Shown: one piece after another, positions 1 through 64,000 of the stretch
Position numbering within the stretch: position 1 is the first letter of the stretch
Layout: each line of letters begins with the position of its first letter
From: Haloferax mucosum ATCC BAA-1512
GTDB lineage: Archaea; Halobacteriota; Halobacteria; Halobacteriales; Haloferacaceae
DNA: 64,000 bases
Direction of reading: 5' to 3'
Assembly: GCF_000337815.1 (NCBI RefSeq)
Contig: NZ_AOLN01000004.1
Location: 186,001 to 250,000 of the forward strand
Position numbers and translations under genes: made by a program
The notes under the pieces: model-generated
The model's input: the letters and a program-made list of their open reading frames with translations, nothing else
The model's database searches: none
What the model was told of the DNA's origin: nothing

Positions 1-1
1 G

Positions 2-43
2 CTCCCGGAGTACGAGATGGCTTCCGACGGGTATTCGGAATGA
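2..43 (+). CDS. 3' end of an upstream gene (partial)
   Basis: Thirteen codons reading LPEYEMASDGYSE run from the window edge to a TGA at 41-43. The stop lies just before the nucleotide-sugar dehydrogenase gene on the same strand, so it could be the end of the preceding gene of this polysaccharide locus. Too little is present to assign a family, and a chance open frame cannot be excluded. Confidence 0.3.
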   Translation, partial: LPEYEMASDGYSE

Positions 44-159
44 CGGACGCCGACGCGAGAACCGGCTATCTGAGCGACGGTGCCGTCGCGGGCGACGACC
101 CGAGACGGCTCGCCGTCGGTGACGACAGCCTCGACAGGGAGAGCGGAATCCGTGTCTGA
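40..159 (+). CDS. possible 39-aa small ORF overlapping both neighbours
   Basis: The ATG at 40-42 overlaps the TGA of the frame ending at 43 (ATGA), and its own TGA at 157-159 overlaps the GTG start (152) of the next gene. The product would be acidic (MTDADARTGYLSDGAVAGDD and onward). The overlaps at both ends suggest coupled translation, but no family is recognised and it may simply be upstream sequence. Confidence 0.2.
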   Translation: MTDADARTGYLSDGAVAGDDPRRLAVGDDSLDRESGIRV

Positions 160-1438
160 AACGGTCTGTGTCGTCGGGTTGGGCTACGTCGGACTCCCGC
201 TCGCACTCGAATTCGACCGCGTCGGAAAGTCGGTCATCGGCTACGACGTGGACCCCGAAACGGTCTCCGCGCTCGCCGACGGAATCGACCCCACGGGCGA
301 CGTGACAGACGAGCGCGTTGCGTCCGCTGACGCGTTGTTCACGACCGACCCGGCGCATCTCTCGGACGCGGATTTCGTCATCGTCACCGTCCCGACGCCG
401 GTCGATAGCATGGAGAACCCCGACCTTCGGTTCGTCGAATCGGCGGCCGAGACAATCGGCGCGCACATCTCGCCGGGGACGACCGTCGTCCTCGAATCGA
501 CGGTCTACCCGGGTGCGACCGAGTCCGTCCTCGTGCCCGCGCTCGAATCCGACTCGGCGCACACCGTCGGCGAAGACGTCTTCGTCGGCTACTCGCCCGA
601 ACGTGCCTCACCCGGTGAGACGGGTCGCGGCGTCCGCGACGTCGTGAAGGTCGTCGGCGCGAACAGCGAGCGCGTCCGCGACGAGCTCGCTGAACTCTAC
701 GGGAGCATCGTCGATGCCGGTATCCATCGAGCGCCCGACATCGAGACGGCGGAGGCGTCGAAAGTCATCGAAAACGTCCAGCGCGACATGAATATCGCGC
801 TCGTCAACGAACTGGCCATCGCCTGCGACCACATGGGGCTGACGACCGACGATGTCCTCGAAGCCGCAGGCACGAAATGGAACTTCCACGACGGCTACTC
901 GCCGGGGTTCGTCGGCGGCCACTGCATCCCCGTAGACCCGTTTTATCTCACCTACCGGTCCAAACGCGAGGGCTTCTCGCCGAAACTCGTCCTCCAAGCA
1001 CGCGAGATTAACGAGTACGTTCCGGTTCACGCCGCCCGAAAGACGGTTAAGACTATCAACGACGCCGGGCGTGTGCTCCGCGACACGCGGCTGTTAGTCC
1101 TCGGACTCGCGTACAAACCCGGCGTCGGCGACATCAGAAGTTCCGAAGTCGGAACGATGCTGGAGAAACTCGACGAGTTCGACATCGACTTCGTGGGGTA
1201 CGACCCGCACGCCGACCCGGAAACGTCCCGCGACGAGTTCGATATCGACGTGACCGAGTCGGTCGAGTTCGAGGCGTACGACGGTGTCGTCGTTGCAACC
1301 GCCCACGACGAGTTCGCCGCGTACGACCTCGAAGCGATGGCGACAAGTCTCGGGTCGAACCCGGTCATGATCGACGTGGCCGACGTGTTCGACGCCGACG
1401 AAGCGGCCAGTCAGGGCTTCCACTACGCCCAGTTGTGA
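152..1438 (+). CDS. UDP-sugar (nucleotide-sugar) 6-dehydrogenase
   Basis: 428 aa; oxidises the C6 hydroxyl of a UDP-hexose or UDP-HexNAc to the uronic acid with two NAD+, supplying acidic sugars for surface glycans. The N-terminal Rossmann motif GLGYVGLP is at residues 9-16. The family lysine lies in AEASKVIEN (K204), and the catalytic cysteine in GFVGGHCIPVDP (C258). The C-terminal UDP-binding region follows (GLAYKPGVGDIRSSE). The start at GTG 152 (MSETVCVVGLGYVG) puts the Rossmann strand at the N-terminus; an in-frame GTG at 80 would add 24 low-complexity residues. Sequence cannot separate UDP-Glc, UDP-GlcNAc and UDP-ManNAc specificity. The DUF354 gene follows after 9 nt, so the two are probably one transcript. 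Confidence 0.9.
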   Translation: MSETVCVVGLGYVGLPLALEFDRVGKSVIGYDVDPETVSALADGIDPTGDVTDERVASADALFTTDPAHLSDADFVIVTVPTPVDSMENPDLRFVESAAETIGAHISPGTTVVLESTVYPGATESVLVPALESDSAHTVGEDVFVGYSPERASPGETGRGVRDVVKVVGANSERVRDELAELYGSIVDAGIHRAPDIETAEASKVIENVQRDMNIALVNELAIACDHMGLTTDDVLEAAGTKWNFHDGYSPGFVGGHCIPVDPFYLTYRSKREGFSPKLVLQAREINEYVPVHAARKTVKTINDAGRVLRDTRLLVLGLAYKPGVGDIRSSEVGTMLEKLDEFDIDFVGYDPHADPETSRDEFDIDVTESVEFEAYDGVVVATAHDEFAAYDLEAMATSLGSNPVMIDVADVFDADEAASQGFHYAQL

Positions 1439-1447
1439 GGTGTGTCC

Positions 1448-2473
1448 ATGGATATCCTCATCACGATTCAGCATCCCGCACACGTTCACTTCTTCAAGCA
1501 CGCAATCGACGAGTTCGAGGCCCGCGGCCACGATGTCCACGTCCGCGCGCTCGACAAGGACGTCGCGCTCTCGTTGCTCGACGCGTACGACATCGACTAC
1601 AAAGTCCTCGGCTCTCGTGACGGGTCGGTCACCCGCGCCGCGCTGGCAACGCTCGCAATCGAGTGTCGCCTCTACCGCGAGGCGAAACGAATCCAACCGG
1701 ACGTGATGACCGCCATCGGCGGCGTCGGCGCGTCTCACGTCGCCCAACTCGTCGGTGCGAAGTGCGTCGTGTTCACCGACACGGAACACGCGACGCTCTC
1801 GAACGCGATTACGTTCCCTTTCGCTGACGAGGTTGCGACGCCGGGGTGTTACCGCGACGACGCGGGGGCGAAGCAGTACCGCTATCCGAGTTATCACGAA
1901 CTCGCGTATCTCCATCCGGACCGGTTCGACCCCGACCCGTCGGCGCTCGACGGTCTCCCGGTCGAGGCGGACGACACGTACGCGGTCCTCAGACTCGTCA
2001 GTTGGGGGGCCGCACACGACGTCGGAGACGCCGGTCTCGACAGGTTGACCGAGTTAGTCACGCGCCTCGAAGACGCCGGTGCGACGGTTCTCGTCTCGGC
2101 GGAAGACGACGCGCTCCCGCCGGAACTCGCCGGATACGACATCGATATCCACCCCGCGCTCATCCACCACGTGCTCGCGTACGCCGACCTCTTCGTCGGT
2201 GAGAGCGGAACGATGGCTTCGGAGAGCGCGGTCCTCGGGACGCCGACCGTCTACGTCCACAGCACGAACCCCGGGTTGATGGACGACCTCGCCTCGTTCG
2301 ACTTGCTGTTCGGCTATCACGGCGAGGACCGCAACGAACGCGCCGTCAGGCGGGCGCTCGATATCCTTCGGTCGTCGAACGACGACTGGGACGACCGACG
2401 GCAGTCGCTTTTCAACCAGAAGGTGGACGCGACGGACGTTATCGTCCAGCGGGTGCTGGTCGCGGCGTCCTGA
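1448..2473 (+). CDS. DUF354 family protein (GT-B-like)
   Basis: 341 aa. The N-terminus MDILITIQHPAHVHFFKHAI and the later stretch FVGESGTMASESAVLGTP are the two hallmarks of the DUF354 family, which resembles GT-B glycosyltransferases and UDP-GlcNAc 2-epimerases and is common in archaeal polysaccharide loci. No signal peptide or membrane segment is visible, so it should be cytosolic. GAGGTG lies 5 nt before ATG 1448 and supports that start over the GTG at 1442. The enzymatic reaction is unknown; position after the dehydrogenase suggests a step in nucleotide-sugar or glycan assembly. Confidence 0.8.
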   Translation: MDILITIQHPAHVHFFKHAIDEFEARGHDVHVRALDKDVALSLLDAYDIDYKVLGSRDGSVTRAALATLAIECRLYREAKRIQPDVMTAIGGVGASHVAQLVGAKCVVFTDTEHATLSNAITFPFADEVATPGCYRDDAGAKQYRYPSYHELAYLHPDRFDPDPSALDGLPVEADDTYAVLRLVSWGAAHDVGDAGLDRLTELVTRLEDAGATVLVSAEDDALPPELAGYDIDIHPALIHHVLAYADLFVGESGTMASESAVLGTPTVYVHSTNPGLMDDLASFDLLFGYHGEDRNERAVRRALDILRSSNDDWDDRRQSLFNQKVDATDVIVQRVLVAAS

Positions 2474-2947
2474 CCGCGACGGGATTCGCGGTGTCTGGCG
2501 GAGTGACTCACCGGAGACTGACTCCGGAAAACTGCTTGCGCGTGGTACTTATCGGGTATATAATACGGACGGTGTCGTTCTTTTGCGACTTCTCGAATTC
2601 GTCACCACCGGCGCAGACGGCGCTTGGCCACGAATATCCGGGTCAGTCGAGCCGTCCGAACAGCGTTTGAGGGACGGCTAATCGGGTGATTGTCCCTCGG
2701 TGTTACTCGCTTCGACTGCGCGCACATCGCTTAGCCCGTCTATAGTAATGGATGTGTCACGAATGGGCTTTGCCACGGGACGGCCAGCAGTCTGCCGTCC
2801 CCGAACGAACTATGAGACGACAGCGACACCGGTTGGAAGAACCGGACTGCGACCGTTCGACGGAACCAGACCGCGCCGCGAGTCCCGCACGTAGCTCACG
2901 GACCGTGGTCGAACGTCAGACTAGACGCATCTCGTGGTGGGACTAAG
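2474..2947. other. intergenic region with a TATA-like box
   Basis: 474 bases without a convincing gene. A clear TATA-like sequence (TATATAAT) lies at about 2557-2564 and could drive rightward transcription. The rest has short open frames without family features. The truncated glmS frame that follows suggests this stretch may contain decayed sequence. Confidence 0.5.
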
Positions 2948-3106
2948 ATGTGTGGCATCATCGCTCACGTCGGCGACGGAAGCGCGCGTGACCCGCTCGT
3001 GACCGGTCTCGAAAGCCTCGGATACCGCGGCTACGACTCCGCCGACGTCGCCGTCGGACCACAGCGTCACCGTCGAATGACCGCCTCATCGAACTCCGAC
3101 CTGTGA
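2948..3106 (+). pseudogene. truncated GlmS N-terminus (glucosamine-6-phosphate synthase)
   Basis: 52 codons. The frame begins MCGIIAHVGDGSARDPL and continues LESLGYRGYDSADVAV, which matches the GlmS glutaminase start: Cys2 nucleophile, a conserved L-x-x-L-x-YRGYDSA-x-x-AV. Similarity ends after about 36 residues; the remainder is unrelated and stops at TGA 3104-3106. GlmS is normally about 600 aa, so the sugar isomerase domains and most of the glutaminase are missing. The stop overlaps a GTG at 3103 of the next gene (GTGA). Most likely a deletion remnant in a glycan locus; a retained short peptide is the alternative. Confidence 0.7.
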
Positions 3107-3108
3107 CG

Positions 3109-4851
3109 ATGAACAAAGAACTGTTCGGCGTCCTCGACGACGACGGCGCGTTCGACCGCCTCGCATCGCGGTCGAGTTTCGACTGGGTCGCGGACGGCGA
3201 CCGTGCGACAGTTGCGATTCGTGACCCGGCGCTCGGCTTCCACGGGCGGTCTGCGACGTACAGTGACGACCGAGGAACGTGCATCCTCTGGGGTGAAGTC
3301 TTCCCCCCGGACGACGTGTCGATTCCGTCGGCCCAGTACGCGCTCGACCGCTTCGACGCCGTCGGCCGCGACGCCTTTGCGGAACTCAACGGGTCGTTCC
3401 TCGCGTTCGTCGAATGCGGCGACGACGCGGTTCTCGTAACCGACCCACTGCGCACGTGCCAGTGTTTCTACGCCGACACCCCTGACGGCCGAGTCTTCGG
3501 AACGAACCCACAGCGCGTTTTGTCGGCCGTTCCGGACACGAGAGTCGATAGACGCGGGCTTCTCGAATACGTCCACATGGGCGTCGTCGTTGACGAACGG
3601 ACGGTGTTCGACCGCCTCAGCTGTCTCCCGTTCGACGGCTACATCACGCCGACCGAGACCGGCACGCTCTCCAGATTCGTCTACGACCCCGCCGACCCCG
3701 ACGAGTTCGATTACGTCGGTGAACTCGCGTCACGGTTAGCGCGCGCTGTCGAGCGCCGGACGAGTTACCCGGGAAGACAGGGTTTGCTCTTGAGCGGCGG
3801 CTACGACTCACGTTCGATCGTCGCACAACATCCCGGTATCGACGTGTGTTACACGCTCGGCACGCCCGACCATCCCGAGGTGGAGACCGCCCGCGCCATC
3901 GCAACGCAGTACGGGGCGACCCACGAAACGCTCGTCGCGGACGAGAACTACATCAACGTTGACGACGCCGTCATCGAGTATTCGCTCGGAACGCGCGAGT
4001 CGATTCACGTCCACCACGCAGGCTGTGACGACAAGGTGAACGTTGACACCATCTTCCACGGGCTGTTCTTCGATACGCTTCTCCGCGGTCACTTCCTCCC
4101 GCGGAACGTTCTCGACCTCTTTGGGAATCGGTTCCCGCTGAACGGTCTCGACCCTAACCCCGACCCGACGGAGGTGCTGTCCTCGAAGTTCGGCTACCAC
4201 CCAGCGTGCGACCGCGTCTTTCCCGACTGCGACGACTTCGACACGAGCATGGAATTCATCGACGATGTCGTCAGCGGGCAACTCGACAAGTGGGCGGACC
4301 GCTACGACAACGTCTACGACAGCATCGCACTCGTCGGCATCCAAAACCAACCGACGCTTCCGTTCCACTTCGAGTTATCCGACAACTATATCGAATCGTT
4401 CGTCGCGGCCGACGCGGAACTCATCGACTGGCACCTGAAGACGCCGCCGGAAGAGCGGAATACGGAGACGATGAAGCGGGCGTTGCGACGTCTCGACCCC
4501 GATATCTTCAGACACCGCCCGCCCGACCGCCCGTACCACTCTCACCGGAAAAATCAGGTCGAGAAGTTCCTCCGACGGAAGATTCCGTTCATCGAGCCGT
4601 TTAGCTCGCCGTGGCCCGACCTGCAGGTGCAGTACGCGGCGAACGAACTAGACAGGAAACTCTTCCCGGGCTACGCGTGCATTCACGACCTGCCGGCCAG
4701 GGTCAAACTCCGCATCAACGACATCACCACGTGGATAAACGCCGCCGTCGATGACGCCGCACTCACGCCACGTGACGTGCTGTGTCCGTCGAACGAACCG
4801 CTGTCGAACTCAACGCCCGCGACGCACGCGACACACTCGACTGAGTCCTGA
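3109..4851 (+). CDS. asparagine-synthase-related protein
   Basis: About 580 aa. A PP-loop ATP-pyrophosphatase motif SGGYDS at residues 229-234 marks the asparagine synthetase domain, which adenylates a carboxylate for amide formation. The N-terminal 200 residues resemble a class II glutaminase fold (AELNGSFLAF, FGTNPQRVLS) but lack the N-terminal Cys nucleophile, so glutamine hydrolysis is not expected from this chain. Such proteins in polysaccharide loci are thought to amidate uronic acids; that is an inference from context with the UDP-sugar dehydrogenase. ATG 3109 is chosen; GTG 3103 would add two residues and overlap the upstream stop. Confidence 0.75.
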   Translation: MNKELFGVLDDDGAFDRLASRSSFDWVADGDRATVAIRDPALGFHGRSATYSDDRGTCILWGEVFPPDDVSIPSAQYALDRFDAVGRDAFAELNGSFLAFVECGDDAVLVTDPLRTCQCFYADTPDGRVFGTNPQRVLSAVPDTRVDRRGLLEYVHMGVVVDERTVFDRLSCLPFDGYITPTETGTLSRFVYDPADPDEFDYVGELASRLARAVERRTSYPGRQGLLLSGGYDSRSIVAQHPGIDVCYTLGTPDHPEVETARAIATQYGATHETLVADENYINVDDAVIEYSLGTRESIHVHHAGCDDKVNVDTIFHGLFFDTLLRGHFLPRNVLDLFGNRFPLNGLDPNPDPTEVLSSKFGYHPACDRVFPDCDDFDTSMEFIDDVVSGQLDKWADRYDNVYDSIALVGIQNQPTLPFHFELSDNYIESFVAADAELIDWHLKTPPEERNTETMKRALRRLDPDIFRHRPPDRPYHSHRKNQVEKFLRRKIPFIEPFSSPWPDLQVQYAANELDRKLFPGYACIHDLPARVKLRINDITTWINAAVDDAALTPRDVLCPSNEPLSNSTPATHATHSTES

Positions 4852-5025
4852 TCTCTCGCCGTCGCAGAAGGGACCCATCGACAAAGGAGATAAAAACGGA
4901 CGAACCAACGGATACACTCACCGCGGCGGGTGAAAAAGCGATTCGACACCGGTTCCGGTGAGAGCGCAAGTACGTCACACAGACAGTTTGTGGCCGTGCT
5001 GTGGTCACTAGTTCGAGAGCCGAAC

Positions 5026-5034
5026 TAAATATAT
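5026..5034 (+). promoter_or_regulatory. TATA-like box for the histidine kinase gene
   Basis: AAATATATG lies about 50-57 nt before ATG 5083. A start of transcription about 25 nt downstream would fall near 5055, after the alternative GTG at 5050, which supports ATG 5083 as the start codon. Confidence 0.5.
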
Positions 5035-5082
5035 GGCCACGAATCGTCAGTGAGAACGAGCGATTCACTCGCTGGCCCTCGC

Positions 5083-6114
5083 ATGACCGACACACACGAT
5101 TCGACCCCCATCGTTCGGACCGTCGTCCAAAACCTTCCCGAAGGGATTCTGGTGGAGGATGCCTCACGAAATATCCTCGCCACGAACGAGCAGTTCGTCG
5201 AGATGTTCGACCTCGAACAGTCTCCCTCCGAACTCGTCGGAATGAACTGCGAGGGCGTCGCGGAGGCCGTCGGCCATCTCTTTATCGACACCGAGCGATT
5301 CCTCTCGACTATCAACACCGCTCTCGAACGGCGCGAGCCGACAGACAGAATGGAGTTCAAACTGACTGACGGCCGGGTGTTCGAGCGAAACTACGTTCCG
5401 TATATGCTACCGGACGGGGCGGCAAACCTCTGGGTCTACCGCGACGTGACCGACGACAAGAAGTACGAACAGTTCATCAGACGGCAAAATGAGCGCCTCG
5501 AAGAGTTTGCGAGCGTCGTCTCGCACGACCTTCGGAACCCACTCAACGTCGTTCAAGGTCGTCTCGAACTGGCTCGAGAACAATACGGTGACGACGAGAA
5601 TCTCGACAAAGCCGCGGACGCGCTCGACCGGACGTTCGAGCTTATCGACGATCTCCTGATGTTGGCGCGAGAGGGAACGGCCGTCAAAGACCCGGAGCGA
5701 ATCGATATCTCGGATATCGCCTCTGAGTGCTGGGAGACGGTCGAAACGGGCGACGCGACACTGCGAGTCGAGACTGGCGATATCGTACACGCCGATAAAT
5801 CGCAGGTCAAACAGCTCTTGGAGAACCTCATCCGCAACGCCGTCGAACACGGCGGGAAAGACGTGACGGTGACTATCGGCCGCCTCGACGGTGGGTTCTA
5901 CGTCGAAGACGACGGTCCCGGAATCCCGGCCGAAAACCGAGAACGGGTGTTCGACGTTGGCTACTCTACGTCCCGCGAAGGGACCGGCTTCGGTCTCTCT
6001 ATCGCTCAGACTGTCGCCCACAATCACGAGTGGGAGATCACCGCCACAGAGGGCCAATCGGGGGGCGCGCGCTTCGAGATAACTGGTGTGACGGTCCTCG
6101 ACTCGGTTGAGTGA
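5083..6114 (+). CDS. PAS-domain sensor histidine kinase
   Basis: 343 aa, soluble. A PAS domain covers roughly residues 10-120 (VVQNLPEGILVEDASRN through LWVYRDVTDD). The HisKA box SHDLRNPLN has the phospho-accepting H148. The ATPase domain shows the N box LLENLIRNAVEHGG (about 245-258), G1 DDGPG (276-280) and G2 GTGFGLSIA (300-308). There are no membrane segments, so a cytosolic signal (redox, ligand or light) is expected. No response regulator is adjacent, as is usual for haloarchaeal orphan kinases. Confidence 0.9.
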   Translation: MTDTHDSTPIVRTVVQNLPEGILVEDASRNILATNEQFVEMFDLEQSPSELVGMNCEGVAEAVGHLFIDTERFLSTINTALERREPTDRMEFKLTDGRVFERNYVPYMLPDGAANLWVYRDVTDDKKYEQFIRRQNERLEEFASVVSHDLRNPLNVVQGRLELAREQYGDDENLDKAADALDRTFELIDDLLMLAREGTAVKDPERIDISDIASECWETVETGDATLRVETGDIVHADKSQVKQLLENLIRNAVEHGGKDVTVTIGRLDGGFYVEDDGPGIPAENRERVFDVGYSTSREGTGFGLSIAQTVAHNHEWEITATEGQSGGARFEITGVTVLDSVE

Positions 6115-6913
6115 CTGCTGTTTCGCTGTTTTGCTTCGCACCGCGTAGTGAGAGCCGAGGGTCTAGCTCTGGTTTGTGCGATCTATCGTGGTGAGATCGG
6201 CTGTCTTCGCAAATTAGTTGGGAGAGTGAGTATTTGGTGAAGCTCATTGTCGCAGTGAGACAATGAGGATTAGCGAATTTGGGCTCGGATAAGAGACTGA
6301 ACGAATATATTGTATAATGCTATATCAAATCTGCCTCGCAGGGGACCCCCCAGTTTCGGAGGGTAGACCATTTTAGCGTTGCTTTGCCGCCGAATTAGAC
6401 AAAATTTCGGGGGAGTTGGCTAGAAACACTGTCCGAAGCAGTTAATCCACTGTGATTGTCAGAATACCACCAAAAATTCTGCCCAGAGATAGTGCCACCG
6501 CTCACGAGAGGCAAGCCCAGCGTGCTCATTCACTTAATCTGTGGAAGCGACTCCGAAGAAACCACTCGACACATTCTCCAGCAGTAATGACCGGTGCGTA
6601 GTCCGTCTCATCATTGACGGTTGGAAGTCGTAGGGACTCCAGCTGAGAGTACTAGATGGAGAGGCACCACTCGTTGTGTGTGTGTGTGTCCCCTCAGATA
6701 CCGCGGTCGTGTTTCGAACGTATTCGTAGATCGTTTTTATCTCCCCGTGGATATTATAGAGTACTTGCAACGTTTCTTATTTTCAGGATAGTAGAGGTGA
6801 ATTAACCGCAACAACGTACGTGATGACCGATGGGAATTCTACCAGTTTAAATAGGTTTTTTCAGAGACGTTCAAGATAGAACTCAATAGAACAAGCGGTC
6901 AACAGTGGTTAGT
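6115..6913. other. AT-richer islet with no convincing gene
   Basis: About 800 bases with lower GC than the flanks and no frame with family features. It contains TATA-like sequences (near 6305-6320), two C- and G-run segments (ACCCCCCAGTTTCGGAGGG near 6345-6363 and TTTCGGGGGAG near 6404-6416), and a short TG dinucleotide run at 6675-6687. The composition suggests imported or decayed DNA. I could not identify a transposase. Confidence 0.5.
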
Positions 6914-7114
6914 TTATACGTCGAATCCGTTCCGTCTGAGTGCCTCTGCCAACTCACTGTCAGGGTCAGCCGCAAACTCAACTAACGATGACTCTGGTCT
7001 TGTTGTCGTATATAGTTCAGAGTCGATATTGTCAGGAATTTCGTTCGTGTGTGTGTTATCTACAACTGCAACTGATATTTTTGGTCTCGTGTCCGTGTCT
7101 TTTGACTCGCTCAT
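6914..7114 (-). CDS. hypothetical 66-aa acidic protein
   Basis: MSESKDTDTRPKISVAVVDN begins a compact acidic protein ending ELAEALRRNGFDV. It has no signal peptide or membrane segment and no recognised family. Amino-acid composition is typical of haloarchaeal proteins although the codon use is more AT-rich than the neighbours. A TATA-like sequence (TTGTATAC on the minus strand, near 7160) lies upstream. Probably an accessory gene of the islet. Confidence 0.4.
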   Translation of the reverse strand: MSESKDTDTRPKISVAVVDNTHTNEIPDNIDSELYTTTRPESSLVEFAADPDSELAEALRRNGFDV

Positions 7115-7498
7115 TAACTGATGGTATGGGAGAGCGATGTTTGGCTTTTGGGATTCGAGTATACAAGTCTCTGCTCTGTTGAAAACCCTCGACAGCGAAC
7201 ATATTCTGGCGTGACTGGTAAGTACACAGACACACTACGCATCTGGCTCGCTCTTCAGAATCGTCTCTATCCGGAAACTAAGGTCTTCATCTTCCACGGC
7301 TTGTCCAGATAGATACTGGATAGAAGGGAACCCCCGTGAGATACGCATCGTTAATAGAGGTGTGAATAGTCGTTCCCCGAAAGTCAAATTCGACTGGCTA
7401 AACGCTATCTACGAAGCTGTCCGTGTAGTCAAGTTCGGCGTATCCTGGATTTTCCTTGAGAACCTCTCTAGCGAACTCAAAATCTTCCACAGTGGCAA
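7115..7498. other. degenerate coding-like sequence in the islet
   Basis: No complete gene. On the minus strand, short protein-like frames follow one another: one ending DYTDSFVDSV near 7395 and another of 37 codons starting MRISRGFPSIQYLSGQ (7235-7348). They sit in different frames and end early, which looks like the remains of one or more disrupted genes. No family was recognised. Confidence 0.35.
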
Positions 7499-7861
7499 TC
7501 ACCGACGACGACGCGACAAAGACGGCCAAGCGATGAACGCCGTGGCGACGACGAAGCCAATCCCGATCTTACCGAGCAACTCCCCGGCGACGCGCTCGCC
7601 GGTGACGAATGCGTTCACAGTGACGATTCCGAGACACAAGAGAATCAACAGCGCCAGTGCGACGCCTTCCTGCCGAGTCGAGAGCGCGGCCTCTGTTGCT
7701 TTGAAGAGGAGAATAGCGACCATAGTGATTGCAACCGCGGCGGCTTCGAACGGTCCCCATGGTCCTCCCTCTGCGAGACCTGCTCGCATGATAACGGTGA
7801 CAATCAGGAGCGAAACCACCCCGATGACACCGAGTTTGAAACGCTTCAGAGATGCACCCAT
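7499..7861 (-). CDS. small integral membrane protein
   Basis: 120 aa with about four hydrophobic segments: roughly residues 9-26, 38-54, 64-85 and 92-110, with a basic C-terminus (SLSRRRR). Codon use is the normal GC-rich pattern, unlike the islet to its left. No family is recognised. It is convergent with, and 200 nt from, the iron-type lipoprotein gene, whose true start lies downstream of this gene. Confidence 0.65.
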   Translation of the reverse strand: MGASLKRFKLGVIGVVSLLIVTVIMRAGLAEGGPWGPFEAAAVAITMVAILLFKATEAALSTRQEGVALALLILLCLGIVTVNAFVTGERVAGELLGKIGIGFVVATAFIAWPSLSRRRR

Positions 7862-8065
7862 ACTGTCGTTGCGGTGTCGGGTTCACATTAATCCAAGGTA
7901 CGACAACTCACGCAACCCGCGCGTGCGCTCGACTACGGCAGTAGAACGCCACGCAAACCTGCGAGAGATACGAAACGGGTACTTCGAGTGTTACGCTCCG
8001 AATCCGACTCTCGAACCACGCTCCGCCTACGCCTTAGCCCGCCAAAATCGGAAGTACTATCAATA

Positions 8066-8081
8066 TTTAGGTTGGCCTAAA
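8066..8081 (+). promoter_or_regulatory. DtxR/Idr-like palindromic operator
   Basis: TTTAGGTTGGCCTAAA: 6-bp arms TTTAGG and CCTAAA around a 4-nt spacer, ending 3 nt before the start codon. The same architecture precedes the paralogous gene at 45300. TTAGG-n-CCTAA palindromes are the known binding type of haloarchaeal DtxR-family iron repressors, so iron-dependent repression is likely. It would overlap the transcription start of a leaderless mRNA. Confidence 0.75.
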
Positions 8082-8084
8082 TTT

Positions 8085-9281
8085 ATGACGGATACCGACC
8101 CAAGCCGAGAGGGACCGACGCGAAGAGAGTACCTCAGATACGGCGGCGCGGTTGTTTCCGGTGCTTCGCTGGCCGGCTGTATGGGTGACAGCGACTCGAC
8201 AGCGGACGAACCGACCTCGACGCCGTCGGGTGAAGACACAGAATCGAGTGAATCAACCGCATCCAACGACGGGAACGCCGCTTCAGACGAGTCGTACTCG
8301 GTCACGATAGAACCGGTTGGGACCGTCGAGTTCGACTCGGTGCCGGAGACGTGGTTCCCGTACACGGCCGACTACGCCGACATGGGCGTCGCTCTCGGTG
8401 AGGGTAACGGACTCTCGGCCGTCGGTGTGAAAGATCGCTTCGGGACGTACTTCTACGATGAAATTCCCAGTGTTGCTGTCGATAAGAGCGATCTTACGGA
8501 ACTCTGGAACGACGGGACGAGCAAAGAGTTGTTCTACGAACTCGATGCCGACGTCCACCTCATCGACCCGAATTTCATGGTCAACCGCCTGCAGTGGAGT
8601 CAGGACGACGTCGATGAGATTCGTGAGAACGTCGCGCCGTTCTTCGGTAACACGATTTTCTCGCGGTCGTACGATTGGCACGACTACGCCGACTACACGC
8701 TCTACGGAGCCTTCGAAAAGGTCGCCCAACTGTTCCAGAAAGAACCGCAGTACGAGGCGTTCAAACAGTACCACGACGGCGTGCTCTCGGACGTTCAGAG
8801 ACGGCTTCCCAACGAGACACCCGATGTGGCCGTGTTGTACCCCGGTGGGGTGCCGCCGGAGTCGTTCTATCCGTACCGTATCGGCGAGGGAACACAGGCG
8901 AAACACTGGCGGGACCTACAGGTCAGCGACGCGCTGGCGAAAAACGACATCACCGACGCGCAGGCCGGCGGCGGAACGATAGATTACGAGACACTGCTGG
9001 ATATCGACCCGAACGCCCTCGCAGTCAGACTTCAGGGCGAAATTTCACAGGAGTACTTCGAGGAGAACATTGTCTCGCACCTCCGAAACCACGAGGTTGC
9101 AAGCGAACTCAGCGCGGTGAAAAACGACCGCATCATCTACGGCGGTCTCACCTATCAGGGACCGATTACCCACCTGTTCCAACTCGAACGAGCGGCGCAG
9201 GGTCTTTACCCCGACGTGTTCGGTGACGAGCAGTTGTTCGACCGCCAGCGAGTAGCTGACATCGTCGCCGGCGAGTTCTAA
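8085..9281 (+). CDS. Tat-exported iron-type ABC substrate-binding lipoprotein
   Basis: 398 aa. The N-terminus has a twin-arginine (TRREYLRYGG, residues 12-21) and a lipobox SLAGC with C32 as the lipidated residue, followed by an acidic Ser/Thr-rich linker. The rest fits a periplasmic-binding-protein fold of the Fe3+-siderophore/hydroxamate type (ending FDRQRVADIVAGEF). It is a paralogue of the protein at 45300: Tat motif, C32 and the C-terminal DEQLFDRQR are shared. The frame is open 241 codons upstream, but the ATG at 8085 directly after the operator and the Tat signal fix the start. No permease or ATPase gene is adjacent. Confidence 0.85.
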   Translation: MTDTDPSREGPTRREYLRYGGAVVSGASLAGCMGDSDSTADEPTSTPSGEDTESSESTASNDGNAASDESYSVTIEPVGTVEFDSVPETWFPYTADYADMGVALGEGNGLSAVGVKDRFGTYFYDEIPSVAVDKSDLTELWNDGTSKELFYELDADVHLIDPNFMVNRLQWSQDDVDEIRENVAPFFGNTIFSRSYDWHDYADYTLYGAFEKVAQLFQKEPQYEAFKQYHDGVLSDVQRRLPNETPDVAVLYPGGVPPESFYPYRIGEGTQAKHWRDLQVSDALAKNDITDAQAGGGTIDYETLLDIDPNALAVRLQGEISQEYFEENIVSHLRNHEVASELSAVKNDRIIYGGLTYQGPITHLFQLERAAQGLYPDVFGDEQLFDRQRVADIVAGEF

Positions 9282-9491
9282 TCGACCCGACCGACGCAAC
9301 GAACACCGACCGCGCTCATCGCCCCGCGTATTGGTGTTCTCTATTCCATCTGCTGTTACCCGCTGTTCTCGACTGCTTTCGACTGTTCTCGATAGCACTT
9401 GAAGAACGAACTGACACCGCGAAAGCTGGTTTTTCGCTCGGGTCGCTCGTCTGCAGGACAGCCATAGAAACGCGTACAGCGACTCAGCAGG

Positions 9492-12400
9492 TCACCCTCG
9501 CGTGGCCAAGACGTACGCGGCCGCGGTGAGACCGCCCCACGTGACGGCGGCGGCGACGCCGATTCCGACCAGCGAGCCAGCACCGACCAGTCCACCGACG
9601 AGCCAGACGAGGACTGCGGTCACTGCAAGCCCCTGTATCCGACGACCGCTCACTGGTGGCGATTGATTCTGCAAGGTCAGTACCATCCCGTGGCCGCCGA
9701 GGGCTAACGCCCCCAGATAGAGCACGCCACCGAGGAGCCCCCATACCGTTCCGGACCCGGCAAGGAGACCGCCACCACCATTGGTTTCGCCCACGCTGGT
9801 GAGCGCTCCAGACTCATTGCCCGGCGTCGTGTTCGATTGCGTCGGCTCTTCTGTTGTTACCGGTTCCGTCGCGTTGATTGTGGCTGTCGAGGCGTTATTG
9901 CTGTCAATCCCCAGTTGGGTTTCGACTGTCAGTCGAACGTCGAGCGACTGGTTGGGCATCGTGACGTTGAGAACCGGTGAGGACTGCACCGGTCGAGCGG
10001 TATCGTTGACGACGAAGTGATACCGACTGACAGGTGGGTGAGTTCCCGTCGAGTTCGCGCCGGAGAGACGCACGGTACTCTTTGCGGGTGCCGTCGCTGG
10101 CGCATCGACGCGCGCGACTGGCCGTTCGTATCGCGGGTCCGGCGTCGCTGTCTGGAACGGCGTGAAATCGACCCACCCGCGCTCGGTGACGACTGGGTCA
10201 CCACCACCTGCGGGGAGAATCGAAGAGTGGTACGGGCCGTTCGTGGCACCCCAGTAGTTTGATTCGGCATGGACGGTCCGAATCGGGTCTACGATGAGCC
10301 TGGCAGTGGTGTTCGAGCTAATCAAGGGCTCCATATCGACAACCAGGCCACGGTGCTGGCCGTAAATGCTGTTGTTGACGATGCGGTGGTTTTGGACGTC
10401 GGCTCTGTCTTTTTCGATGCCGACACCGGTCGGGATGGTGCCGCTCACCTGTCGAATTAACAGCGAACTCGCTTCCGCGGACCGTATCTCACTTTCGCTG
10501 TCCGTCCGTAAGACGACTACCATGTCGTCCCAGAGCCGGGCGATGGTAAGCTCGTCTGTCAGTGCGGGGTTCGAAACGAGTTCTTCGAGCGGAATCTCCG
10601 ACCGCGCCTGATTGATGATGACACCGGACGAACCCTCTGAGACGTGCACACCCGTGCCCAGATAGACGTCAGAGACCGAGGCCGGTTCGGCGAACGCGTT
10701 CGTGTTGTACACGATATCGTTCTCTCGGATGGTCGTCTCGACGGCCCCCCGGACGATGACACCGTAGGAGTTAGCGGCGATGATGTTGCGCACAACCGAG
10801 AGATTGCTTCGGTGTGTGACCGGGCTGGCGACGAGTAATCCCGACCCGGCGTTGTTCGCCAGTCGGTTCTCGCGGATATCGACCTCGTGAACGAGCAGGT
10901 CCGAGCGCACCGTGACGCCGTGGCCGCCCCCGTGTTTCACGGTGTTGTTGTGAATCGTTATTTTGCGCGCTGTCGCCCGCGTCCGAACGTCCATCCCCGT
11001 CCCGGAGTTGTTGACGACTTCGTTGTGGGACAGTGTGAGGTTCGACGTGGCCACCCCAGCGAGGATGAACCCGTCGCCGTCGTTGTCCGTGATTAGATTT
11101 CCATCAATGCGACTCCGTTGTGTCTGCCACGTGTGGATGTTGACACCGTCGCGTCCGTTGTCGCGGATCGTGTTGTCGGCGAGGTGGAGTCTGAGTCTGG
11201 TGGTTCGTGCGTCGATTCCGATTCCGTGGCCGGCATTATCGTGTAGGGAGTTCTCACGGAGTGAAATATCGCCAGTGCGGAATATCTGTGCGGCCGATTG
11301 GTGGACTCGGATACCCGTCTGCGCGCCGTGAATGCGGTTCCCGTACCCCGTCATCGACGTTTGTGAGCGGACGTCCATCTGAACGCCAGCGTCGCCAGCC
11401 GAGATGTCATTATTCGAGAATTCTATCTCGCTTCGTGCCGCGCGGACGGCAATGCCGCTTCCATCCGTGTTCGAGATTCGATTGTCGAACAGTCGGAGTT
11501 GGCGAACGGTGTCGGCGGCGACGAAGATACCATTGCCGCTCACCTTGTCGAACGAAGAGTCACGAACGGTGAGTCGATTCGCGCGCGTCTTCGCCGGTGT
11601 GTTCCGGTCAACCGGCGACGTGACGTTGCCGACGACGAACGAAGCGCGAACGCCATCGGATAGCTGTGAGATCGAATTCTTACGGAGGTCTACTCTGACC
11701 GGGTAGATGCCTCGCGTCGATGGATTGACGGCGTCTTCGTACTCGACCAGAAGGCGACCGTTGCTCGGGACTGTGACCGGCTCCGACAACGAGATTCGAA
11801 GGCGTCCATCCGTCGAGGTGACGTCGGAGACGAGCGAGCTAAACGACTGCTCGACACTCCCGTTTCGGTTGCGGTCGAGACCAATCCGTTCGAGACTCGC
11901 CGGTTCGACGTTGCCGACGGAGCCATCTGACAGGTACTGTAACTCGACCGTGTCGAATTTCACGCCCACGCCGGCATCGAGCGAGAGGGTGTGTTCCGAA
12001 CGCAGGTCACGGTCGCTCGGTGACGCCGTCAGCGACACGTCGCCGGTCGCCCCCATCGACGGAGTCGCCCGAATCGCGTGCCCGTCGATAAAACGGAACG
12101 CCGACTGTTCGACGGTGAGAGACGGCAGTGCGGCAGTGTCGCCGACCGATAGTCCGGCCGTCGCAAAGTTCCGCAGTGTCGAATCGGTGATTCGAATAGA
12201 CCCGTCCGAACTATCCACGGTGATACCGCTCATTCCACCGTCTAACGTCGTGTTGCGCACGACGAGGCGGGACGCGTCCGTCCCGTTGTATCGGATGCTT
12301 GCCCACCGGCGGTCGGCCGCGGCTCCGTCGGTCTGTGAAATCGTTACCGGACTGTCGGCCGTGCCATTCGCGTAGAGTGAGCCGTCAACTGACAGCGTGA

Positions 12401-12656
12401 TTCGTTCGGCGAGTTGAATTTCGGTACCGGGACGTATCGTCAACGTGGCATCGGGGGCGACCCGAATGTTTTGAACGATTCGATAGGGTCCACCGCCCGG
12501 CGTCCACGTCGTGTCCGTCGTAATATCGGACTCGACGAACGTGACGTTCGTATCGGTCTCGGCGGCCGCCACTGGACTGCCGAGTGAGATAGACACCGAC
12601 ACGACGATGGCGATGACCAGTATCCGCCAGACCCACTCGCGTTTCACACTAGTCAA
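9492..12656 (-). CDS. secreted right-handed parallel beta-helix surface protein
   Basis: 1054 aa. A signal peptide covers about residues 1-32 (ILVIAIVVSVSISLGSPVAAAE). Many short repeats of the NosD/pectate-lyase type follow, with patterns such as NDISAGDAGVQM, NSLHDNAGHGIGI, NTIRDNGRDGVNIH and NVVNNSGTGMDV, indicating a long right-handed beta-helix. A PKD-like segment (near ARVDAPATAPAKSTVRLSG) and a Thr-rich linker come next. The last 90 residues contain two or three hydrophobic stretches that would anchor it in the membrane. A polysaccharide-binding or adhesion role is possible; no catalytic residues are recognised. Confidence 0.8.
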   Translation of the reverse strand: MTSVKREWVWRILVIAIVVSVSISLGSPVAAAETDTNVTFVESDITTDTTWTPGGGPYRIVQNIRVAPDATLTIRPGTEIQLAERITLSVDGSLYANGTADSPVTISQTDGAAADRRWASIRYNGTDASRLVVRNTTLDGGMSGITVDSSDGSIRITDSTLRNFATAGLSVGDTAALPSLTVEQSAFRFIDGHAIRATPSMGATGDVSLTASPSDRDLRSEHTLSLDAGVGVKFDTVELQYLSDGSVGNVEPASLERIGLDRNRNGSVEQSFSSLVSDVTSTDGRLRISLSEPVTVPSNGRLLVEYEDAVNPSTRGIYPVRVDLRKNSISQLSDGVRASFVVGNVTSPVDRNTPAKTRANRLTVRDSSFDKVSGNGIFVAADTVRQLRLFDNRISNTDGSGIAVRAARSEIEFSNNDISAGDAGVQMDVRSQTSMTGYGNRIHGAQTGIRVHQSAAQIFRTGDISLRENSLHDNAGHGIGIDARTTRLRLHLADNTIRDNGRDGVNIHTWQTQRSRIDGNLITDNDGDGFILAGVATSNLTLSHNEVVNNSGTGMDVRTRATARKITIHNNTVKHGGGHGVTVRSDLLVHEVDIRENRLANNAGSGLLVASPVTHRSNLSVVRNIIAANSYGVIVRGAVETTIRENDIVYNTNAFAEPASVSDVYLGTGVHVSEGSSGVIINQARSEIPLEELVSNPALTDELTIARLWDDMVVVLRTDSESEIRSAEASSLLIRQVSGTIPTGVGIEKDRADVQNHRIVNNSIYGQHRGLVVDMEPLISSNTTARLIVDPIRTVHAESNYWGATNGPYHSSILPAGGGDPVVTERGWVDFTPFQTATPDPRYERPVARVDAPATAPAKSTVRLSGANSTGTHPPVSRYHFVVNDTARPVQSSPVLNVTMPNQSLDVRLTVETQLGIDSNNASTATINATEPVTTEEPTQSNTTPGNESGALTSVGETNGGGGLLAGSGTVWGLLGGVLYLGALALGGHGMVLTLQNQSPPVSGRRIQGLAVTAVLVWLVGGLVGAGSLVGIGVAAAVTWGGLTAAAYVLATRG

Positions 12657-13183
12657 TCAGGGCACCTCGCTGGGTATGCGTAGCTACTCGTTTAGAAACT
12701 GATGAAACGTGTGGCTGAGCGGGTCGCTCTCCCGACGTACACCTCTGGAGCGCCGCAGAACGGCCGAGACACGGGTGCCGGACGTGCCGTATCCAAAATC
12801 GATAAAAAATATCCATACCTGAAAATTGAATTAAACGGGTATATATTCACCGGTTGATACGGTCTCTACGTGCCGAACACGCCATCGACACACGAGGCCA
12901 TTCGGCCGTTACAGTGAGACCACCGGTTCCGAACACATCCCTGTTCCGCTCTGTTCTCAAACCTGAATCTGTTTACAATTTTCATTCATTTAATATTTCC
13001 AGTACGCTGAACCCTCCGTAGTTGCCGCTCGCGTCACGCGGACTACCCGGTGAGCCAATCAAATCCCGACACTCACGTACTTTTACCCGACAAAATATAC
13101 TGTATCGTCAATTTGATATATAAGTATCGAGACAATCAATGGATATTAACGTCCGGCGCACAAACCGGCCATGTTGGGAACCA
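12657..13183. other. divergent intergenic region
   Basis: 527 bases between the beta-helix gene (leftward) and the DUF21/CBS gene (rightward). AT-rich patches near 12795-12850 and 12970-13010 and a TATA-like box at 13116-13123 (GATATATAAG) are visible. I see no supported gene; one 51-codon frame at 12702 runs through promoter-like sequence. Confidence 0.5.
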
Positions 13184-14281
13184 ATGAATTCACTGGAGAT
13201 CGGCATCCGTCTCATCGCAGGGCTCTTGCTCATCCTTGCGAACGGATTTTTCGTCGCCATCGAGTTTGCGCTGACCCGCGCCCGGCAGTTCACAAAAGAA
13301 GAGTTCATCAGCGGCGACCCTCGTCTCGAACGGGCGTGGGAGATGACTCAGGACCTCGAACTATATCTGACGACGTGCCAAGTCGGTATCACGGCGTCGA
13401 GTATTGCGGTCGGTATCGTCGCCGAACCGGCGCTGGCGGCGCTGTTCAAGCCGCTCTTCGGAGGGACACCCCTGGCGTCTATCGGCGCGGGAGCGCTCAT
13501 CGCCTACCTGATTATCAACCTACTTCACCTGACCCACGGCGAGCAGACGCCGACGTATCTCGGCGTCGAGCGGTCGAGGATGGTCTGTCGGTACGGTGCT
13601 GGCCCGCTGTACTGGTTTTACCTCCTCATCTCTCCGCTGATCTCTTTCGGAGATTCGGTCGCCAAGTGGACGCTCAAACTGTTCGGCATCGAGATGAGCG
13701 GCGCGTGGCTCGAAGCCGAAGAGGACGTTATCGAGTCGCGCGCGCAACTGCGAAACCGACTGAGTTCCCTGCTCGAACTCGGTGAACTCTCGCCCGAGCG
13801 CCACGACGAGGTGTTGAACGCGCTCGACGCGGGAACTACCGAAGTACAGGAGATAATGGTCAACGAAGCGGATATCACCTTCCTCTCGACGGAAGCCTCC
13901 GTCGAAGAGAACCTTCGCCGGTGTTCCGAGACGCCGCACACGCGGTACCCGCTGGTCGGAGCCGACGCGGAGGAGTTTCTCGGCATCGTCTACGTCCCCA
14001 GTATCGTAGACCAGATGGACGGACTGAAAGCTGGTGAGAGAAGTCTCGCGGACATCGCGGCACCGCCGATGACGGTCTCGGCTAGTACGTCTGTCAGCGA
14101 CGCTATCGACCGATTCCAAGCCGAGAGCCAGGAACTCGCGCTCGTGTTGTCCGACGGCGAAATCGTCGGTCTCCTCACCGCAACCGACGCGTTCGAGGCA
14201 GTTATGGGCGAGTTGGAAGACCCATTAGAGACGGCGCAAAAGACCCGGGTTTCGGGGTCTACGGACCCAGTATCCGGGTAA
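13184..14281 (+). CDS. DUF21 (CNNM/CorC-type) membrane protein with CBS pair
   Basis: 365 aa from ATG 13184. The CNNM domain (residues 1-180) has hydrophobic segments starting LLLILANGFFVAIEFAL and includes the family motif TRARQF. A cytoplasmic linker (VIESRAQLRNRLSSLLELGE) leads to two CBS motifs (about 215-345) that usually bind adenine nucleotides. Homologues move Mg2+, Na+ or related cations. The C-terminal CorC_HlyC domain is absent. An in-frame ATG at 13139 would add 15 residues (MDINVRRTNRPCWEP) and lies near the predicted transcription start, so a leaderless longer form is possible. Confidence 0.8.
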   Translation: MNSLEIGIRLIAGLLLILANGFFVAIEFALTRARQFTKEEFISGDPRLERAWEMTQDLELYLTTCQVGITASSIAVGIVAEPALAALFKPLFGGTPLASIGAGALIAYLIINLLHLTHGEQTPTYLGVERSRMVCRYGAGPLYWFYLLISPLISFGDSVAKWTLKLFGIEMSGAWLEAEEDVIESRAQLRNRLSSLLELGELSPERHDEVLNALDAGTTEVQEIMVNEADITFLSTEASVEENLRRCSETPHTRYPLVGADAEEFLGIVYVPSIVDQMDGLKAGERSLADIAAPPMTVSASTSVSDAIDRFQAESQELALVLSDGEIVGLLTATDAFEAVMGELEDPLETAQKTRVSGSTDPVSG

Positions 14282-14489
14282 AACGTCGTCTCGTCAGCCA
14301 TTCGAACCGCCGACATCGCCATCACAGTAGTCTCGTCAGGGCCGGTTTCACACTCGGCACGAGGGTGTTCGGTTTAGGGGTGGAAGTTAAGAGACGAGAG
14401 ACGACCGAAAAACAGCGACTCACGCGACTCGATAGCTCGTCTGACCAGAAACCGGCGACGTGCCTGCTCGTTCGCCCTGAATCGGGCAG

Positions 14490-14966
14490 TTACGCGTCGT
14501 CTCCTTGGTCGAGAAAGCCGTGGTACGGACAGACGAACTCGTCGCGGATGAGCTGTTCATCGACGATGGTCAGCCCGATACCGTCCAGTTCTTTACTGAT
14601 TCGATTGAGGTCGTCGTGGTCTTTTCCGATCGCGTTCACGTACACGTTCCGCTCGCCGGTCATTATCTCTCGGACCGCCGTCACGCCGTGTATGTCGCGC
14701 GCCCGACTTGCGAGTTCGGACCGTTCCGGAACCGGTGCGGTACAGATTATCTTCGTATAAAGAGGATAACCCGCGAGGTCGTAGTCGATGTCGATGTAGT
14801 ATCCACGAACGATACCGCTCGCTTCGAGTTTATTGAGGCGTGTTCGGACGGTACTCGGTGAGAGGTCGAGTTTCTCTGCGATATCGTTGGACGAGGTTCC
14901 GCGAGCGTCTTGCTGGAGGTAGTAGAGAATGTGTTTATCGGTCGAATCTAGCTCGCCATCCTTCAT
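14490..14966 (-). CDS. Lrp/AsnC family transcriptional regulator
   Basis: 158 aa. The N-terminal winged HTH is typical of Lrp (LDSTDKHILYYLQQDARGTS, then SPSTVRTRLNKLEASGIVRGY). The C-terminal ligand/oligomerisation domain spans about residues 65-140. It is divergent from the small ORF and amino-acid permease at 15327-17695, which suggests control of amino-acid uptake. A perfect dyad lies between them at 15209-15225. Confidence 0.85.
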   Translation of the reverse strand: MKDGELDSTDKHILYYLQQDARGTSSNDIAEKLDLSPSTVRTRLNKLEASGIVRGYYIDIDYDLAGYPLYTKIICTAPVPERSELASRARDIHGVTAVREIMTGERNVYVNAIGKDHDDLNRISKELDGIGLTIVDEQLIRDEFVCPYHGFLDQGDDA

Positions 14967-15326
14967 TCGTACTCTATGCTGGCGGCCGGTACGGTAATTA
15001 GTCTTGTTCTATCCCACCTACCAGCGACGGGAGGCGACACCACGCAGACGCCGACGCCACGGAGATGTAACGACAGCGATGGCGGTTCGAACCGAGTCTC
15101 GGGTACTATCGATGAAAGGTATCGACATCGAGACCACCCATCAGCAAAAACAATGCCACCCGAACGACCAGTGCAGATTATGACGGATGAGTTCCTATAG
15201 CATTATTATTTGACGGGTCGTCAAAATAACCCATTAGTTTAAGGTATTCCGTCACTCACAACCAGTATACACACGCAGTCGAAACGGCGCTTTTCAGACA
15301 CTACTCTCTCGGACATCACACCACAC
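14967..15326. other. divergent regulatory region between Lrp and the permease
   Basis: 360 bases. It holds the palindrome at 15209-15225 followed by a TATA-like TTTAAGG at about 15238-15244 for rightward transcription. No further gene is supported in this stretch. Confidence 0.5.
15209..15225. promoter_or_regulatory. perfect inverted repeat, candidate Lrp operator
   Basis: TTTGACG-GGT-CGTCAAA: 7-bp perfect arms with a 3-nt spacer, about 15 nt upstream of the TATA-like TTTAAGG. Located between the Lrp-type regulator and the permease genes; Lrp-family dimers bind such short dyads. Binding by this particular regulator is inferred. Confidence 0.5.
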
Positions 15327-15521
15327 ATGACACTACAAACAACCACCGCAGACGACAGCACCACAGGCTGTGAACCGGACGCGTACGGCGTTCAGAGTGA
15401 CAGATACGCCGGGTCTGACGTCACCCAACGCCTTCGAATAGACAGTCACGACTCCTCTCGTGTTGCTCTCTCCCGCACGACGACCATCCCCCTCACGAAC
15501 ACATTCGTCGAAGTCCCATGA
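15327..15521 (+). CDS. possible 64-aa ORF translationally coupled to the permease
   Basis: MTLQTTTADDSTTGCEPDAY begins a hydrophilic Thr/Ser-rich peptide with no recognised family. Its TGA (15519-15521) overlaps the ATG of the permease (ATGA at 15518-15521), an arrangement typical of coupled genes. Codon bias is only moderate, so it may be a leader peptide or a small protein of unknown role. Confidence 0.4.
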   Translation: MTLQTTTADDSTTGCEPDAYGVQSDRYAGSDVTQRLRIDSHDSSRVALSRTTTIPLTNTFVEVP

Positions 15522-17695
15522 AAGAACTAGAACGCGACCTTGGATTGCCGTCCGTCCTCGCAATTAGCGTCGGGGCGATGATTGGGAGTGGGATATTCAT
15601 CCTCCCGGCACTCGCGCTCGAAATCGCAGGGCCAGCAGTAATCCTTGCGTACGCTCTCGCAGGGTTACTCGTCGTACCGGCCGCTCTCTCGAAATCCGAG
15701 ATGGCGACCGCGATGCCCGAGGCTGGCGGGACGTACATCTACATCGAACGGGGAATGGGTCCGTTGCTCGGTACGATTGCCGGCATCGGGACGTGGTTTT
15801 CCCTCTCGTTCAAAGGGGCACTCGCGCTCGTCGGCGGTGTCCCGTACTTGCTCTTGTTGTTCGACCTGCCGCTGAAACCGGTCGCACTGGGACTCGCGGC
15901 GGTGCTGATACTGATAAACGTCGTCGGAGCGAAGCAGACGGGCCGGCTACAGGTCGCAATCGTCGTCGTCATGTTGGCCGCCCTCGGCTGGTTCGCCGCC
16001 GGGAGTGCCCCCACCGTCCAGTCGGCCAACTACGCCAACTTCTTCGCTGACGGGGTGGGCGGACTCCTCGCGGCGACCGGATTGGTGTTCGTCTCCTACG
16101 CGGGTGTGACGAAGGTTGCGAGCGTCGCCGAAGAAGTCGAAAACCCGGGTCGTAACATTCCACTCGGTATCCTCGGGTCGCTCGCGTTCACGACAGTCCT
16201 GTACGTCGCTATCGTCGCAGTGTTGGTCGGCGTGACGGAACCGGGAAGCGTCGCCGGGTCGCTGACGCCGGTTGCGGTCGCCGCGGAGGCGACGCTCGGC
16301 CGAAACGGCGTCATTGCCGTCATCCTCGCGGCCATCCTCGCGCTCGTCTCGACGGCGAACGCGGGTATCCTCTCTTCGTCGCGCTACCCGTTCGCCATGA
16401 GCCGGGACAAGCTTGCTCCGCCCTCGTTCTCGACGGTGAGCGACCGGTTCGGAACGCCCGTGGCCTCAATCACGCTCACCGGTGCGGTGTTGTTACTGCT
16501 CATCGCGTTCGTCCCGATCGTCGAAATCGCAAAACTCGCCAGCGCCTTCCAGATTCTGGTGTTCGGACTCATCAACGTGGCCGTCATCGCCTTCCGCGAG
16601 GGCAACGCGGAGTACGACCCAGAGTTTACGTCGCCACTGTACCCGTGGGTGCAGGTGTTCGGTGCCGTCACCGGACTGCTCTTGCTGACGCAGATGGGGA
16701 CGGTTGCCCTCGTCGGAGCCGTCGTCATCACCATCGGAAGCATCGGTTGGTACGTGTTCTACGTCCGGTCACGGGTAAGCCGAGAAGGCGTGGCGGCGGA
16801 TGCACTTCGCCGACGGGTCGGAAGAGACGTGCTTACAGAAACGCAATCGGCCGTGGAAGATGCACCCCGTGAGGTGCTCGTCGCGCTCACCAAGAATCTC
16901 GACGAAAGCCGTGAAGCGTCGCTCATCGCCATCGCCGCCGACCTCGTTCGCCCGGACGACGGCCGCGTCGTCGTCGTCAGGTTCGAAGAGATTCCCGACC
17001 AGGCACCGCTCACCGAAGAGGTGACAGCCCAGTCGGCGTCAGATATCTCGTACGAGACGCGGGTCGAAGCGCTCTCGTCGGAGTTAGATGTCGATATCGA
17101 AGCCGACGAAATCGTGAGTCACGACACGAAACACGCAGTCGTCAATTTCGCGGCAAATAGAGGAGTGGATACGATAGTGGCCGAACACGAGCCGCTTCGA
17201 CTTCGGTCCCGCCTGTTCGGCGACCCAATCGACTGGATCGTTCGTCACGCCTCGTGTGACGTGCTCCTCGTTGACAACCTCGGTTACGACGAGCCAACGC
17301 GCGTCGTGCTCTCCGGCGACGGTGAACTGTACCCGCCGCTGGCGGTGAACGTCGCCGAAGCAATCGCTGGTGCGAACCGCGGTACAGTCTCACTTTGGCA
17401 CTGGACCGGTCGCCGCGGCACCGACCAATACGAGCGCACGCTCGACGACTATGAGGCGAAACTCGCGGAGATGCTCTCTGTTCCGGTCGGTTCGGAGACC
17501 ATCAGAGCCGACGGTGGACCCCCCGCGGACCCCGATGTGGTCGTGCGCCGGGGCACCGACGGGACGCTACAGAGCCTCCTATTCGACGACAGACCGGCCC
17601 TTCCAAGCCCCGGGTGTACGACGATCACCGTCTACCCCCACAAATCGCGGCAACCGGGATTCGCCCGTCGACTGGTGGAGTATATCACGTTCTAA
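15518..17695 (+). CDS. APC family amino-acid permease with C-terminal UspA-like region
   Basis: 725 aa. Residues 1-420 form about 12 membrane segments with the APC signature near the N-terminus (AISVGAMIGSGIFILPALAL). Residues 440-725 are cytoplasmic and contain two universal-stress-like segments (EVLVALTKNLDESREASLIA; TRVVLSGDGELYPPLAVNVA). The family exchanges or imports amino acids or polyamines, and the UspA part probably senses nucleotide or stress state. The Lrp-type gene upstream is the likely regulator. Confidence 0.85.
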   Translation: MKELERDLGLPSVLAISVGAMIGSGIFILPALALEIAGPAVILAYALAGLLVVPAALSKSEMATAMPEAGGTYIYIERGMGPLLGTIAGIGTWFSLSFKGALALVGGVPYLLLLFDLPLKPVALGLAAVLILINVVGAKQTGRLQVAIVVVMLAALGWFAAGSAPTVQSANYANFFADGVGGLLAATGLVFVSYAGVTKVASVAEEVENPGRNIPLGILGSLAFTTVLYVAIVAVLVGVTEPGSVAGSLTPVAVAAEATLGRNGVIAVILAAILALVSTANAGILSSSRYPFAMSRDKLAPPSFSTVSDRFGTPVASITLTGAVLLLLIAFVPIVEIAKLASAFQILVFGLINVAVIAFREGNAEYDPEFTSPLYPWVQVFGAVTGLLLLTQMGTVALVGAVVITIGSIGWYVFYVRSRVSREGVAADALRRRVGRDVLTETQSAVEDAPREVLVALTKNLDESREASLIAIAADLVRPDDGRVVVVRFEEIPDQAPLTEEVTAQSASDISYETRVEALSSELDVDIEADEIVSHDTKHAVVNFAANRGVDTIVAEHEPLRLRSRLFGDPIDWIVRHASCDVLLVDNLGYDEPTRVVLSGDGELYPPLAVNVAEAIAGANRGTVSLWHWTGRRGTDQYERTLDDYEAKLAEMLSVPVGSETIRADGGPPADPDVVVRRGTDGTLQSLLFDDRPALPSPGCTTITVYPHKSRQPGFARRLVEYITF

Positions 17696-17768
17696 CTCGT
17701 CTCCTCGAACCACGACGTGCGCTTTTCGGCGTGTCGAACGAGACGCGACACCGAGCCGAGAGTCGGTG

Positions 17769-17948
17769 TTATCTGCCGTCGTATAGCCTAATCCCGGCAC
17801 CTGCCAAGGCAACCAACACGCCCCCTATCTGTATTCCGTTCGAGACCGAACTGCCGACGGAACCCAGTGTCGGAAGAACGTAGCCCCCGCTTACGAAAAC
17901 CGCCAAGCCAAACAAGATACCCAGTCGCCCTCGATAATCGACGTTCAC
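17769..17948 (-). CDS. small two-segment membrane protein (59 aa)
   Basis: GTG start at 17948, TAA at 17769-17771. The product (starting VNVDYRGRLGILFGLAVFVS) has two hydrophobic segments, about residues 9-27 and 40-53, separated by a short loop with GSVGSSVSNG, and a polar tail. The hydrophobic pattern and codon use favour a real gene. No family is recognised. It is convergent with the permease, 73 nt away. Confidence 0.5.
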   Translation of the reverse strand: MNVDYRGRLGILFGLAVFVSGGYVLPTLGSVGSSVSNGIQIGGVLVALAGAGIRLYDGR

Positions 17949-18170
17949 GCGCTGTGTTTCTGACTGACAGTCATAATAGTGTCGTCAGATAAGAACGTCT
18001 AGCCTGTCGGTGTCGGGTTTCTCTACCAGTTTTGACGACCCTCCGAGACACGTATATCATGCCCTCCAGCCGTGGTAGTCGCTCAATCGTGTTGTCCGCG
18101 CCAATCGCACTAATCGTACTGTCTGCGGCAACTGTCCAACCGTGTTAGTCGTGCAACCGTGCCCGCCGTC

Positions 18171-18632
18171 TCAGTCGTCGTGCAGTGACGCGAGTCGGAG
18201 CACGTACGAGAGGCTCCGAATGTGGTGTTCTTCGGTTGGACCACCTTCGTCCCCATCCCCGGCTGTGGGTTCCGTGTTCGGTGCCAACGATAGAATGCGG
18301 CTCCGAGCGGTTTCGCAGGCGTCGTCGCCAAGCCACTCGATACGACGGTAGTACGAAAGAACGTCCAGTGCGCCTTTCGAGCCGAGTGCTTCGACGAGGT
18401 AGCCACACCAGTCGAGGAGGGTCTGTTCCGCGCGCGGAGTGTGTGGTATCGTTTCGAGATAGGGTCGGCCGTCGGGAGCGACGTGAGCCGCCGCCGCGGC
18501 GAGGCGCTTCGACGCGACTTCGTGCCACTCCTCGTCGATAGGGCCATCGATCCAATCGAACTCCGCCTCGGTCCGCCCGTGAGCGGCGTGGCGGAGTTCG
18601 TTGACGTCGTATCGGCGTGGGTCGAGTGGCAT
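18171..18632 (-). CDS. FlaD/FlaE-domain protein
   Basis: 153 aa. The central stretch YLETIPHTPRAEQTLLDW, then LVEALGSKGALDVLSYYRRI and EWLGDDACE, matches the conserved FlaD/FlaE domain of archaeal flagellar accessory proteins (R-L-x-x-IP-x-x-P, W-x-x-FLVE-x-x-G, L-x-x-YY-x-x-I-x-W). The protein consists of little more than this domain. It lies 56 nt downstream of the actin-like gene on the same strand, so co-transcription is likely. Role outside the archaellum locus is unknown; an adaptor at the cell pole is one possibility. Confidence 0.7.
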   Translation of the reverse strand: MPLDPRRYDVNELRHAAHGRTEAEFDWIDGPIDEEWHEVASKRLAAAAAHVAPDGRPYLETIPHTPRAEQTLLDWCGYLVEALGSKGALDVLSYYRRIEWLGDDACETARSRILSLAPNTEPTAGDGDEGGPTEEHHIRSLSYVLRLASLHDD

Positions 18633-18688
18633 ACAGAAGATGGTACGCCCCCGTCAGAATAAGCGTTCGGGGAGCGAGTTCCAGTCGG

Positions 18689-19753
18689 TTAGTTACCCGC
18701 GAGCTTCGAAGCGATGCGATAGGCCCCTTCCGCGGGGGCGAGGTCGGGTCGCTCGGCGGCGACGGCGTCGATGTCGCGGTCGAGTTCGTCGCTCATCCGC
18801 GCCTCGAACTCGTCGAGGAGTCCCGGGATACAGGTCATCCCGCCCGTGAGGACGATTGGACGCGACAGGGCAATCTGGTAGGGTTTCATGTGGGCGTTTG
18901 CGAGTTCGGACAGGAAGTTGTTGGCGAGTTCGTCAACGACGTCGTCCAGATACTCGTCGAGCGACTCCATGACACTGCGTTCGATGGTGAACTCGTGGGA
19001 GCCACCGCCGGGTTGTTGGATAACGTCCGTGAACGCCTCGAAATCGTCGAAGTCGGCGTGTTCTTCCTTGTATTCGCGGGCGGTCGTGAGGTCGATGTTC
19101 ACGCGACCTTGCGTCTCTTCTTCGACGGCGTTGGCAATCTGGCGGTCAACCTCATTTCCGGTCGCCGCGCCGGAGACGAACGGCGATAGTTGCTCACCGT
19201 GTCGGTAGGCGCACGCTTCGAGATTGGTCGAACCGAGGTTAGCCGCGACGAAGATTTCGTCCACCGCTTCGAGACCGTCACCCATCGCCGGAACCGCGCC
19301 GCAAAGTGACTCGGGGAAGCTTCTGACCAGTTCGCCGCCGATAGCGCTGTTTTCGATGACTTCGTTGAGATTTGAGAGACCCCGTTCGTTGTCGATCGTG
19401 GGGATGGCGTAAACCACGGCGCTCTCTTCGGGCAGGTCGTGAGTCTCACACAACTTCTCGAAGAACCGCTGGGTGAGCTTCGTTCGGTCGGTGTCTTCCG
19501 GCAGTCCGGACCGAAGCATGAACTGCACGCGGTCTGGGTACTGCTGTGCGGCGTCTTCACCGTAGAGAACGCGCTCGTCGCCGGTGAGAGCGTCTTCGTA
19601 GGTCGCAAGACACGTGAGTGTTCGAACCGTCTCGATGTCGCCGTCTTCGTTCGGGTACGTGAGGACAGTCCGCGTACTGCCGAGTTTGACACCGATTGGG
19701 AGCGGGCCGTCGTCAGTGTTGAATGCGTCCGAGGCATCAGAGTCGTCAGACAT
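18689..19753 (-). CDS. actin-like ATPase (salactin/volactin family)
   Basis: 354 aa. Actin-fold signatures: phosphate-1 loop IGVKLGSTRTVLTY near residue 20, phosphate-2 loop VAANLGSTNLEACAY near 170, and adenosine motif IVLTGGMTCIPGLLDEF near 305. Length and sequence style agree with the haloarchaeal actin homologues salactin (Halobacterium) and volactin (Haloferax), dynamic filaments linked to cell shape and division. The start is well fixed: GGAGG (19761-19765 on the minus strand) lies 7 nt before the ATG at 19753. The FlaD/E-domain gene follows; an AAA+ ATPase gene is divergent upstream. Confidence 0.85.
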   Translation of the reverse strand: MSDDSDASDAFNTDDGPLPIGVKLGSTRTVLTYPNEDGDIETVRTLTCLATYEDALTGDERVLYGEDAAQQYPDRVQFMLRSGLPEDTDRTKLTQRFFEKLCETHDLPEESAVVYAIPTIDNERGLSNLNEVIENSAIGGELVRSFPESLCGAVPAMGDGLEAVDEIFVAANLGSTNLEACAYRHGEQLSPFVSGAATGNEVDRQIANAVEEETQGRVNIDLTTAREYKEEHADFDDFEAFTDVIQQPGGGSHEFTIERSVMESLDEYLDDVVDELANNFLSELANAHMKPYQIALSRPIVLTGGMTCIPGLLDEFEARMSDELDRDIDAVAAERPDLAPAEGAYRIASKLAGN

Positions 19754-19995
19754 GGTAATACCTCCTCACGCCAACGATGAAAGAAGTATCGGTGAATATA
19801 AATATATTAAAAATATTAACTTTCAAATTCCGCAACTACTCAATCGGCATTTTGCGGTACTCAATATGCTCTTCCTACTAATACTGATAATAGACTGTGT
19901 CGAAGATAGCCGCGATGTTAGGTAATTAAAAAGGAAACTGCATCCGATTATCAGAACCATTAATTGAAATCGGACTGTAGTCTGTGCTGACCGAC

Positions 19996-21747
19996 ATGTA
20001 CGACGGGCCCTCAATTTCTGCAAAAGTTCGAATTGTTAGAAAAGAACAAAATTATATCGTCGGGTCCGTCGTTTCGTCCGATACGGAACTCATCGAGGTT
20101 CCGGAGAACACCACTATCGACCGAAGTTCCCTCGGTGTGCCGATAAAGATTCTCGCGTCGTACGACGATTCGGAGTTCCAACAGCGGGTGAAAAGCGACC
20201 TCACTCCCGGAACGCTCATCTCGGCGCAACTGCGCGGACACATCACGCCGTTCGATACCGCCGCCATACTCGGAGAGTACACGGTTTTGGACGACGATTC
20301 GCTCGTTATCGCGTCCGGCCAGTTCGACACCGATTCAACGTTCCACGCCATCCTTGGGTGCGCCGAGTTCGACGGCAACGAGAGTGCGACGGTCAATATC
20401 ACGACGAGAGATGAGACTGTTGGCGTGGTCGAGGTTCACTCGTGGGACCGGACGATGCTCGCCCGAATCTTCAGCGGGTCAACGCGGGCCGTCGATAACG
20501 CGTTTCGAACGACAACCGAAGGGCGGCGGAACCAGTACGTTCTGGTCGTTAACTCGACCAACCACGAGTACACGGAGGTCATCAAAACGCCGTCCCAGCA
20601 GGTCTTCGCCGACCAAGTCAACGCGGTCAAAAACCAGATTTCGAACGGCAACCTCGCGGCGTTCAAATCCGAACTTCGGTACGATAATTTCGGCGTCACC
20701 GAAGACTCCGTTGGGTACGTAACCGATATCAGGCCGCTCGACGGAAAACAGACGGTCGAAAAACTCGAATACACGCCACACCCGTCAGAACTGAAGACGG
20801 AAACAGAAGGCGTCTCGACCGGTGCAGACACGCCGCCAGACGGAAATACTGAGAGGTCGGAGCGTTCCGGAAACCCGACGCCCACAGAGACCACAACACA
20901 GGAGCGTTCTGCTCCGACGCGAGCGCCCAGCCGACCGCAATCGCGGCTTTCGGAGTTGCATATCGACTTCGAATACCAGTGGTCCGAAGCGTTCGAGACA
21001 GACCTCTCGGACTACGGCGGGCGGGAGAAACTCTGCCAAACGATTCAAGAGAAGTTGGTGTACCCGTATCGGGACAACCCGAACAGAGTTCGTGAACTCG
21101 GCATCCCCATTCCAAGTCTACTGCTGTACGGCCCGCCGGGGACTGGGAAGTCGTATCTCGCGGAGGCGATTGCCGGGGAAATTGGCTATCCGTACGCGAT
21201 TTTGAGCGGTGGCGACATCCTCTCGCAGTGGATCAACGCGAGTGCCAAACAGGTCAAACAGCTGTTTTCGGAGGCGAAAGCGATAGCCGACCAGACTGGC
21301 GGCGTGGTCGTCTTCGTGGACGAAATCGACTCCGTGTTGAGCAAGCGAGGCGGCGCAAACCAACACGCCGAAGACCAGAAAGTCGTAAACGAGTTCCTAA
21401 CGCATCTGGAAAACGCGGGCGAGAACCATATCCTGTTTATCGGCGCGACGAACGCGCACGCACAAATCGACGCGGCGGCCATCAGCCGATTCGACGAGAC
21501 TATCGAAATCGGGCTTCCGGAGAAGGCGACGCGAAAACAGATAGTCACTGTGCAACTTCGTTCGCGGCCGAACGCGATTTCGGACGACCAACTATCGCAG
21601 GTGGCGGACGCGACGCAGGGTTACTCTGCACGAGACCTCAAGAAAATCGTCATCGACGCCGCTCGGCACGCGCTCATCAACTCGGACCGAAACCGAATCG
21701 AGTTCGAAGACCTTCGCCGCGCAGTCATCGACTTCGACCCGCAGTGA
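19996..21747 (+). CDS. AAA+ ATPase with novel N-terminal region
   Basis: 583 aa. A single C-terminal AAA module has Walker A GPPGTGKS (379-386), Walker B VVVFVDEID (D442, E443), and sensor-1/arginine-finger region ATNAHAQIDAAAISRFD. The first 290 residues form two beta-rich segments I do not recognise, followed by a Thr/Pro-rich linker (about 270-325). Such a layout (substrate domain, linker, one Cdc48-like ring) suits a remodelling ATPase. It is divergent from the actin gene across 242 AT-rich bases. ATG 19996 is preferred; an in-frame GTG at 19984 is an alternative. Confidence 0.8.
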   Translation: MYDGPSISAKVRIVRKEQNYIVGSVVSSDTELIEVPENTTIDRSSLGVPIKILASYDDSEFQQRVKSDLTPGTLISAQLRGHITPFDTAAILGEYTVLDDDSLVIASGQFDTDSTFHAILGCAEFDGNESATVNITTRDETVGVVEVHSWDRTMLARIFSGSTRAVDNAFRTTTEGRRNQYVLVVNSTNHEYTEVIKTPSQQVFADQVNAVKNQISNGNLAAFKSELRYDNFGVTEDSVGYVTDIRPLDGKQTVEKLEYTPHPSELKTETEGVSTGADTPPDGNTERSERSGNPTPTETTTQERSAPTRAPSRPQSRLSELHIDFEYQWSEAFETDLSDYGGREKLCQTIQEKLVYPYRDNPNRVRELGIPIPSLLLYGPPGTGKSYLAEAIAGEIGYPYAILSGGDILSQWINASAKQVKQLFSEAKAIADQTGGVVVFVDEIDSVLSKRGGANQHAEDQKVVNEFLTHLENAGENHILFIGATNAHAQIDAAAISRFDETIEIGLPEKATRKQIVTVQLRSRPNAISDDQLSQVADATQGYSARDLKKIVIDAARHALINSDRNRIEFEDLRRAVIDFDPQ

Positions 21748-21852
21748 CGACAAGTCGAAGTGGCCGACGCCGACACGTGGGCAACTCAGTCAGTGAGTGA
21801 GTTAGTCACCCAAGCAACCAATCGAGCAATCAGTGAGTCAACCGACCACCAA

Positions 21853-22641
21853 TCACTCTATCAATGGCGTCGCATCGGCCCACAGCGTCTGAAACTGGCG
21901 TTCGAACTCGGCGATAACATCGACATCCGTCACGCCGACGACACCGAGTCGGTCGGCGGGCGACTGTGGGTGAGGGATGTCAATGGTCGTTACAGACTGG
22001 TCGATAACGTCGAACGAGACCGGAATCTCCGGGCACACGCGAACCTCGACCGACGCCTGTTTCGAATCCAGTAACTCGGGAAGCGACTCGGGGAGGACGT
22101 CGAGCACGCGTTCGCTGAAGACGAGCGAGACGCTGAGGTCGCTGGCCGCACCGTGGAAGAACGCGTCGAACTCGCGCTGGAGGACGTCCCAAGAAGCGCT
22201 CTCGTAGGGCGGGCCGACCGTGGCGTGGACTGACTCCGTCGCGGTCCGCACGTGTTGTTGGAGCGCCGTGCTCATCTCGTCGCTTCCGAGACGCCCGAGC
22301 CAGAGGTTACTGTCCGCCGGCGTCGTCGGCAGTAAGTTCGAGCGGACCGTCTCCGCGACATCTCGGTAGCGCTCTAACTCCTGACGCAACTCGGCGGTTC
22401 GCTCTGCGAGGAGTCTCTCGACGGCGACCTCCGGTTCGACGGCGTCGTACCTCGCGGGGTCGGTCGATTGCGTCTGGACCAATCCGCGTGCTTCGAGTCC
22501 GTTGAGAACGTCGTAGATTCGCCCCCTCGGCACGTCGCTTGCGGTCGAAAGTTCCGCCGCAGTCGCGGTTCCGGTCACGAGGAGCGACCGGTAGACCTTC
22601 TCTTCGTAACTCGACAGTCCCAGTTCGCCCAACTCCGTCAT
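21853..22641 (-). CDS. TrmB family transcriptional regulator
   Basis: 262 aa from ATG 22641. The N-terminal winged HTH is typical of TrmB (LGLSSYEEKVYRSLLVTG, DVPRGRIYDVLNGLEARGLV), followed by a coiled coil (AERTAELRQELERYRD) and a TrmB-type regulatory domain (SVHATVGPPYESASWDV onward). A TATA-like TTTATTA sits about 30 nt before this ATG, pointing to a leaderless mRNA. The frame is open 40 codons further but that part is non-coding in character. It is divergent from the SMR transporter gene and may regulate it. Confidence 0.85.
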   Translation of the reverse strand: MTELGELGLSSYEEKVYRSLLVTGTATAAELSTASDVPRGRIYDVLNGLEARGLVQTQSTDPARYDAVEPEVAVERLLAERTAELRQELERYRDVAETVRSNLLPTTPADSNLWLGRLGSDEMSTALQQHVRTATESVHATVGPPYESASWDVLQREFDAFFHGAASDLSVSLVFSERVLDVLPESLPELLDSKQASVEVRVCPEIPVSFDVIDQSVTTIDIPHPQSPADRLGVVGVTDVDVIAEFERQFQTLWADATPLIE

Positions 22642-22786
22642 GCCGTGGTATCGTCCCGGCGGCGGTAATAAATGTACCAATACCGATGTGAGGGGACCCG
22701 ACGAAACCGACGGAAAACCGAACAACGAACCGCAAGTGGCGGTCGGTTCCAGTAGTTCCATATCCGGCGTCTAGTGTCTCGAACGT

Positions 22787-23119
22787 ATGCATCCGTACGT
22801 ACTACTCGCCGCCGCAATCGTTTCGGAACTCCTCGGAACAACCGCCCTCAAGCTTTCTGAGGGCTTTTCCAATCCGGTTCCGAGTCTCGGCGTGCTCGTC
22901 GGCTACGGGGCGGCCTTCTATCTCGTCTCGCTGACGTTAGAGGAACTTCCAATCGGTATCGTCTACGGGACGTGGGCGGCGCTGGGCATCGTCGGCGTTG
23001 CGGGAATCGGCATCGTGGTCTTCGACGAATCCATCGATGCGGTCGGCATTCTTGGAATCGCACTGATTGTCGCCGGCGTCTACTGTATCAACGTTATCTC
23101 CGAGATGTCGGCCCACTAA
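22787..23119 (+). CDS. SMR family multidrug/cation efflux protein
   Basis: 110 aa with four membrane segments. The proton/substrate-coupling glutamate is at residue 14 (AAAIVSELLGTTALKLSEGF), exactly as in EmrE. The GIVYGTWAALGIVG segment of TM3 is also characteristic. Proteins of this family exchange protons for quaternary ammonium or guanidinium compounds as dimers. A single gene, so a homodimer is expected. Confidence 0.88.
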   Translation: MHPYVLLAAAIVSELLGTTALKLSEGFSNPVPSLGVLVGYGAAFYLVSLTLEELPIGIVYGTWAALGIVGVAGIGIVVFDESIDAVGILGIALIVAGVYCINVISEMSAH

Positions 23120-23194
23120 CCCGAGGATTTTGGGAACGTGTCTCCATCCGCTATCAATTGAACATTTATGTTTTTGTATTGAGAACTGTCGCAT

Positions 23195-24022
23195 ATGGCA
23201 GGTCGATTCAGCCGCGGTCTCGGTGTTGTCGATGACAGCATCGACGTCTTCCGCGACAACCCGCGCTTAGCTCTCCTCCCCTTTCTGAGTCTCCTCGCCA
23301 CGGGGAGTGCATTCCTCGTCGTACTCGGTGTCGGACTCCGATACGGCGTCGTCGAATCCGTGCTCGAAAACGACATCCTCCGATACGCGGGCGTCTTCGC
23401 CGGTATCTCGATCTCTTCGAGCGTCGGAACGTTCTTCAACGCCGCCATCGTCCACTGCGCCTCGCAGTACTTCGACGGCGAATCGACCTCGGTCCGCGAC
23501 GGGCTTGCGGCGGCGTGGCGCGTGCGCCGGACAATCGCTCTCTGGTCGGTGACTGCGGCCACGCTCGGGACCGTGCTCTACGTCATCGACGAAAAGTTCG
23601 GCGTGTTCGGGTCGGCCGCTCGAATTATGTTCGACCTCGGGTGGGCGCTCTTGACGTTCTTCATCGTCCCAGTTATCGTCCTCGAAGAGACGGCAAGCCT
23701 GCGGTCGCTCCTCCGCGAGAGTGGTGACGCGTTCCGTGAGACGTGGGGCGAAAGCGTCTCCGCGTCGCTGGGAGTCTCGTTCGTGTTTCTCCCGGTCGGA
23801 GTAGTCGGTCTCGTCGGTCTTGGATGGGCGTACTTCTTCGGGAGCGGGGCGCTCGCGTTCCTCGTCGGTGCGGCCGGATTCGTCGTCCTCGTCGGGTCGA
23901 TGGTCGCCGCGCAGGTGGTCGGCGTAGTCGCCCGAACCGCACTGTACCGGTACGCCGCCGATGGCGAACGCTTCGGTCCCTGCGTCGGTCGAGACCTCGA
24001 AACGGTCTTTTCGACCGAGTAG
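23195..24022 (+). CDS. DUF6159-like polytopic membrane protein
   Basis: 275 aa with about six hydrophobic segments and the N-terminus MAGRFSRGLGVVDDSIDVFR followed by LALLPFLSLLATG. This start and the overall layout match a family of archaeal and bacterial membrane proteins annotated DUF6159. No catalytic motif is visible. A TATA-like region (ACATTTATG) lies about 30 nt upstream. Confidence 0.7.
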   Translation: MAGRFSRGLGVVDDSIDVFRDNPRLALLPFLSLLATGSAFLVVLGVGLRYGVVESVLENDILRYAGVFAGISISSSVGTFFNAAIVHCASQYFDGESTSVRDGLAAAWRVRRTIALWSVTAATLGTVLYVIDEKFGVFGSAARIMFDLGWALLTFFIVPVIVLEETASLRSLLRESGDAFRETWGESVSASLGVSFVFLPVGVVGLVGLGWAYFFGSGALAFLVGAAGFVVLVGSMVAAQVVGVVARTALYRYAADGERFGPCVGRDLETVFSTE

Positions 24023-24098
24023 TCGCCGAGAGTCCTGATTTTTCGACGCGAGCCAGTAGCGACTCAGGCGAAGGCTGTTTCAGAACCAGCGCCTGATT

Positions 24099-24131
24099 CA
24101 GAACTAACTCAGAACTAACTCAGAGCTAAGC
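24099..24131. repeat. short tandem repeat, three 11-bp units
   Basis: Two exact copies of CAGAACTAACT followed by a degenerate third, CAGAGCTAAGC, between two convergent genes. No function is assigned. Confidence 0.7.
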
Positions 24132-24221
24132 CAGAGACAGAACCTCACTGAGAGAACCCGTTCGTGGACTGTTCCTATACTACGAGCGAACGGAAACAGG
24201 TCTAATCGAGTGAGAACGACC

Positions 24222-24902
24222 TTACGAGTCCGATTGTTCCGAAGTCGGTTCGGCGGACACATTACGGCGGAGCGCCGCTTGATCGACGACACTGACGACA
24301 GAGCGGTTCGCTAAATCGACCGTGATCGAGTACTGCAACTCGCCCGTTTCGGGATGGTCTACGAGGACGACAGCGCGATTATCGACGTACCGGTCACGAG
24401 TCGCACGCCGGACGACGGCACCGTCGTCGGTCTCATTAAGTTCAGTATCGACCCGTGCGGTGAACGTGGTCGTTTCGCCGGTCGAGTTGTCGGTATCGAT
24501 AGCAGTGAGTTGGCCGGTCGAAATTTTCGGGACCGGCGAGACGGTAATAGAGGAGTCATCCAACACCCCTAACTGACGGACAGTTTCGTTGTGTCGCGCG
24601 ATCTCGACTGCCTGTTTTCGTTCGGTCGCGTTCAGCGGCGTCTGTCTCTCAGCGCTCACTTGGAACTGCGTCGAATCGACCCGCCGTATCTCGATGTGGC
24701 TGACGTTGGAGATGTTGCCGACGACGGTCGCGTTTTCCTTACCGTTCGTGACCGTTACGTTGTCCGCGCCGACCACGAACTCCGCGTTCGACCCGGTCCC
24801 CGCCGAACCGACGCCGAACGAGGTCCCCACACCCGCGAGACAGACGCCAACGACCGCAAGAACGACGAGGATAGCGAGCCGAGAGCGAATTTCAGTGTCC
24901 AT
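24222..24902 (-). CDS. exported protein, paralogue of the 25755 protein
   Basis: 226 aa. The N-terminal hydrophobic segment (LAILVVLAVVGVCLAGVGTS) is a signal peptide or anchor; the remainder is acidic and extracellular. A central segment TPLNATERKQAVEIARHNETVRQ resembles LTSSEVETAWEITQTNETVRS in the protein at 25755, and a later strand pattern (LTAIDTD... FTARVD) corresponds to VQAVVALD there, so the two are probably related. It is divergent from the membrane-anchored HTH gene, with repeats of the GAAACGCG type between them. Confidence 0.65.
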   Translation of the reverse strand: MDTEIRSRLAILVVLAVVGVCLAGVGTSFGVGSAGTGSNAEFVVGADNVTVTNGKENATVVGNISNVSHIEIRRVDSTQFQVSAERQTPLNATERKQAVEIARHNETVRQLGVLDDSSITVSPVPKISTGQLTAIDTDNSTGETTTFTARVDTELNETDDGAVVRRATRDRYVDNRAVVLVDHPETGELQYSITVDLANRSVVSVVDQAALRRNVSAEPTSEQSDS

Positions 24903-24941
24903 ACATGACTATTGGGTGAAAGACCAGTTGAATATCGGGGT

Positions 24942-24986
24942 GAAACGCGTTCGGAAGGCGTTTGAAACGCGTTTCACGGCGTTTCA
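24942..24986. promoter_or_regulatory. GAAACGCG/CGTTTC repeat cluster (site A)
   Basis: Contains GAAACGCGTTC (24942-24952), the perfect 12-bp palindrome GAAACGCGTTTC (24964-24975) and CGTTTC (24980-24985). CGTTT elements start at 24959, 24970 and 24980, about one helical turn apart. It lies between the divergent genes at 24902 and 25037, beside a TATA-like GATATTC near 24930. A similar cluster lies at 25616-25656. Confidence 0.65.
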
Positions 24987-25036
24987 GAACCCTACAAACG
25001 GTAATCGTTAAGACTTAGTGTTAAATATCTGTCCGT

Positions 25037-25594
25037 ATGAATTTCCGCGCCCTCCGGAACGTCAACCTCGTCGCGGCGGTCGTCTTTATCGCCGCCACGC
25101 TCACTCTCGCCGTCCAACTCCTGTCGCCGTCACCGGTCGTCGTCTCGCTCGGTGACAACGGGATGCAGACGGCGCAAATCGGCCAGTATTTCACCTACAA
25201 TGAGGTTGCGGTCGTCGTCGTCGCGGCGGTGATTTGCGGCTCCAGCGGAACGTATCTCGTACTCCACGACCGGTCGAGCCACGTCTCGAACCGACCGCAC
25301 CCGTCGAACGCGCCGCATGCAACCGACCAAAGCAGAGTGATGACCAACGGTGGCACAGAAACCGTCCAGGCCGACCGAGAGCGGTGGGAATCGACCGCGG
25401 AACGCCTCAAGAACAACGAGGCGGTGATTTACACAGCCTTACTGGAGGCCGATGGCAAACTCGCACAGCGGAAGTTAGTCGAAGAGACCGACCTCTCGAA
25501 AGCGACGGTGAGCAGGACGCTGGACAAACTCGAAAACCGAAGCCTCGTCGAGCGCAAACGCAGTGGGATGGGGAATACGGTATACCTCCAATAA
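25037..25594 (+). CDS. membrane-anchored winged-HTH protein
   Basis: 185 aa. Two hydrophobic segments (about residues 11-30 and 55-76) form a hairpin, then a polar linker leads to a C-terminal winged HTH (about 112-185: EAVIYTALLEADGKLAQRKL, TDLSKATVSRTLDKLENRSL). The HTH resembles MarR/IclR-type and haloarchaeal DUF7343 domains. The DNA-binding part should face the cytoplasm, so this could be a one-component surface sensor. It lies between two genes for related exported proteins, each preceded by matching repeats. Confidence 0.8.
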   Translation: MNFRALRNVNLVAAVVFIAATLTLAVQLLSPSPVVVSLGDNGMQTAQIGQYFTYNEVAVVVVAAVICGSSGTYLVLHDRSSHVSNRPHPSNAPHATDQSRVMTNGGTETVQADRERWESTAERLKNNEAVIYTALLEADGKLAQRKLVEETDLSKATVSRTLDKLENRSLVERKRSGMGNTVYLQ

Positions 25595-25615
25595 TCGCCG
25601 AAACGGCCAGTAACA

Positions 25616-25656
25616 CGTTTTGAGACGCGTTTACAACGGCTTTCCAACTCGTTTCC
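25616..25656. promoter_or_regulatory. CGTTT repeat cluster (site B)
   Basis: GAGACGCGTTTAC at 25622-25634 matches the palindrome of site A (TTTGA-purine-ACGCGTTT in both), with further CGTTT elements starting at 25616 and 25650. A TATA-like ACATATGA follows at about 25664. It lies upstream of the exported-protein gene at 25755. Confidence 0.55.
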
Positions 25657-25754
25657 AATCAAAACATATGAGGTCTTTCACACAACGTGGAACCGGGTGA
25701 ATCAGAGGAGACGGACTTCCGCTCTTCGGTTCACCACCAACAGGAACGAACACC

Positions 25755-26363
25755 ATGCGACACAAAACAATCGCGCTCGCAGTGGCCGCACTCGTCGCCT
25801 TCGGGGCGAGCGGTGCGGTCGCCGCCTCGATAACGATGGACTCACCGGCTGTGACAGCCCTCCAATCAGCCTCGGACGCACCGTCCTCCGAGAGCCACAC
25901 GGTAGCGGTAATCGACCCACACGACAGGCTCACTTCGAGCGAGGTCGAAACGGCGTGGGAAATCACACAGACAAACGAGACGGTTCGAAGCCACTTCGAC
26001 GGTGAGTCGTCGCTCCACTACCAAATCGAAGCCGAAGCCGACGAGCTTCAGGTTTACGTGGCCAAAAACGACACGGCACCGCCGCGCGTGCAAGCCGTCG
26101 TCGCTCTCGACACGCAGTCGGTCTCGGCGGTCAACGAGATAGAAACCGTCGTGGCGGCCGACGGAAAGGCCACGGGACGGATAGCCCCGCAAGGACAAGA
26201 CGGGGGTGCGTTCGAGAGCGGTGAGGAAGTTACGCTTCGCACAGTGCCCGAAACCGGAGCCTCGACCGACGAAACAGACAGAGAGATACCCCCCGGAGAG
26301 ACGTTTAACGCGACGGTGACGGACGATGAATTCCGCGTGAACAACGAATCGAGCGGCGAATAA
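25755..26363 (+). CDS. exported protein, paralogue of the 24222 protein
   Basis: 202 aa. A classical Sec signal peptide (IALAVAALVAFGASGAVAA, cleavage near residue 24) is followed by an acidic extracellular domain. The segment LTSSEVETAWEITQTNETVRSHFD and the strand VQAVVALDTQSV resemble the protein at 24222. The C-terminus is a low-complexity acidic tail. No membrane anchor, so it is either free or associated with the partner protein. Function unknown. Confidence 0.65.
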   Translation: MRHKTIALAVAALVAFGASGAVAASITMDSPAVTALQSASDAPSSESHTVAVIDPHDRLTSSEVETAWEITQTNETVRSHFDGESSLHYQIEAEADELQVYVAKNDTAPPRVQAVVALDTQSVSAVNEIETVVAADGKATGRIAPQGQDGGAFESGEEVTLRTVPETGASTDETDREIPPGETFNATVTDDEFRVNNESSGE

Positions 26364-26613
26364 TGCGAGTCGGGAAGCGACGAGGACCACAACGCGGCGA
26401 GTGTGACACGAAACAGAGCAGAGCGTCCACCCCGAAGGGAGCAATCACGGGACGGGGTGAACACCGCGGTACCAGCGTCGAGACCGCTCGTACCGCAGTC
26501 GCCCTACGATAGTAGCGTTTGCGACGAGACACAGCCGGTCGCACGACAGCGCTCGACCGGGCGTGTCCGACCGATAAACGCTAGTGTAACGACGACCGGT
26601 TACTTGCTTCCGA

Positions 26614-27096
26614 TTAGTTGTCTACCGAGAAGTCACCCGAGAGGTCGCGGCTGTTGTCGGAGTAGTTGAGGACACCGACAGCCGCACTGTCTTCGGGGAT
26701 ACCGACGGGCGACTCGACGTTGTACTGGCCGCTATCGGTCACGCGTGCCGTGTAGTACTTCTCCGTACCCATGTCGAGGAAACAGAGACCGAGTGGGAGT
26801 TCCGGGGAGTACGAAACGTCGAATTCGTAATACCCGCCCTCGACGATGGCCAACGAACTAACGGCGGAGATTTGGCCGGGTGTAAGGTCGTTGAAATCGC
26901 GGCTGAAAGGCCACGACGCAAGCGTCGTGATACCGTCGCCGACGACGTGAACGTCCTCCGGGTCGACGTGACCCGCGGTGACTTCACTGGCCGGCGTCTT
27001 GGATTCCGCCGCCGCACCGCCGGTTGCGACCGCACCGAGACCAACAGTAGTTACCGCGCTTTTCCGCAGGAACGAACGCCTTGTCTGCTGTGACAT
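26614..27096 (-). CDS. Tat-exported hypothetical protein
   Basis: 160 aa. A Tat signal (QTRRSFLRKSAV, residues 4-15) ends near GGAAAE (residue 31) with no lipobox cysteine, so the mature protein should be free outside the cell. The mature part is a single acidic domain with beta-rich character (GYYEFDVSYSPELPLGLCF, KYYTARVTDSGQYNVES) that could be a small beta-sandwich. No family recognised. Confidence 0.7.
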   Translation of the reverse strand: MSQQTRRSFLRKSAVTTVGLGAVATGGAAAESKTPASEVTAGHVDPEDVHVVGDGITTLASWPFSRDFNDLTPGQISAVSSLAIVEGGYYEFDVSYSPELPLGLCFLDMGTEKYYTARVTDSGQYNVESPVGIPEDSAAVGVLNYSDNSRDLSGDFSVDN

Positions 27097-27309
27097 GGCA
27101 TCCGATGGAACTCGACAGATTGTGATTACTCTACCTTCCCGTACGGGGTTGGAACGTTCGAACCGGTGTGAGAAACTGCCACCCGTGCGGTCGGGTTAGC
27201 GGGATGTGAAATGTCACTACCCCAAATACGGTCACGGCATCGAATCGGGACGACCGCAAGGCATGTAATTAGCACCAGTATTAATGTGAGTAAAAAATTA
27301 TTTTGTGAT

Positions 27310-28086
27310 ATGGCAGAACGTCTCACGAGCATAGTCAGGTTACTCAATCGGCGACAAGAGTGTCTCCAGGAACTCACCGAGTCCCCACAAGCGAAACGCG
27401 ACCTCGTGGACGCACTCGACATGCCGCGGTCAACGCTCGACGACATCGTTCGCAAACTCGACGACGCCGGTCTCGTCGCGTACCGAAACGGAACGTGGCA
27501 CCTCACGCATCTCGGGCAGTACGCGCTGGACGCGTACGTTGACTACGCAAACCAGATCGAAAGTCTCCTCCGAGCCACACCGGTCATCGAGGAGTTACCG
27601 CCGAATACGACCATCGGATACCGGTTTCTCATCGATGCGGACGTGTACACGGCCCCGACGGAAGTCCCGGACAAGATAGTTCGGGTGTTCTTGGAGTCGG
27701 TCGAATCGGCGACCGAAATCCGGGGATTCACACCCATCGTGATGGCCGGCTACGCCGAGGATGTCTACCGGGCCGCCACGAGCGGTGAGGAGTACCAGCT
27801 CGATTTCGTGCTCCCGAGAGACGTGTTCGAACAGGTACAGACACTGTTCCCCGAGAAGACGCACGAAGCGACCGCCGACAAGCGGATTACGGTCGCCCAT
27901 CGTACGGTTCCGAGCGCATTTTCACTGTGGATTGCGGACGACGACCACGCAGGAGTCATCGTCTACACCGACCGCGGAATTCGAGGCATTTTGATAAACG
28001 ATACCGAAGAAGCGCTCGACTGGGCGGTCGAGCAGTACGAGCGAGTCAGAGACGGCGGAAAACAGAAGGTCAAAACGCGATTGTGA
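27310..28086 (+). CDS. winged-HTH regulator with FilR1 (DUF1724) domain
   Basis: 258 aa from ATG 27310. The N-terminal HTH covers about residues 1-75 (QAKRDLVDALDMPRSTLDDI, VRKLDDAGLVAYRNGTW). The C-terminal half (IRGFTPIVMAGYAEDVYRAA to RGILINDTEEALDW) is the FilR1 middle domain found in many archaeal regulators. TATTAATG about 26 nt upstream suits a leaderless message; the 33 codons upstream look non-coding. It is divergent from the Tat-exported protein gene and could regulate it. Confidence 0.8.
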   Translation: MAERLTSIVRLLNRRQECLQELTESPQAKRDLVDALDMPRSTLDDIVRKLDDAGLVAYRNGTWHLTHLGQYALDAYVDYANQIESLLRATPVIEELPPNTTIGYRFLIDADVYTAPTEVPDKIVRVFLESVESATEIRGFTPIVMAGYAEDVYRAATSGEEYQLDFVLPRDVFEQVQTLFPEKTHEATADKRITVAHRTVPSAFSLWIADDDHAGVIVYTDRGIRGILINDTEEALDWAVEQYERVRDGGKQKVKTRL

Positions 28087-28269
28087 CGCGAGAGAGCCGG
28101 ATTGTGACGCGGAAGAACCGCGACCAAAACCGGACGACAGTCGTCGGTCAGGACCAGAAGACACTAACTGGGCCGTCGGTCGGGAGTAACAAAAGTGGGC
28201 GAAGTCGGGGACCGATTCTCGTCGTGGGACCAGTGGTAACCAGTTCTAGTGAAAGCCGAGACGGTCGGT

Positions 28270-28872
28270 CTACTCGAAGCGTTCGACGGCCTGTTCGTAG
28301 CGTGCGGCGGGTTCGTCCCAGTCAACGACTTCGAAGAATGCCGAGACGAAGTCGCCGCGGGCCGGCCCGTAGTCGTGGTAGTAGGAGTGTTCCCAGACGT
28401 CGAGTGCGAGAACCGGGTGGGCACCCCAGAGTGCGCCCTGGTCGTGCTTGTCGACGACGACGTTCCGAAGCTGGTTCGAGAACGAGTCGTAGACCAGAAG
28501 CGCCCAGCCACTGGCCGCACCGGCCGCGGCTTCGAATTCACCTTTCCAGGCGTCGTAGGAGCCGAAGTCTTCGGCGATGCGGTCGGCAAGTGCGCCTTTA
28601 GGCTCGTTGCCACCCTCCGGCGACATGTTCTGCCAGAACAGGTCGTGAAGAATGTGTCCGGAGCCGTTGTGAGTGACGTTACGGAGCGCGCCGGCAGACG
28701 AGCCGAACTCGCCTGCTTCGCGGTTGGCTTCGAGCGTCTCCTCGGCGGCGTTCCAGCCGTTGACGTAGCCCTGATGGTGGGTGTCGTGATGCCACGTCAG
28801 CACCTGCTCGGAAATGTGGGGTTCCAGCGCGTCGTACTCGTACGGAAGTGGGTCGAGTTCGTAATCAGACAT
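28270..28872 (-). CDS. sod: Fe/Mn superoxide dismutase
   Basis: 200 aa; dismutates superoxide to oxygen and peroxide in the cytosol. The four metal ligands fit H28 (TWHHDTHHQGYVN), H76 (HDLFWQN), D158 and H162 (LDVWEHSYYHDYG), with the gateway tyrosine Y36. G-A-x-x-A-S-GWALLVYD and the QN pair near residue 81 are typical; haloarchaeal members are usually manganese enzymes. AGGTGA lies about 9 nt before the ATG, and a TATA-like ACTTACATAAATG is about 70 nt upstream. Confidence 0.95.
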   Translation of the reverse strand: MSDYELDPLPYEYDALEPHISEQVLTWHHDTHHQGYVNGWNAAEETLEANREAGEFGSSAGALRNVTHNGSGHILHDLFWQNMSPEGGNEPKGALADRIAEDFGSYDAWKGEFEAAAGAASGWALLVYDSFSNQLRNVVVDKHDQGALWGAHPVLALDVWEHSYYHDYGPARGDFVSAFFEVVDWDEPAARYEQAVERFE

Positions 28873-29005
28873 TGTAGCGTCACCTGAATCGAGGAACCGT
28901 ACCTACATGTAGCTTCGCTGAACGCGATTTACGTAGTATTACTTACATAAATGCAGGCGAGTCGGGACGGCGTTGTGACGACCAACCGTTCCACCAAACT
29001 GACCA

Positions 29006-29030
29006 CAATTTTCAAAATTTTTGAAATTTG
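29006..29030. repeat. AT-rich imperfect inverted repeat
   Basis: CAATTTTCAAAA is followed by its near-complement TTTTTGAAATTTG. It lies about 135-160 nt upstream of the sod start and about 70 nt beyond the stop of the coiled-coil gene. It may be a regulatory site or mark the end of that transcript. Confidence 0.4.
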
Positions 29031-29099
29031 TAAACGAGTCAGCTGGTGCCGACGAACGGACGCTGAGCTGGCGACACAACAAAAAGACGAAACGGTGGA

Positions 29100-30101
29100 T
29101 TACCCGTCTCGTTCTGGTTGGTACTGTTCGAGTTCCGACTGCACCGCACCCCACGAAACCGGCGGTTCGAACGCGTCGAGTCGGTCACGGAAGGACGCGA
29201 TTCGCTCACCGTACTCGTCCGTCCACGCCGGACAGGCGTGTTCGTCGAGTCGAGTGTCGAGTCGTTCGAGACGCGAGTCGAGTTCGTCGAGTCTCGCCGC
29301 ACCGGTTTCGAGGTCGTCGGCGTCAGCGTCCGCGCGGGCGGCCAGCTCGCGGAGGTCGGCGAGTTCGGCGCGAACGTCGGCGACGAGGAGCGCAAGCACG
29401 TGAGACCGGAGCGTCGCGTCGAACCACGCGGTCGCGTTGGTGTCGGTCTCGGTGGGGTCGTCGCTATCGTCGGCTTCGTCGGCGGTGTCGCTGTCCGTGG
29501 TCACCGTCTCGACGCTCCCTTCGAGGTCGGAAAGCGCGTGTTCGAGCGCGTCGATATCGGCCTCGAACTCACGCACGCGAACGCCGTGATTCGAAATCCA
29601 GTGCTCGAACTCCTCGATATTGAGTTGGATATCGTCCGCACGCGCGGCGAGCGTCTGTGCTTCCGACGCCGCGTGTCGGAGACCGGTGACGACATCGAAA
29701 ACCGGACGCGACTCCGCATGCCAACGCGACAGCGTTTGGACCGTCGAGCCGAGTTCGTCGATGCGGTCCGCCGCGGTCGAGACCTTCGATTCGAAGGTTT
29801 CGAGCCGGGAGCGAACGGCGTCGATTGCCGCCGCATCACCGGCGGTCTCGCGGGCGTCGGAAAGCGCGATAGATGCGAGTTCGACGCGCGTCTCCGCTGT
29901 CGAGAGAATCATCGATGTATCCGTTACCGCATCGTCTACACCCGCCCGCGTCACCACGTCGTCTTCGGTTACGTGGTCGAGTACCGCCCGAACGGTCGCG
30001 GGGTCGTGTGCATCGTCTACCGCGACGAGACGCTCGGTCGCCTCGTCTTTGGACAGCCCGATGATACTATCTCGCTCGTGTTCACTTCCCGTCTGACCCA
30101 T
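29100..30101 (-). CDS. coiled-coil protein (halo-transducer-like)
   Basis: 333 aa, strongly acidic and largely helical, with heptad-like stretches (RSRLETFESKVSTAADRIDE, LVADVRAELADLRELAARAD, LDELDSRLERLDTRLDEH). There is no signal peptide or membrane segment. The N-terminus (IIGLSKDEATERLVAVDDAH) may be a small folded domain. Related coiled-coil proteins are common in haloarchaea, and another lies at 40699. Function unknown; it is not a recognisable SMC or chemoreceptor. Confidence 0.75.
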   Translation of the reverse strand: MGQTGSEHERDSIIGLSKDEATERLVAVDDAHDPATVRAVLDHVTEDDVVTRAGVDDAVTDTSMILSTAETRVELASIALSDARETAGDAAAIDAVRSRLETFESKVSTAADRIDELGSTVQTLSRWHAESRPVFDVVTGLRHAASEAQTLAARADDIQLNIEEFEHWISNHGVRVREFEADIDALEHALSDLEGSVETVTTDSDTADEADDSDDPTETDTNATAWFDATLRSHVLALLVADVRAELADLRELAARADADADDLETGAARLDELDSRLERLDTRLDEHACPAWTDEYGERIASFRDRLDAFEPPVSWGAVQSELEQYQPERDG

Positions 30102-30222
30102 AGAAAGCGTGTTTTCTCCGGACCGTTATATTTCCTATCGTTTCAATTATGTAATAATATATAGCACGACGTACTGCTCGTTGGGAGTACGGCTACCCAT
30201 TTCTGGTAGTTATTGTTACGTG

Positions 30223-30238
30223 GAACTCTGATAGAACT
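30223..30238 (+). promoter_or_regulatory. GAACT direct repeat upstream of pstS TATA
   Basis: GAACTCTGATAGAACT: two GAACT copies 11 nt apart, ending about 6 nt before the TATA-like TATTATAAAC (30245-30254). This spacing suits an activator binding one face of the helix upstream of BRE/TATA. A role in phosphate response is inferred from position only. Confidence 0.4.
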
Positions 30239-30287
30239 AAAGTGGTATTATAAACGCATTTTATTTAAAAACGGGTCAACTGAGGTG

Positions 30288-31478
30288 ATGGCGCACGACT
30301 CTAAGAAGTTGGCAGATAGCGTATCACGGCGCGAATTCATCGTTGCATCCGGTGTCGCTGGCATCACCGGCCTTGCAGGGTGTTCGGGACAGTCCGGGGA
30401 GACGACCGACGCACCCGCGACGGATGAAGAGACGAGCACGCCGGAGACCGAGACAGAGACGACCGAACCCACGAGCGAGTCGAGCGGGCCGTCCATGCTC
30501 ACCGCCGAGGGGTCCTCGACGGTCTACCCGATTGCGAACCGCGGAAGCTCCTACTGGAACTCTAACGCGCCGCCGAGCGACGGCGAGTACTGGGGGTCGA
30601 ACGACGAAGGAACCATCCCCGGCTGGGAGGACCTCGGTGAGCCAGACATGCGTCTTGCCGACTACTTCGCAAGCCTCTACGGCTTCGAGCCGACCGAAAC
30701 GCAGGCGAACCCGCCGTTTGCCACCAGTATCGGTCTGAGCCACTCCGGTACCGGTTGTAAGTCCGCCCGCGACGGACTCGTCGATATCGGGAACTCGTCG
30801 GGTCCGATTACGGCGGAACTCGGCATCAGCGAGTCCGAGGCGAAAGAGAAGTACGTCGATCACGTCGTCGGCCGCGACGGCCAGCCCGTCGTCGTCTCGA
30901 AGGACATCTACGACGCGGGCGTCACACAGCTCACCGGCGAGGAGATCAAACAGATCTATCAAGACGAGATTACCAACTGGAGCGAAGTCGGCGGCCCAGA
31001 CCAAGAAATCTACGTGGTCGGCCGCGCTGAAGGGTCCGGAACCGACACCTCGTTCCGCCTGAACATGCTCGGCGACGCCGAAGCTCCGATGTCGGGCGTT
31101 GACACCCGTAAGGGTCAGAACCAGCAGGTCGCAACCGTCGTCCAGCAAAACGAGGGAGCCATCGCCTACATGGCACTGGCGTTTACCGGCCCGCAGGTCA
31201 AGCCGATTGCAATCAACTTCGAGGGAACGGTCTACAAGCCCGACAAAGACGCCGAAAACACGATTTTCGACAGCTCCTATCCGCTCAACCGCGACCTCCA
31301 TCAGTACACGACCATCACGGAGGATACGCCCAACGGGACCGACAAGCGCGAAGCCGCTTTCATCAACATGTTCTTGACCACCTTCGGCCAGAAGGTCTTC
31401 GTCGAGGATAACAACTACATCCCGCTTCCGACGAAGGACATCGAGGCACAAAAGGAGAAACTTCCGAGCCAAGCGTAA
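30288..31478 (+). CDS. pstS: phosphate ABC transporter substrate-binding lipoprotein
   Basis: 396 aa. The N-terminus has a Tat motif (SRREFIVASG, residues 13-22) and lipobox GLAGC with C32. An acidic Thr/Glu linker precedes the phosphate-binding domain (MLTAEGSSTVYPIANRG; DIGNSSGPITAEL; YVVGRAEGSGTDTSFRLNML). The latter motifs provide the Ser/Thr, Arg and Gly contacts for phosphate. GAGGTG directly precedes ATG 30288. It heads the pst operon and is separated from pstC by a possible terminator. Confidence 0.92.
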   Translation: MAHDSKKLADSVSRREFIVASGVAGITGLAGCSGQSGETTDAPATDEETSTPETETETTEPTSESSGPSMLTAEGSSTVYPIANRGSSYWNSNAPPSDGEYWGSNDEGTIPGWEDLGEPDMRLADYFASLYGFEPTETQANPPFATSIGLSHSGTGCKSARDGLVDIGNSSGPITAELGISESEAKEKYVDHVVGRDGQPVVVSKDIYDAGVTQLTGEEIKQIYQDEITNWSEVGGPDQEIYVVGRAEGSGTDTSFRLNMLGDAEAPMSGVDTRKGQNQQVATVVQQNEGAIAYMALAFTGPQVKPIAINFEGTVYKPDKDAENTIFDSSYPLNRDLHQYTTITEDTPNGTDKREAAFINMFLTTFGQKVFVEDNNYIPLPTKDIEAQKEKLPSQA

Positions 31479-31519
31479 GCCCGGACCGCGACGTAAAACG
31501 GGCCTAACCCTCGTTTTTT
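31479..31519 (+). terminator. weak stem plus T-run between pstS and pstC
   Basis: GCCCG (31479-31483) can pair with CGGGC (31499-31503), and T6 follows at 31514-31519. The stem is short, so partial termination or a processing point is more likely than a full stop. It would favour pstS expression over the rest of the operon. Confidence 0.4.
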
Positions 31520-31538
31520 ATTCATTCACGTTCCAAAC

Positions 31539-32672
31539 ATGACCATACTCCCACAATACGACGGTGCTGGCCTGCGAACGGCGGTACGGCGCGAGCTTCA
31601 GCGGGGTCGTGACTTCGTAGACGAGACAGAACCGGACGCGCTCGTCACGGTCGCTGTCGCGTCGGTATCGCTCCTCGCCGCCTTCGTCGGCTTTTTGGCC
31701 GTCTCGTCGTTGACGGCCATCCCATTCGCGGTGTTTCTCGTCGCGACGGGATACGGCTGGATTCGGCACCAAGAATTGACCGCACGCGTGCTCACGCTGA
31801 CGACGACGATTTCGACGATTCTGATACTCGGGCTCATCCTCGTGTTCATCTTCGCCGAGGCGTGGCCGACAGTCGAGTACGCGACGATGACCGTCTTCGG
31901 AATTCCGATTCCCGGGCTTCGACTCTTCGTCGAGACGCGCTGGAGTCCGGTGACACCGCCGATTCGCTACTCGCTGGTGCCGATGATTCACGGGACGGTG
32001 CTCGTCACTATCATCGCAACTGCCGTCGCCGCCCCGCTCGGCGTGGCCGCCGCGCTCTTTCTCAGCGAAATCGCGCCGCGGACCGTCCGCGAACTCGTCA
32101 AGCCCGGCGTCGAGATACTGGCTGGAATCCCGTCTATCGTCTACGGCTTCATCGGGTTTACCATCCTCAGCCCGTGGGCGTCGGACCAGTTCGACATCGT
32201 CGGACAGGGAACCTACCTGTTCGTCGGCGTCGTCGTTGGCCTGATGGCGCTTCCGACGGTCGTCTCCGTGGCCGAAGACGCACTCAACAGCGTTCCCGAA
32301 TCGATGAAAAGCGGGTCGCTCGCGCTCGGCACGACCGACTGGCAGACGATGACCTCGATAACCCTCCCAGCGGCGTTTTCAGGCGTCTCAGCGGCCGTTC
32401 TTCTCGGCGTCGGTCGAGCGATTGGCGAGACGATGGCCGCGACCGTGATGCTTCGCGGCAGTCCCGGTCTCACCAAACCACTGTACAACGTCTTCTACGG
32501 GAACGACACCCTGACGTCGCTCATCGCGGCGAACTACGGTGACGCCGACGGTCTGCAACTGTCGGCGCTGTTCGTCGCCGGCGTCATCCTCTTTATCACG
32601 GTGTTGTTCCTCAGCATCGGCTCGCAATATATCGAGGCGCGCATGCGCCAGAAGCTCGGAGGGACCGACTAA
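31539..32672 (+). CDS. pstC: phosphate ABC transporter permease PstC
   Basis: 377 aa with about eight hydrophobic segments: two N-terminal (about residues 40-110) and six in the permease domain. The EAA loop appears as ALGTTDWQTMTSITLPAAFSG, which contacts the ATPase PstB. Haloarchaeal PstC proteins carry the same N-terminal extension compared with the 320-aa bacterial form. Its stop overlaps the ATG of pstA (TAATG). Confidence 0.92.
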   Translation: MTILPQYDGAGLRTAVRRELQRGRDFVDETEPDALVTVAVASVSLLAAFVGFLAVSSLTAIPFAVFLVATGYGWIRHQELTARVLTLTTTISTILILGLILVFIFAEAWPTVEYATMTVFGIPIPGLRLFVETRWSPVTPPIRYSLVPMIHGTVLVTIIATAVAAPLGVAAALFLSEIAPRTVRELVKPGVEILAGIPSIVYGFIGFTILSPWASDQFDIVGQGTYLFVGVVVGLMALPTVVSVAEDALNSVPESMKSGSLALGTTDWQTMTSITLPAAFSGVSAAVLLGVGRAIGETMAATVMLRGSPGLTKPLYNVFYGNDTLTSLIAANYGDADGLQLSALFVAGVILFITVLFLSIGSQYIEARMRQKLGGTD

Positions 32673-34294
32673 TGGCGGGCGCGGTCGAGTCCTCGCTCGT
32701 CAACGAAGACACGTCGGGGACGGAGACAATCGCCGCGAGCGCGGTCGGTCTCGCCGCCGTCCTGTTCGCGCTCTCGCTCGCGGCGCTGTTCGAGTTCGTC
32801 GCCATCACCGACCCCATCGCCGGGGTTTCGATGGTCGTGTTACTCGGCGCGCTACTGGTCGTTCTCGGTGCCGCGGTCGTCGCGTTCGGCGTCGGTTCTC
32901 GACTCGGCTACGTCGCCACGCAACCCCGCCCGAGCGCCGGATTAGTCGCGTCGGTGGCGTTCGCGGGGCTCTGGTTCGTCGTCGGCGGACTCGTCGCCTC
33001 GCAGACGCTCGGTCTCGGCACAGTCGGCTGGGGCGCAACCGCGCTCGTGACCGGCGGCGTCGCATTCGCGGCAACCGCACTGCCGAGAGAGGACATCGGC
33101 TCGACGCTCCCCGCGGGGTCACTAGCGATTCTCACTGGGGTAATCTTCCTCGCCGGTATCATCGGTCCCTCGTGGGTCTGGGACCTCGGCTGGGAGCAAC
33201 AGGCGTCGTTCAACGCGGAGTTCGCAATCCCGGTCGTGACGGCGTTCTGTTCGCTTCTCGCCGGGTGGGCGTCCGCAAAAGCCTACGGCGGGTTCGGCGC
33301 GCGCGGCCGCCACGTCGGCGCGTACGTCCTCGTCTACCTGAACGCCCTGTCTATCATCGCCGTCCTGTTCCTCCTCGTCGCCTTCACGGTGCTCAAGGGC
33401 CTGCCGGGGCTGTTCAACGGACTTGCCTTCGGTCCCGGTGCAGGGCCCGAGACGACGCTGTTCGGCGTGACGTTCACCCTCCCTGTCTCGTGGCCGTTCG
33501 TGATGAACGGCGTCGCGCTCCTCAACGATATCAACGGCGTGCTTCCGGCCATCGTCGGCACCATCTGGCTCGTCATCGGCGCGGTCGTGTTCGCCGTTCC
33601 GCTCGGCGTCGGCGCGGCCGTCTTCATCACCGAATACGCCGAACGCGGGCGCTTCACGCAGGTCGTCGAAGTCGCCACGAACGGGCTGTGGAGCACGCCG
33701 AGTATCGTCTTCGGCCTGTTCGGACTGGCGTTTCTCGTGCCGCGTCTCGGCAACGGCAAGTCGTTGCTCGCGGGGATGCTCACGCTCGGGTTCATGCTCC
33801 TCCCGCTCGTCGTCATCACCAGCCGCGAGGCGATGCTGGCGGTTCCAGACGAATACCGCGACGCGAGCGCCGCACTCGGCGTCTCGAAGTGGCAGACGGT
33901 TCGGAGTATCGTCCTTCCGGCGGCGCTTCCGGGCATCGTCACGGGTATCATCCTCGGCGTCGGCCGCATCGCAGGCGAGACGGCACCGATTCTCCTGACG
34001 ATGTCGGGGAGTGTCGCGCCTCCCGGCAGTCAGACGGTCGATGTTATCGGTGGGTTCGAATTCACGACCGCACCGCCGTTCGTGGATAATCCGGAACTCC
34101 TGCAAGCGACGTCGGCACTGCCGTACCAACTGTACTCGCTTATCACCGCGGGCGTCGGGCAGTCGTCCAACATCGCCAACATCGACGAGTTCCGGTGGGC
34201 GACGGCGCTCATCCTACTCGTCGTCGTCTTGAGCTTCTACGCGGTCGGTATTGCGACCCGGTACTACTTCCGGCGGAAATTACAGCACGAGTGA
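32672..34294 (+). CDS. pstA: phosphate ABC transporter permease PstA (long form)
   Basis: 540 aa, about twice the bacterial length. The first 200 residues contain about six additional hydrophobic segments of unknown role. The C-terminal 300 residues are the standard PstA permease with EAA loop ALGVSKWQTVRSIVLPAALPG. The ATG overlaps the last base of the pstC stop codon, so translation is coupled. Only 3 nt separate it from pstB. Confidence 0.92.
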   Translation: MAGAVESSLVNEDTSGTETIAASAVGLAAVLFALSLAALFEFVAITDPIAGVSMVVLLGALLVVLGAAVVAFGVGSRLGYVATQPRPSAGLVASVAFAGLWFVVGGLVASQTLGLGTVGWGATALVTGGVAFAATALPREDIGSTLPAGSLAILTGVIFLAGIIGPSWVWDLGWEQQASFNAEFAIPVVTAFCSLLAGWASAKAYGGFGARGRHVGAYVLVYLNALSIIAVLFLLVAFTVLKGLPGLFNGLAFGPGAGPETTLFGVTFTLPVSWPFVMNGVALLNDINGVLPAIVGTIWLVIGAVVFAVPLGVGAAVFITEYAERGRFTQVVEVATNGLWSTPSIVFGLFGLAFLVPRLGNGKSLLAGMLTLGFMLLPLVVITSREAMLAVPDEYRDASAALGVSKWQTVRSIVLPAALPGIVTGIILGVGRIAGETAPILLTMSGSVAPPGSQTVDVIGGFEFTTAPPFVDNPELLQATSALPYQLYSLITAGVGQSSNIANIDEFRWATALILLVVVLSFYAVGIATRYYFRRKLQHE

Positions 34295-34297
34295 CAC

Positions 34298-35251
34298 ATG
34301 ACTGAGACAACACAATCGACGGACGCGGAACAGGCGGCTGAATCGACACAGACGACCGGTATCGATATCGAAGGCGGCACCGGCCAACCGCTCGAAGTGA
34401 CGAGCGGCGAAACGCGAGAGCAGACCCGCGACGAGTGGGTCGAATACGAGTTCGACGGTGCCGCCAAACTCGCCGTCGAGGACCTCGACGTGTACTACGG
34501 CGACGACCACGCCTTGAAGAGCGTCTCGATGGAGATTCCCGAAAACAGCGTCACGGCTCTCATCGGCCCCTCTGGTTGCGGGAAATCGACGTTCCTCCGG
34601 TGTCTCAACCGGATGAACGACCGCATCAAGGCGGCGCGTATCGACGGGTCGGTCGCGCTCGAAGGTGAGGAGATTTACCAAGACGGCGTCAATCTCGTCG
34701 AACTGCGAAAGCGCGTCGGTATGGTGTTCCAGTCGCCCAACCCGTTCCCGAAGAGCATTCGAGACAACATCTCGTACGGCCCGCGAAAACACGGCGACCT
34801 CGAAACCGGATTCCTCGCGGGTCTGCTCGGCCGAAGCGACGACGACGCGGTTGACGACTTGGTCGAACGGTCGCTCCGACAGGCGGCGCTGTGGGACGAA
34901 GTACAGGACCGACTCGACGACAACGCGCTCGGTCTCTCGGGCGGGCAACAACAGCGCCTCTGTATCGCCCGGGCGCTGGCGACCGACCCCGAGGTCCTCC
35001 TCATGGACGAACCCGCATCCGCGCTCGACCCCATCGCAACGTCGAAAATCGAGGACCTCGTCCACGAACTCGCCGAGGACTACACGGTCGTCATCGTCAC
35101 TCACAACATGCAACAAGCGGCGCGCATCTCTGACCAGACGGCGGTGTTCCTCACCGGCGGCGAACTCGTCGAGTACGGCGAAACCGAACAGGTGTTCGAA
35201 GACCCAGAGAGCCAACGCGTCGAAGACTACATCAGCGGGAAGTTCGGATAG
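34298..35251 (+). CDS. pstB: phosphate ABC transporter ATPase PstB
   Basis: 317 aa. A 55-residue acidic, probably disordered N-terminal tail precedes the ATPase. Walker A is GPSGCGKST (90-98), the Q loop [16 protein letters not shown], the ABC signature [15 protein letters not shown], and Walker [14 protein letters not shown]. These are specific to PstB within the ABC family. It powers PstCA in the membrane. Confidence 0.94.
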
Positions 35252-35448
35252 CACCCCCGCGACGCGAGAGCGCCCACCGGTCACGACGAATCGACGTGAC
35301 GGTGGTCCCCCGACGACCTGCAGGCATCGAACGGCCGGTCTGCGGCGTCTCTCGTTCTTCTCGCCACTGTCTCGGTTCCGGAGAGTGGTGTAGAGCGGAC
35401 CCGACGACGTGACGATCAGGAACCACACTCACAGCATACCCCAAAACA

Positions 35449-36561
35449 ATGGAGACACGCAAGATACAGCAGGTCAGCAACGGGACGTTCACCGTCTCGC
35501 TCCCCAGAGACTGGGCGGACGGTGTGGGAATCACCGCCGGGACGGTCGTCGATTTGCACACGCATATCGACGGCGTCCTCGTGGTCCAGCCACCGGACTG
35601 CGAAGAGCAGTCGTCGGTGCAGGTGACGGTTCGCGCTGGCGACGACAGCTATCTCGAACAGACCCTCCGCGCCGCGTACGCCGCCGGGGCGAACGAAGTC
35701 GTCGTCGAAGCCGACGGGTCGTTCGACAGCGACCAGCGACAGACGATCAGACGAGTCGCACGAACGCTCGTCGGCGTAACGATAACCGAGGAGTCCGAGA
35801 CGCACGTCACGGCTCGGAACGTCCTCGACGCAAACGAGGTGTCGATTCGCCAGTCGGTCCGGCAACTCCAGTTCGTCGCGGTGTCGATGCACCGAGACGC
35901 GACCGCCGCACTGACCGGCGACGCGACTATCGGCGGCTTCGGCGACCGCGACGACCGCGCCGATAGGCTGTTCGCCATGGTTGACCGCCACTTCACCCGC
36001 GGTCTCGACCGTCTCGATGCGGTTGACGCGCTCGGCGAAACCCGAACGGAACTCTACCGACTCCACGCCGCCGCCCGGGAGTTAGAGCGTATCGCCGACC
36101 ACGCCGAACAGATTGCGTCGGTCGCATCCGCGGTCGATGACTCGCTCGACAACTCACTCGCCGACGAACTCGAAGACTGCTCGCAGACCGTCCGGGATGC
36201 GGTCGAATCCGCGGTCTACGTCGCGTTCGTCGGCGGCGGCTCAGAGGCCGCCCGCGACATCTTCGAGGCGCGCGACCGGGTGTGCGAACAGATAACCGAC
36301 ATCGAGCGCCGCATCTTCGAAGCGGGTGACGCCGACTACCGGTACGCCCACGCTCTCCACAGCCTCCGCCGAACCGCAGAACACGCCGGGAATATCGCAG
36401 AAGTCGGGTTGCGGACGGCCGTTCGCCGCAAGGAGTTAGACGACTACGCGGTGGAAACCGACGAAGAGTCGTCAGAATTCAGCGAACCGGTGTCGAGTTC
36501 GGGACTCGTCGGCTCCGGCGGGTCGGAAGACGACCGAGGCGGGTCCGTCGTCACCGACTGA
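35449..36561 (+). CDS. PhoU-family regulator with N-terminal AbrB/SpoVT domain
   Basis: 370 aa. The first 45 residues (METRKIQQVSNGTFTVSLPR, DWADGVGITAGTVV) are an AbrB/MazE-type swapped-hairpin domain that may bind DNA. Two PhoU helical bundles follow (about 120-330), with ERIADHAEQIA and AEHAGNIAEVG as the metal-binding E-x-x-x-D/E-x-x-x-N patterns. It probably links PstABC activity to transcription. 197 nt separate it from pstB, so it may have its own promoter. Confidence 0.88.
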   Translation: METRKIQQVSNGTFTVSLPRDWADGVGITAGTVVDLHTHIDGVLVVQPPDCEEQSSVQVTVRAGDDSYLEQTLRAAYAAGANEVVVEADGSFDSDQRQTIRRVARTLVGVTITEESETHVTARNVLDANEVSIRQSVRQLQFVAVSMHRDATAALTGDATIGGFGDRDDRADRLFAMVDRHFTRGLDRLDAVDALGETRTELYRLHAAARELERIADHAEQIASVASAVDDSLDNSLADELEDCSQTVRDAVESAVYVAFVGGGSEAARDIFEARDRVCEQITDIERRIFEAGDADYRYAHALHSLRRTAEHAGNIAEVGLRTAVRRKELDDYAVETDEESSEFSEPVSSSGLVGSGGSEDDRGGSVVTD

Positions 36562-36591
36562 GCCACCGGCAGTACAGGACGCGGAGGAATC

Positions 36592-37179
36592 CTACTGCTG
36601 ACCGTCCGATTCGCTTTTCGAGACGAGGTTTTCTAACGCGCGGTCGCCGAACAAGATGACGAGCGCGGCTCCGACGAGGTTGAACACGAGGTCAAGCGCC
36701 GTGTCCACTCGACCGTAGGAGACGAGAACGGGGTCGATTCCGAGCGTGTCAGCGCCGCGGTGGATGGCGTATTCGGCGAGTTCCCAGAGGATACCGCCGC
36801 AGACGATGACGGCGATGACTCGCTGTGAAGGGTCGCGTCCGCGTCGGCGAGCGAGCACGTGGACGAAGCCGCTGAGGATGGTCGCCGAGTGGGTGTGGGT
36901 GAGGTGGTCCCACCACCACACGTCGTCGTAGGGACCGAGCATGCCGACGGCGTGTGTCAGCATCGCTACTTCGACGTAGACTCGTTGCCACGGGTGGAAG
37001 GTCACACCGGTCAGCCGCTCGAACACGTCGGGGACGAAGGTTCCCACGAGCGCGAAGACGGCGTTCACCATCGCGGCGGGCTTGCGACTACGGAGTCCGG
37101 CGAGGAACACAGCGACGATAGCGTACCTGATGCCGCGTTCTGCTGTTCGTGCCGCCGGTTGGTGTGTTGTGTTCGTCAC
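36592..37179 (-). CDS. DUF2238-like membrane protein
   Basis: 195 aa with about five hydrophobic segments. The motifs WWWDHLTHTHSATILSGFVH and CGGILWELAEYAIHRGADT correspond to the conserved W-W-D-x-x-x-H and LWE-x-x-E signature of DUF2238/YjdF-type proteins. Conserved His and acidic residues within membrane segments suggest metal or lipid binding. Convergent with phoU, only 30 nt apart. Function unknown. Confidence 0.7.
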   Translation of the reverse strand: MTNTTHQPAARTAERGIRYAIVAVFLAGLRSRKPAAMVNAVFALVGTFVPDVFERLTGVTFHPWQRVYVEVAMLTHAVGMLGPYDDVWWWDHLTHTHSATILSGFVHVLARRRGRDPSQRVIAVIVCGGILWELAEYAIHRGADTLGIDPVLVSYGRVDTALDLVFNLVGAALVILFGDRALENLVSKSESDGQQ

Positions 37180-37646
37180 GTCTGTTGTTCGTCGTGACCG
37201 ACGGCGTGTTCGATTAAATAAGTTAACCGCAGAAACCGACGGGTGGCGAAATCGAGGCTGTCACCAGCGACAACAAGAGCCGTCAGCGACGACGGAAAAC
37301 CGTCTGCTGGCCCGAAAGCGGCTATTCGGGTGGGGGAGTGTACAACCCACGTCCGATACTACCAACCGCGATGAACAGATTCCGTGCGTTCGAGGACGTG
37401 AACACCAAACACGACTCCGACGACACTGCAAAGCGGACGAAAAGTGGCAGTCGATTGGTAGCGTGAGCCGACAGGAGGACGGTACGCGGTTCCACCGATT
37501 GTGATGCGACTGCCGAGTCGCGGCGAGGGACCCAACAGTAATTTGGCTACTGAAAATAGACTTGTTTCGACGACAAGCGTTCCGAACGCGGGCGTGCGGC
37601 ACACCGACGACACGGCTGTAACCGACGATATTCGACCCTCAACAAA
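37180..37646. other. divergent intergenic region upstream of the corrinoid adenosyltransferase
   Basis: 467 bases. A TATA-like TTATTTAATC on the minus strand near 37210-37220 could serve the DUF2238 gene. No supported gene is seen, and nothing resembles a B12 riboswitch. Confidence 0.5.
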
Positions 37647-38378
37647 ATGACCGACACAATAGACCAGTCCGACAGCACAGACAACACCACTGACACGGAA
37701 GCGACTCCCGATTCGGTACGGACGAACACGCCGGGGCGCGGCATTCGACCCGAAGCGGGAACCATCGAACCCGACGCCCCCGACGAGTTCGGACTCGTAC
37801 AGGCGTGGTGGGGTGATGGCAAGGGAAAGACGACCGCCGCGATGGGGATGGGCTTTCGCGCCGCTGGACACGGGTACCGCGTCCACATGCTCCAGTTCTT
37901 GAAAGGCGGGGCCGACTCCGTAGAGGCGGTTCGTGGCGAGTACAACGCCATCGCGGCGATGCCCGGTTTTTCGTTCGAAAACCTCGGGCACTACGGGTGG
38001 GCCGGGATGGCCGACGGGAGCGACGACGCCGACCACGCCGAACAGGTCGCCGCCGGTCTCGAACGGGCACGAGAGCTGGTTGACGCCGCCGCCGACGCCG
38101 ACCTCACCGCGCCGCTCGACCTTGACGGCGAACCCGAGGCGGGTGTTCACTTCCTCATCATCGACGAAATCCTCTACGCCGTTGCGATGGGCCTGTTGGA
38201 CGAATCCGACGTGCTTGACCTCGTCGAACGAAAGCCCGCCCACCTCGAACTCGTGTTGACCGGGAGCCACGAGGACCCGACGTATCTCCACGACGCCGCA
38301 GACCTCGTGACGAACGTCCGAAAGGTGAAACATCCCATCGACGCCGGACAGCGCGCCAGAAAAGGAACGGAGTACTGA
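37647..38378 (+). CDS. cobA: cob(I)alamin/corrinoid adenosyltransferase (CobA/BtuR type)
   Basis: 243 aa. The P-loop GDGKGKTTAAMG (56-67) and the following segments VHMLQFLKGG and FLIIDEILYAVAMGLL are typical of CobA/BtuR, which transfers the 5'-deoxyadenosyl group of ATP to cobalt in reduced corrinoids. A 45-residue acidic N-terminal tail precedes the domain. It appears to be a single gene here, with the BtuF-like protein 9 kb away. Confidence 0.9.
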   Translation: MTDTIDQSDSTDNTTDTEATPDSVRTNTPGRGIRPEAGTIEPDAPDEFGLVQAWWGDGKGKTTAAMGMGFRAAGHGYRVHMLQFLKGGADSVEAVRGEYNAIAAMPGFSFENLGHYGWAGMADGSDDADHAEQVAAGLERARELVDAAADADLTAPLDLDGEPEAGVHFLIIDEILYAVAMGLLDESDVLDLVERKPAHLELVLTGSHEDPTYLHDAADLVTNVRKVKHPIDAGQRARKGTEY

Positions 38379-38484
38379 GCGACGGCCTCGCCGACGAACA
38401 TCGGTATCCCACTATCAACCGGAATAATAAGCGGGGAACTGATTTGTCGCCACGAGAATACGATACAGTTAGGAGTCAGACTAG

Positions 38485-39273
38485 ATGACACTCGAACGGT
38501 TCATAGGCCGGGTTGATGCCCCGAAACGAGTGCTGTCGGTCGTCAACCGGTCGGAACCGGCGCCGGTTCAGCGGATGTTGGAGACGACCTTCGACGAGCA
38601 ACCGGTGACCGTCGATGAACTCGATTTGCCGGACGAAGAGCGCGACACCGTCATCCTCAGTGAGGTAGCCGACGGCGAGACGCGAGTGCTCGCCACGTCT
38701 CCGCTCGCCGAGTTGATGGACGCTATCTTGTTGGTCAACTCAGATATCTACATTACGGGCCAGTCAGACCTCGCGGCGTACGAGTTGCCCGAGGTGCTGA
38801 CGCGACTGGACGACGTGCCGTTTTCACTGCGAGGCTACCCCGAATCGAACAAGGAGAAGTTACTGCTCATCGCAATCTCTCGGTTCATCGAACGCCGCGC
38901 GTGGGATGTCGGCGCGGGGCGGCTCAGGACGTCGTTCCAGCGCCTCTCTCGAATCGACGACGAACGCGGAACGCGCGAGGTCTACGAGCAAATCGCGGCG
39001 ACCGACGTGCAGACGCACATCTACGGAGTTCCTGACTGGCACCCCTCTCCCGAATTCGGCGTTCTGAGCCACGGCGGGCACACGCCCGACTACCGAAATT
39101 CGTGGTTCGTCGTCTACACGCCGCCGGAGGACGCGGCCGAAACGGTACACGAGTCGGCGACCCCAGTCGCCTTGCTCGCCTTCGAAACCGAGCCGAGAAG
39201 GTGGAAAGGGTACTGGACGTTCCAGTCGGCGCTCGTCGCCGATATCAACAGGTACATCGAACGAAACATGTGA
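38485..39273 (+). CDS. DICT-domain sensory protein
   Basis: 262 aa, soluble. The sequence from MTLERFIGRVDAPKRVLSVV through AISRFIERRAWDVGAGRLRT to VYEQIAATDVQTHIYGVPDW fits the DICT (diguanylate cyclase/two-component associated) domain that occurs alone in haloarchaea. The C-terminal SWFVVYTP, VALLAFETEPRRWKGYWTF is its terminal part. No output domain is attached, so it probably acts through a partner. Confidence 0.75.
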   Translation: MTLERFIGRVDAPKRVLSVVNRSEPAPVQRMLETTFDEQPVTVDELDLPDEERDTVILSEVADGETRVLATSPLAELMDAILLVNSDIYITGQSDLAAYELPEVLTRLDDVPFSLRGYPESNKEKLLLIAISRFIERRAWDVGAGRLRTSFQRLSRIDDERGTREVYEQIAATDVQTHIYGVPDWHPSPEFGVLSHGGHTPDYRNSWFVVYTPPEDAAETVHESATPVALLAFETEPRRWKGYWTFQSALVADINRYIERNM

Positions 39274-39465
39274 CATCGCTCGTCCGTTCGTGTGGGTCGT
39301 AGACAGTAGATAGAAACCGGTGAAGAAGACGGCAGAGAGACTGGAGCGGGCCGAGAAAGCAGGGTCGAAACGAGAGTGAACAGAAAAACCGGTCTCGTTC
39401 GGCGTTTCTTACCCACCAATTTCTCACCTCTCGATACTCAGACACGGTTTCTCACCTCACTTTGT

Positions 39466-40335
39466 TCACTCGTCTGCGGTGAGCGTAATCACGGGAACCG
39501 GGGCGGACCTGACGGTCTGTTCTGCGACGCTCCCGAGGAGAATCCGGTCAACGCCGCTTCTGCCGGTCGTTCCCATCACGACGGCGTGGATATCGTTGTC
39601 TTCGACGGCGGCACGAATCTCGTCGCTCGGCGTTCCGTGTTCGACGTGTTCGACGAGGTTCGTGATACCGAGGTCGGTCGCCTCCGAGACGACGGCGGAA
39701 ATCGCTTCGTTCGCCCCCTGTTCGCTCTCTTCGCCGGAGAGCATCGACCGCACGTCGAATCCGAGCGACGAGTCATCGACGACAGAGAGGACGTGAACGG
39801 TCGCGTCGAGTGCCGCCGCGAGTTGGAGTCCGTGCGTCGTCGCGCGCTTCGAAGACCGACTGCCGTCGGTCGGAATCAGGATTCGCTCGTACGGGAACGC
39901 GAGTTTGTCGTCGGGGTCCATGCGGGCGGTGAGGACGGGGCGGTCGGACAGACGAACGACCTTCTCCGTGACACTCCCGCGGAGTTGGCGTGAGATTCCC
40001 TTTCGGCCGTGCGTCGGCATGACGATGAGGTCGTAGTCGTACTCCGAAGCGTACTCCACGATAGTCGGCGCGGGGTTGCCCTGAACGATATCGGTCCCGT
40101 AACTGACGCCGAGCGTGTCGAGCGTTGCGCCCGCCTCCTCGACGACGCTTTCGCCTTCGCGTTCGAGTGCATCGACCACGTCGTTGTTGACGACGGTCAC
40201 GCTGTCGCGGGACGTGTCCGCGACGAAAAGCAATTGAATCTCCGCGTCGCCCCAGTGGGCGAGTTCGCTGACGTGGTGGAGCACTGCACTCGAAGTGGTG
40301 CTCTCATCGATAGGGAGAAGGATTTTCTCGTACAT
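39466..40335 (-). CDS. tandem universal stress (UspA) protein
   Basis: 289 aa from ATG 40335. Two UspA domains: residues 1-145 (start MYEKILLPIDESTTSSAVLH, ending with MPTHGRKGISRQLRGSVTEK) and 150-289 (start ERILIPTDGSRSSKRATTHG, ending MGTTGRSGVDRILLGSVAEQ). Both contain the G-x2-G-x9-G-S ATP-binding pattern. The frame extends upstream but the start at MYEK is standard for the family. Confidence 0.92.
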   Translation of the reverse strand: MYEKILLPIDESTTSSAVLHHVSELAHWGDAEIQLLFVADTSRDSVTVVNNDVVDALEREGESVVEEAGATLDTLGVSYGTDIVQGNPAPTIVEYASEYDYDLIVMPTHGRKGISRQLRGSVTEKVVRLSDRPVLTARMDPDDKLAFPYERILIPTDGSRSSKRATTHGLQLAAALDATVHVLSVVDDSSLGFDVRSMLSGEESEQGANEAISAVVSEATDLGITNLVEHVEHGTPSDEIRAAVEDNDIHAVVMGTTGRSGVDRILLGSVAEQTVRSAPVPVITLTADE

Positions 40336-40458
40336 GCGCTTTCGTAGGGTTGGTCGGTGGTAAGTCCTTTCGACGGACTGGAACCCGATACTTCGAGCAT
40401 GGGCAATTTCGTGATTCGTGCAACCGCTTAACATGAAAGGCCCACAGTTCTGTGCGTG

Positions 40459-40575
40459 ATGCCACCGAGAGACGAATCGTACTGGCGGAACGACGACCGC
40501 GGCTGGCGAACCGACGATAACCAGCCACGTCGGGGCGACACCGCGGGCGCTGACGTGCTCGCCGACTATCGGTGA
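40459..40575 (+). CDS. possible 38-aa small protein
   Basis: MPPRDESYWRNDDRGWRTDD begins a very polar peptide rich in Arg, Asp and Trp, ending ADVLADYR. GC-rich codon use is like the neighbours. It is divergent from the UspA gene and followed by the coiled-coil gene. No family recognised. Confidence 0.4.
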   Translation: MPPRDESYWRNDDRGWRTDDNQPRRGDTAGADVLADYR

Positions 40576-40698
40576 GACGCGACCGGGTCGATTCACCGAG
40601 GCAACTCGGTCAGCAGATTTTCATCCTTCCCGCGATGACACTCAGAATATGACCCTGTCCCCGCATCCGGGTTCGGTACGTCGAGGTGGCGACGCGTG

Positions 40699-41844
40699 AT
40701 GGACGGTCAATCGCGCGCAGACGACCCCGTCGAAGCGATGCAAGCGGCGGCCGACGACCTCTCGGCGCGGCGCTCGCAGGTGGCCGAAATCGGCACGGAA
40801 GAGCTTCGGGCGCTTGCCGAGGCGTATCACGACGTAGCGACGATTTTAGACCGCTACGAAGCCCAGGCGACCGACCGCGACGACTTCCAAGGCTACGTCG
40901 AGTTTCGGGATACGCTCTCGAACCGCCTCGAATCGGTCCCCGCAGACGTACGCCACGGGGAGGCGTTCATCGAGGCTAACGAGACGCTCACCACGGGCGT
41001 CACGTCGTCGCTTTCGGCGTCCGACTTCGACCGCGCGAGAGAGCAACTTCGACCGGCCCGCGAGGACGCGGCACTCCTCGATTCCCTACAGGACGCAACG
41101 GAGACGTACCGCCACGCGCGCCGTGCCCTCAAAGAGCGCGCGGACGAGGTCGAACGCGAAATCGAGCGCCTCGAACGCGTCTTGGAACTCGGCGAAGCCG
41201 ACATCGACGCGCCGGTCCACGAACTTCGAGCGCCGATCGACTCGTACAACGAGATGGTCCAAACCGCCTTCCAACGATTCGTCAGCGACGAACCGTCTCG
41301 GAGCGTTCTCGGGTGGTTACAGCGCGTCGAGTCGTACCCGCTCGTCGAAACGCCGGCGGTTCCGGACCGGCTCACCGACTATGTCGAAACCGCGACCGTC
41401 GGCGATGAGCCGATAGCAACACTCGTCGAATACGCGGGCTACTCGCGGTCGAAACTCGACCACTACGTTGACGACCCGCAGGCGTTTTCGGCGGCTGTCG
41501 GGGCGAACACACGGTTCCTCGATACGCTCGACGCCTCGGCTTTGACCGTGTCGTGGCCGCCAGCACCCGCCGCCGAGCTACGGTGGCGAACGAAAGAACT
41601 CGTCTCCGTCGTGAGTCGGTTCGCCGACGACGACGTGGTCGCTCGTGCCCGCGAAGTACACGAACTGACGCACGACGAATCGTTCGACCGGCTACGGGAC
41701 GCGGCGGTCGCCCGCGAAGAACTCACAGATGACCAGCGCGACCGACTGCGACGCGGTGCGGTCGCGGACGAACTGGACGCGCGTAGAGACGAGTACGACC
41801 GTCTCCGGAGCTGTATCGACGACCACCCACCGCTCGACGAGTGA
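40699..41844 (+). CDS. helical coiled-coil protein
   Basis: 381 aa, acidic and almost entirely helical, with long heptad stretches (RALKERADEVEREIERLERV, RLRDAAVAREELTDDQRDRL). It has no signal or membrane segment. The tail (ARRDEYDRLRSCIDDHPPLDE) is conserved-looking but unassigned. Comparable to the protein at 29100. GTG 40696 immediately precedes the ATG. Confidence 0.75.
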   Translation: MDGQSRADDPVEAMQAAADDLSARRSQVAEIGTEELRALAEAYHDVATILDRYEAQATDRDDFQGYVEFRDTLSNRLESVPADVRHGEAFIEANETLTTGVTSSLSASDFDRAREQLRPAREDAALLDSLQDATETYRHARRALKERADEVEREIERLERVLELGEADIDAPVHELRAPIDSYNEMVQTAFQRFVSDEPSRSVLGWLQRVESYPLVETPAVPDRLTDYVETATVGDEPIATLVEYAGYSRSKLDHYVDDPQAFSAAVGANTRFLDTLDASALTVSWPPAPAAELRWRTKELVSVVSRFADDDVVARAREVHELTHDESFDRLRDAAVAREELTDDQRDRLRRGAVADELDARRDEYDRLRSCIDDHPPLDE

Positions 41845-41921
41845 GGAAACTGACGAGTCGGTGAACTGAGAACGGCAACGGCCAACCGACGAAGAACCGG
41901 CCGACGAAAAGCTCGTTTCCG

Positions 41922-42443
41922 CTATGCGACGGTTTTCGCTCGTTCGTGGTACCACCCGCCGAAGGCACCGATAGGGACGATTACCCAACCGGCGGCAACC
42001 ACGGCTAAGCCGAAAGAGATGGGAAGAAACAGTGCGAAGAAGGTCGCGGCCTCGGTCACGGCCATCGTGCCACGGAGCAGGTTCGAAACCGAGAGGAACA
42101 GCACCGGGCCGACCGACCCGACCGTGAGACTGGCGAGTGCGGTTGCCGCGCCGAAGAGAGCACCGTGGGATACCCGGGATGTTTCCGGGTACGCCTTGCG
42201 CCAAAGCAGTAGCCCGACGACGAAGGAGGTTGGAACAGCGAGCGGAATCGAGAACACGCCGGCGGCAAGTACGAACCCGATTGACTCGTTACCCGTGAGA
42301 ACAGTTGTAAGGTACGCGCCACCGAACCAGACGACGAGCGCCAAGAGGCCGGTTGCGGCCATCGCAATCCCGCCGCCGACGTCACGACGGGACGCGTACG
42401 GAAGCCGACCCGGCCCGAACCGATGACAGAGTCGTTGACTCAT
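41922..42443 (-). CDS. integral membrane protein (173 aa)
   Basis: From ATG 42443 (MSQRLCHRFGPGRLPYASRR). Four hydrophobic segments: about residues 28-46, 54-76, 93-112 and 125-155. The N-terminus is basic and cytoplasmic. No family is recognised. A TATA-like sequence lies about 28 nt upstream of the ATG (near 42470, ATGTGTCGTG region AT-rich), consistent with a leaderless message. Confidence 0.6.
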   Translation of the reverse strand: MSQRLCHRFGPGRLPYASRRDVGGGIAMAATGLLALVVWFGGAYLTTVLTGNESIGFVLAAGVFSIPLAVPTSFVVGLLLWRKAYPETSRVSHGALFGAATALASLTVGSVGPVLFLSVSNLLRGTMAVTEAATFFALFLPISFGLAVVAAGWVIVPIGAFGGWYHERAKTVA

Positions 42444-42574
42444 ACTAACATATTGAATACACGACACATAAAGATAATTCTCGTCGAACGTTGGCGAGGA
42501 ATACCCGGCTATCGATTCCGATGGCTCTGTCGGTTCGCCGTAGGGTCTAAAATAAGTCCAGAGTCAGTCGGCGA

Positions 42575-43042
42575 TTAGTTCGCGTCGAGGATTTCGACGT
42601 CAAACACCAGCGTTTCGCCGGCGAGTTCGTGGTTGAAGTCGATACGAACGACGTCGTCGTCGACGTGGATGATTTCGCCGAGACCGCCCTGTTGGGTCTG
42701 GACGTACATCCCGGCTTCCGGGTCGTCGCCGAGAACCTCGCGGAGTTCGTCGAAGTCGTGTTCCTGTACGAGGTCGTCGCGCGGTTCGCCGTAGGCCTTC
42801 TCCGGCGGAATCTCGATTCGCTCTTCGTCGCCGACTTCCATGCCGACGAGCGCCTCGTCGAGTCCTTCGATGACCGTTCCGGCACCGACTTCGACGGCGA
42901 GCGGTTCGTAATCGCGGTCCGGTTGCGACTGCGCGAGACCCTCATCCTCGGCGACGTCCTGCCGCGACGTGTCAAAAATCGTGCCGTCAGTCAGTTGACC
43001 GATGTATTCGAGTGAGACAGAGTCACCAGTTTCAATCGTCAT
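42575..43042 (-). CDS. FKBP-type (SlyD-like) peptidyl-prolyl isomerase
   Basis: 155 aa. The FKBP fold is marked by GDSVSLEYIGQLTDGTIFDT and VEVGAGTVIEGLDEALVGMEVGD. After the EKAYGEP motif an insert-in-flap domain follows (about residues 85-135), then the closing strand ETLVFDVEIL. This is the archaeal short FKBP/SlyD type with chaperone activity. Start ATG 43042; the frame extends upstream but MTIETGDSVSLEY is the standard start. Confidence 0.9.
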   Translation of the reverse strand: MTIETGDSVSLEYIGQLTDGTIFDTSRQDVAEDEGLAQSQPDRDYEPLAVEVGAGTVIEGLDEALVGMEVGDEERIEIPPEKAYGEPRDDLVQEHDFDELREVLGDDPEAGMYVQTQQGGLGEIIHVDDDVVRIDFNHELAGETLVFDVEILDAN

Positions 43043-43149
43043 GCTTCTATTCTCTGGCGGACACGGATAAATGGCAGTACTGCGACCCATCAAGTCAAAC
43101 AAAAAACACAACAGCGCGGATTCATCTCGACTCCGAGCGAATAGAACAT

Positions 43150-43980
43150 ATGCCATTTATTCGCACGGGCGACATCGACACGTACTACGAGCGGCGCGGC
43201 GTCGGGCCGCCAGTCGTGTTCGTCCACGCCGCGGTTCTCGACCACACGCAGTGGGACGACCAAGCAAGCGCGCTCGAAGACGAGTACACGACCATCACCT
43301 ACGACGTCCGCGGACATGGCCGGACCGGCGGGTCAGCCCGGAAAGCGTACTCGCTCGACCTGCTCGCCGACGACCTCGGCGCGTTGATTACGGCTTTAGC
43401 TCTCGAAAAGCCGATTATCTGTGGTCTCTCGACCGGTGGCTGTATCGCGCAGGTGTACGCGGCGGCCAACTCCGACGGACTCTCCGGGTTGGTACTCGCG
43501 GATACCTTCACACCGGAGGTGTTCGACCGGCGCGAATGGCTCCAACGGTCGGTGCTACTTCGAGCGGCGATTCCGCCGGTTCGACTCGTCGGCTACGAGC
43601 GCGTCGAGAGAGTCATGGTGTGGATACAGGAACGGCTGTCGAGGACGAAAGCGGGCGGCGACTACGAGCGGGTTGCGGAACTCCGGGAGGACGTCCCGAA
43701 GATGCGAACCGACGAGTTTGCGAAGGTACTCCGTGCCATCGCGGCGTTCCACGAAACCGAGGTCGTCCTCGCGGCGATTTCGGTTCCGACGTTGGTTCTC
43801 TACGGCGAACACGAACTGCCGTTCATAAAGCACCACGCGGAGAAATTGAAACGCGAAATTCCGACCGTTACCGTCCGCGAGGTTCCCGGAGCAGGTCACG
43901 CGTCGAACCTCGACAATCCGGCGTTCTTCGAGGATGCGCTTCGGACGTTCGGTGCCAAGTTCACGGCGGACGTCACGTGA
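43150..43980 (+). CDS. alpha/beta hydrolase
   Basis: 276 aa from ATG 43150. The nucleophile elbow GLSTGG has S94, the oxyanion segment is VFVHAAVLDHTQW, and the strand-5 motif DVRGHGRTGG follows the standard fold. The catalytic His lies in VPGAGHASNLDNPAFF near the C-terminus, with the acid in LYGEHELPF. Cap-domain residues separate the elbow and acid. The substrate (ester, lactone or haloalkane) cannot be determined. Confidence 0.9.
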   Translation: MPFIRTGDIDTYYERRGVGPPVVFVHAAVLDHTQWDDQASALEDEYTTITYDVRGHGRTGGSARKAYSLDLLADDLGALITALALEKPIICGLSTGGCIAQVYAAANSDGLSGLVLADTFTPEVFDRREWLQRSVLLRAAIPPVRLVGYERVERVMVWIQERLSRTKAGGDYERVAELREDVPKMRTDEFAKVLRAIAAFHETEVVLAAISVPTLVLYGEHELPFIKHHAEKLKREIPTVTVREVPGAGHASNLDNPAFFEDALRTFGAKFTADVT

Positions 43981-44099
43981 AATCAGCCAAATTGATGGCC
44001 AGATGAGATATAAATAGCTACTGGAACCGGACTTGTTCGTGACAATGCTAATTTTCAAGCTTGATAAGAAAGTCATAGAGAGTCAGACCGGAAAACATC

Positions 44100-45176
44100 A
44101 TGCAAGCGGCACACTACTACGGCCAAAAGGACGTTCGTATCGAAGACATCGAAACGCGGGCAGTCGGCGAAACGGCGGTTCGTATCGAAGTCGATGCCTG
44201 CGGTATCTGCGGTTCCGACCTCCACGAGTACGCGGCCGGGCCGATTTCAGTTCCGAGCGAGACGCCGCATCCACTCTCACAAGAGACGGCACCGGTACGA
44301 ATGGGCCACGAGTTCAGCGGAACGGTCACAGAAGTCGGGACGGAAGTCGTGGACCTCGAGGTCGGCGATGCGGTCGTCGTCAACCCAGTTCTCAGCTGTG
44401 GTAACTGTCGGTACTGTCGGGCAGGGGAGTATCACACCTGCGAGGCGGTCGGCTTCATCGGTCTGTCGGGCGGCGACGGTGGGTTCGCCGAATCGGTCGT
44501 CGTAGACACACAGCACGTCGTCCCGCTCGGTGACGACGTTCCAATCGAACACGGCGCGCTGGTCGAGCCGCTCAGCGTCGGACTCCACGCGGTTCGTCGG
44601 TCCGAAGTGCAAGCAGGCGATTCAGTCGCCGTTTTCGGAAGCGGTCCCATCGGGCTTGCGGTGATTCAGTGTGCCCGAGCGGCGGGTGCAGGGCGAATTT
44701 ACGTTTCCGAGCCGCGGCAAGCGCGACGCGAGCGTGCAATCGCTTGCGGCGCGAACGAAGTCATCGACCCGTCGAGTACGGACGCTGTCGAATACGTCAC
44801 AACACAGACCGACGGCGGTGCCGACGTAACGTTCGAAGTCGCCGGCGTCGAAGCCTCGTTCAACGCCGCGGTGCAGAGCACGAAACGGGGCGGGACCGCG
44901 ACCGTCGTGAGCACCTCCGAAGCGGAGATACGGACCGACGTGAACCAACTCGTCCTCGGCGAGCGCACGGTCACCGGGTCGCTCGCGTACCTCGCCGGGC
45001 CGCGGTCAGAAGAAGAGTTCGGCCGAGTCATCGACATGCTCGCCGACGGCCGCCTCGACCCCGAACCGCTCGTCACCGACCGAATCAGTCTCGAAGCACT
45101 CGTCGAAGACGGCTTCGAACAACTGCTCGACCCCGAAAGCGAGCACGTCAAGATTCTCGTCAAGCCGAACGAGTAA
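44100..45176 (+). CDS. zinc-dependent alcohol/2,3-butanediol dehydrogenase family
   Basis: 358 aa. Catalytic zinc ligands C37, H70 and E71 (ICGSDLHEY and MGHEFSG) and the structural zinc cysteines C100, C103, C106, C114 are present. The Rossmann motif VFGSGPIGLAV follows at about residue 180. The overall pattern, including HEPLSVG-like LVEPLSVGLHA, best fits 2,3-butanediol/sorbitol-type polyol dehydrogenases. A TATA-like GATATAAATAG lies about 95 nt before the ATG. No adjacent gene suggests the substrate. Confidence 0.88.
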   Translation: MQAAHYYGQKDVRIEDIETRAVGETAVRIEVDACGICGSDLHEYAAGPISVPSETPHPLSQETAPVRMGHEFSGTVTEVGTEVVDLEVGDAVVVNPVLSCGNCRYCRAGEYHTCEAVGFIGLSGGDGGFAESVVVDTQHVVPLGDDVPIEHGALVEPLSVGLHAVRRSEVQAGDSVAVFGSGPIGLAVIQCARAAGAGRIYVSEPRQARRERAIACGANEVIDPSSTDAVEYVTTQTDGGADVTFEVAGVEASFNAAVQSTKRGGTATVVSTSEAEIRTDVNQLVLGERTVTGSLAYLAGPRSEEEFGRVIDMLADGRLDPEPLVTDRISLEALVEDGFEQLLDPESEHVKILVKPNE

Positions 45177-45244
45177 CTACGAAACCGCTTCCCCGTACTT
45201 TTTCTGTGAACCTACAATCGCGGATATAACACGACCGGAGATGT

Positions 45245-45260
45245 TTTAGTCTGGCCTAAA
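45245..45260 (+). promoter_or_regulatory. DtxR/Idr-like operator, distal copy
   Basis: TTTAGTCTGGCCTAAA has the same 6-4-6 layout as the other operators with one arm mismatch (TTTAGT instead of TTTAGG). It lies 37 nt upstream of the perfect copy, and a further half-site TTTAGG is at 45273-45278. Confidence 0.55.
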
Positions 45261-45281
45261 TTTCGGAACTTCTTTAGGGTA

Positions 45282-45297
45282 TTTAGGCTAGCCTAAA
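45282..45297 (+). promoter_or_regulatory. perfect DtxR/Idr-like palindrome before the start codon
   Basis: TTTAGGCTAGCCTAAA is a perfect 16-bp palindrome ending 2 nt before ATG 45300. It is the same type as the operator at 8066-8081. A bound repressor would cover the expected transcription start of this leaderless gene. Confidence 0.8.
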
Positions 45298-45299
45298 AC

Positions 45300-46565
45300 A
45301 TGGCACGTGACAGCGAGGCGGAAAGCGGTCCGACACGACGTGACTATCTGGCGTACAGCGGTGCGCTGGTGAGCAGTGGCCTGTTCGCCGGTTGCCTGAG
45401 CAATGGCGGCGCGGGCGACGCACCAACTACGACGACAGCGGCAGAGACAGCGACGGAAACGCAGACCGAAACGACGACGCAGACGACGACCGCCGAAGCG
45501 GATTCGTTCTCGGTCACGATGTCACCGGTGGGCGAAGTTTCGTTTGCGTCCGTCCCCGAAACCGCGTACGCGTACAGCCCCCACTACGCGGACATGGCTG
45601 TCGCCTTCGGGCACGGCGACGCAATCGCATCACTCGGCGCTCCCGACGGCTACGGCACAGCACTGAACTACTACTACGACGCCATCGACGGCGCGAATTT
45701 CGACATCGAGCGCGTCAAACAGGTGTGGGACGGCGGTGTGGACAAAGAACTGTTCTACGAAATCGACGCCGACGTGCACCTCCAAGACCCCTGCTGGCTG
45801 ATGTCGTTCGCGGAGGGCTGGGACGCCACCGACATAAAAGAAGTTCGGGAGAACATCGGCCCGTGGGTCGGAAACCGATACAGCCGCGAGCAGGCGCAAC
45901 CACCCGAGGAATGCCGCGACGGCTACCAGTTCTACACGCTCTGGGAACTCTCCGAGAAGATTGCGACGGTGTTCCAAGAACGAGCGCGGTACCGAGCACT
46001 CCACGACGAGTACGAGACGCTAACCGAGACTATCGAGAGCGACTTGCCGCCGGAAGCAGACAGGCCAACCGTCGGGCTCGTCGTCTACCGAGACGGCGCG
46101 TTCCGCCCGTACGAGATAAACAGCCCGGGGTTCGCAAAGGCACACATCCGGCCGCTCGGCGCACACGACGTCTTCGTGGACAACGACCAGACGTACGACG
46201 AAACCGCCGACGGCGAAATCGGTCACGAAGCGATGTTGGAACTCGACCCCGACGTCATCCTGCACAACTTCGGTGTCGGAGGGTTCTACGATGTCGCCAC
46301 GGTCCGCGAGACGCTGGCGTCCCACCCGGTCGGCAGTGAGCTGACGGCGGTCCAAAACGACCGCGTGTACAGCTCCGGCTTGCCGTTCCAAGGGCCGCTT
46401 ACGACCTTCTTCCAACTTGAGATGACCGCGAAACAGCTCTACCCCGACGCGTTCGGCGAGTGGCCCGGCGACGGAAGCGAATCATCGTATCCCGATATTC
46501 CGGCCGACGAGCAACTATTCGACCGACAGCGACTCTCCGCTATCGTCACCGGAAGCGACTCGTAA
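45300..46565 (+). CDS. Tat-exported iron-type ABC substrate-binding lipoprotein (second copy)
   Basis: 421 aa. Tat motif TRRDYLAYSG (12-21), lipobox LFAGC with C32, then a long Thr/Glu linker. The binding domain aligns with the 8085 protein: YSPHYADMAVAFGHGDAI versus YTADYADMGVALGEGNGL, FYEIDADVHLQDP versus FYELDADVHLIDP, and the C-terminal DEQLFDRQR. It differs by an insert near EQAQPPEECRDGYQFYTLW and a longer linker. Both probably bind ferric siderophores or related chelates. No permease or ATPase gene is adjacent. Confidence 0.88.
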   Translation: MARDSEAESGPTRRDYLAYSGALVSSGLFAGCLSNGGAGDAPTTTTAAETATETQTETTTQTTTAEADSFSVTMSPVGEVSFASVPETAYAYSPHYADMAVAFGHGDAIASLGAPDGYGTALNYYYDAIDGANFDIERVKQVWDGGVDKELFYEIDADVHLQDPCWLMSFAEGWDATDIKEVRENIGPWVGNRYSREQAQPPEECRDGYQFYTLWELSEKIATVFQERARYRALHDEYETLTETIESDLPPEADRPTVGLVVYRDGAFRPYEINSPGFAKAHIRPLGAHDVFVDNDQTYDETADGEIGHEAMLELDPDVILHNFGVGGFYDVATVRETLASHPVGSELTAVQNDRVYSSGLPFQGPLTTFFQLEMTAKQLYPDAFGEWPGDGSESSYPDIPADEQLFDRQRLSAIVTGSDS

Positions 46566-46610
46566 GGGTCGTCCGTTCGATTTTTATCGTCTGGCACACG
46601 TCGTACATTG

Positions 46611-47486
46611 ATGACCGTGAGGGATTCGCTCGACGAGCCGCGCATTATCGACACGCACGCACACCAGCCGACGGCGGAGTTCCTCGAAGACGCCGGCGGC
46701 GAGATGATGAAAGACGCGGCGAACAGATTCGGCGCGGAGATGGAGACGTGGGACTACGAGGAGATGATAGAGGAGTACCACGAACACGGCATCGCCAAAG
46801 CGATTCTCCTCGGGTGGGATGCCGAGACGAACACGGGGAATCCTCCGGTTCCGAACGACTACGTCGCCGAAGTCCGCGACGAGTACCCGGATTTCTTCGT
46901 CGGATTCGGGAGCGTTGACCCGCTGAAAGACGACTGTGTCGAAGAGGCGATTCGCTGTGTCGAAGACCTCGGGCTGTCGGGGTTCAAGTTCCAACAGATC
47001 GCACAGGGTTTCGACCCGAGCGACGACGAACACACGAAACTGTTCGACACCATCGAAGACCTCGGCGTGCCAGTCGTCTTCCACGGCGGGAACTCGACGC
47101 TCGGAGCGTGCTCGCCGGGCGGCCGCGGCCTGAAAATCAAGTACGGCAACCCGATGCTCATCGACGACGTGGCGGCGGAGCATCCGAACCTCAAGATTCT
47201 CATCGCTCACCCGGCGTTCCCGTGGGAACAAGAACAACTCGCCATCTGTCAGCAGAAGGGGAACGTCTACATGGACCTCTCGGGGTGGCTTCCCAAGTAC
47301 ATCGACGAGCAAGTGCTCCATTACGCGAAGACGGTCCTCCAAGACAAGGTGATGTTCGGAACCGACTACCCGATGATTCGACCCGGCCGCTGGTTCGAGT
47401 CGTTCGACGACCACTTCGACGCCTCCGACGAAGTGAAACGGAAGGTTCTCTGGGAGAACGCAGAGCAGTTCCTCGGTCTCGACTGA
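46611..47486 (+). CDS. amidohydrolase family protein (TIM barrel, ACMSD-like)
   Basis: 291 aa from ATG 46611. The metal motif DTHAHQP (H16, H18), FHGGNSTLG, LIAHPAFPW and the late Asp in FGTDYPMIRPGRW mark the amidohydrolase-2 subfamily, which includes decarboxylases of aromatic or semialdehyde intermediates and simple hydrolases. The substrate is not indicated by context; it lies just after the iron lipoprotein gene. Confidence 0.82.
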   Translation: MTVRDSLDEPRIIDTHAHQPTAEFLEDAGGEMMKDAANRFGAEMETWDYEEMIEEYHEHGIAKAILLGWDAETNTGNPPVPNDYVAEVRDEYPDFFVGFGSVDPLKDDCVEEAIRCVEDLGLSGFKFQQIAQGFDPSDDEHTKLFDTIEDLGVPVVFHGGNSTLGACSPGGRGLKIKYGNPMLIDDVAAEHPNLKILIAHPAFPWEQEQLAICQQKGNVYMDLSGWLPKYIDEQVLHYAKTVLQDKVMFGTDYPMIRPGRWFESFDDHFDASDEVKRKVLWENAEQFLGLD

Positions 47487-47569
47487 CACACTGAAGCAGA
47501 CGAGATTCAGTATCGAGCGTCGAGGAGAGCAGGACCGGCTTCCACGGAAGAATACAGATTCTATCGACG

Positions 47570-48487
47570 TTACCGAGCGTTTAGCGGCGCTTCGACCCGC
47601 TCGAACCACTGGTCGTGCTCACCCGAACTCGAATCCGGATGGATACAGTCCGCGAAGACGGCGAGTGAATCTACGAGACGCGGTCCGGGGCGATTGACGA
47701 GCGCGTTGCCATCGACCGCGTAGACGTGCCCCGACTGAACCGCCGCGATGTCGTCCCACATCGGGTGATGAGAAAGCTCCGAAACAGCCTCCAGCGCCCG
47801 CTCAACGTCGAAGCCACACGGGGCGACGACGAGCCGTTCGGGGTCGTATTCGAGAAGCGTCTCCCAGCGAATGGGAGCGGACGCCCCCTCCGGTTGGAAT
47901 GACTCGTCGCCGCCGGCGAGACGGACCATATCTCGAACCCAGTGACCGCCGCGGATGAGCGGGTCGGTCCAGTCGAGAACCGCTGTTCGGGGGCGTTCAG
48001 ACCTGTCGAGACGGCCACCCCGAGAACGGATGTCGGCGACGCGGTCAGCCGCGTCAACGCGGAGAGCCTCGGCTTCCGCTCGCTTGTCTACGGCCGCGCC
48101 GACTGCGACGATGTCGTCGAGCACATCTTCGAACGAGTGCGGGTCGAGCGCGAGCACGTCGGTATCGAGCGACCGCGATTCGACGGTTTCGAACACCGCC
48201 GACGAATCGACGGCACAGATGTCACACGTCGCCTGCGTGACCACGATGTCGGGGTCGAGCGATTCGAGTTCGTCGCCGTCGAGGTCGTACACCGCCCCCT
48301 GTACGGACTGCATCTGGTCGTCGATATCGCTACTCGACTGGTCTTCGTAGTCGATATCCGTGCTCGTGAGCACCGGTCGGTCGGTGACGTGCGGCGGATA
48401 GTCGCAACTGTGGGAGATGCCGACGGGGTCAACGCCGAGCGCGGTCAGCAGTTCGGTTGCGGACGGAAGCAGTGAAACGACGCGCAT
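47570..48487 (-). CDS. cobalamin-type (BtuF-like) binding protein
   Basis: 305 aa. The N-terminus MRVVSLLPSATELLTALG and the motif VGISHSCDYPP are characteristic of BtuF/cobalamin-binding proteins, and the C-terminal ANRPGPRLVDSLAVFA-like segment LVNRPGPRLVDSLA follows. There is no signal peptide; the protein starts directly with the first strand, as in many archaeal members that may act in the cytoplasm. No BtuCD genes are adjacent. CobA (37647) is 9 kb away. Confidence 0.8.
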   Translation of the reverse strand: MRVVSLLPSATELLTALGVDPVGISHSCDYPPHVTDRPVLTSTDIDYEDQSSSDIDDQMQSVQGAVYDLDGDELESLDPDIVVTQATCDICAVDSSAVFETVESRSLDTDVLALDPHSFEDVLDDIVAVGAAVDKRAEAEALRVDAADRVADIRSRGGRLDRSERPRTAVLDWTDPLIRGGHWVRDMVRLAGGDESFQPEGASAPIRWETLLEYDPERLVVAPCGFDVERALEAVSELSHHPMWDDIAAVQSGHVYAVDGNALVNRPGPRLVDSLAVFADCIHPDSSSGEHDQWFERVEAPLNAR

Positions 48488-48610
48488 ACGACCGCTTCGT
48501 CTGCGAACCTCAAACGTCCGTCGGGTCGCGGTTGTGTTGAACCGTGGGTCGTTAATTCGAAGTGCCGTTGAGTCGGTGGTCGGTGGGTCAGTGGTCAGTG
48601 AATCGGTGGG

Positions 48611-49375
48611 TCAGTCGAAGTCGGGACGGCGATTCTCCAGGAAGGCCGAAACACCCTCGTCGTGCGCGTCGGTGTCGTAGGCGAGCGTCTGCGCCTGCGC
48701 CTCGCGTTCGAGACCGTCGCGCCACGGGCGTCCGAGGTTCGCGTGAATCGCCTCTTTTGCGAGCGCCAGTGTCTCAGTCGGGCGGGACGCAAGCGTTTCG
48801 ACAGTTTCGGTGACCGTGGCATCGAGTTCGTCCGGGGCAACGACGTCGTTTACGAGGTCGAGGGTCGCGGCGCGCTCGGCGGATATGAGCGTCCCGGTAA
48901 ACGCCAACTCTTTCGCCGCGCGGAGACCGACGAGTCGCGGGAGTGTCACCGTCCCACCGGCGTCGGGGACGAGACCGACGTTGACGAACGACGCGCCGAA
49001 GCGCGCACCGCGGGCCGCGTAGGCGAAGTCGCAGGCGGCGACGACCGACGTGCCAGCGCCGACGGCGTCACCGTTGACGCGAGCGACGACCGGAACAGGG
49101 GCGGTGAGAATCGCTTCGGCGACGCGCCCGAGCGTCCCACGGACGCGCTCGTACGCCTCGCGGGCGGTCTCATCGCGTTCGGCCATCGCTTGAATGTCGC
49201 CACCGGCGCTGAAGGCGTCGCCGTCGCCGGTCAAAACGACGGCGTCGAACGTCTCGGGTGTGAGGTCTTCGAGAGTCGCCGAGAGGTCACGTGCCACATC
49301 GGCGGTGAAGGCATTTTTCACGCTGGGTCGGTCGAACGTCACCGTCCTGACTCCGTCCGTGTCTTCGACTCGCAT
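48611..49375 (-). CDS. enoyl-CoA hydratase/isomerase (phenylacetate pathway candidate)
   Basis: 254 aa from ATG 49375. The crotonase fold has oxyanion-hole segments GDAFSAGGDIQAMAE and ARVNGDAVGAGTSVVAACD and the helix SFVNVGLVPDAGGTVTLPRL. In the phenylacetate pathway such enzymes act as PaaG (ring-epoxide isomerase) or PaaF (hydratase); which one applies cannot be told here. It is downstream of the HTH_10 regulator gene on the same strand and has its own upstream region with repeats. Confidence 0.85.
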   Translation of the reverse strand: MRVEDTDGVRTVTFDRPSVKNAFTADVARDLSATLEDLTPETFDAVVLTGDGDAFSAGGDIQAMAERDETAREAYERVRGTLGRVAEAILTAPVPVVARVNGDAVGAGTSVVAACDFAYAARGARFGASFVNVGLVPDAGGTVTLPRLVGLRAAKELAFTGTLISAERAATLDLVNDVVAPDELDATVTETVETLASRPTETLALAKEAIHANLGRPWRDGLEREAQAQTLAYDTDAHDEGVSAFLENRRPDFD

Positions 49376-49440
49376 ACCCTCGCTACACGGACGCGAGGTA
49401 AATAGTCTCCCGGGCGACCAGTCACTTGGGCGAACCCCGG

Positions 49441-49500
49441 GGGCACTATTGGACGAACACCCGGCGCTATAGACGGAGCACTCCGTGGGCACTATTGGAC
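49441..49500. repeat. direct repeat upstream of the enoyl-CoA hydratase gene
   Basis: GGGCACTATTGGAC occurs at 49441-49454 and again at 49487-49500, 46 nt apart. Between them lies CTATAGAC (49468-49475), which also occurs inverted before paaA. The block may be a binding site for the HTH_10 regulator. Confidence 0.55.
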
Positions 49501-49531
49501 AGAGTACCCCGTTGAGACTATCGAGGCGCAG

Positions 49532-50170
49532 TCAACCGAACAGCGTCCCGAACACCGACTGTTGCGCTCGGCGGAGTCGCTCTAAGAACGCGGATTTGCT
49601 GATGCCGAGTTCGGCGGCCACGTCCTCGGCCGTGATGTTCCGCGGCAGTTCGAAATACCCTAATTCGACCGCGACGCGGAGGCTCTCTTCTTGCGCCGGT
49701 GTGAGGTCCCACGCTCTACCGACCGGTGACGTCTCATCAGACCGGAGCGGATAGACGCGCTGAAGTTGGATACCGACGGTGTGGCCCGCCTTCTCCATCA
49801 CGCCGCGGAGCACATCGTATCCGACTACCGCCCCGCGCATCGTCGCGCCGCCGTCGTTGTACTTCATCGATTCGACGAGAAAGCCGACATCGACGAGTTC
49901 GTGGACGACGCAGGGATGTTTCGAGAGACAACGGTAGGTGTAGGCGTCGTTGCCGCGGGTGACGTGGAGATAGCGAATGGCGTCGGCGGCGTCGAGGGTC
50001 GCCGCTAATCGGTCGTCGGGCGACGCCGAAAAATGGAGGAGTACGTTGCCGTCGGCGCGGAGTTGCGGCGCGGTCGCATCGACCGTGACGGGAACGGTCG
50101 CGGTCGCCCGAGCGAGCGGACAGTCGTCTCCGTCGATGCGGAACTCGGCGACTAGACACTCCTCTATCAT
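49532..50170 (-). CDS. HTH_10 (Bat-type) regulator, probable regulator of paa genes
   Basis: 212 aa. The C-terminal bacterio-opsin-activator HTH is clear (LTPAQEESLRVAVELGYFEL, ITAEDVAAELGISKSAFLE, then LRRAQQSVFG). The N-terminal 140 residues are a sensory domain of the type found in haloarchaeal Bat-like regulators. It is divergent from paaA. A TATA-like TTTTATAC about 25-30 nt before the ATG indicates a leaderless message and is shared, in opposite orientation, with the paaA promoter. Confidence 0.85.
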   Translation of the reverse strand: MIEECLVAEFRIDGDDCPLARATATVPVTVDATAPQLRADGNVLLHFSASPDDRLAATLDAADAIRYLHVTRGNDAYTYRCLSKHPCVVHELVDVGFLVESMKYNDGGATMRGAVVGYDVLRGVMEKAGHTVGIQLQRVYPLRSDETSPVGRAWDLTPAQEESLRVAVELGYFELPRNITAEDVAAELGISKSAFLERLRRAQQSVFGTLFG

Positions 50171-50193
50171 CGTCCGTTCGTACGCGACACGTG

Positions 50194-50213
50194 TATAAAA
50201 AGGCAGTCTATAG
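50194..50213. promoter_or_regulatory. shared TATA and GTCTATAG motif between regulator and paaA
   Basis: TATAAAA (50194-50200) can serve both divergent promoters. GTCTATAG (50206-50213) is the reverse complement of CTATAGAC at 49468-49475 upstream of the enoyl-CoA hydratase gene. It lies between the TATA and the expected paaA transcription start, a place suited to a repressor or activator site. Confidence 0.5.
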
Positions 50214-50260
50214 GCGGGCCAATTCGTAAGTGGTTATCCATGATAGTTTTACATAGACCG

Positions 50261-51205
50261 ATGGACCTCGAAACAGTCAAAGAACGAGCCGGACCGCGGC
50301 AGTTCGCTCCGAAAGACGACATGCCGGAGAAGTACCGCAAGGCTGCGACGCGGATGATTCAGTTCCACGCGAACAGCGAAGTCATGGGCGGCTATCTCGA
50401 AAAGCCGTTCATCCGCCAAGCACCGAGTATCGACCGCAAGCTGGCGTTCTCCGCGAAGGTACAGGACGAAATCGGGCACGCGCAACTGCTCTACCGAGCG
50501 GCTGAATCGCTCGGCATCAAGACGCGCGAAGAGATGCTCGACGAACTGGCAAACGGTGAGGGGAAGTTCCTTAACTGCTTCCACTACCCGATGGAGTCGT
50601 GGCACGAAGTCCCGATGATCGCGTTCTTCGTGGACGGCGCGGCGATGCACCGGCAGGCGACACTCAAGAACACGTCGTGGACGCCGTACGCGCACGCGAT
50701 GGACAAGGTGTGCTTCGAGGAGGGGTTCCACGTCAAACACGGCGAGTCCATCCTCTCCGAGCTGATGAACGGCTCGAAGGCGACCCAAGAAAAGACCCAG
50801 GAGGCCTTCGAACTGTGGTGGCCGCGCATCATCCAGTTCTTCGGCCCGACCAACGACAAGTCGGTCCACAACGACTTCGCACAGCAGGTCGGTCTGAAGA
50901 CGAAATCGAACGACGAACTGCGCGACACCTTCCTCGACACCTACGTCCCCAAGGCGGAAAAGTACGGTCTCGAAATCCCCGAGTACCCGCGTATCGAATA
51001 CGACGAGGCCGAAGAAACCTACCACGTCAACGAAGACGACCTCGACTGGGACGAGTTCTGGACGATCGCCAAGAACGACTCGGAAGGAAGCCACGAACAG
51101 ATCGGCTCTCGCGCCCACGCCCAAGCGGCGGTCGAATGGGTCCGCGAGTCCATGGATAGCTGGGAACAGGCATCGAACACCGGAACGCCGCAGGCGGCGG
51201 ACTAA
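50261..51205 (+). CDS. paaA: phenylacetyl-CoA epoxidase catalytic subunit PaaA
   Basis: 314 aa. Di-iron carboxylate ligands fit E40, E70 and H73 (DEIGHAQL), and E154 and H157 (EEGFHVKHGE). The remainder (RMIQFHANSEVMGGYLEKPF, WWPRIIQFFGPTNDKSVHND) is typical of PaaA, which inserts oxygen into the ring of phenylacetyl-CoA. Start MDLETVKERAGPRQF at ATG 50261; an in-frame ATG at 50240 adds seven residues. paaB follows after 5 nt. Confidence 0.95.
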   Translation: MDLETVKERAGPRQFAPKDDMPEKYRKAATRMIQFHANSEVMGGYLEKPFIRQAPSIDRKLAFSAKVQDEIGHAQLLYRAAESLGIKTREEMLDELANGEGKFLNCFHYPMESWHEVPMIAFFVDGAAMHRQATLKNTSWTPYAHAMDKVCFEEGFHVKHGESILSELMNGSKATQEKTQEAFELWWPRIIQFFGPTNDKSVHNDFAQQVGLKTKSNDELRDTFLDTYVPKAEKYGLEIPEYPRIEYDEAEETYHVNEDDLDWDEFWTIAKNDSEGSHEQIGSRAHAQAAVEWVRESMDSWEQASNTGTPQAAD

Positions 51206-51210
51206 GAACC

Positions 51211-51531
51211 ATGATTTGGGAAGTATTCAGACAGGAGAAATCGGGCGGCTACCACAAACACTGTGGCAACGTCCACGCACCGGACCGCGAATTAGCACTG
51301 CAGTTCGCGGCCATTCAACACGGCCGACGGATGAAGACGCACAGCCTGTGGGTCGCACCACAGCGTGAAATCGGCGAAATCGACGCCGACGAGATGAGTT
51401 TCGGTGGGATGACCGACAAGACCTACCGCTGGGCGACCTCGTACACGGACATCGAACCCGCCGCGCCGGAAGTCGCAGAAAGCGAGGCCGAGCAGGCGGA
51501 CGTCGAGCACTCGCTGGAGGCAGACAGCTAA
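51211..51531 (+). CDS. paaB: phenylacetyl-CoA epoxidase subunit PaaB
   Basis: 106 aa. It matches PaaB throughout (WEVFRQEKSGGYHKHCGNVH, APDRELALQFAAIQHGRRMK, TYRWATSYTDIEPAAPE). PaaB is a small non-catalytic subunit of the PaaABC oligomer. It carries a short acidic C-terminal tail, as is common in halophiles. Confidence 0.95.
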   Translation: MIWEVFRQEKSGGYHKHCGNVHAPDRELALQFAAIQHGRRMKTHSLWVAPQREIGEIDADEMSFGGMTDKTYRWATSYTDIEPAAPEVAESEAEQADVEHSLEADS

Positions 51532-51533
51532 CG

Positions 51534-52352
51534 ATGGCCGCATCACTCACTCCCGAAGACCTCGACGAGACCCAACGGGCGGCCATCGAGGAACTGCTGT
51601 TCCGCATGGCCGACGACGAGTACGTCCAAGGCGAGCGCCTCATCGAGTGGCAGATTTACGCACCGACACTCGAATCCGACCTCGCGCTGGCGAACATCGC
51701 CCAAGACGAGTTCGGCCACGCTCGTCTCTGGTACGACCTGCTCGAAGAACTCGGCCACACCGAAGCCGAACTCATCTGGGAGCGCCCAGCGGACGAGTTC
51801 AAACACACCACACTGGTCGAACTCCCGTTCGAGGAGGGCGACTGGGCAGACGTCATCGTCCGGTGCTACCTCTTCGACAGCGCCGAGCGACTGCGCTTGG
51901 AGTCCCTCGTGGACACCAGTTACGCGCCGCTCGCAGACCGCGTCGGAAAGGCGTTGAGCGAGGAGCGCTACCACCTCGAAAACGCACAGAGTTGGCTCGA
52001 CAGACTCACCGACGGCGACAGCCTCGAACACGTCCAAGACGCGCTGGAACGGCTGTTCCCGCACGCGCTCTCGCTGTTCGGCGAGCCCGAGTACGAGGCC
52101 GAAATCGTCGAGAACGGCTTCCGGACGGATGCTATCGACGACCTCCGCGTGGAGTGGCTGGAGACGGTCATTCCCTACCTCGAATCGCTCGGGCTCAACG
52201 TACCCGACCCCGACGACGCGGAGCGACCGACCCCCCGTGGTCGAGACGGTACTCACACCGAACACTGGGACGAATTGGCCGCGGACTTCCGGAAGACGTA
52301 CAACGAACTCGAAGCGCCCGAACCGGCACGAATCGGACGGGAGCGTGCATAA
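51534..52352 (+). CDS. paaC: phenylacetyl-CoA epoxidase subunit PaaC
   Basis: 272 aa, ferritin-like. PaaC pairs with PaaA but has no functional di-iron centre. Matching segments are FRMADDEYVQGERLIEWQIY, LANIAQDEFGHARLWYDLLE and ALSEERYHLENAQSWLDRL. The C-terminus continues into an acidic tail. Begins 2 nt after the paaB stop; paaD follows directly. Confidence 0.94.
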   Translation: MAASLTPEDLDETQRAAIEELLFRMADDEYVQGERLIEWQIYAPTLESDLALANIAQDEFGHARLWYDLLEELGHTEAELIWERPADEFKHTTLVELPFEEGDWADVIVRCYLFDSAERLRLESLVDTSYAPLADRVGKALSEERYHLENAQSWLDRLTDGDSLEHVQDALERLFPHALSLFGEPEYEAEIVENGFRTDAIDDLRVEWLETVIPYLESLGLNVPDPDDAERPTPRGRDGTHTEHWDELAADFRKTYNELEAPEPARIGRERA

Positions 52353-52353
52353 C

Positions 52354-52788
52354 ATGAGCGCCGACGACGCATCGAACGGAACGGCCTGCGGCTACACCGA
52401 CTACGCCGACGGCGAGGCTCCCGAATCATTCCCGAAGACCGGCGACGGAGCCACTGGCGTCGAAGCCGACATCTGGGAGGCCCTCTACGAAATCGAGGAC
52501 CCCGAGATGCCGGTGAGCATCGTTGACCTCGGCCTCATCTACGACGTGCGCGTCGTCGAACAGGAGGGCGACGACGGCGAACCGGAGACGCTCGGTATCG
52601 TCGAGATGACCCTGACGTACACCGGGTGTCCGGCCCGCGACTACATCACGAACGACGTGAAGTGTGCGATTCTCGCCTCCGGTGTCGATGACGCGGCTGT
52701 CAGGCTGAGATTCACGCCGGAATGGAACGTCAACATGGTAACCGAGGCGGGCCGCGAAGCGCTCCGCGACTTCGGACTGGGGGTGTGA
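52354..52788 (+). CDS. paaD: PaaD N-terminal part (DUF59/MIP18 protein)
   Basis: 144 aa. The domain ALYEIEDPEMPVSIVDLGLI, then EMTLTYTGCPA is the DUF59 module of PaaD/PaaJ, with the conserved Cys in TGCPA. PaaD matures the Fe-S or di-iron centres of the epoxidase system. Bacterial PaaD is about 165 aa with a C-terminal zinc ribbon; here the ribbon is a separate gene at 52796. The N-terminus has a 35-residue acidic extension. Confidence 0.88.
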   Translation: MSADDASNGTACGYTDYADGEAPESFPKTGDGATGVEADIWEALYEIEDPEMPVSIVDLGLIYDVRVVEQEGDDGEPETLGIVEMTLTYTGCPARDYITNDVKCAILASGVDDAAVRLRFTPEWNVNMVTEAGREALRDFGLGV

Positions 52789-52795
52789 TGCGGTG

Positions 52796-52963
52796 ATGCG
52801 CCGCTTCGACCCAAGTACCGATACGACCGGCGAAACGTCGGGTGCGGAGTGTCCCTACTGCGGTTCGACCGACACCGTCCGCGAGCATCCGAAAGGACCG
52901 GGACTCTGCCGCTCGATGCATTTCTGCAACGAGTGCCAAGAGCCGTTCCAGCGGTTCGAATAG
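52796..52963 (+). CDS. PaaD C-terminal zinc-ribbon as a separate small protein
   Basis: 55 aa. Two cysteine pairs, CPYC (C19, C22) and CNEC (C44, C47), and the ending CNECQEPFQRFE match the zinc-ribbon tail of PaaD/PaaJ (ending C-x-x-C-x-EPF-x-x-F). It starts 7 nt after the stop of the DUF59 part, in a different frame, so the split is a complete gene fission rather than a frameshift. The product probably associates with the DUF59 protein. Confidence 0.82.
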   Translation: MRRFDPSTDTTGETSGAECPYCGSTDTVREHPKGPGLCRSMHFCNECQEPFQRFE

Positions 52964-53193
52964 CGCGACAATCGAGGTCCACGTTCGGCTCAGTCCATCG
53001 GAGCCGATTCGATTCGGTTCGACTTCTTTCGACTGTTTCCACGGTCCCACGCTCGCGGCCAGTAGTCGGCACTGCGTCGGTTCGACGTCGTAGTTGAAGG
53101 CTGAGTCGGCGTCGTCGTCGGTGCTGGTGTTGGCGTCGTCGTAGTCGAAGCCAACGTCGTGCGAGAAATCGAAACCGCGAGTCGCGTCCGCGC

Positions 53194-54645
53194 TCAGTGG
53201 ATGTTGAGGTTGATGTTCTTCGCTTGGGTGAACTCACGGACGGCTTCTTCGCCCTGTTCGCGCCCGTGACCGCTCTGTTTCGTGCCGCCGAACGGCGTCT
53301 GTGGGAACGTCACCGGGTACTCGTTGACGCTGACCATCCCGTAGTCGAGCGCGCCCGCGACCTGGTGGGCACGAGAGAGTCCGTTCGTCCAGATGCCCGC
53401 GAGCAGTCCGTACGGCGAGTCGTTGGCGATTTCGATTGCCTCGTCTTGGTCGTCGAACTCGATGACAGAAAGCACCGGGCCGAAGATTTCCTCGCGTGCG
53501 ACCGTCATGTCGTTTGTCACGTCGGTCAGAACGGTGGGTTCGACGAAGTAGCCGTCTTCTTTGTCCGCGGGGCGGCCGCCGCCGCAGGCGATAGTCGCTC
53601 CCTCGTCGGTTCCGATGGAGATGTATTCGAGGATGTCCGCCTGATGGGATTCGCTGACGACCGGTCCCATACGGCCGTCGTCGTCGATACCAGAGCCGAG
53701 GGGTGTCGATTCGGCGCGCTGGACGATTTTCTCGACGAGTTCGCCCGCGACGTCCTCGTGGACGAGCAGTCGAGACCCGGCCCAGCACATCTGTCCGGCG
53801 TTCATGAAGATGCCGTAGTGGACGCCTTTCGCGGCGGCGTCGAGGTCCGCGTCGGGGAAGACGATGTTCGGGCCTTTGCCGCCGAGTTCGAGCGTGACGC
53901 CGGTGACGTTCTGGGCCGCATCGGCCATGACTCGCTTGCCGATTTCGGTACTGCCGGTGAACGTGACGTGTTCGACGTCGGGGTGAGAGGCGACCGCCGA
54001 CCCGGCACCCGACCCGGTTCCGGGAACGACGTTCACGACGCCGTCCGGAAGGCCGGCCGCTTCCGCGGCGAGACCGTAGTAGAGCGCGGAAAGCGGGGTC
54101 TGACTGGACGGTTTCAGTACCGCCGAGTTGCCGCAGGCGAGCGCGGGTGCGAGACTCCGACCCGCGAGTTGGAACGGGTAGTTCCACGGGACGATGTGTC
54201 CGGTGACGCCGAGCGGTTCGCGTGTCGTGTAGTTGACGCGCTGTCCGGGAACCGGGTTGTAATCACCCGTCACCTTGTCCGTCCAGCCGGCGTAGTACCG
54301 GAAGGTGTCGATGACCATCTGCACTTCCATGCCGGCCTCGAACGGCGTCTTGCCGTTGTCGTGGGATTCGACGAGCGTAATCTCGTCTTTCCGGTCTTCG
54401 ATGGCGTCGGCCATCGCGTTGAGCAGTTGGCCGCGCTCGGAAGGGCCCATGGTTCGCCACTCACTGCCGCGGGCCGCGGCGTCCGTCGCGGCCTCGACGG
54501 CGGCGTCAACGTCCGACTCGCCAGCACAGGCGACCGTAGCGTACAGTTCCTCCGTCGCGGGGTCGTGTGTCTCGATGGTCGCGTCCGATTCTGCGTCTAC
54601 CCAATCTCCGTCGATGTAGAGACTCGTCGGGCCACTGTATTCCAT
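53194..54645 (-). CDS. aldehyde dehydrogenase (NAD(P)-dependent)
   Basis: 483 aa from ATG 54645. Catalytic Cys in NAGQMCWAGSRLL, general-base Glu in TLELGGKGPN, cofactor motif TFTGSTEIGKRV, and HIVPWNYPFQLAGRSLAPAL. It belongs to the betaine/aromatic aldehyde dehydrogenase group. In this locus two roles are reasonable: oxidising phenylacetaldehyde to phenylacetate, or the ring-opening aldehyde oxidation normally done by the PaaZ dehydrogenase half. It is convergent with the paaABCD operon. Confidence 0.9.
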   Translation of the reverse strand: MEYSGPTSLYIDGDWVDAESDATIETHDPATEELYATVACAGESDVDAAVEAATDAAARGSEWRTMGPSERGQLLNAMADAIEDRKDEITLVESHDNGKTPFEAGMEVQMVIDTFRYYAGWTDKVTGDYNPVPGQRVNYTTREPLGVTGHIVPWNYPFQLAGRSLAPALACGNSAVLKPSSQTPLSALYYGLAAEAAGLPDGVVNVVPGTGSGAGSAVASHPDVEHVTFTGSTEIGKRVMADAAQNVTGVTLELGGKGPNIVFPDADLDAAAKGVHYGIFMNAGQMCWAGSRLLVHEDVAGELVEKIVQRAESTPLGSGIDDDGRMGPVVSESHQADILEYISIGTDEGATIACGGGRPADKEDGYFVEPTVLTDVTNDMTVAREEIFGPVLSVIEFDDQDEAIEIANDSPYGLLAGIWTNGLSRAHQVAGALDYGMVSVNEYPVTFPQTPFGGTKQSGHGREQGEEAVREFTQAKNINLNIH

Positions 54646-54750
54646 TACATCGTAGCGTTCCACCCGAGATTATTAATTATTGTTGGTTACTGTAGTGATG
54701 GTGATACCGCCGGATTCGGTTCGGCCGGTAGAGAGCGCGTCGTAAAGTCG

Positions 54751-55134
54751 TTAGCCGGTCTTGTACACGCCTCTCGCGGTTGCGATGTGACTGCCGTCGG
54801 TCGCGTACACGTCTACATCGACGGTTCCGACATCGCCACCGAGTCGGGCCACGTCGGCCTCGGCGCGCAGGTCGCCGGTCCCGGCGTTCAGGTAGTCGAT
54901 TCGCATGTCGATGGTGGGGACCGGTTGGTCAACCTCGCTCACGAGCGCCGCACCGCCGATGGTGTCCGCGAGAGTGAACGTGACGCCACCGTGGGCCATC
55001 ACGGTGTCCGCGTTCCACGACAGTTCTTCGCGCATCTCGATGTAGCCTTCCGCGTGTCCATCTACCGCTTCGGTGACTTCGACGCCGAGCAACCGCGCGA
55101 ACGGCATGCTCTCGAAGAACTCCTCGATGTCCAT
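54751..55134 (-). CDS. PaaI-like hot-dog thioesterase
   Basis: 127 aa. The hot-dog fold motif MAHGGVTFTLADTIGGAAL carries the H-G-G and L-A-D residues of PaaI-type acyl-CoA thioesterases, and MRIDYLNAGTGDLRAEADV is the next strand pair. PaaI releases CoA from dead-end ring-hydroxylated or epoxidised CoA esters. Starts 490 nt upstream of the aldehyde dehydrogenase on the same strand. Confidence 0.88.
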   Translation of the reverse strand: MDIEEFFESMPFARLLGVEVTEAVDGHAEGYIEMREELSWNADTVMAHGGVTFTLADTIGGAALVSEVDQPVPTIDMRIDYLNAGTGDLRAEADVARLGGDVGTVDVDVYATDGSHIATARGVYKTG

Positions 55135-55288
55135 AGTTGTCTATTTCAGGCGGTTGTTAAGTTCGTTTCGTCGGTCGAAGCCGAGTTCGGTGCATCCAAC
55201 GGGGGTACCTGCCGAGTTCGGTGAGTCCAGCAGGGACGCGCGTTCCGAGTCCGACGAGTCTCGCTAACCGGGACCATCGCCAGCCGAA

Positions 55289-56590
55289 TCACCGATGGTC
55301 GTAGACGCGCCGGACTTTCCCGACCGCGGTCCGTTCGATACTACCCGCGTCAACGAGGTCGATTTCGTCCGGCGTGAACCCGAGTACGTCCGAGAGCCGC
55401 TTTCGAATGCGGCGTTCGAGGTCGGCAATCGACCCGTCGAAATCCTCGACGAGTTCGACAGTCAGGTCGAGTCGGTCGAGGCTGTCGTCGCGTCGGAGGT
55501 CGATTCGGTAGTGCGGCGCGACCTCGTCGAATTCGAGGACGACCGATTCGACCTCGCTCGGGTAGAAGTTGACCCCGCGGACGATGAGCAGGTCGTCGGC
55601 GCGCCCGGTGACGCCATCCATCCGAACGCAGGTTCGGCCGCACTCGCAAGTCTCGGAGTCGAGGGTCGTGAGGTCGCCCGTCCGGTAGCGTAAAACGGGG
55701 AGTGCGTCTTTCGTTAGCGTGGTCAACACGAGTTCGCCCTCCTCGCCTTCCGCGACCGGGTCGCCCGTGTCGGGGTCGATAACCTCGGGATAGAAGTGGT
55801 CTTCCCAGATGTGCATTCCGGCCTGTTCGGAGCATTCGACGGCGACACCGGGACCGATGATTTCCGAGAGACCGTAGTTTTCGACCGCGAGCGCGTCGAA
55901 TTTGGTCTCGATTTCGTTTCGCATCGGCTCGGTACACGGTTCCGCACCGTAGAGAATCACCGACAGTGGGAGGTCGGCCGGGTCGTATCCCATGTCGTCG
56001 GCGACTTCTGCGAGGTAAAGCGCGTAGGAGGGTGTGAGACAGATGGCGTCGCTTTCGAGGTCGGCGAGCATCTCGACTTGTCGTTGGGTGTTGCCGCCGC
56101 CGGTCGGGACGACCGCCATTCCCATCGCGGTCGCCCCGTCGTGGAAGCCGAGACCACCGGTGAAGAGACCGTAGCTGTACGCGTTCTGCAGTGAGTCGTC
56201 GCTCGTCAGCCCAGCACCGCGGAAGCCGCGGGCCATCACGTCGCGCCAGATTGCGAGGTCGTCGCGGGTGTAGCCGACGATTTTAGGCTTACCTGTCGTT
56301 CCCGACGATGCGTGAATCCGAACCACGTCGTCCATCTCGACCGCGAACATGCCCGTCGGGTAGTTGTCGCGGAAATCCTCTTTCGTCGTAAACGGGAGCT
56401 TCGAGAGGTCTTCGACGCTCTCGATGTCGTCCGGCGTCAACCCGTGTTCGTCGAACGTCTCGCGGTAGAAATCGACGTTCTCGTAGGCGTGTCGAACCAC
56501 CCGCCGAAGCCGCCGGTTCTGCAAGCGGCGCAACTCCGGTCTCGGAAGTCGCGTCGGGTCGGCCTCGTCGCTGGAACTCATCGCCTGCAT
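55289..56590 (-). CDS. paaK: phenylacetate-CoA ligase
   Basis: 433 aa. The adenylate-forming motif SSGTTGKPKIVGYT (95 onward), YSYGLFTGGLGFHDGA, ENYGLSEIIGPGVA and the late lysine region GRADDLLIVRGVNFYPSEVE identify PaaK. It converts phenylacetate, ATP and CoA to phenylacetyl-CoA, the entry step of the pathway. Length and motifs agree with bacterial PaaK. ATG 56581 (MSSSDE) is an alternative start. It follows the Liv-type transporter operon by 71 nt, so co-transcription is possible. Confidence 0.92.
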   Translation of the reverse strand: MQAMSSSDEADPTRLPRPELRRLQNRRLRRVVRHAYENVDFYRETFDEHGLTPDDIESVEDLSKLPFTTKEDFRDNYPTGMFAVEMDDVVRIHASSGTTGKPKIVGYTRDDLAIWRDVMARGFRGAGLTSDDSLQNAYSYGLFTGGLGFHDGATAMGMAVVPTGGGNTQRQVEMLADLESDAICLTPSYALYLAEVADDMGYDPADLPLSVILYGAEPCTEPMRNEIETKFDALAVENYGLSEIIGPGVAVECSEQAGMHIWEDHFYPEVIDPDTGDPVAEGEEGELVLTTLTKDALPVLRYRTGDLTTLDSETCECGRTCVRMDGVTGRADDLLIVRGVNFYPSEVESVVLEFDEVAPHYRIDLRRDDSLDRLDLTVELVEDFDGSIADLERRIRKRLSDVLGFTPDEIDLVDAGSIERTAVGKVRRVYDHR

Positions 56591-56661
56591 GTCGTCGGTA
56601 CGTTCACAAAAGATTATTCACGACCAGGTGGTGCGACCGAAACGGGAACCGAGACCGCGGG

Positions 56662-57390
56662 TTAGTCGGCGACCGAGACGCCGAGGTAGCGGTCGAGGAT
56701 TTCGTCGGCGGCCGCAACCTCGTCGGACGGGCCTTCGTGGACGACCTGTCCTTTGTCGAGGATGTACACGTAGTCGGCGATGTCGAGGGCGACTTGGACG
56801 TTCTGTTCGACGAGGAGAATCGTCGCGCCCTCGTCGTTCAGTTCCTCGACTTTCCGTTGAACTTGCTTGACGATAGACGGTGCGAGTCCCTCGGTCGGTT
56901 CGTCCAGCATCAACAGGTCCGGCGCGGAGACGAGCGCGCGAGCGATTGCGAGCATCTGCTGTTCGCCGCCGGAGAGGGCCGCGCCCTTGCTGTTTCGGTG
57001 CCGCGAGAGGTTCTCGAACTCGCCGACGATTGCTTCGACCGACGGCTTGGCAGTGTCTCGTCGGCCGCCGAGACGGCCGATTTCGATGTTCTCCGTGACG
57101 GTTAACCCCGGGAAGATACGCCGTTCTTCGGGAACGAGCGCGATGCCTTCGCGGGCGGTCTTCTCCGGTGAGAGCGCGGTAATGTCGGTCCCGTCGAACG
57201 TGACCGACCCGGCGGCGGGTGACACGCTCCCGAGGATGCTCCGGAGCGTCGTCGTCTTTCCGACGCCGTTGCGACCGATGAGCGTGACGACCGACCCGGC
57301 CGGAACGTCGAGGTCCACACCCTGGAGGACGCGAGTCGAACCGTAGCCCGAGACGAGCCCTCGAACCGACAGCAGTGGGTCGGCGCTCAC
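56662..57390 (-). CDS. livF: Liv-type ABC transporter ATPase (LivF family)
   Basis: 242 aa. Walker A GRNGVGKT (39-46), signature ALSGGEQQMLAIARAL, Walker B LLMLDEPTEGLAP. The ending VHEGPSDEV is typical of LivF. The ATG overlaps the livG stop by 4 nt. It works with the LivG partner on the fused permease. Confidence 0.9.
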   Translation of the reverse strand: MSADPLLSVRGLVSGYGSTRVLQGVDLDVPAGSVVTLIGRNGVGKTTTLRSILGSVSPAAGSVTFDGTDITALSPEKTAREGIALVPEERRIFPGLTVTENIEIGRLGGRRDTAKPSVEAIVGEFENLSRHRNSKGAALSGGEQQMLAIARALVSAPDLLMLDEPTEGLAPSIVKQVQRKVEELNDEGATILLVEQNVQVALDIADYVYILDKGQVVHEGPSDEVAAADEILDRYLGVSVAD

Positions 57391-58151
57391 GCCTCGACAC
57401 CCCCAAAGTACGCCTCACGGACGTCCGGGTCCTCCGAGACGGCGTCCGGCGTCCCTTCGGCCAAGACCGCCCCCCTGTGGAGTACCGTAATGCGGTCCGA
57501 GACGCGCATCACGAGGTCGATGTCGTGTTCGATGAGAAGTAACGTCCGGTCCGAAAGCACCTCGTCGATGAGGTCCATCGTCGCTCGCGTCTCCTCGGCG
57601 CTCATGCCCGCGGTCGGTTCGTCGAGCAAGACCATATCCGGGTCCGTTGCGAGCACGATAGCGATTTCGAGGCGGCGTTTGTCGCCGTAGGCGAGCACGT
57701 CCGCCGGTTCGTCGCCCCGGCCCAACAACCCAGAGCGGTCGAGCACGCGGTCTGTGTGTTCGTTGACGTCGTCGAAGGAGGTGGCTCGCTGGAGGAACTC
57801 TTCGACGGGTTTGAATCCGCCCTCGCGGGCGGCCTGCGCGGCGAGTCGAACGTTCTCGCGGACCGTAAGCCCCGAAAAGACGTTCGTGATCTGGAACGAG
57901 CGACCGAGGCCGCGGCGAACGCGTTGGTGCGGCGGAAGGCCGGTTACGTCCTCACCGTTGAACGTCACCGTCCCGTGGGTCGGGCGAAGCGCGCCGGTGA
58001 GGAGATTGAACGTCGTCGTCTTCCCGGCCCCGTTGGGACCGATGAGACTCCGGAACTCGCCTTGTTCGACTTCGAGGTTCACGTCGTCAACGGCGACGAG
58101 GTTACCGAACTCCTTCGTGAGGTCTGTCGTCTGTAATATCGGGTCAGTCAT
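57387..58151 (-). CDS. livG: Liv-type ABC transporter ATPase (LivG family)
   Basis: 254 aa. Walker A GPNGAGKT (38-45), the LivG-specific insert after RGLGRSFQITNVFSGLTVRE, and Walker B MVLLDEPTAGMS. Overlaps the permease stop by 8 nt and the livF start by 4 nt, so the operon is tightly coupled. Confidence 0.9.
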   Translation of the reverse strand: MTDPILQTTDLTKEFGNLVAVDDVNLEVEQGEFRSLIGPNGAGKTTTFNLLTGALRPTHGTVTFNGEDVTGLPPHQRVRRGLGRSFQITNVFSGLTVRENVRLAAQAAREGGFKPVEEFLQRATSFDDVNEHTDRVLDRSGLLGRGDEPADVLAYGDKRRLEIAIVLATDPDMVLLDEPTAGMSAEETRATMDLIDEVLSDRTLLLIEHDIDLVMRVSDRITVLHRGAVLAEGTPDAVSEDPDVREAYFGGVEA

Positions 58152-60120
58152 GTTGTTCTACCTCCGCTTCTTTGACGCCGGTTCGGTCACGAATCACGGG
58201 ACCGACCATCGGGTGTTCGGCCACCGTCTGCGGGAGCGACACGAGTCCCCGCGGGACGAAGATGACGAAGAGGACGAACAGCACGCCGATGACGAGTTGC
58301 CACTGCTCAATGTACGACGAGAGGATGTCCTCCGCGGCGACGAAGACACCCGCACCGAGCATCGGCCCGTAAAGCGTCCCCATGCCGCCGAGAACGGTCA
58401 TGACGATGACCTCGCCGGAGTTTATCCAGTGGAGGAACGACGGGGCGACGTAGCCGTTGTTGGCGGCGAACAGCCCGCCCGCGAGCCCGGCGAGACCGCC
58501 GGAGACGACGAAGGCGCGGCGCTTGTAGGCCGTCACGTCGTACCCGATGAACGACGCTCGCTCCTCGCTTTCGCGGATGGACTGCAAGACGGTTCCGAAG
58601 GGAGCGCGAATGAGGCGTCGAGCCAGCAGGTACGACCCAACGACGACCGCGAGAAGGAAGTAGTACTGGACGATACCGCCGTCGAGCGTGAAGACACCGA
58701 GCGGGACCTCGAACTCCCGGGGGTCGATGCCGAGACCTGCGAGCCCGTAGAACACGTCCACGCCGAAGAGACCGTCAGACCCGCCAGTGAAGTCGAACTT
58801 GAACACGGCGTTGTAGAACAACTCCGCGAATCCGAGGGTAATCATGGCGAAAAACACCCCCGACACGCGTATCGAGAGATAGCCGACACCCCACGCGATG
58901 GCCGCACAGACCGCGACAGCGACGAGAAGTGCGACGAGCACCGACGGCGAGACGTGCATGAGCGTCAGGACCGAGGCGTACGCGCCGACGCCGTAGAACA
59001 GCGTGTGGCCGAGCGAGACGAGGCCCGCATAGCCGAGCACGAGGTCCAGACTGAGCGCGAACAGCGCCCAGATGAGGATGTCTTCGAGGAGCGTCACGGA
59101 GTAGGTGACGCCCGTCAACTCGGCGAAGAAGGGAACGACCACGAGCACGCCGACGGCGGCGTAGCCGATTTTCGCTCGCGTTTCGGACGACAACACCCCG
59201 CCGCCGGACCCGTGGAGGAGCGCGCCGTCGTGGTGTTCGCCGCCGCCGATGCTCGTTCCGAACAGCCCCGTGGGGCGGACGACGAGCACGGCAATCATGA
59301 GCAGGAAGACGATGAGACCCTCCAAAAACGGCGTGTACGTACGGGCGAACGTCTGGACGAGTCCGACGAACAGTCCGCCGACGACCGCGCCGCGGAACGA
59401 CCCGAGACCGCCGAGCACGACGATGACGAACGCCGGGATGATGACGCTCGACCCCATCGTCGGGCTGACGTTCTGGTACGCACCGAGGACGATACCGGCC
59501 ACGCCCGCGAGCGCCGCGCCGAACCCGAAGGTCAGCGTGTAGTAGCGGTCGATGTTGATGCCGAGATTACGGACCATCTCGCGGTCCTCCGACCCGGCGC
59601 GGATAATCATCCCGAAGCGGGTGCGGTTCAGGAGGAGCCACGTCCCGAGTGCGAGCGCCGACCCGAAGATGATGATGCCGTAGTTATACAGCGAGTAGTT
59701 GAACCCGAACAGCGCGACCGGTTGGTCGAGCACCGACGGGATGGGAAACGGCTGGGCCGACTTGCCCCACACCGACGTGATGAGGTCGTTGATGATGAGA
59801 ACGAGTCCGAACGTCAAGAGGATGTGGTACAGCGGGTCGCGGCCGTACAGTCGCTTGACAGTGAGTCGTTCGATAGCCATACCGATGACGCCGACGAGCA
59901 GGGGTGCGACGACGAGGGCGACCCAGAAGCCCGCGCCGCCGAGCGGTCCGGCGATGGCGAACGCGAAGTACGCGCCGAGGGCGAACAACTCGCCGTGGGC
60001 GAAGTTGATGACGTCCATGACGCCGAAGATGATGGACAGCCCCGCCGCGAGAAGGACGTAGACCATGCCGACGACCAGCCCGTTGAGAACCTGCTCTGCG
60101 ACTGCGCTGGCGACAGACAT
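58144..60120 (-). CDS. fused LivH-LivM permease of a Liv-type ABC transporter
   Basis: 658 aa. Residues 1-300 are LivH-like (VLNGLVVGMVYVLLAAGLSI, INFAHGELFALGAYFAF, GAVVGGLFVGLVQTFA). After a Gly/His-rich linker at about 300-325 (GGGEHHDGALLHGSGGG), residues 330-640 are LivM-like (LDLVLGYAGLVSLGHTLFYG, ANNGYVAPSFLHW). Both permeases are normally separate polypeptides. Its start is 1 nt from the binding-protein stop. Substrate may be an aromatic or branched carboxylate, inferred from position next to paaK. Confidence 0.9.
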   Translation of the reverse strand: MSVASAVAEQVLNGLVVGMVYVLLAAGLSIIFGVMDVINFAHGELFALGAYFAFAIAGPLGGAGFWVALVVAPLLVGVIGMAIERLTVKRLYGRDPLYHILLTFGLVLIINDLITSVWGKSAQPFPIPSVLDQPVALFGFNYSLYNYGIIIFGSALALGTWLLLNRTRFGMIIRAGSEDREMVRNLGINIDRYYTLTFGFGAALAGVAGIVLGAYQNVSPTMGSSVIIPAFVIVVLGGLGSFRGAVVGGLFVGLVQTFARTYTPFLEGLIVFLLMIAVLVVRPTGLFGTSIGGGEHHDGALLHGSGGGVLSSETRAKIGYAAVGVLVVVPFFAELTGVTYSVTLLEDILIWALFALSLDLVLGYAGLVSLGHTLFYGVGAYASVLTLMHVSPSVLVALLVAVAVCAAIAWGVGYLSIRVSGVFFAMITLGFAELFYNAVFKFDFTGGSDGLFGVDVFYGLAGLGIDPREFEVPLGVFTLDGGIVQYYFLLAVVVGSYLLARRLIRAPFGTVLQSIRESEERASFIGYDVTAYKRRAFVVSGGLAGLAGGLFAANNGYVAPSFLHWINSGEVIVMTVLGGMGTLYGPMLGAGVFVAAEDILSSYIEQWQLVIGVLFVLFVIFVPRGLVSLPQTVAEHPMVGPVIRDRTGVKEAEVEQHD

Positions 60121-60121
60121 A

Positions 60122-61381
60122 CTAGAGGGTGCAACCGAGTTCGCCGCAGTCGGGGAGCGCGTCCACGCCGTCTATCATCTCGCCGAGTTCGACGGCCGCG
60201 GGCCCGCTTCCACCCTCGGGGGCGACGAGTTCGCCCGGCCACACCGGGTTCATCGCCTGGTGGTCGCAGTCGCGGAACTGGTTCGGCCCGAGTATCGTAT
60301 CCATCTCCAAGCCCGGAAGCACGTCTTTGACTTCCGCCGGGTCGGTCGAACCCGCCTCCGCGATACCGCGGGCGGTCATCCGAATCGACATGTACGCCGC
60401 CCGCGCGAAGTTGTCGGGCATCGCATCGTATTCGCTCTGATAGGCCTCGACGAACGACTGGTTGTCGCCGGTTTCGAGCGACGGCAGGTAGCGGACGCCG
60501 CCGTAGGTTCCGTAGGCCGCCTCACCGAGCGCGCCGCGGACGACCGAGAAGGTCATCGTCGGCGACATGAGATTGACGTTTTCTTTGAGGCCCTGACTGG
60601 CCGCCTGCTTGACGAAGTTGATGAGGTCGCCGCCGGTCATGCCGAGGACGGCGACGTCGGCGTCGGAGTTGGAGATTTGACTAACGTAGGAGTTGTAGTT
60701 GGTCGAGCCGAGTTGTGACCGACTGCGACCGACGACTTCGATGTCGTGGCCGTCCCGCATACGCGTTTCGACGCGTTCCATCACCGATTCGCCGTAAGCG
60801 TAGTCGGCGATGTGGAACCAGACGTTCGTGCCGAGGTTCTCGGCGGTGTAGTCGGAGACGGCTTCGGCCATCTGCGCGGTGTTCGTCTCCGCTCGGAAGA
60901 CCCACTCGTTACAGTTCGACCCGGTGATTGGAACCGCCGCTCCGCCGGGATTGTACAACACTTCTTCCTCCGCGGCGAACTCGTTGAGCGCGAGCGCGAC
61001 GCTGGACGAAATCGCACCCATGAGATACGACGCGCCGTCCTGTTCGACGACCGACTGCGCCCGTCGACGACCGGTCGATGGGTCGGCTTCGGTGTCCTCG
61101 TAGACCCCCGTGATTTCCACGTCGATGTCGTCGTTCTCGTTGACGTGGCGGATAGCAAGTTCGGCTCCGTTTCGCTGTCCGACCGCGAGGCCACCATAGG
61201 GACCAGTCATCGGACTTATGACCCCGTACGTGATGGCGTTTGTCCCGCCCCCGCCAGCGTCTCCGAGACAGCCTGCGACGCCGGTCAGTCCGGTCATGCC
61301 AGCCAGCCCCGCCGCTTGTACGAACCGCCGTCGTGACGGACGTGGCTCACCGCCACCAATGGATGAGTTATCGTCTCTCAT
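60122..61381 (-). CDS. Liv-type ABC transporter substrate-binding lipoprotein
   Basis: 419 aa from ATG 61381. Tat signal (SRRRFVQAAGLAGM, residues 16-29) and lipobox GVAGC with C38. The binding domain is the LivK/urea/aromatic-acid type (ITYGVISPMTGPYGGLAVGQ, GAISSSVALALNEF, AVPITGSNCNEWVFRAETN). It heads the livK-HM-G-F operon. In some bacteria such proteins bind aromatic acids; phenylacetate is a reasonable guess here. Confidence 0.9.
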   Translation of the reverse strand: MRDDNSSIGGGEPRPSRRRFVQAAGLAGMTGLTGVAGCLGDAGGGGTNAITYGVISPMTGPYGGLAVGQRNGAELAIRHVNENDDIDVEITGVYEDTEADPSTGRRRAQSVVEQDGASYLMGAISSSVALALNEFAAEEEVLYNPGGAAVPITGSNCNEWVFRAETNTAQMAEAVSDYTAENLGTNVWFHIADYAYGESVMERVETRMRDGHDIEVVGRSRSQLGSTNYNSYVSQISNSDADVAVLGMTGGDLINFVKQAASQGLKENVNLMSPTMTFSVVRGALGEAAYGTYGGVRYLPSLETGDNQSFVEAYQSEYDAMPDNFARAAYMSIRMTARGIAEAGSTDPAEVKDVLPGLEMDTILGPNQFRDCDHQAMNPVWPGELVAPEGGSGPAAVELGEMIDGVDALPDCGELGCTL

Positions 61382-61492
61382 GGTTTGTATGTTCACATGT
61401 AACATGAAAACTATCACGTTTAAAGGTTTGCGTTAAGTGAGAGACACGAATCGCGCGACAGTCAGCCGAAAACCCGAAAAGAGACGAAGAGG

Positions 61493-62497
61493 TCAGGCGA
61501 CGCGCGGAGCGACCTCTTCGCCGAGTCGCTGGATACACTCCACCATCCGGTCGGTGCCGATGCCGGGGTGGTACGTGCGGAAGATGAAGTGAATGTCGTC
61601 GCCGAGCGCGTCGCGGTAGCGGTCAAGTTCCGCCACGACGTCGTCCGGGGTGCCGAATATCGCCTGTTCTTTCAGTTCGTCTCGCCGCTCTGCGGAGAGT
61701 TCGGATACCTTCTCGCCGGAGAAGATTTCGGCATATCGACGCTGGAGGTAGAGATAACCGTCTTTCATCGCGTCCCACGCCGCCGCTTTAGAGTCGCCGA
61801 CGAACCCGTGTTGGAGCACGTAGATGGTGAAATCCCCGTCAAGGCCCTCCTCTTCACGGACGTTTCTGATGTCCTCGACTCGTTTTTTCAGGCCGCCGAG
61901 AGAGAGCGACGACGGCGCACACCACGCGTCGGCCGTTCGTGCCGCCCGACGAACCGCAGGTTTCGCCGACCCGCCGAGCATAATCGGGACGTCGTGGGCC
62001 GGTTTCGGCGTCACGTCGGCACCGTTTGCGCCCTCGTGAAACCGCGATTTGTGTTCGATTGGCCCATCAGACCACGCGTCGCGGACGAGCGAGACAGTAT
62101 CGGCAAGTCTGTCAACCCGCTCGTCCCGCGGGACGTCGAAGGCGTCGAACTCGCGGGGGTTCGACCCGATTGAGAGGCCGAGTGTCGTTCGCCCGCCCGA
62201 AAGGAGGTCAACCGTCGCGGTGTCCTCGGCGAGTCGAATCGGGTCGTAAAGCGGCGCGAGCGCGATACACGTCCCGAGTTCGATATTCTCGGTCGTCGCG
62301 GCGAGCGCTCCAAGCGCAGGCATCGTTCCCGAGAGGTAGCCGTCCTCCATGAAGTGGTGTTCCGAGACCCACGCGCTTTCGAGGCCGGAGTCGTCGATTG
62401 CGCGCCCGAGCGTGAGCATCTCGTCGTACAACTCCGCCATCGGTCGGTCGTCGTCTGGCCGTCGCTGACAGGTGAACAGGCCGGTCCCGAGCTTCAT
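61493..62497 (-). CDS. LLM-class (F420-type) oxidoreductase
   Basis: 334 aa. MKLGTGLFTCQRRPDDDRPM, then ESAWVSEHHFMEDGYLSGTM and GLSIGSNPREFDAFDVPRDE indicate the luciferase-like TIM barrel of the coenzyme-F420/FMN family. The late segment IYVLQHGFVGDSKAAAWDAM is also typical. Haloarchaea make F420, so an F420-dependent reductase or monooxygenase is likely. The substrate is unknown. Confidence 0.85.
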   Translation of the reverse strand: MKLGTGLFTCQRRPDDDRPMAELYDEMLTLGRAIDDSGLESAWVSEHHFMEDGYLSGTMPALGALAATTENIELGTCIALAPLYDPIRLAEDTATVDLLSGGRTTLGLSIGSNPREFDAFDVPRDERVDRLADTVSLVRDAWSDGPIEHKSRFHEGANGADVTPKPAHDVPIMLGGSAKPAVRRAARTADAWCAPSSLSLGGLKKRVEDIRNVREEEGLDGDFTIYVLQHGFVGDSKAAAWDAMKDGYLYLQRRYAEIFSGEKVSELSAERRDELKEQAIFGTPDDVVAELDRYRDALGDDIHFIFRTYHPGIGTDRMVECIQRLGEEVAPRVA

Positions 62498-62551
62498 GCT
62501 CGTGAGTCTCTACCTCGGCTATTAATAGTTAGGAACGACGAAGGTGTACCG

Positions 62552-63040
62552 ATGGCCGAAGCGAACGACCCGGCGCGGATACCGCCCGCGCGAGTAGACC
62601 ACGTAGGAATCGCAGTCGAAGACGTGGACGACGCAGAGCGGACGTTACTCGCGCTCGGGTGCGAACGCGTTCACCGCGAGACGGTTCCAGACGACTCGTT
62701 CGAGTGGGCCACGTACGTCCTCGGCGACGCGTCGCGCCTCGAACTCATCGCGCCAGTCGAAGGCGAGTCGTTTCTCACCGCGTTTCTCGACGACCACGGT
62801 CCCGGTCTCCACCACGTCACGTTGGAGGTGGTCGATATCGACGCCGCGGTTACGGCGCTGGAGTCAGCCGGTGAGCGCGTCGTCGGCTACGCGGTCGAAG
62901 ACGGCTGGACCGAGGCGTTCGTCTCGCCGCAGAATCCGACCGGGGCGCTCTTTCAGCTGATGGAGTACCACGACGACTACGGCGACCGCGGGCCGGACGA
63001 CGCCCTGTACGTCCGCGGAAACCGGTTGGACTCGCAGTGA
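62552..63040 (+). CDS. VOC/glyoxalase-family protein (methylmalonyl-CoA epimerase-like)
   Basis: 162 aa from ATG 62552, with AAGGTG 6 nt upstream. The start VDHVGIAVEDVDDAERTLLA and the second half GPGLHHVTLEVVDIDAAV, with the metal His/Glu pattern and FVSPQNPTGALFQLMEY, fit methylmalonyl-CoA epimerase and related VOC enzymes. It could act on a CoA-ester intermediate of the pathway. Divergent from the LLM oxidoreductase gene. Confidence 0.82.
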   Translation: MAEANDPARIPPARVDHVGIAVEDVDDAERTLLALGCERVHRETVPDDSFEWATYVLGDASRLELIAPVEGESFLTAFLDDHGPGLHHVTLEVVDIDAAVTALESAGERVVGYAVEDGWTEAFVSPQNPTGALFQLMEYHDDYGDRGPDDALYVRGNRLDSQ

Positions 63041-63046
63041 CGGTCG

Positions 63047-63517
63047 CTATTCCGCGCCCGCCTTCGTCTTGATGAGGAACTTCATATCGCCTTCGAGGAC
63101 GACGGTTCCGTCCTGTTTCGTCATGGTCACGTCGAGAACGACGAGTCCGGCGTCGTCCCGACTTCCGAGGTCCTTTCGCTCGGAGACGGTCATCGTCTGT
63201 GAGAGCGTGTCGCCGATGAAGACGGGGTTCGGCAGGTCCATGTAGTTCATGCCGAGGAACGCGATGGCCGTCCGCTCGACGATGCCCGACCGGTAGACGA
63301 ATCCGGTGGACTGAACGAACGTCATCGGACCGTGGGCGATGCGCTGACCGAACTGAGTGTCCTCGGCGTACTCACTGTTCGTGTGGAGTTCCGTCCAGTC
63401 GCCCGAGAGCGCCGAGTGCATCATGAAGTCCGCTTCGGTGACGGTCCGACCGACGCTTTCGAACTCTTTGCCTTCCTCGAAGTCCTCGAAGTAATGCGGT
63501 TCGTAGCTGTATGCCAT
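63047..63517 (-). CDS. MaoC-like (R)-hydratase/dehydratase
   Basis: 156 aa. The hydratase hot-dog fold has VTEADFMMHSALSGDWTELH, then GQRIAHGPMTFVQSTGFVYR containing the H-G catalytic segment and the D-x-x-x-x-H dyad pattern. This module forms the C-terminal oxepin-CoA hydrolase half of PaaZ and also stand-alone enoyl-CoA hydratases. Convergent with the VOC gene (6 nt apart), divergent from the thioesterase at 63614. Confidence 0.85.
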   Translation of the reverse strand: MAYSYEPHYFEDFEEGKEFESVGRTVTEADFMMHSALSGDWTELHTNSEYAEDTQFGQRIAHGPMTFVQSTGFVYRSGIVERTAIAFLGMNYMDLPNPVFIGDTLSQTMTVSERKDLGSRDDAGLVVLDVTMTKQDGTVVLEGDMKFLIKTKAGAE

Positions 63518-63613
63518 ACCGTCACCGTCACCCCCATCGGATAAAGAATTTTACATACCTATCATTCCTGACAGTCGATGCCTACTTGGCGACCTACGAT
63601 GATGTGTGTTCAC

Positions 63614-64000
63614 ATGCCAGACGCAGACGAGCACGCAGAGATACGCGACCGCGCGTCGAACGACCCGTTCTGCGGTCGCGTGGGTATCGAACTCGCGGCC
63701 ATCGGCGAGGGCCACGCGGAGACGACACTGACCGTAGACGAGGACCACCTGAACTTCCACGGAACGCCCCACGGCGGCGTCGTCTACACGCTCGCCGACG
63801 CCGCGTTCGCCGCCGCGTCCAACAGCCATGGCGACGCGGCGTACGCACTGGAGACGAACATTTCGTATCTCGCGGCCGCCGACGTCGGCGATACGCTCCG
63901 CGCCGTCGCGGAAGAGACGCACCTCGGCGGGCGAACCGCGGCGTACGAAGTCGTCGTCTCCGACGATTCGGGTGACAGAATAGCGACGTTCCGCGGCCGC
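63614..64000 (+). CDS. paaI: PaaI-type hot-dog thioesterase (3' end outside window)
   Basis: At least 129 codons, cut by the window edge. DPFCGRVGIELAAIGEGHAE and NFHGTPHGGVVYTLADAAFA, followed by ASNSHGDAAYALETNISYL, are close to PaaI: HGG and the LAD catalytic Asp. It releases CoA from stalled ring-opened or hydroxylated phenylacetyl-CoA products. In-frame ATGs at 63599 and 63602 could start the protein 4-5 residues earlier. A TATA-like AATTTTACATACC lies at about 63547-63560. Confidence 0.88.
   Translation, partial: MPDADEHAEIRDRASNDPFCGRVGIELAAIGEGHAETTLTVDEDHLNFHGTPHGGVVYTLADAAFAAASNSHGDAAYALETNISYLAAADVGDTLRAVAEETHLGGRTAAYEVVVSDDSGDRIATFRGR

Follow-up and report, generated by a model that had tools for sequence, protein, structure and literature searches.

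A predicted archaeal signalling cassette: a transmembrane regulator with an exported partner, a secreted protein and an operator at its own locus

The window, by which we mean the whole stretch of 64,000 nucleotides that was analyzed (C4:186001-250000 of the 3.37-Mb haloarchaeal genome G000), carries a trio of genes in which A2 is divergent from A1 and A3 lies downstream of A1 (Table 1), a gene order that, together with its coordinates, had been given correctly in an earlier sequence-only reading of this DNA. In A1, hydrophobic segments at residues about 5-36 and 56-77 follow a positive-inside pattern, with basic residues preceding the first segment, a nearly uncharged loop between the two and a long, charged C-terminal part; an N-in, C-in topology with a cytoplasmic winged helix-turn-helix (wHTH) is predicted from these segments and the charge pattern. 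Residues 125-184 match DUF7343 (PF24034) with 47.3 bits against a Pfam cut-off of 27.6, and the wHTH also scores above the cut-offs of MarR/TrmB models. Hydrophobicity, charge and the DUF7343 match uphold, as a prediction, the previous description of a protein with two membrane segments and a cytoplasmic winged HTH. A1 combines, in a single chain, a predicted transmembrane (TM) region with a DNA-binding domain. This is the structural definition of the transmembrane transcription regulators (TTRs) that are widespread in archaea (Demey et al. 2023, PMC10269533), and A1 is best read as a putative TTR that would act on transcription from the membrane. Its two TM regions place it among a minority of TTRs, and a partner gene or operator like that of A1 is not described in the passages of that article that were consulted. 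Since a presumed TATA lies ~30 nt ahead of the A1 ATG, the A1 mRNA would be leaderless. To the left of the window, at L160 3497-4789 (G000 C4:178496-179788), there is a single-chain membrane regulator with a wHTH of the same type, whose outside part looks rich in Asp-based (calcium-binding-like) repeats. Such single-chain DUF7343 regulators have the same broad C-terminal wHTH behind a membrane segment but keep the outside part in the same chain, whereas in the cassette it is a separate gene, A2.

Table 1. Genes and predicted regulatory features of the trio (positions in the window)
Feature	Position	Strand	Remarks
A2 (P0002, 226 aa)	24222..24902	-	exported, single N-terminal TM helix anchor; likely A1 partner/sensor
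Operator lattice, A2|A1 divergent gap	24911..24985	.	11-bp-phased GAAAC/GTTTC half-sites; R1 5.0e-19
A2 promoter element GTTTC-N20-CTTTCA	24917..24946	-	flanks presumed TATA; conserved in A6 alignment (29 species)
Perfect palindrome GAAACGCGTTTC	24964..24975	.	12 bp; sole exact copy in genome
A1 (P0001, 185 aa)	25037..25594	+	two TM helices and cytoplasmic C-terminal wHTH; predicted regulator
Second, degenerate operator array upstream of A3	25619..25687	+	R1 3.0e-11; 27-species alignment
A3 promoter element	25651..25680	+	length and layout as in A2 element
Predicted hairpin, A3 mRNA leader (tentative)	25696..25735	+	-26.4 kcal/mol, z -2.76
A3 (P0003, 202 aa)	25755..26363	+	secreted; signature helix in common with A2

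The exported proteins on both sides of A1 are covered by no Pfam or NCBIfam family. A2 has one N-terminal hydrophobic segment (residues 3-34) and 10 N-glycosylation sequons, and A3 has a signal-peptide-like N-terminus and four sequons. A two-sequence BLASTP comparison of A2 with A3 gave no match, and profiles of 39 A2 and 25 A3 sequences aligned in one region only (48 columns, 93.9%, E 1.6e-7), centered on a segment that the sequence-only reading had flagged as shared by two related proteins; their relatedness is thus limited to this one helical segment and does not extend over their whole lengths. The signature pattern is LNATERKQAVEIARHNETVR in P0002 and LTSSEVETAWEITQTNETVR in P0003, so the flagged segment exists, with N instead of the expected T or S at the first position in P0002. 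In AlphaFold2 models (mean pLDDT of 79 for A2, mostly above 90 for the A3 core, 49-128), the signature segment lay, in both proteins, in a helix that leads into beta strands. Their top Foldseek matches in the PDB were copper amine oxidases (E 0.01-0.05, low TM-scores), a hint, short of an assignment, that A2 and A3 may have a copper amine oxidase N-domain or PepSY-like fold. No Pfam match to PepSY was obtained among the 39 A2, 25 A3 and nine non-halophile A2-like proteins, and searches of PDB sequences with the A2 and A3 profiles returned nothing informative.

The recurrence of the trio in related genomes, proposed earlier as a check, was observed at two scales. Among 58 relatives, all three proteins were matched in three (G016, G039 and G058), with order and orientation the same as in the window; across 391 genomes of the order, 85 carry A1, 83 carry A2 and 81 carry the two together (Fisher p 3e-76). 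A2 lies immediately upstream in 86 of the 93 A1 copies (57 in divergent and 29 in same-strand orientation, with a median gap of 146 bp) and is not adjoining in seven. A search with an alignment of eight A1 sequences revealed 69 A1 loci in GTDB genomes, including Halorubrum, Natrinema, Natrialba, Halorientalis, Halohasta, Halosimplex, Haloarcula, Halorhabdus, Natronomonas and one Halostella plasmid; most of the haloarchaeal loci have a divergent A2 and a downstream A3, and Natrinema- and Haloarcula-type loci show the order A3-like (divergent), A2, A1, and their A3-like proteins are larger. These comparisons show the linkage of the predicted genes, and because the surrounding gene families are mostly not common to the loci, the trio is the unit. 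The 14 other sampled species of the host genus gave weak, paralogue-level matches only, so the cassette is patchily distributed, by transfer or loss. A gene for a Tat-signal protein lies beside the trio (window 26614-27096, -), and a homologue (E 2e-42) lies beside the cassette of Halorussus amylolyticus (L069 5308-5802, +); this protein is possibly a fourth member of the cassette in a few genomes. A2 matches with one in-frame stop codon (G192, G075, G251, G213, G394, G175 and G097) are either broken copies or profiles overrunning the true end. ABC-transporter neighbors were seen in Natrialba and Haloarcula loci, and a link of these to the cassette was rejected as not general.

The intergenic DNA is more conserved than the exported protein that it precedes: aligned in 29 species, the A2|A1 gap has a mean column identity of 71% (consensus TGAAACnGCCGTGAAACGCGTTTnAAACGnGTTTCGAACGCGTTTCAnCnCAGnnTTGATGnGGTCTTTCACCCAA), compared with just 34% for A2 proteins. 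The repeats are thus conserved upstream of orthologues, one of the two points on which the sequence-only reading had staked its claim. Half-sites of the same orientation are spaced by 11 bp 38 times and by 22 bp 13 times, and the offsets from GAAAC to GTTTC peak at 7, 18, 29 and 40 (7+11n); the predicted operator is a lattice whose sites recur roughly once every helical turn and lie on a single face of the DNA. A similar array, ending in GTTTCCAATCAA...CTAT..GGTCTTTCA, was found upstream of A3 in 27 species. Half-site counts were significant in the A2|A1 gap (p=0.002) and not upstream of A3 (p=0.31). Repeats had been claimed upstream of both exported genes, together with a perfect 12-bp palindrome; the palindrome is present once only, and the repeats are clear in the A2|A1 gap and degenerate upstream of A3, where the array is recognized by the model described below. 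Archaeal activators usually sit upstream of the TATA, and repressors between the TATA and the start. Half-sites, placed by eye, flank the presumed TATA on both sides, a placement that would suit either activation or repression.

The predicted regulon is small. The R1 model, built from the 29-species A2|A1 gaps alone, without A3 promoters, was run against whole genomes and in G000 recovered the A2|A1 gap itself (5.0e-19) as well as the A3 promoter (3.0e-11); among the best 150 first-look candidates, a number that weak single sites could escape, every other match was either one of these regions read on the opposite strand or noise (0.08 and worse). The two regions also score highest in G016, G039 and G058 (A3 promoter at 1.2e-6, 3.0e-6 and 0.0015), and the exported-protein intergenic region was the only one found in G040 and G056. 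The 30-bp promoter-element pattern occurs in G000 at the A2 promoter, the A3 promoter and C18:101709, the last of which was judged a chance match, with surroundings that read by eye as a YjbQ-like coding frame. One-mismatch palindromes elsewhere in G000 were treated as background, since the full-array model gives those places no score. As R1 and the promoter pattern return the two promoters of this locus, the predicted regulon is confined to it. A PspA/IM30-like gene, recognized by eye, follows A1 in the Natrinema-type loci L005, L006, L060 and L064-L066, and could place the cassette within a general envelope-stress (PspA/IM30) response, as one of its branches; such a gene, however, adjoins A1 in one lineage only (four loci in the neighborhood comparison), and the operator search gave no convincing site at other genes in G000 and only the exported-protein region in G040 and G056, and we consider this reading highly improbable.

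In most orthologues, the stretch from the A3 promoter element to the A3 ATG (25686-25754) can fold into a long hairpin, with differing sequences. In the orthologous leaders, taken from L002-L099, folding reached z -6, and the mean z was -3.04 for 28 leaders, -0.04 inside A1 and -1.72 at the A3 coding start. Exchange of the arms between species weakened the mean pairing (-28.8 vs -18.6 kcal/mol), and the native pairing was best in 10 of 26 rows, with that of the window not among these; no Rfam match to the leader was obtained. The evidence comes from the folding of each sequence, as the leaders are too variable for alignment-based covariation. With covariation unusable, the A3 coding start fairly structured and the arm-swap test mixed, the putative hairpin is a lead, and our claim for it is modest.

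Relatives of A1 were also found in records labelled Methanoperedens, Bathyarchaeota, Hecatellales, Thermoproteota, Thermoplasmata, Nitrososphaerales and Diapherotrites. Because several of these deep loci are metagenome bins, with taxon names as labelled in the records, the breadth is more safely stated as many archaeal lineages than as this exact list. The TM helices, outside loop and wHTH of A1 are conserved across archaeal loci, the non-halophile relatives keeping the loop LLNPTPIQI.IEGQ...TQIPGFFT and the same wHTH, and most of the non-halophile genes are preceded on the same strand by a gene for a short TM-helix protein; nine non-halophile A2-like proteins match the haloarchaeal A2 profile (97.7%, E 2.5e-12), and A3 was not seen outside haloarchaea. 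The search for the palindrome upstream of homologues, another check suggested earlier, found GAAACnnGTTTC with zero or one mismatch in 10 of the 13 non-halophile loci examined, followed in most non-halophile loci by an element resembling TTTATGGTGTTTCA; two further loci, L162 and L164, which played no part in defining the motif, carry a perfect GAAACnnGTTTC. The palindrome is absent at the pairs or candidate pairs of L079, L093 and L096, and the GAAACnnGTTTC operator was not seen in one family with an A1-A2 pair (L171, L173, L174 and L180). The recognition helix of this family reads SRALYGLES, compared with SRALDLLES in most others (D-to-Y and L-to-G), suggesting in this single lineage that operator loss and the change in the recognition helix may be linked. 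These distributions also bear on whether some other DNA-binding protein targets the repeats, with A1 merely a neighbor. That A1 binds them is our inference, and A1-A2 pairs without the palindrome exist, as such a view would allow; it nevertheless appears decidedly unlikely, as the array accompanies the A1 locus in haloarchaea and most other lineages, is found nowhere else in G000, and is missing from the one lineage in which the recognition helix of A1 is altered.

Collectively, we favor, with a probability of about two-thirds, a self-contained archaeal signalling cassette consisting of the transmembrane regulator A1, its partner A2, the secreted A3 and an operator at their own locus, which would probably let the cell adjust these surface proteins to something outside. 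The idea of a self-contained regulon with a regulator in the membrane and proteins outside, already raised in the sequence-only reading, is well supported by prediction through linkage, operator and genome-wide search; its surface-sensing part is a conjecture. The two TM helices would hold the MarR/DUF7343-type wHTH of A1 at the inner face of the membrane, where A1, as the DNA-binding protein that tracks the lattice, may bind GAAACnnGTTTC and lie along the half-sites, one per helical turn (11 bp). Bound to sites on one face, a membrane protein would keep the DNA lying along the membrane, with several A1 dimers docking on that face of the DNA drawn to it. The lattice would control the A2 promoter, probably A1 itself and, via the second copy, the A3 promoter, with no further genes in G000 under its control. 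The outside domain of A2 would receive the signal and relay it to A1 through the membrane by a putative A2-A1 contact. Of the two exported proteins, A2 is the better candidate for the sensory role, since it nearly always accompanies A1, also outside haloarchaea, whereas A3 was seen in haloarchaea only; the same promoter element and the A2 signature helix suggest that A3 may be the output, which is secreted, or may compete with A2 for its ligand as a form of feedback. Alternatively, A1 might be an autoregulator without sensory input, tethered by its TM helices, with A2 and A3 as structural envelope proteins under simple feedback. A regulon confined to its own locus is what this would predict, and half-sites between the TATA and the start, positioned by eye, suit a repressor; a mere tether, however, needs neither the conservation of the TM helices and outside loop nor their link to A2 across lineages, and we regard pure feedback as rather unlikely. 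Returning to the signalling cassette, A1 and A2 may form an ancient pair with an operator and promoter layout GGAAACCAGTTTC ... TTTATGGTGTTTCA that spans Halobacteria, Methanoperedens, Bathyarchaeota/Hecatellales, Thermoplasmata and DPANN-labelled genomes, holding DNA flat on the membrane via the 11-bp lattice, to which A3 with its hairpin leader would have been added in haloarchaea as a feedback output; we put forward this deeper history tentatively, as a possibility with less than even odds.

The cassette is analogous to two known systems and a member of neither. ArnR/ArnR1 of Sulfolobus is a membrane-bound one-component regulator with two TM segments; it forms multimers and regulates archaellum and pili genes, and its target promoter carries inverted-repeat boxes (Bischof et al. 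2019, PMC6396743). A1 resembles it as an archaeal membrane regulator with two TM segments and inverted-repeat boxes; ArnR, in contrast, has an N-terminal HTH of the PF13463 type, a HAMP/sensor region and C-terminal TM segments, whereas A1 has N-terminal TM segments and a C-terminal wHTH, and the predicted regulon of A1 is its own locus rather than archaellum and pili genes. Membership of A1 in the ArnR family was rejected on this reverse domain order and on a score of 15.9 against the HTH_27 model, below its cut-off of 22.2. In ToxR/ToxS of Vibrio, a winged-HTH regulator embedded in the membrane is paired with an operon partner that is membrane-anchored and acts outside (PMC7496328), an arrangement that A1 and A2 recall by analogy only, as ToxR has another DNA-binding domain, the opposite domain order, a large periplasmic domain of its own and many distant targets. 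The OmpR-type winged HTH (Trans_reg_C) was absent among the 24 Pfam matches of A1, and an assignment of A1 to ToxR was rejected. We found no published description of the A1-A2 pair or its operator in the openly accessible literature.

How signals cross the archaeal membrane other than by two-component systems is poorly understood, and targets are known for few of the membrane-bound transcription factors of archaea. In this cassette, a predicted regulator and a candidate partner come with a precise operator that is conserved over many lineages and restricted to one locus, and the 11-bp phasing of this operator provides a concrete and testable model of the way in which a protein embedded in the membrane may hold its DNA. 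Membrane DNA binding, partner control and feedback would be testable in a tractable haloarchaeon with one reporter. Halorubrum sp. Atlit-26R has two full copies of the cassette (L044 and L045) and a partial A1 at L044 8191-8607, and this double cassette would be handy for testing the operator specificity of paralogues.
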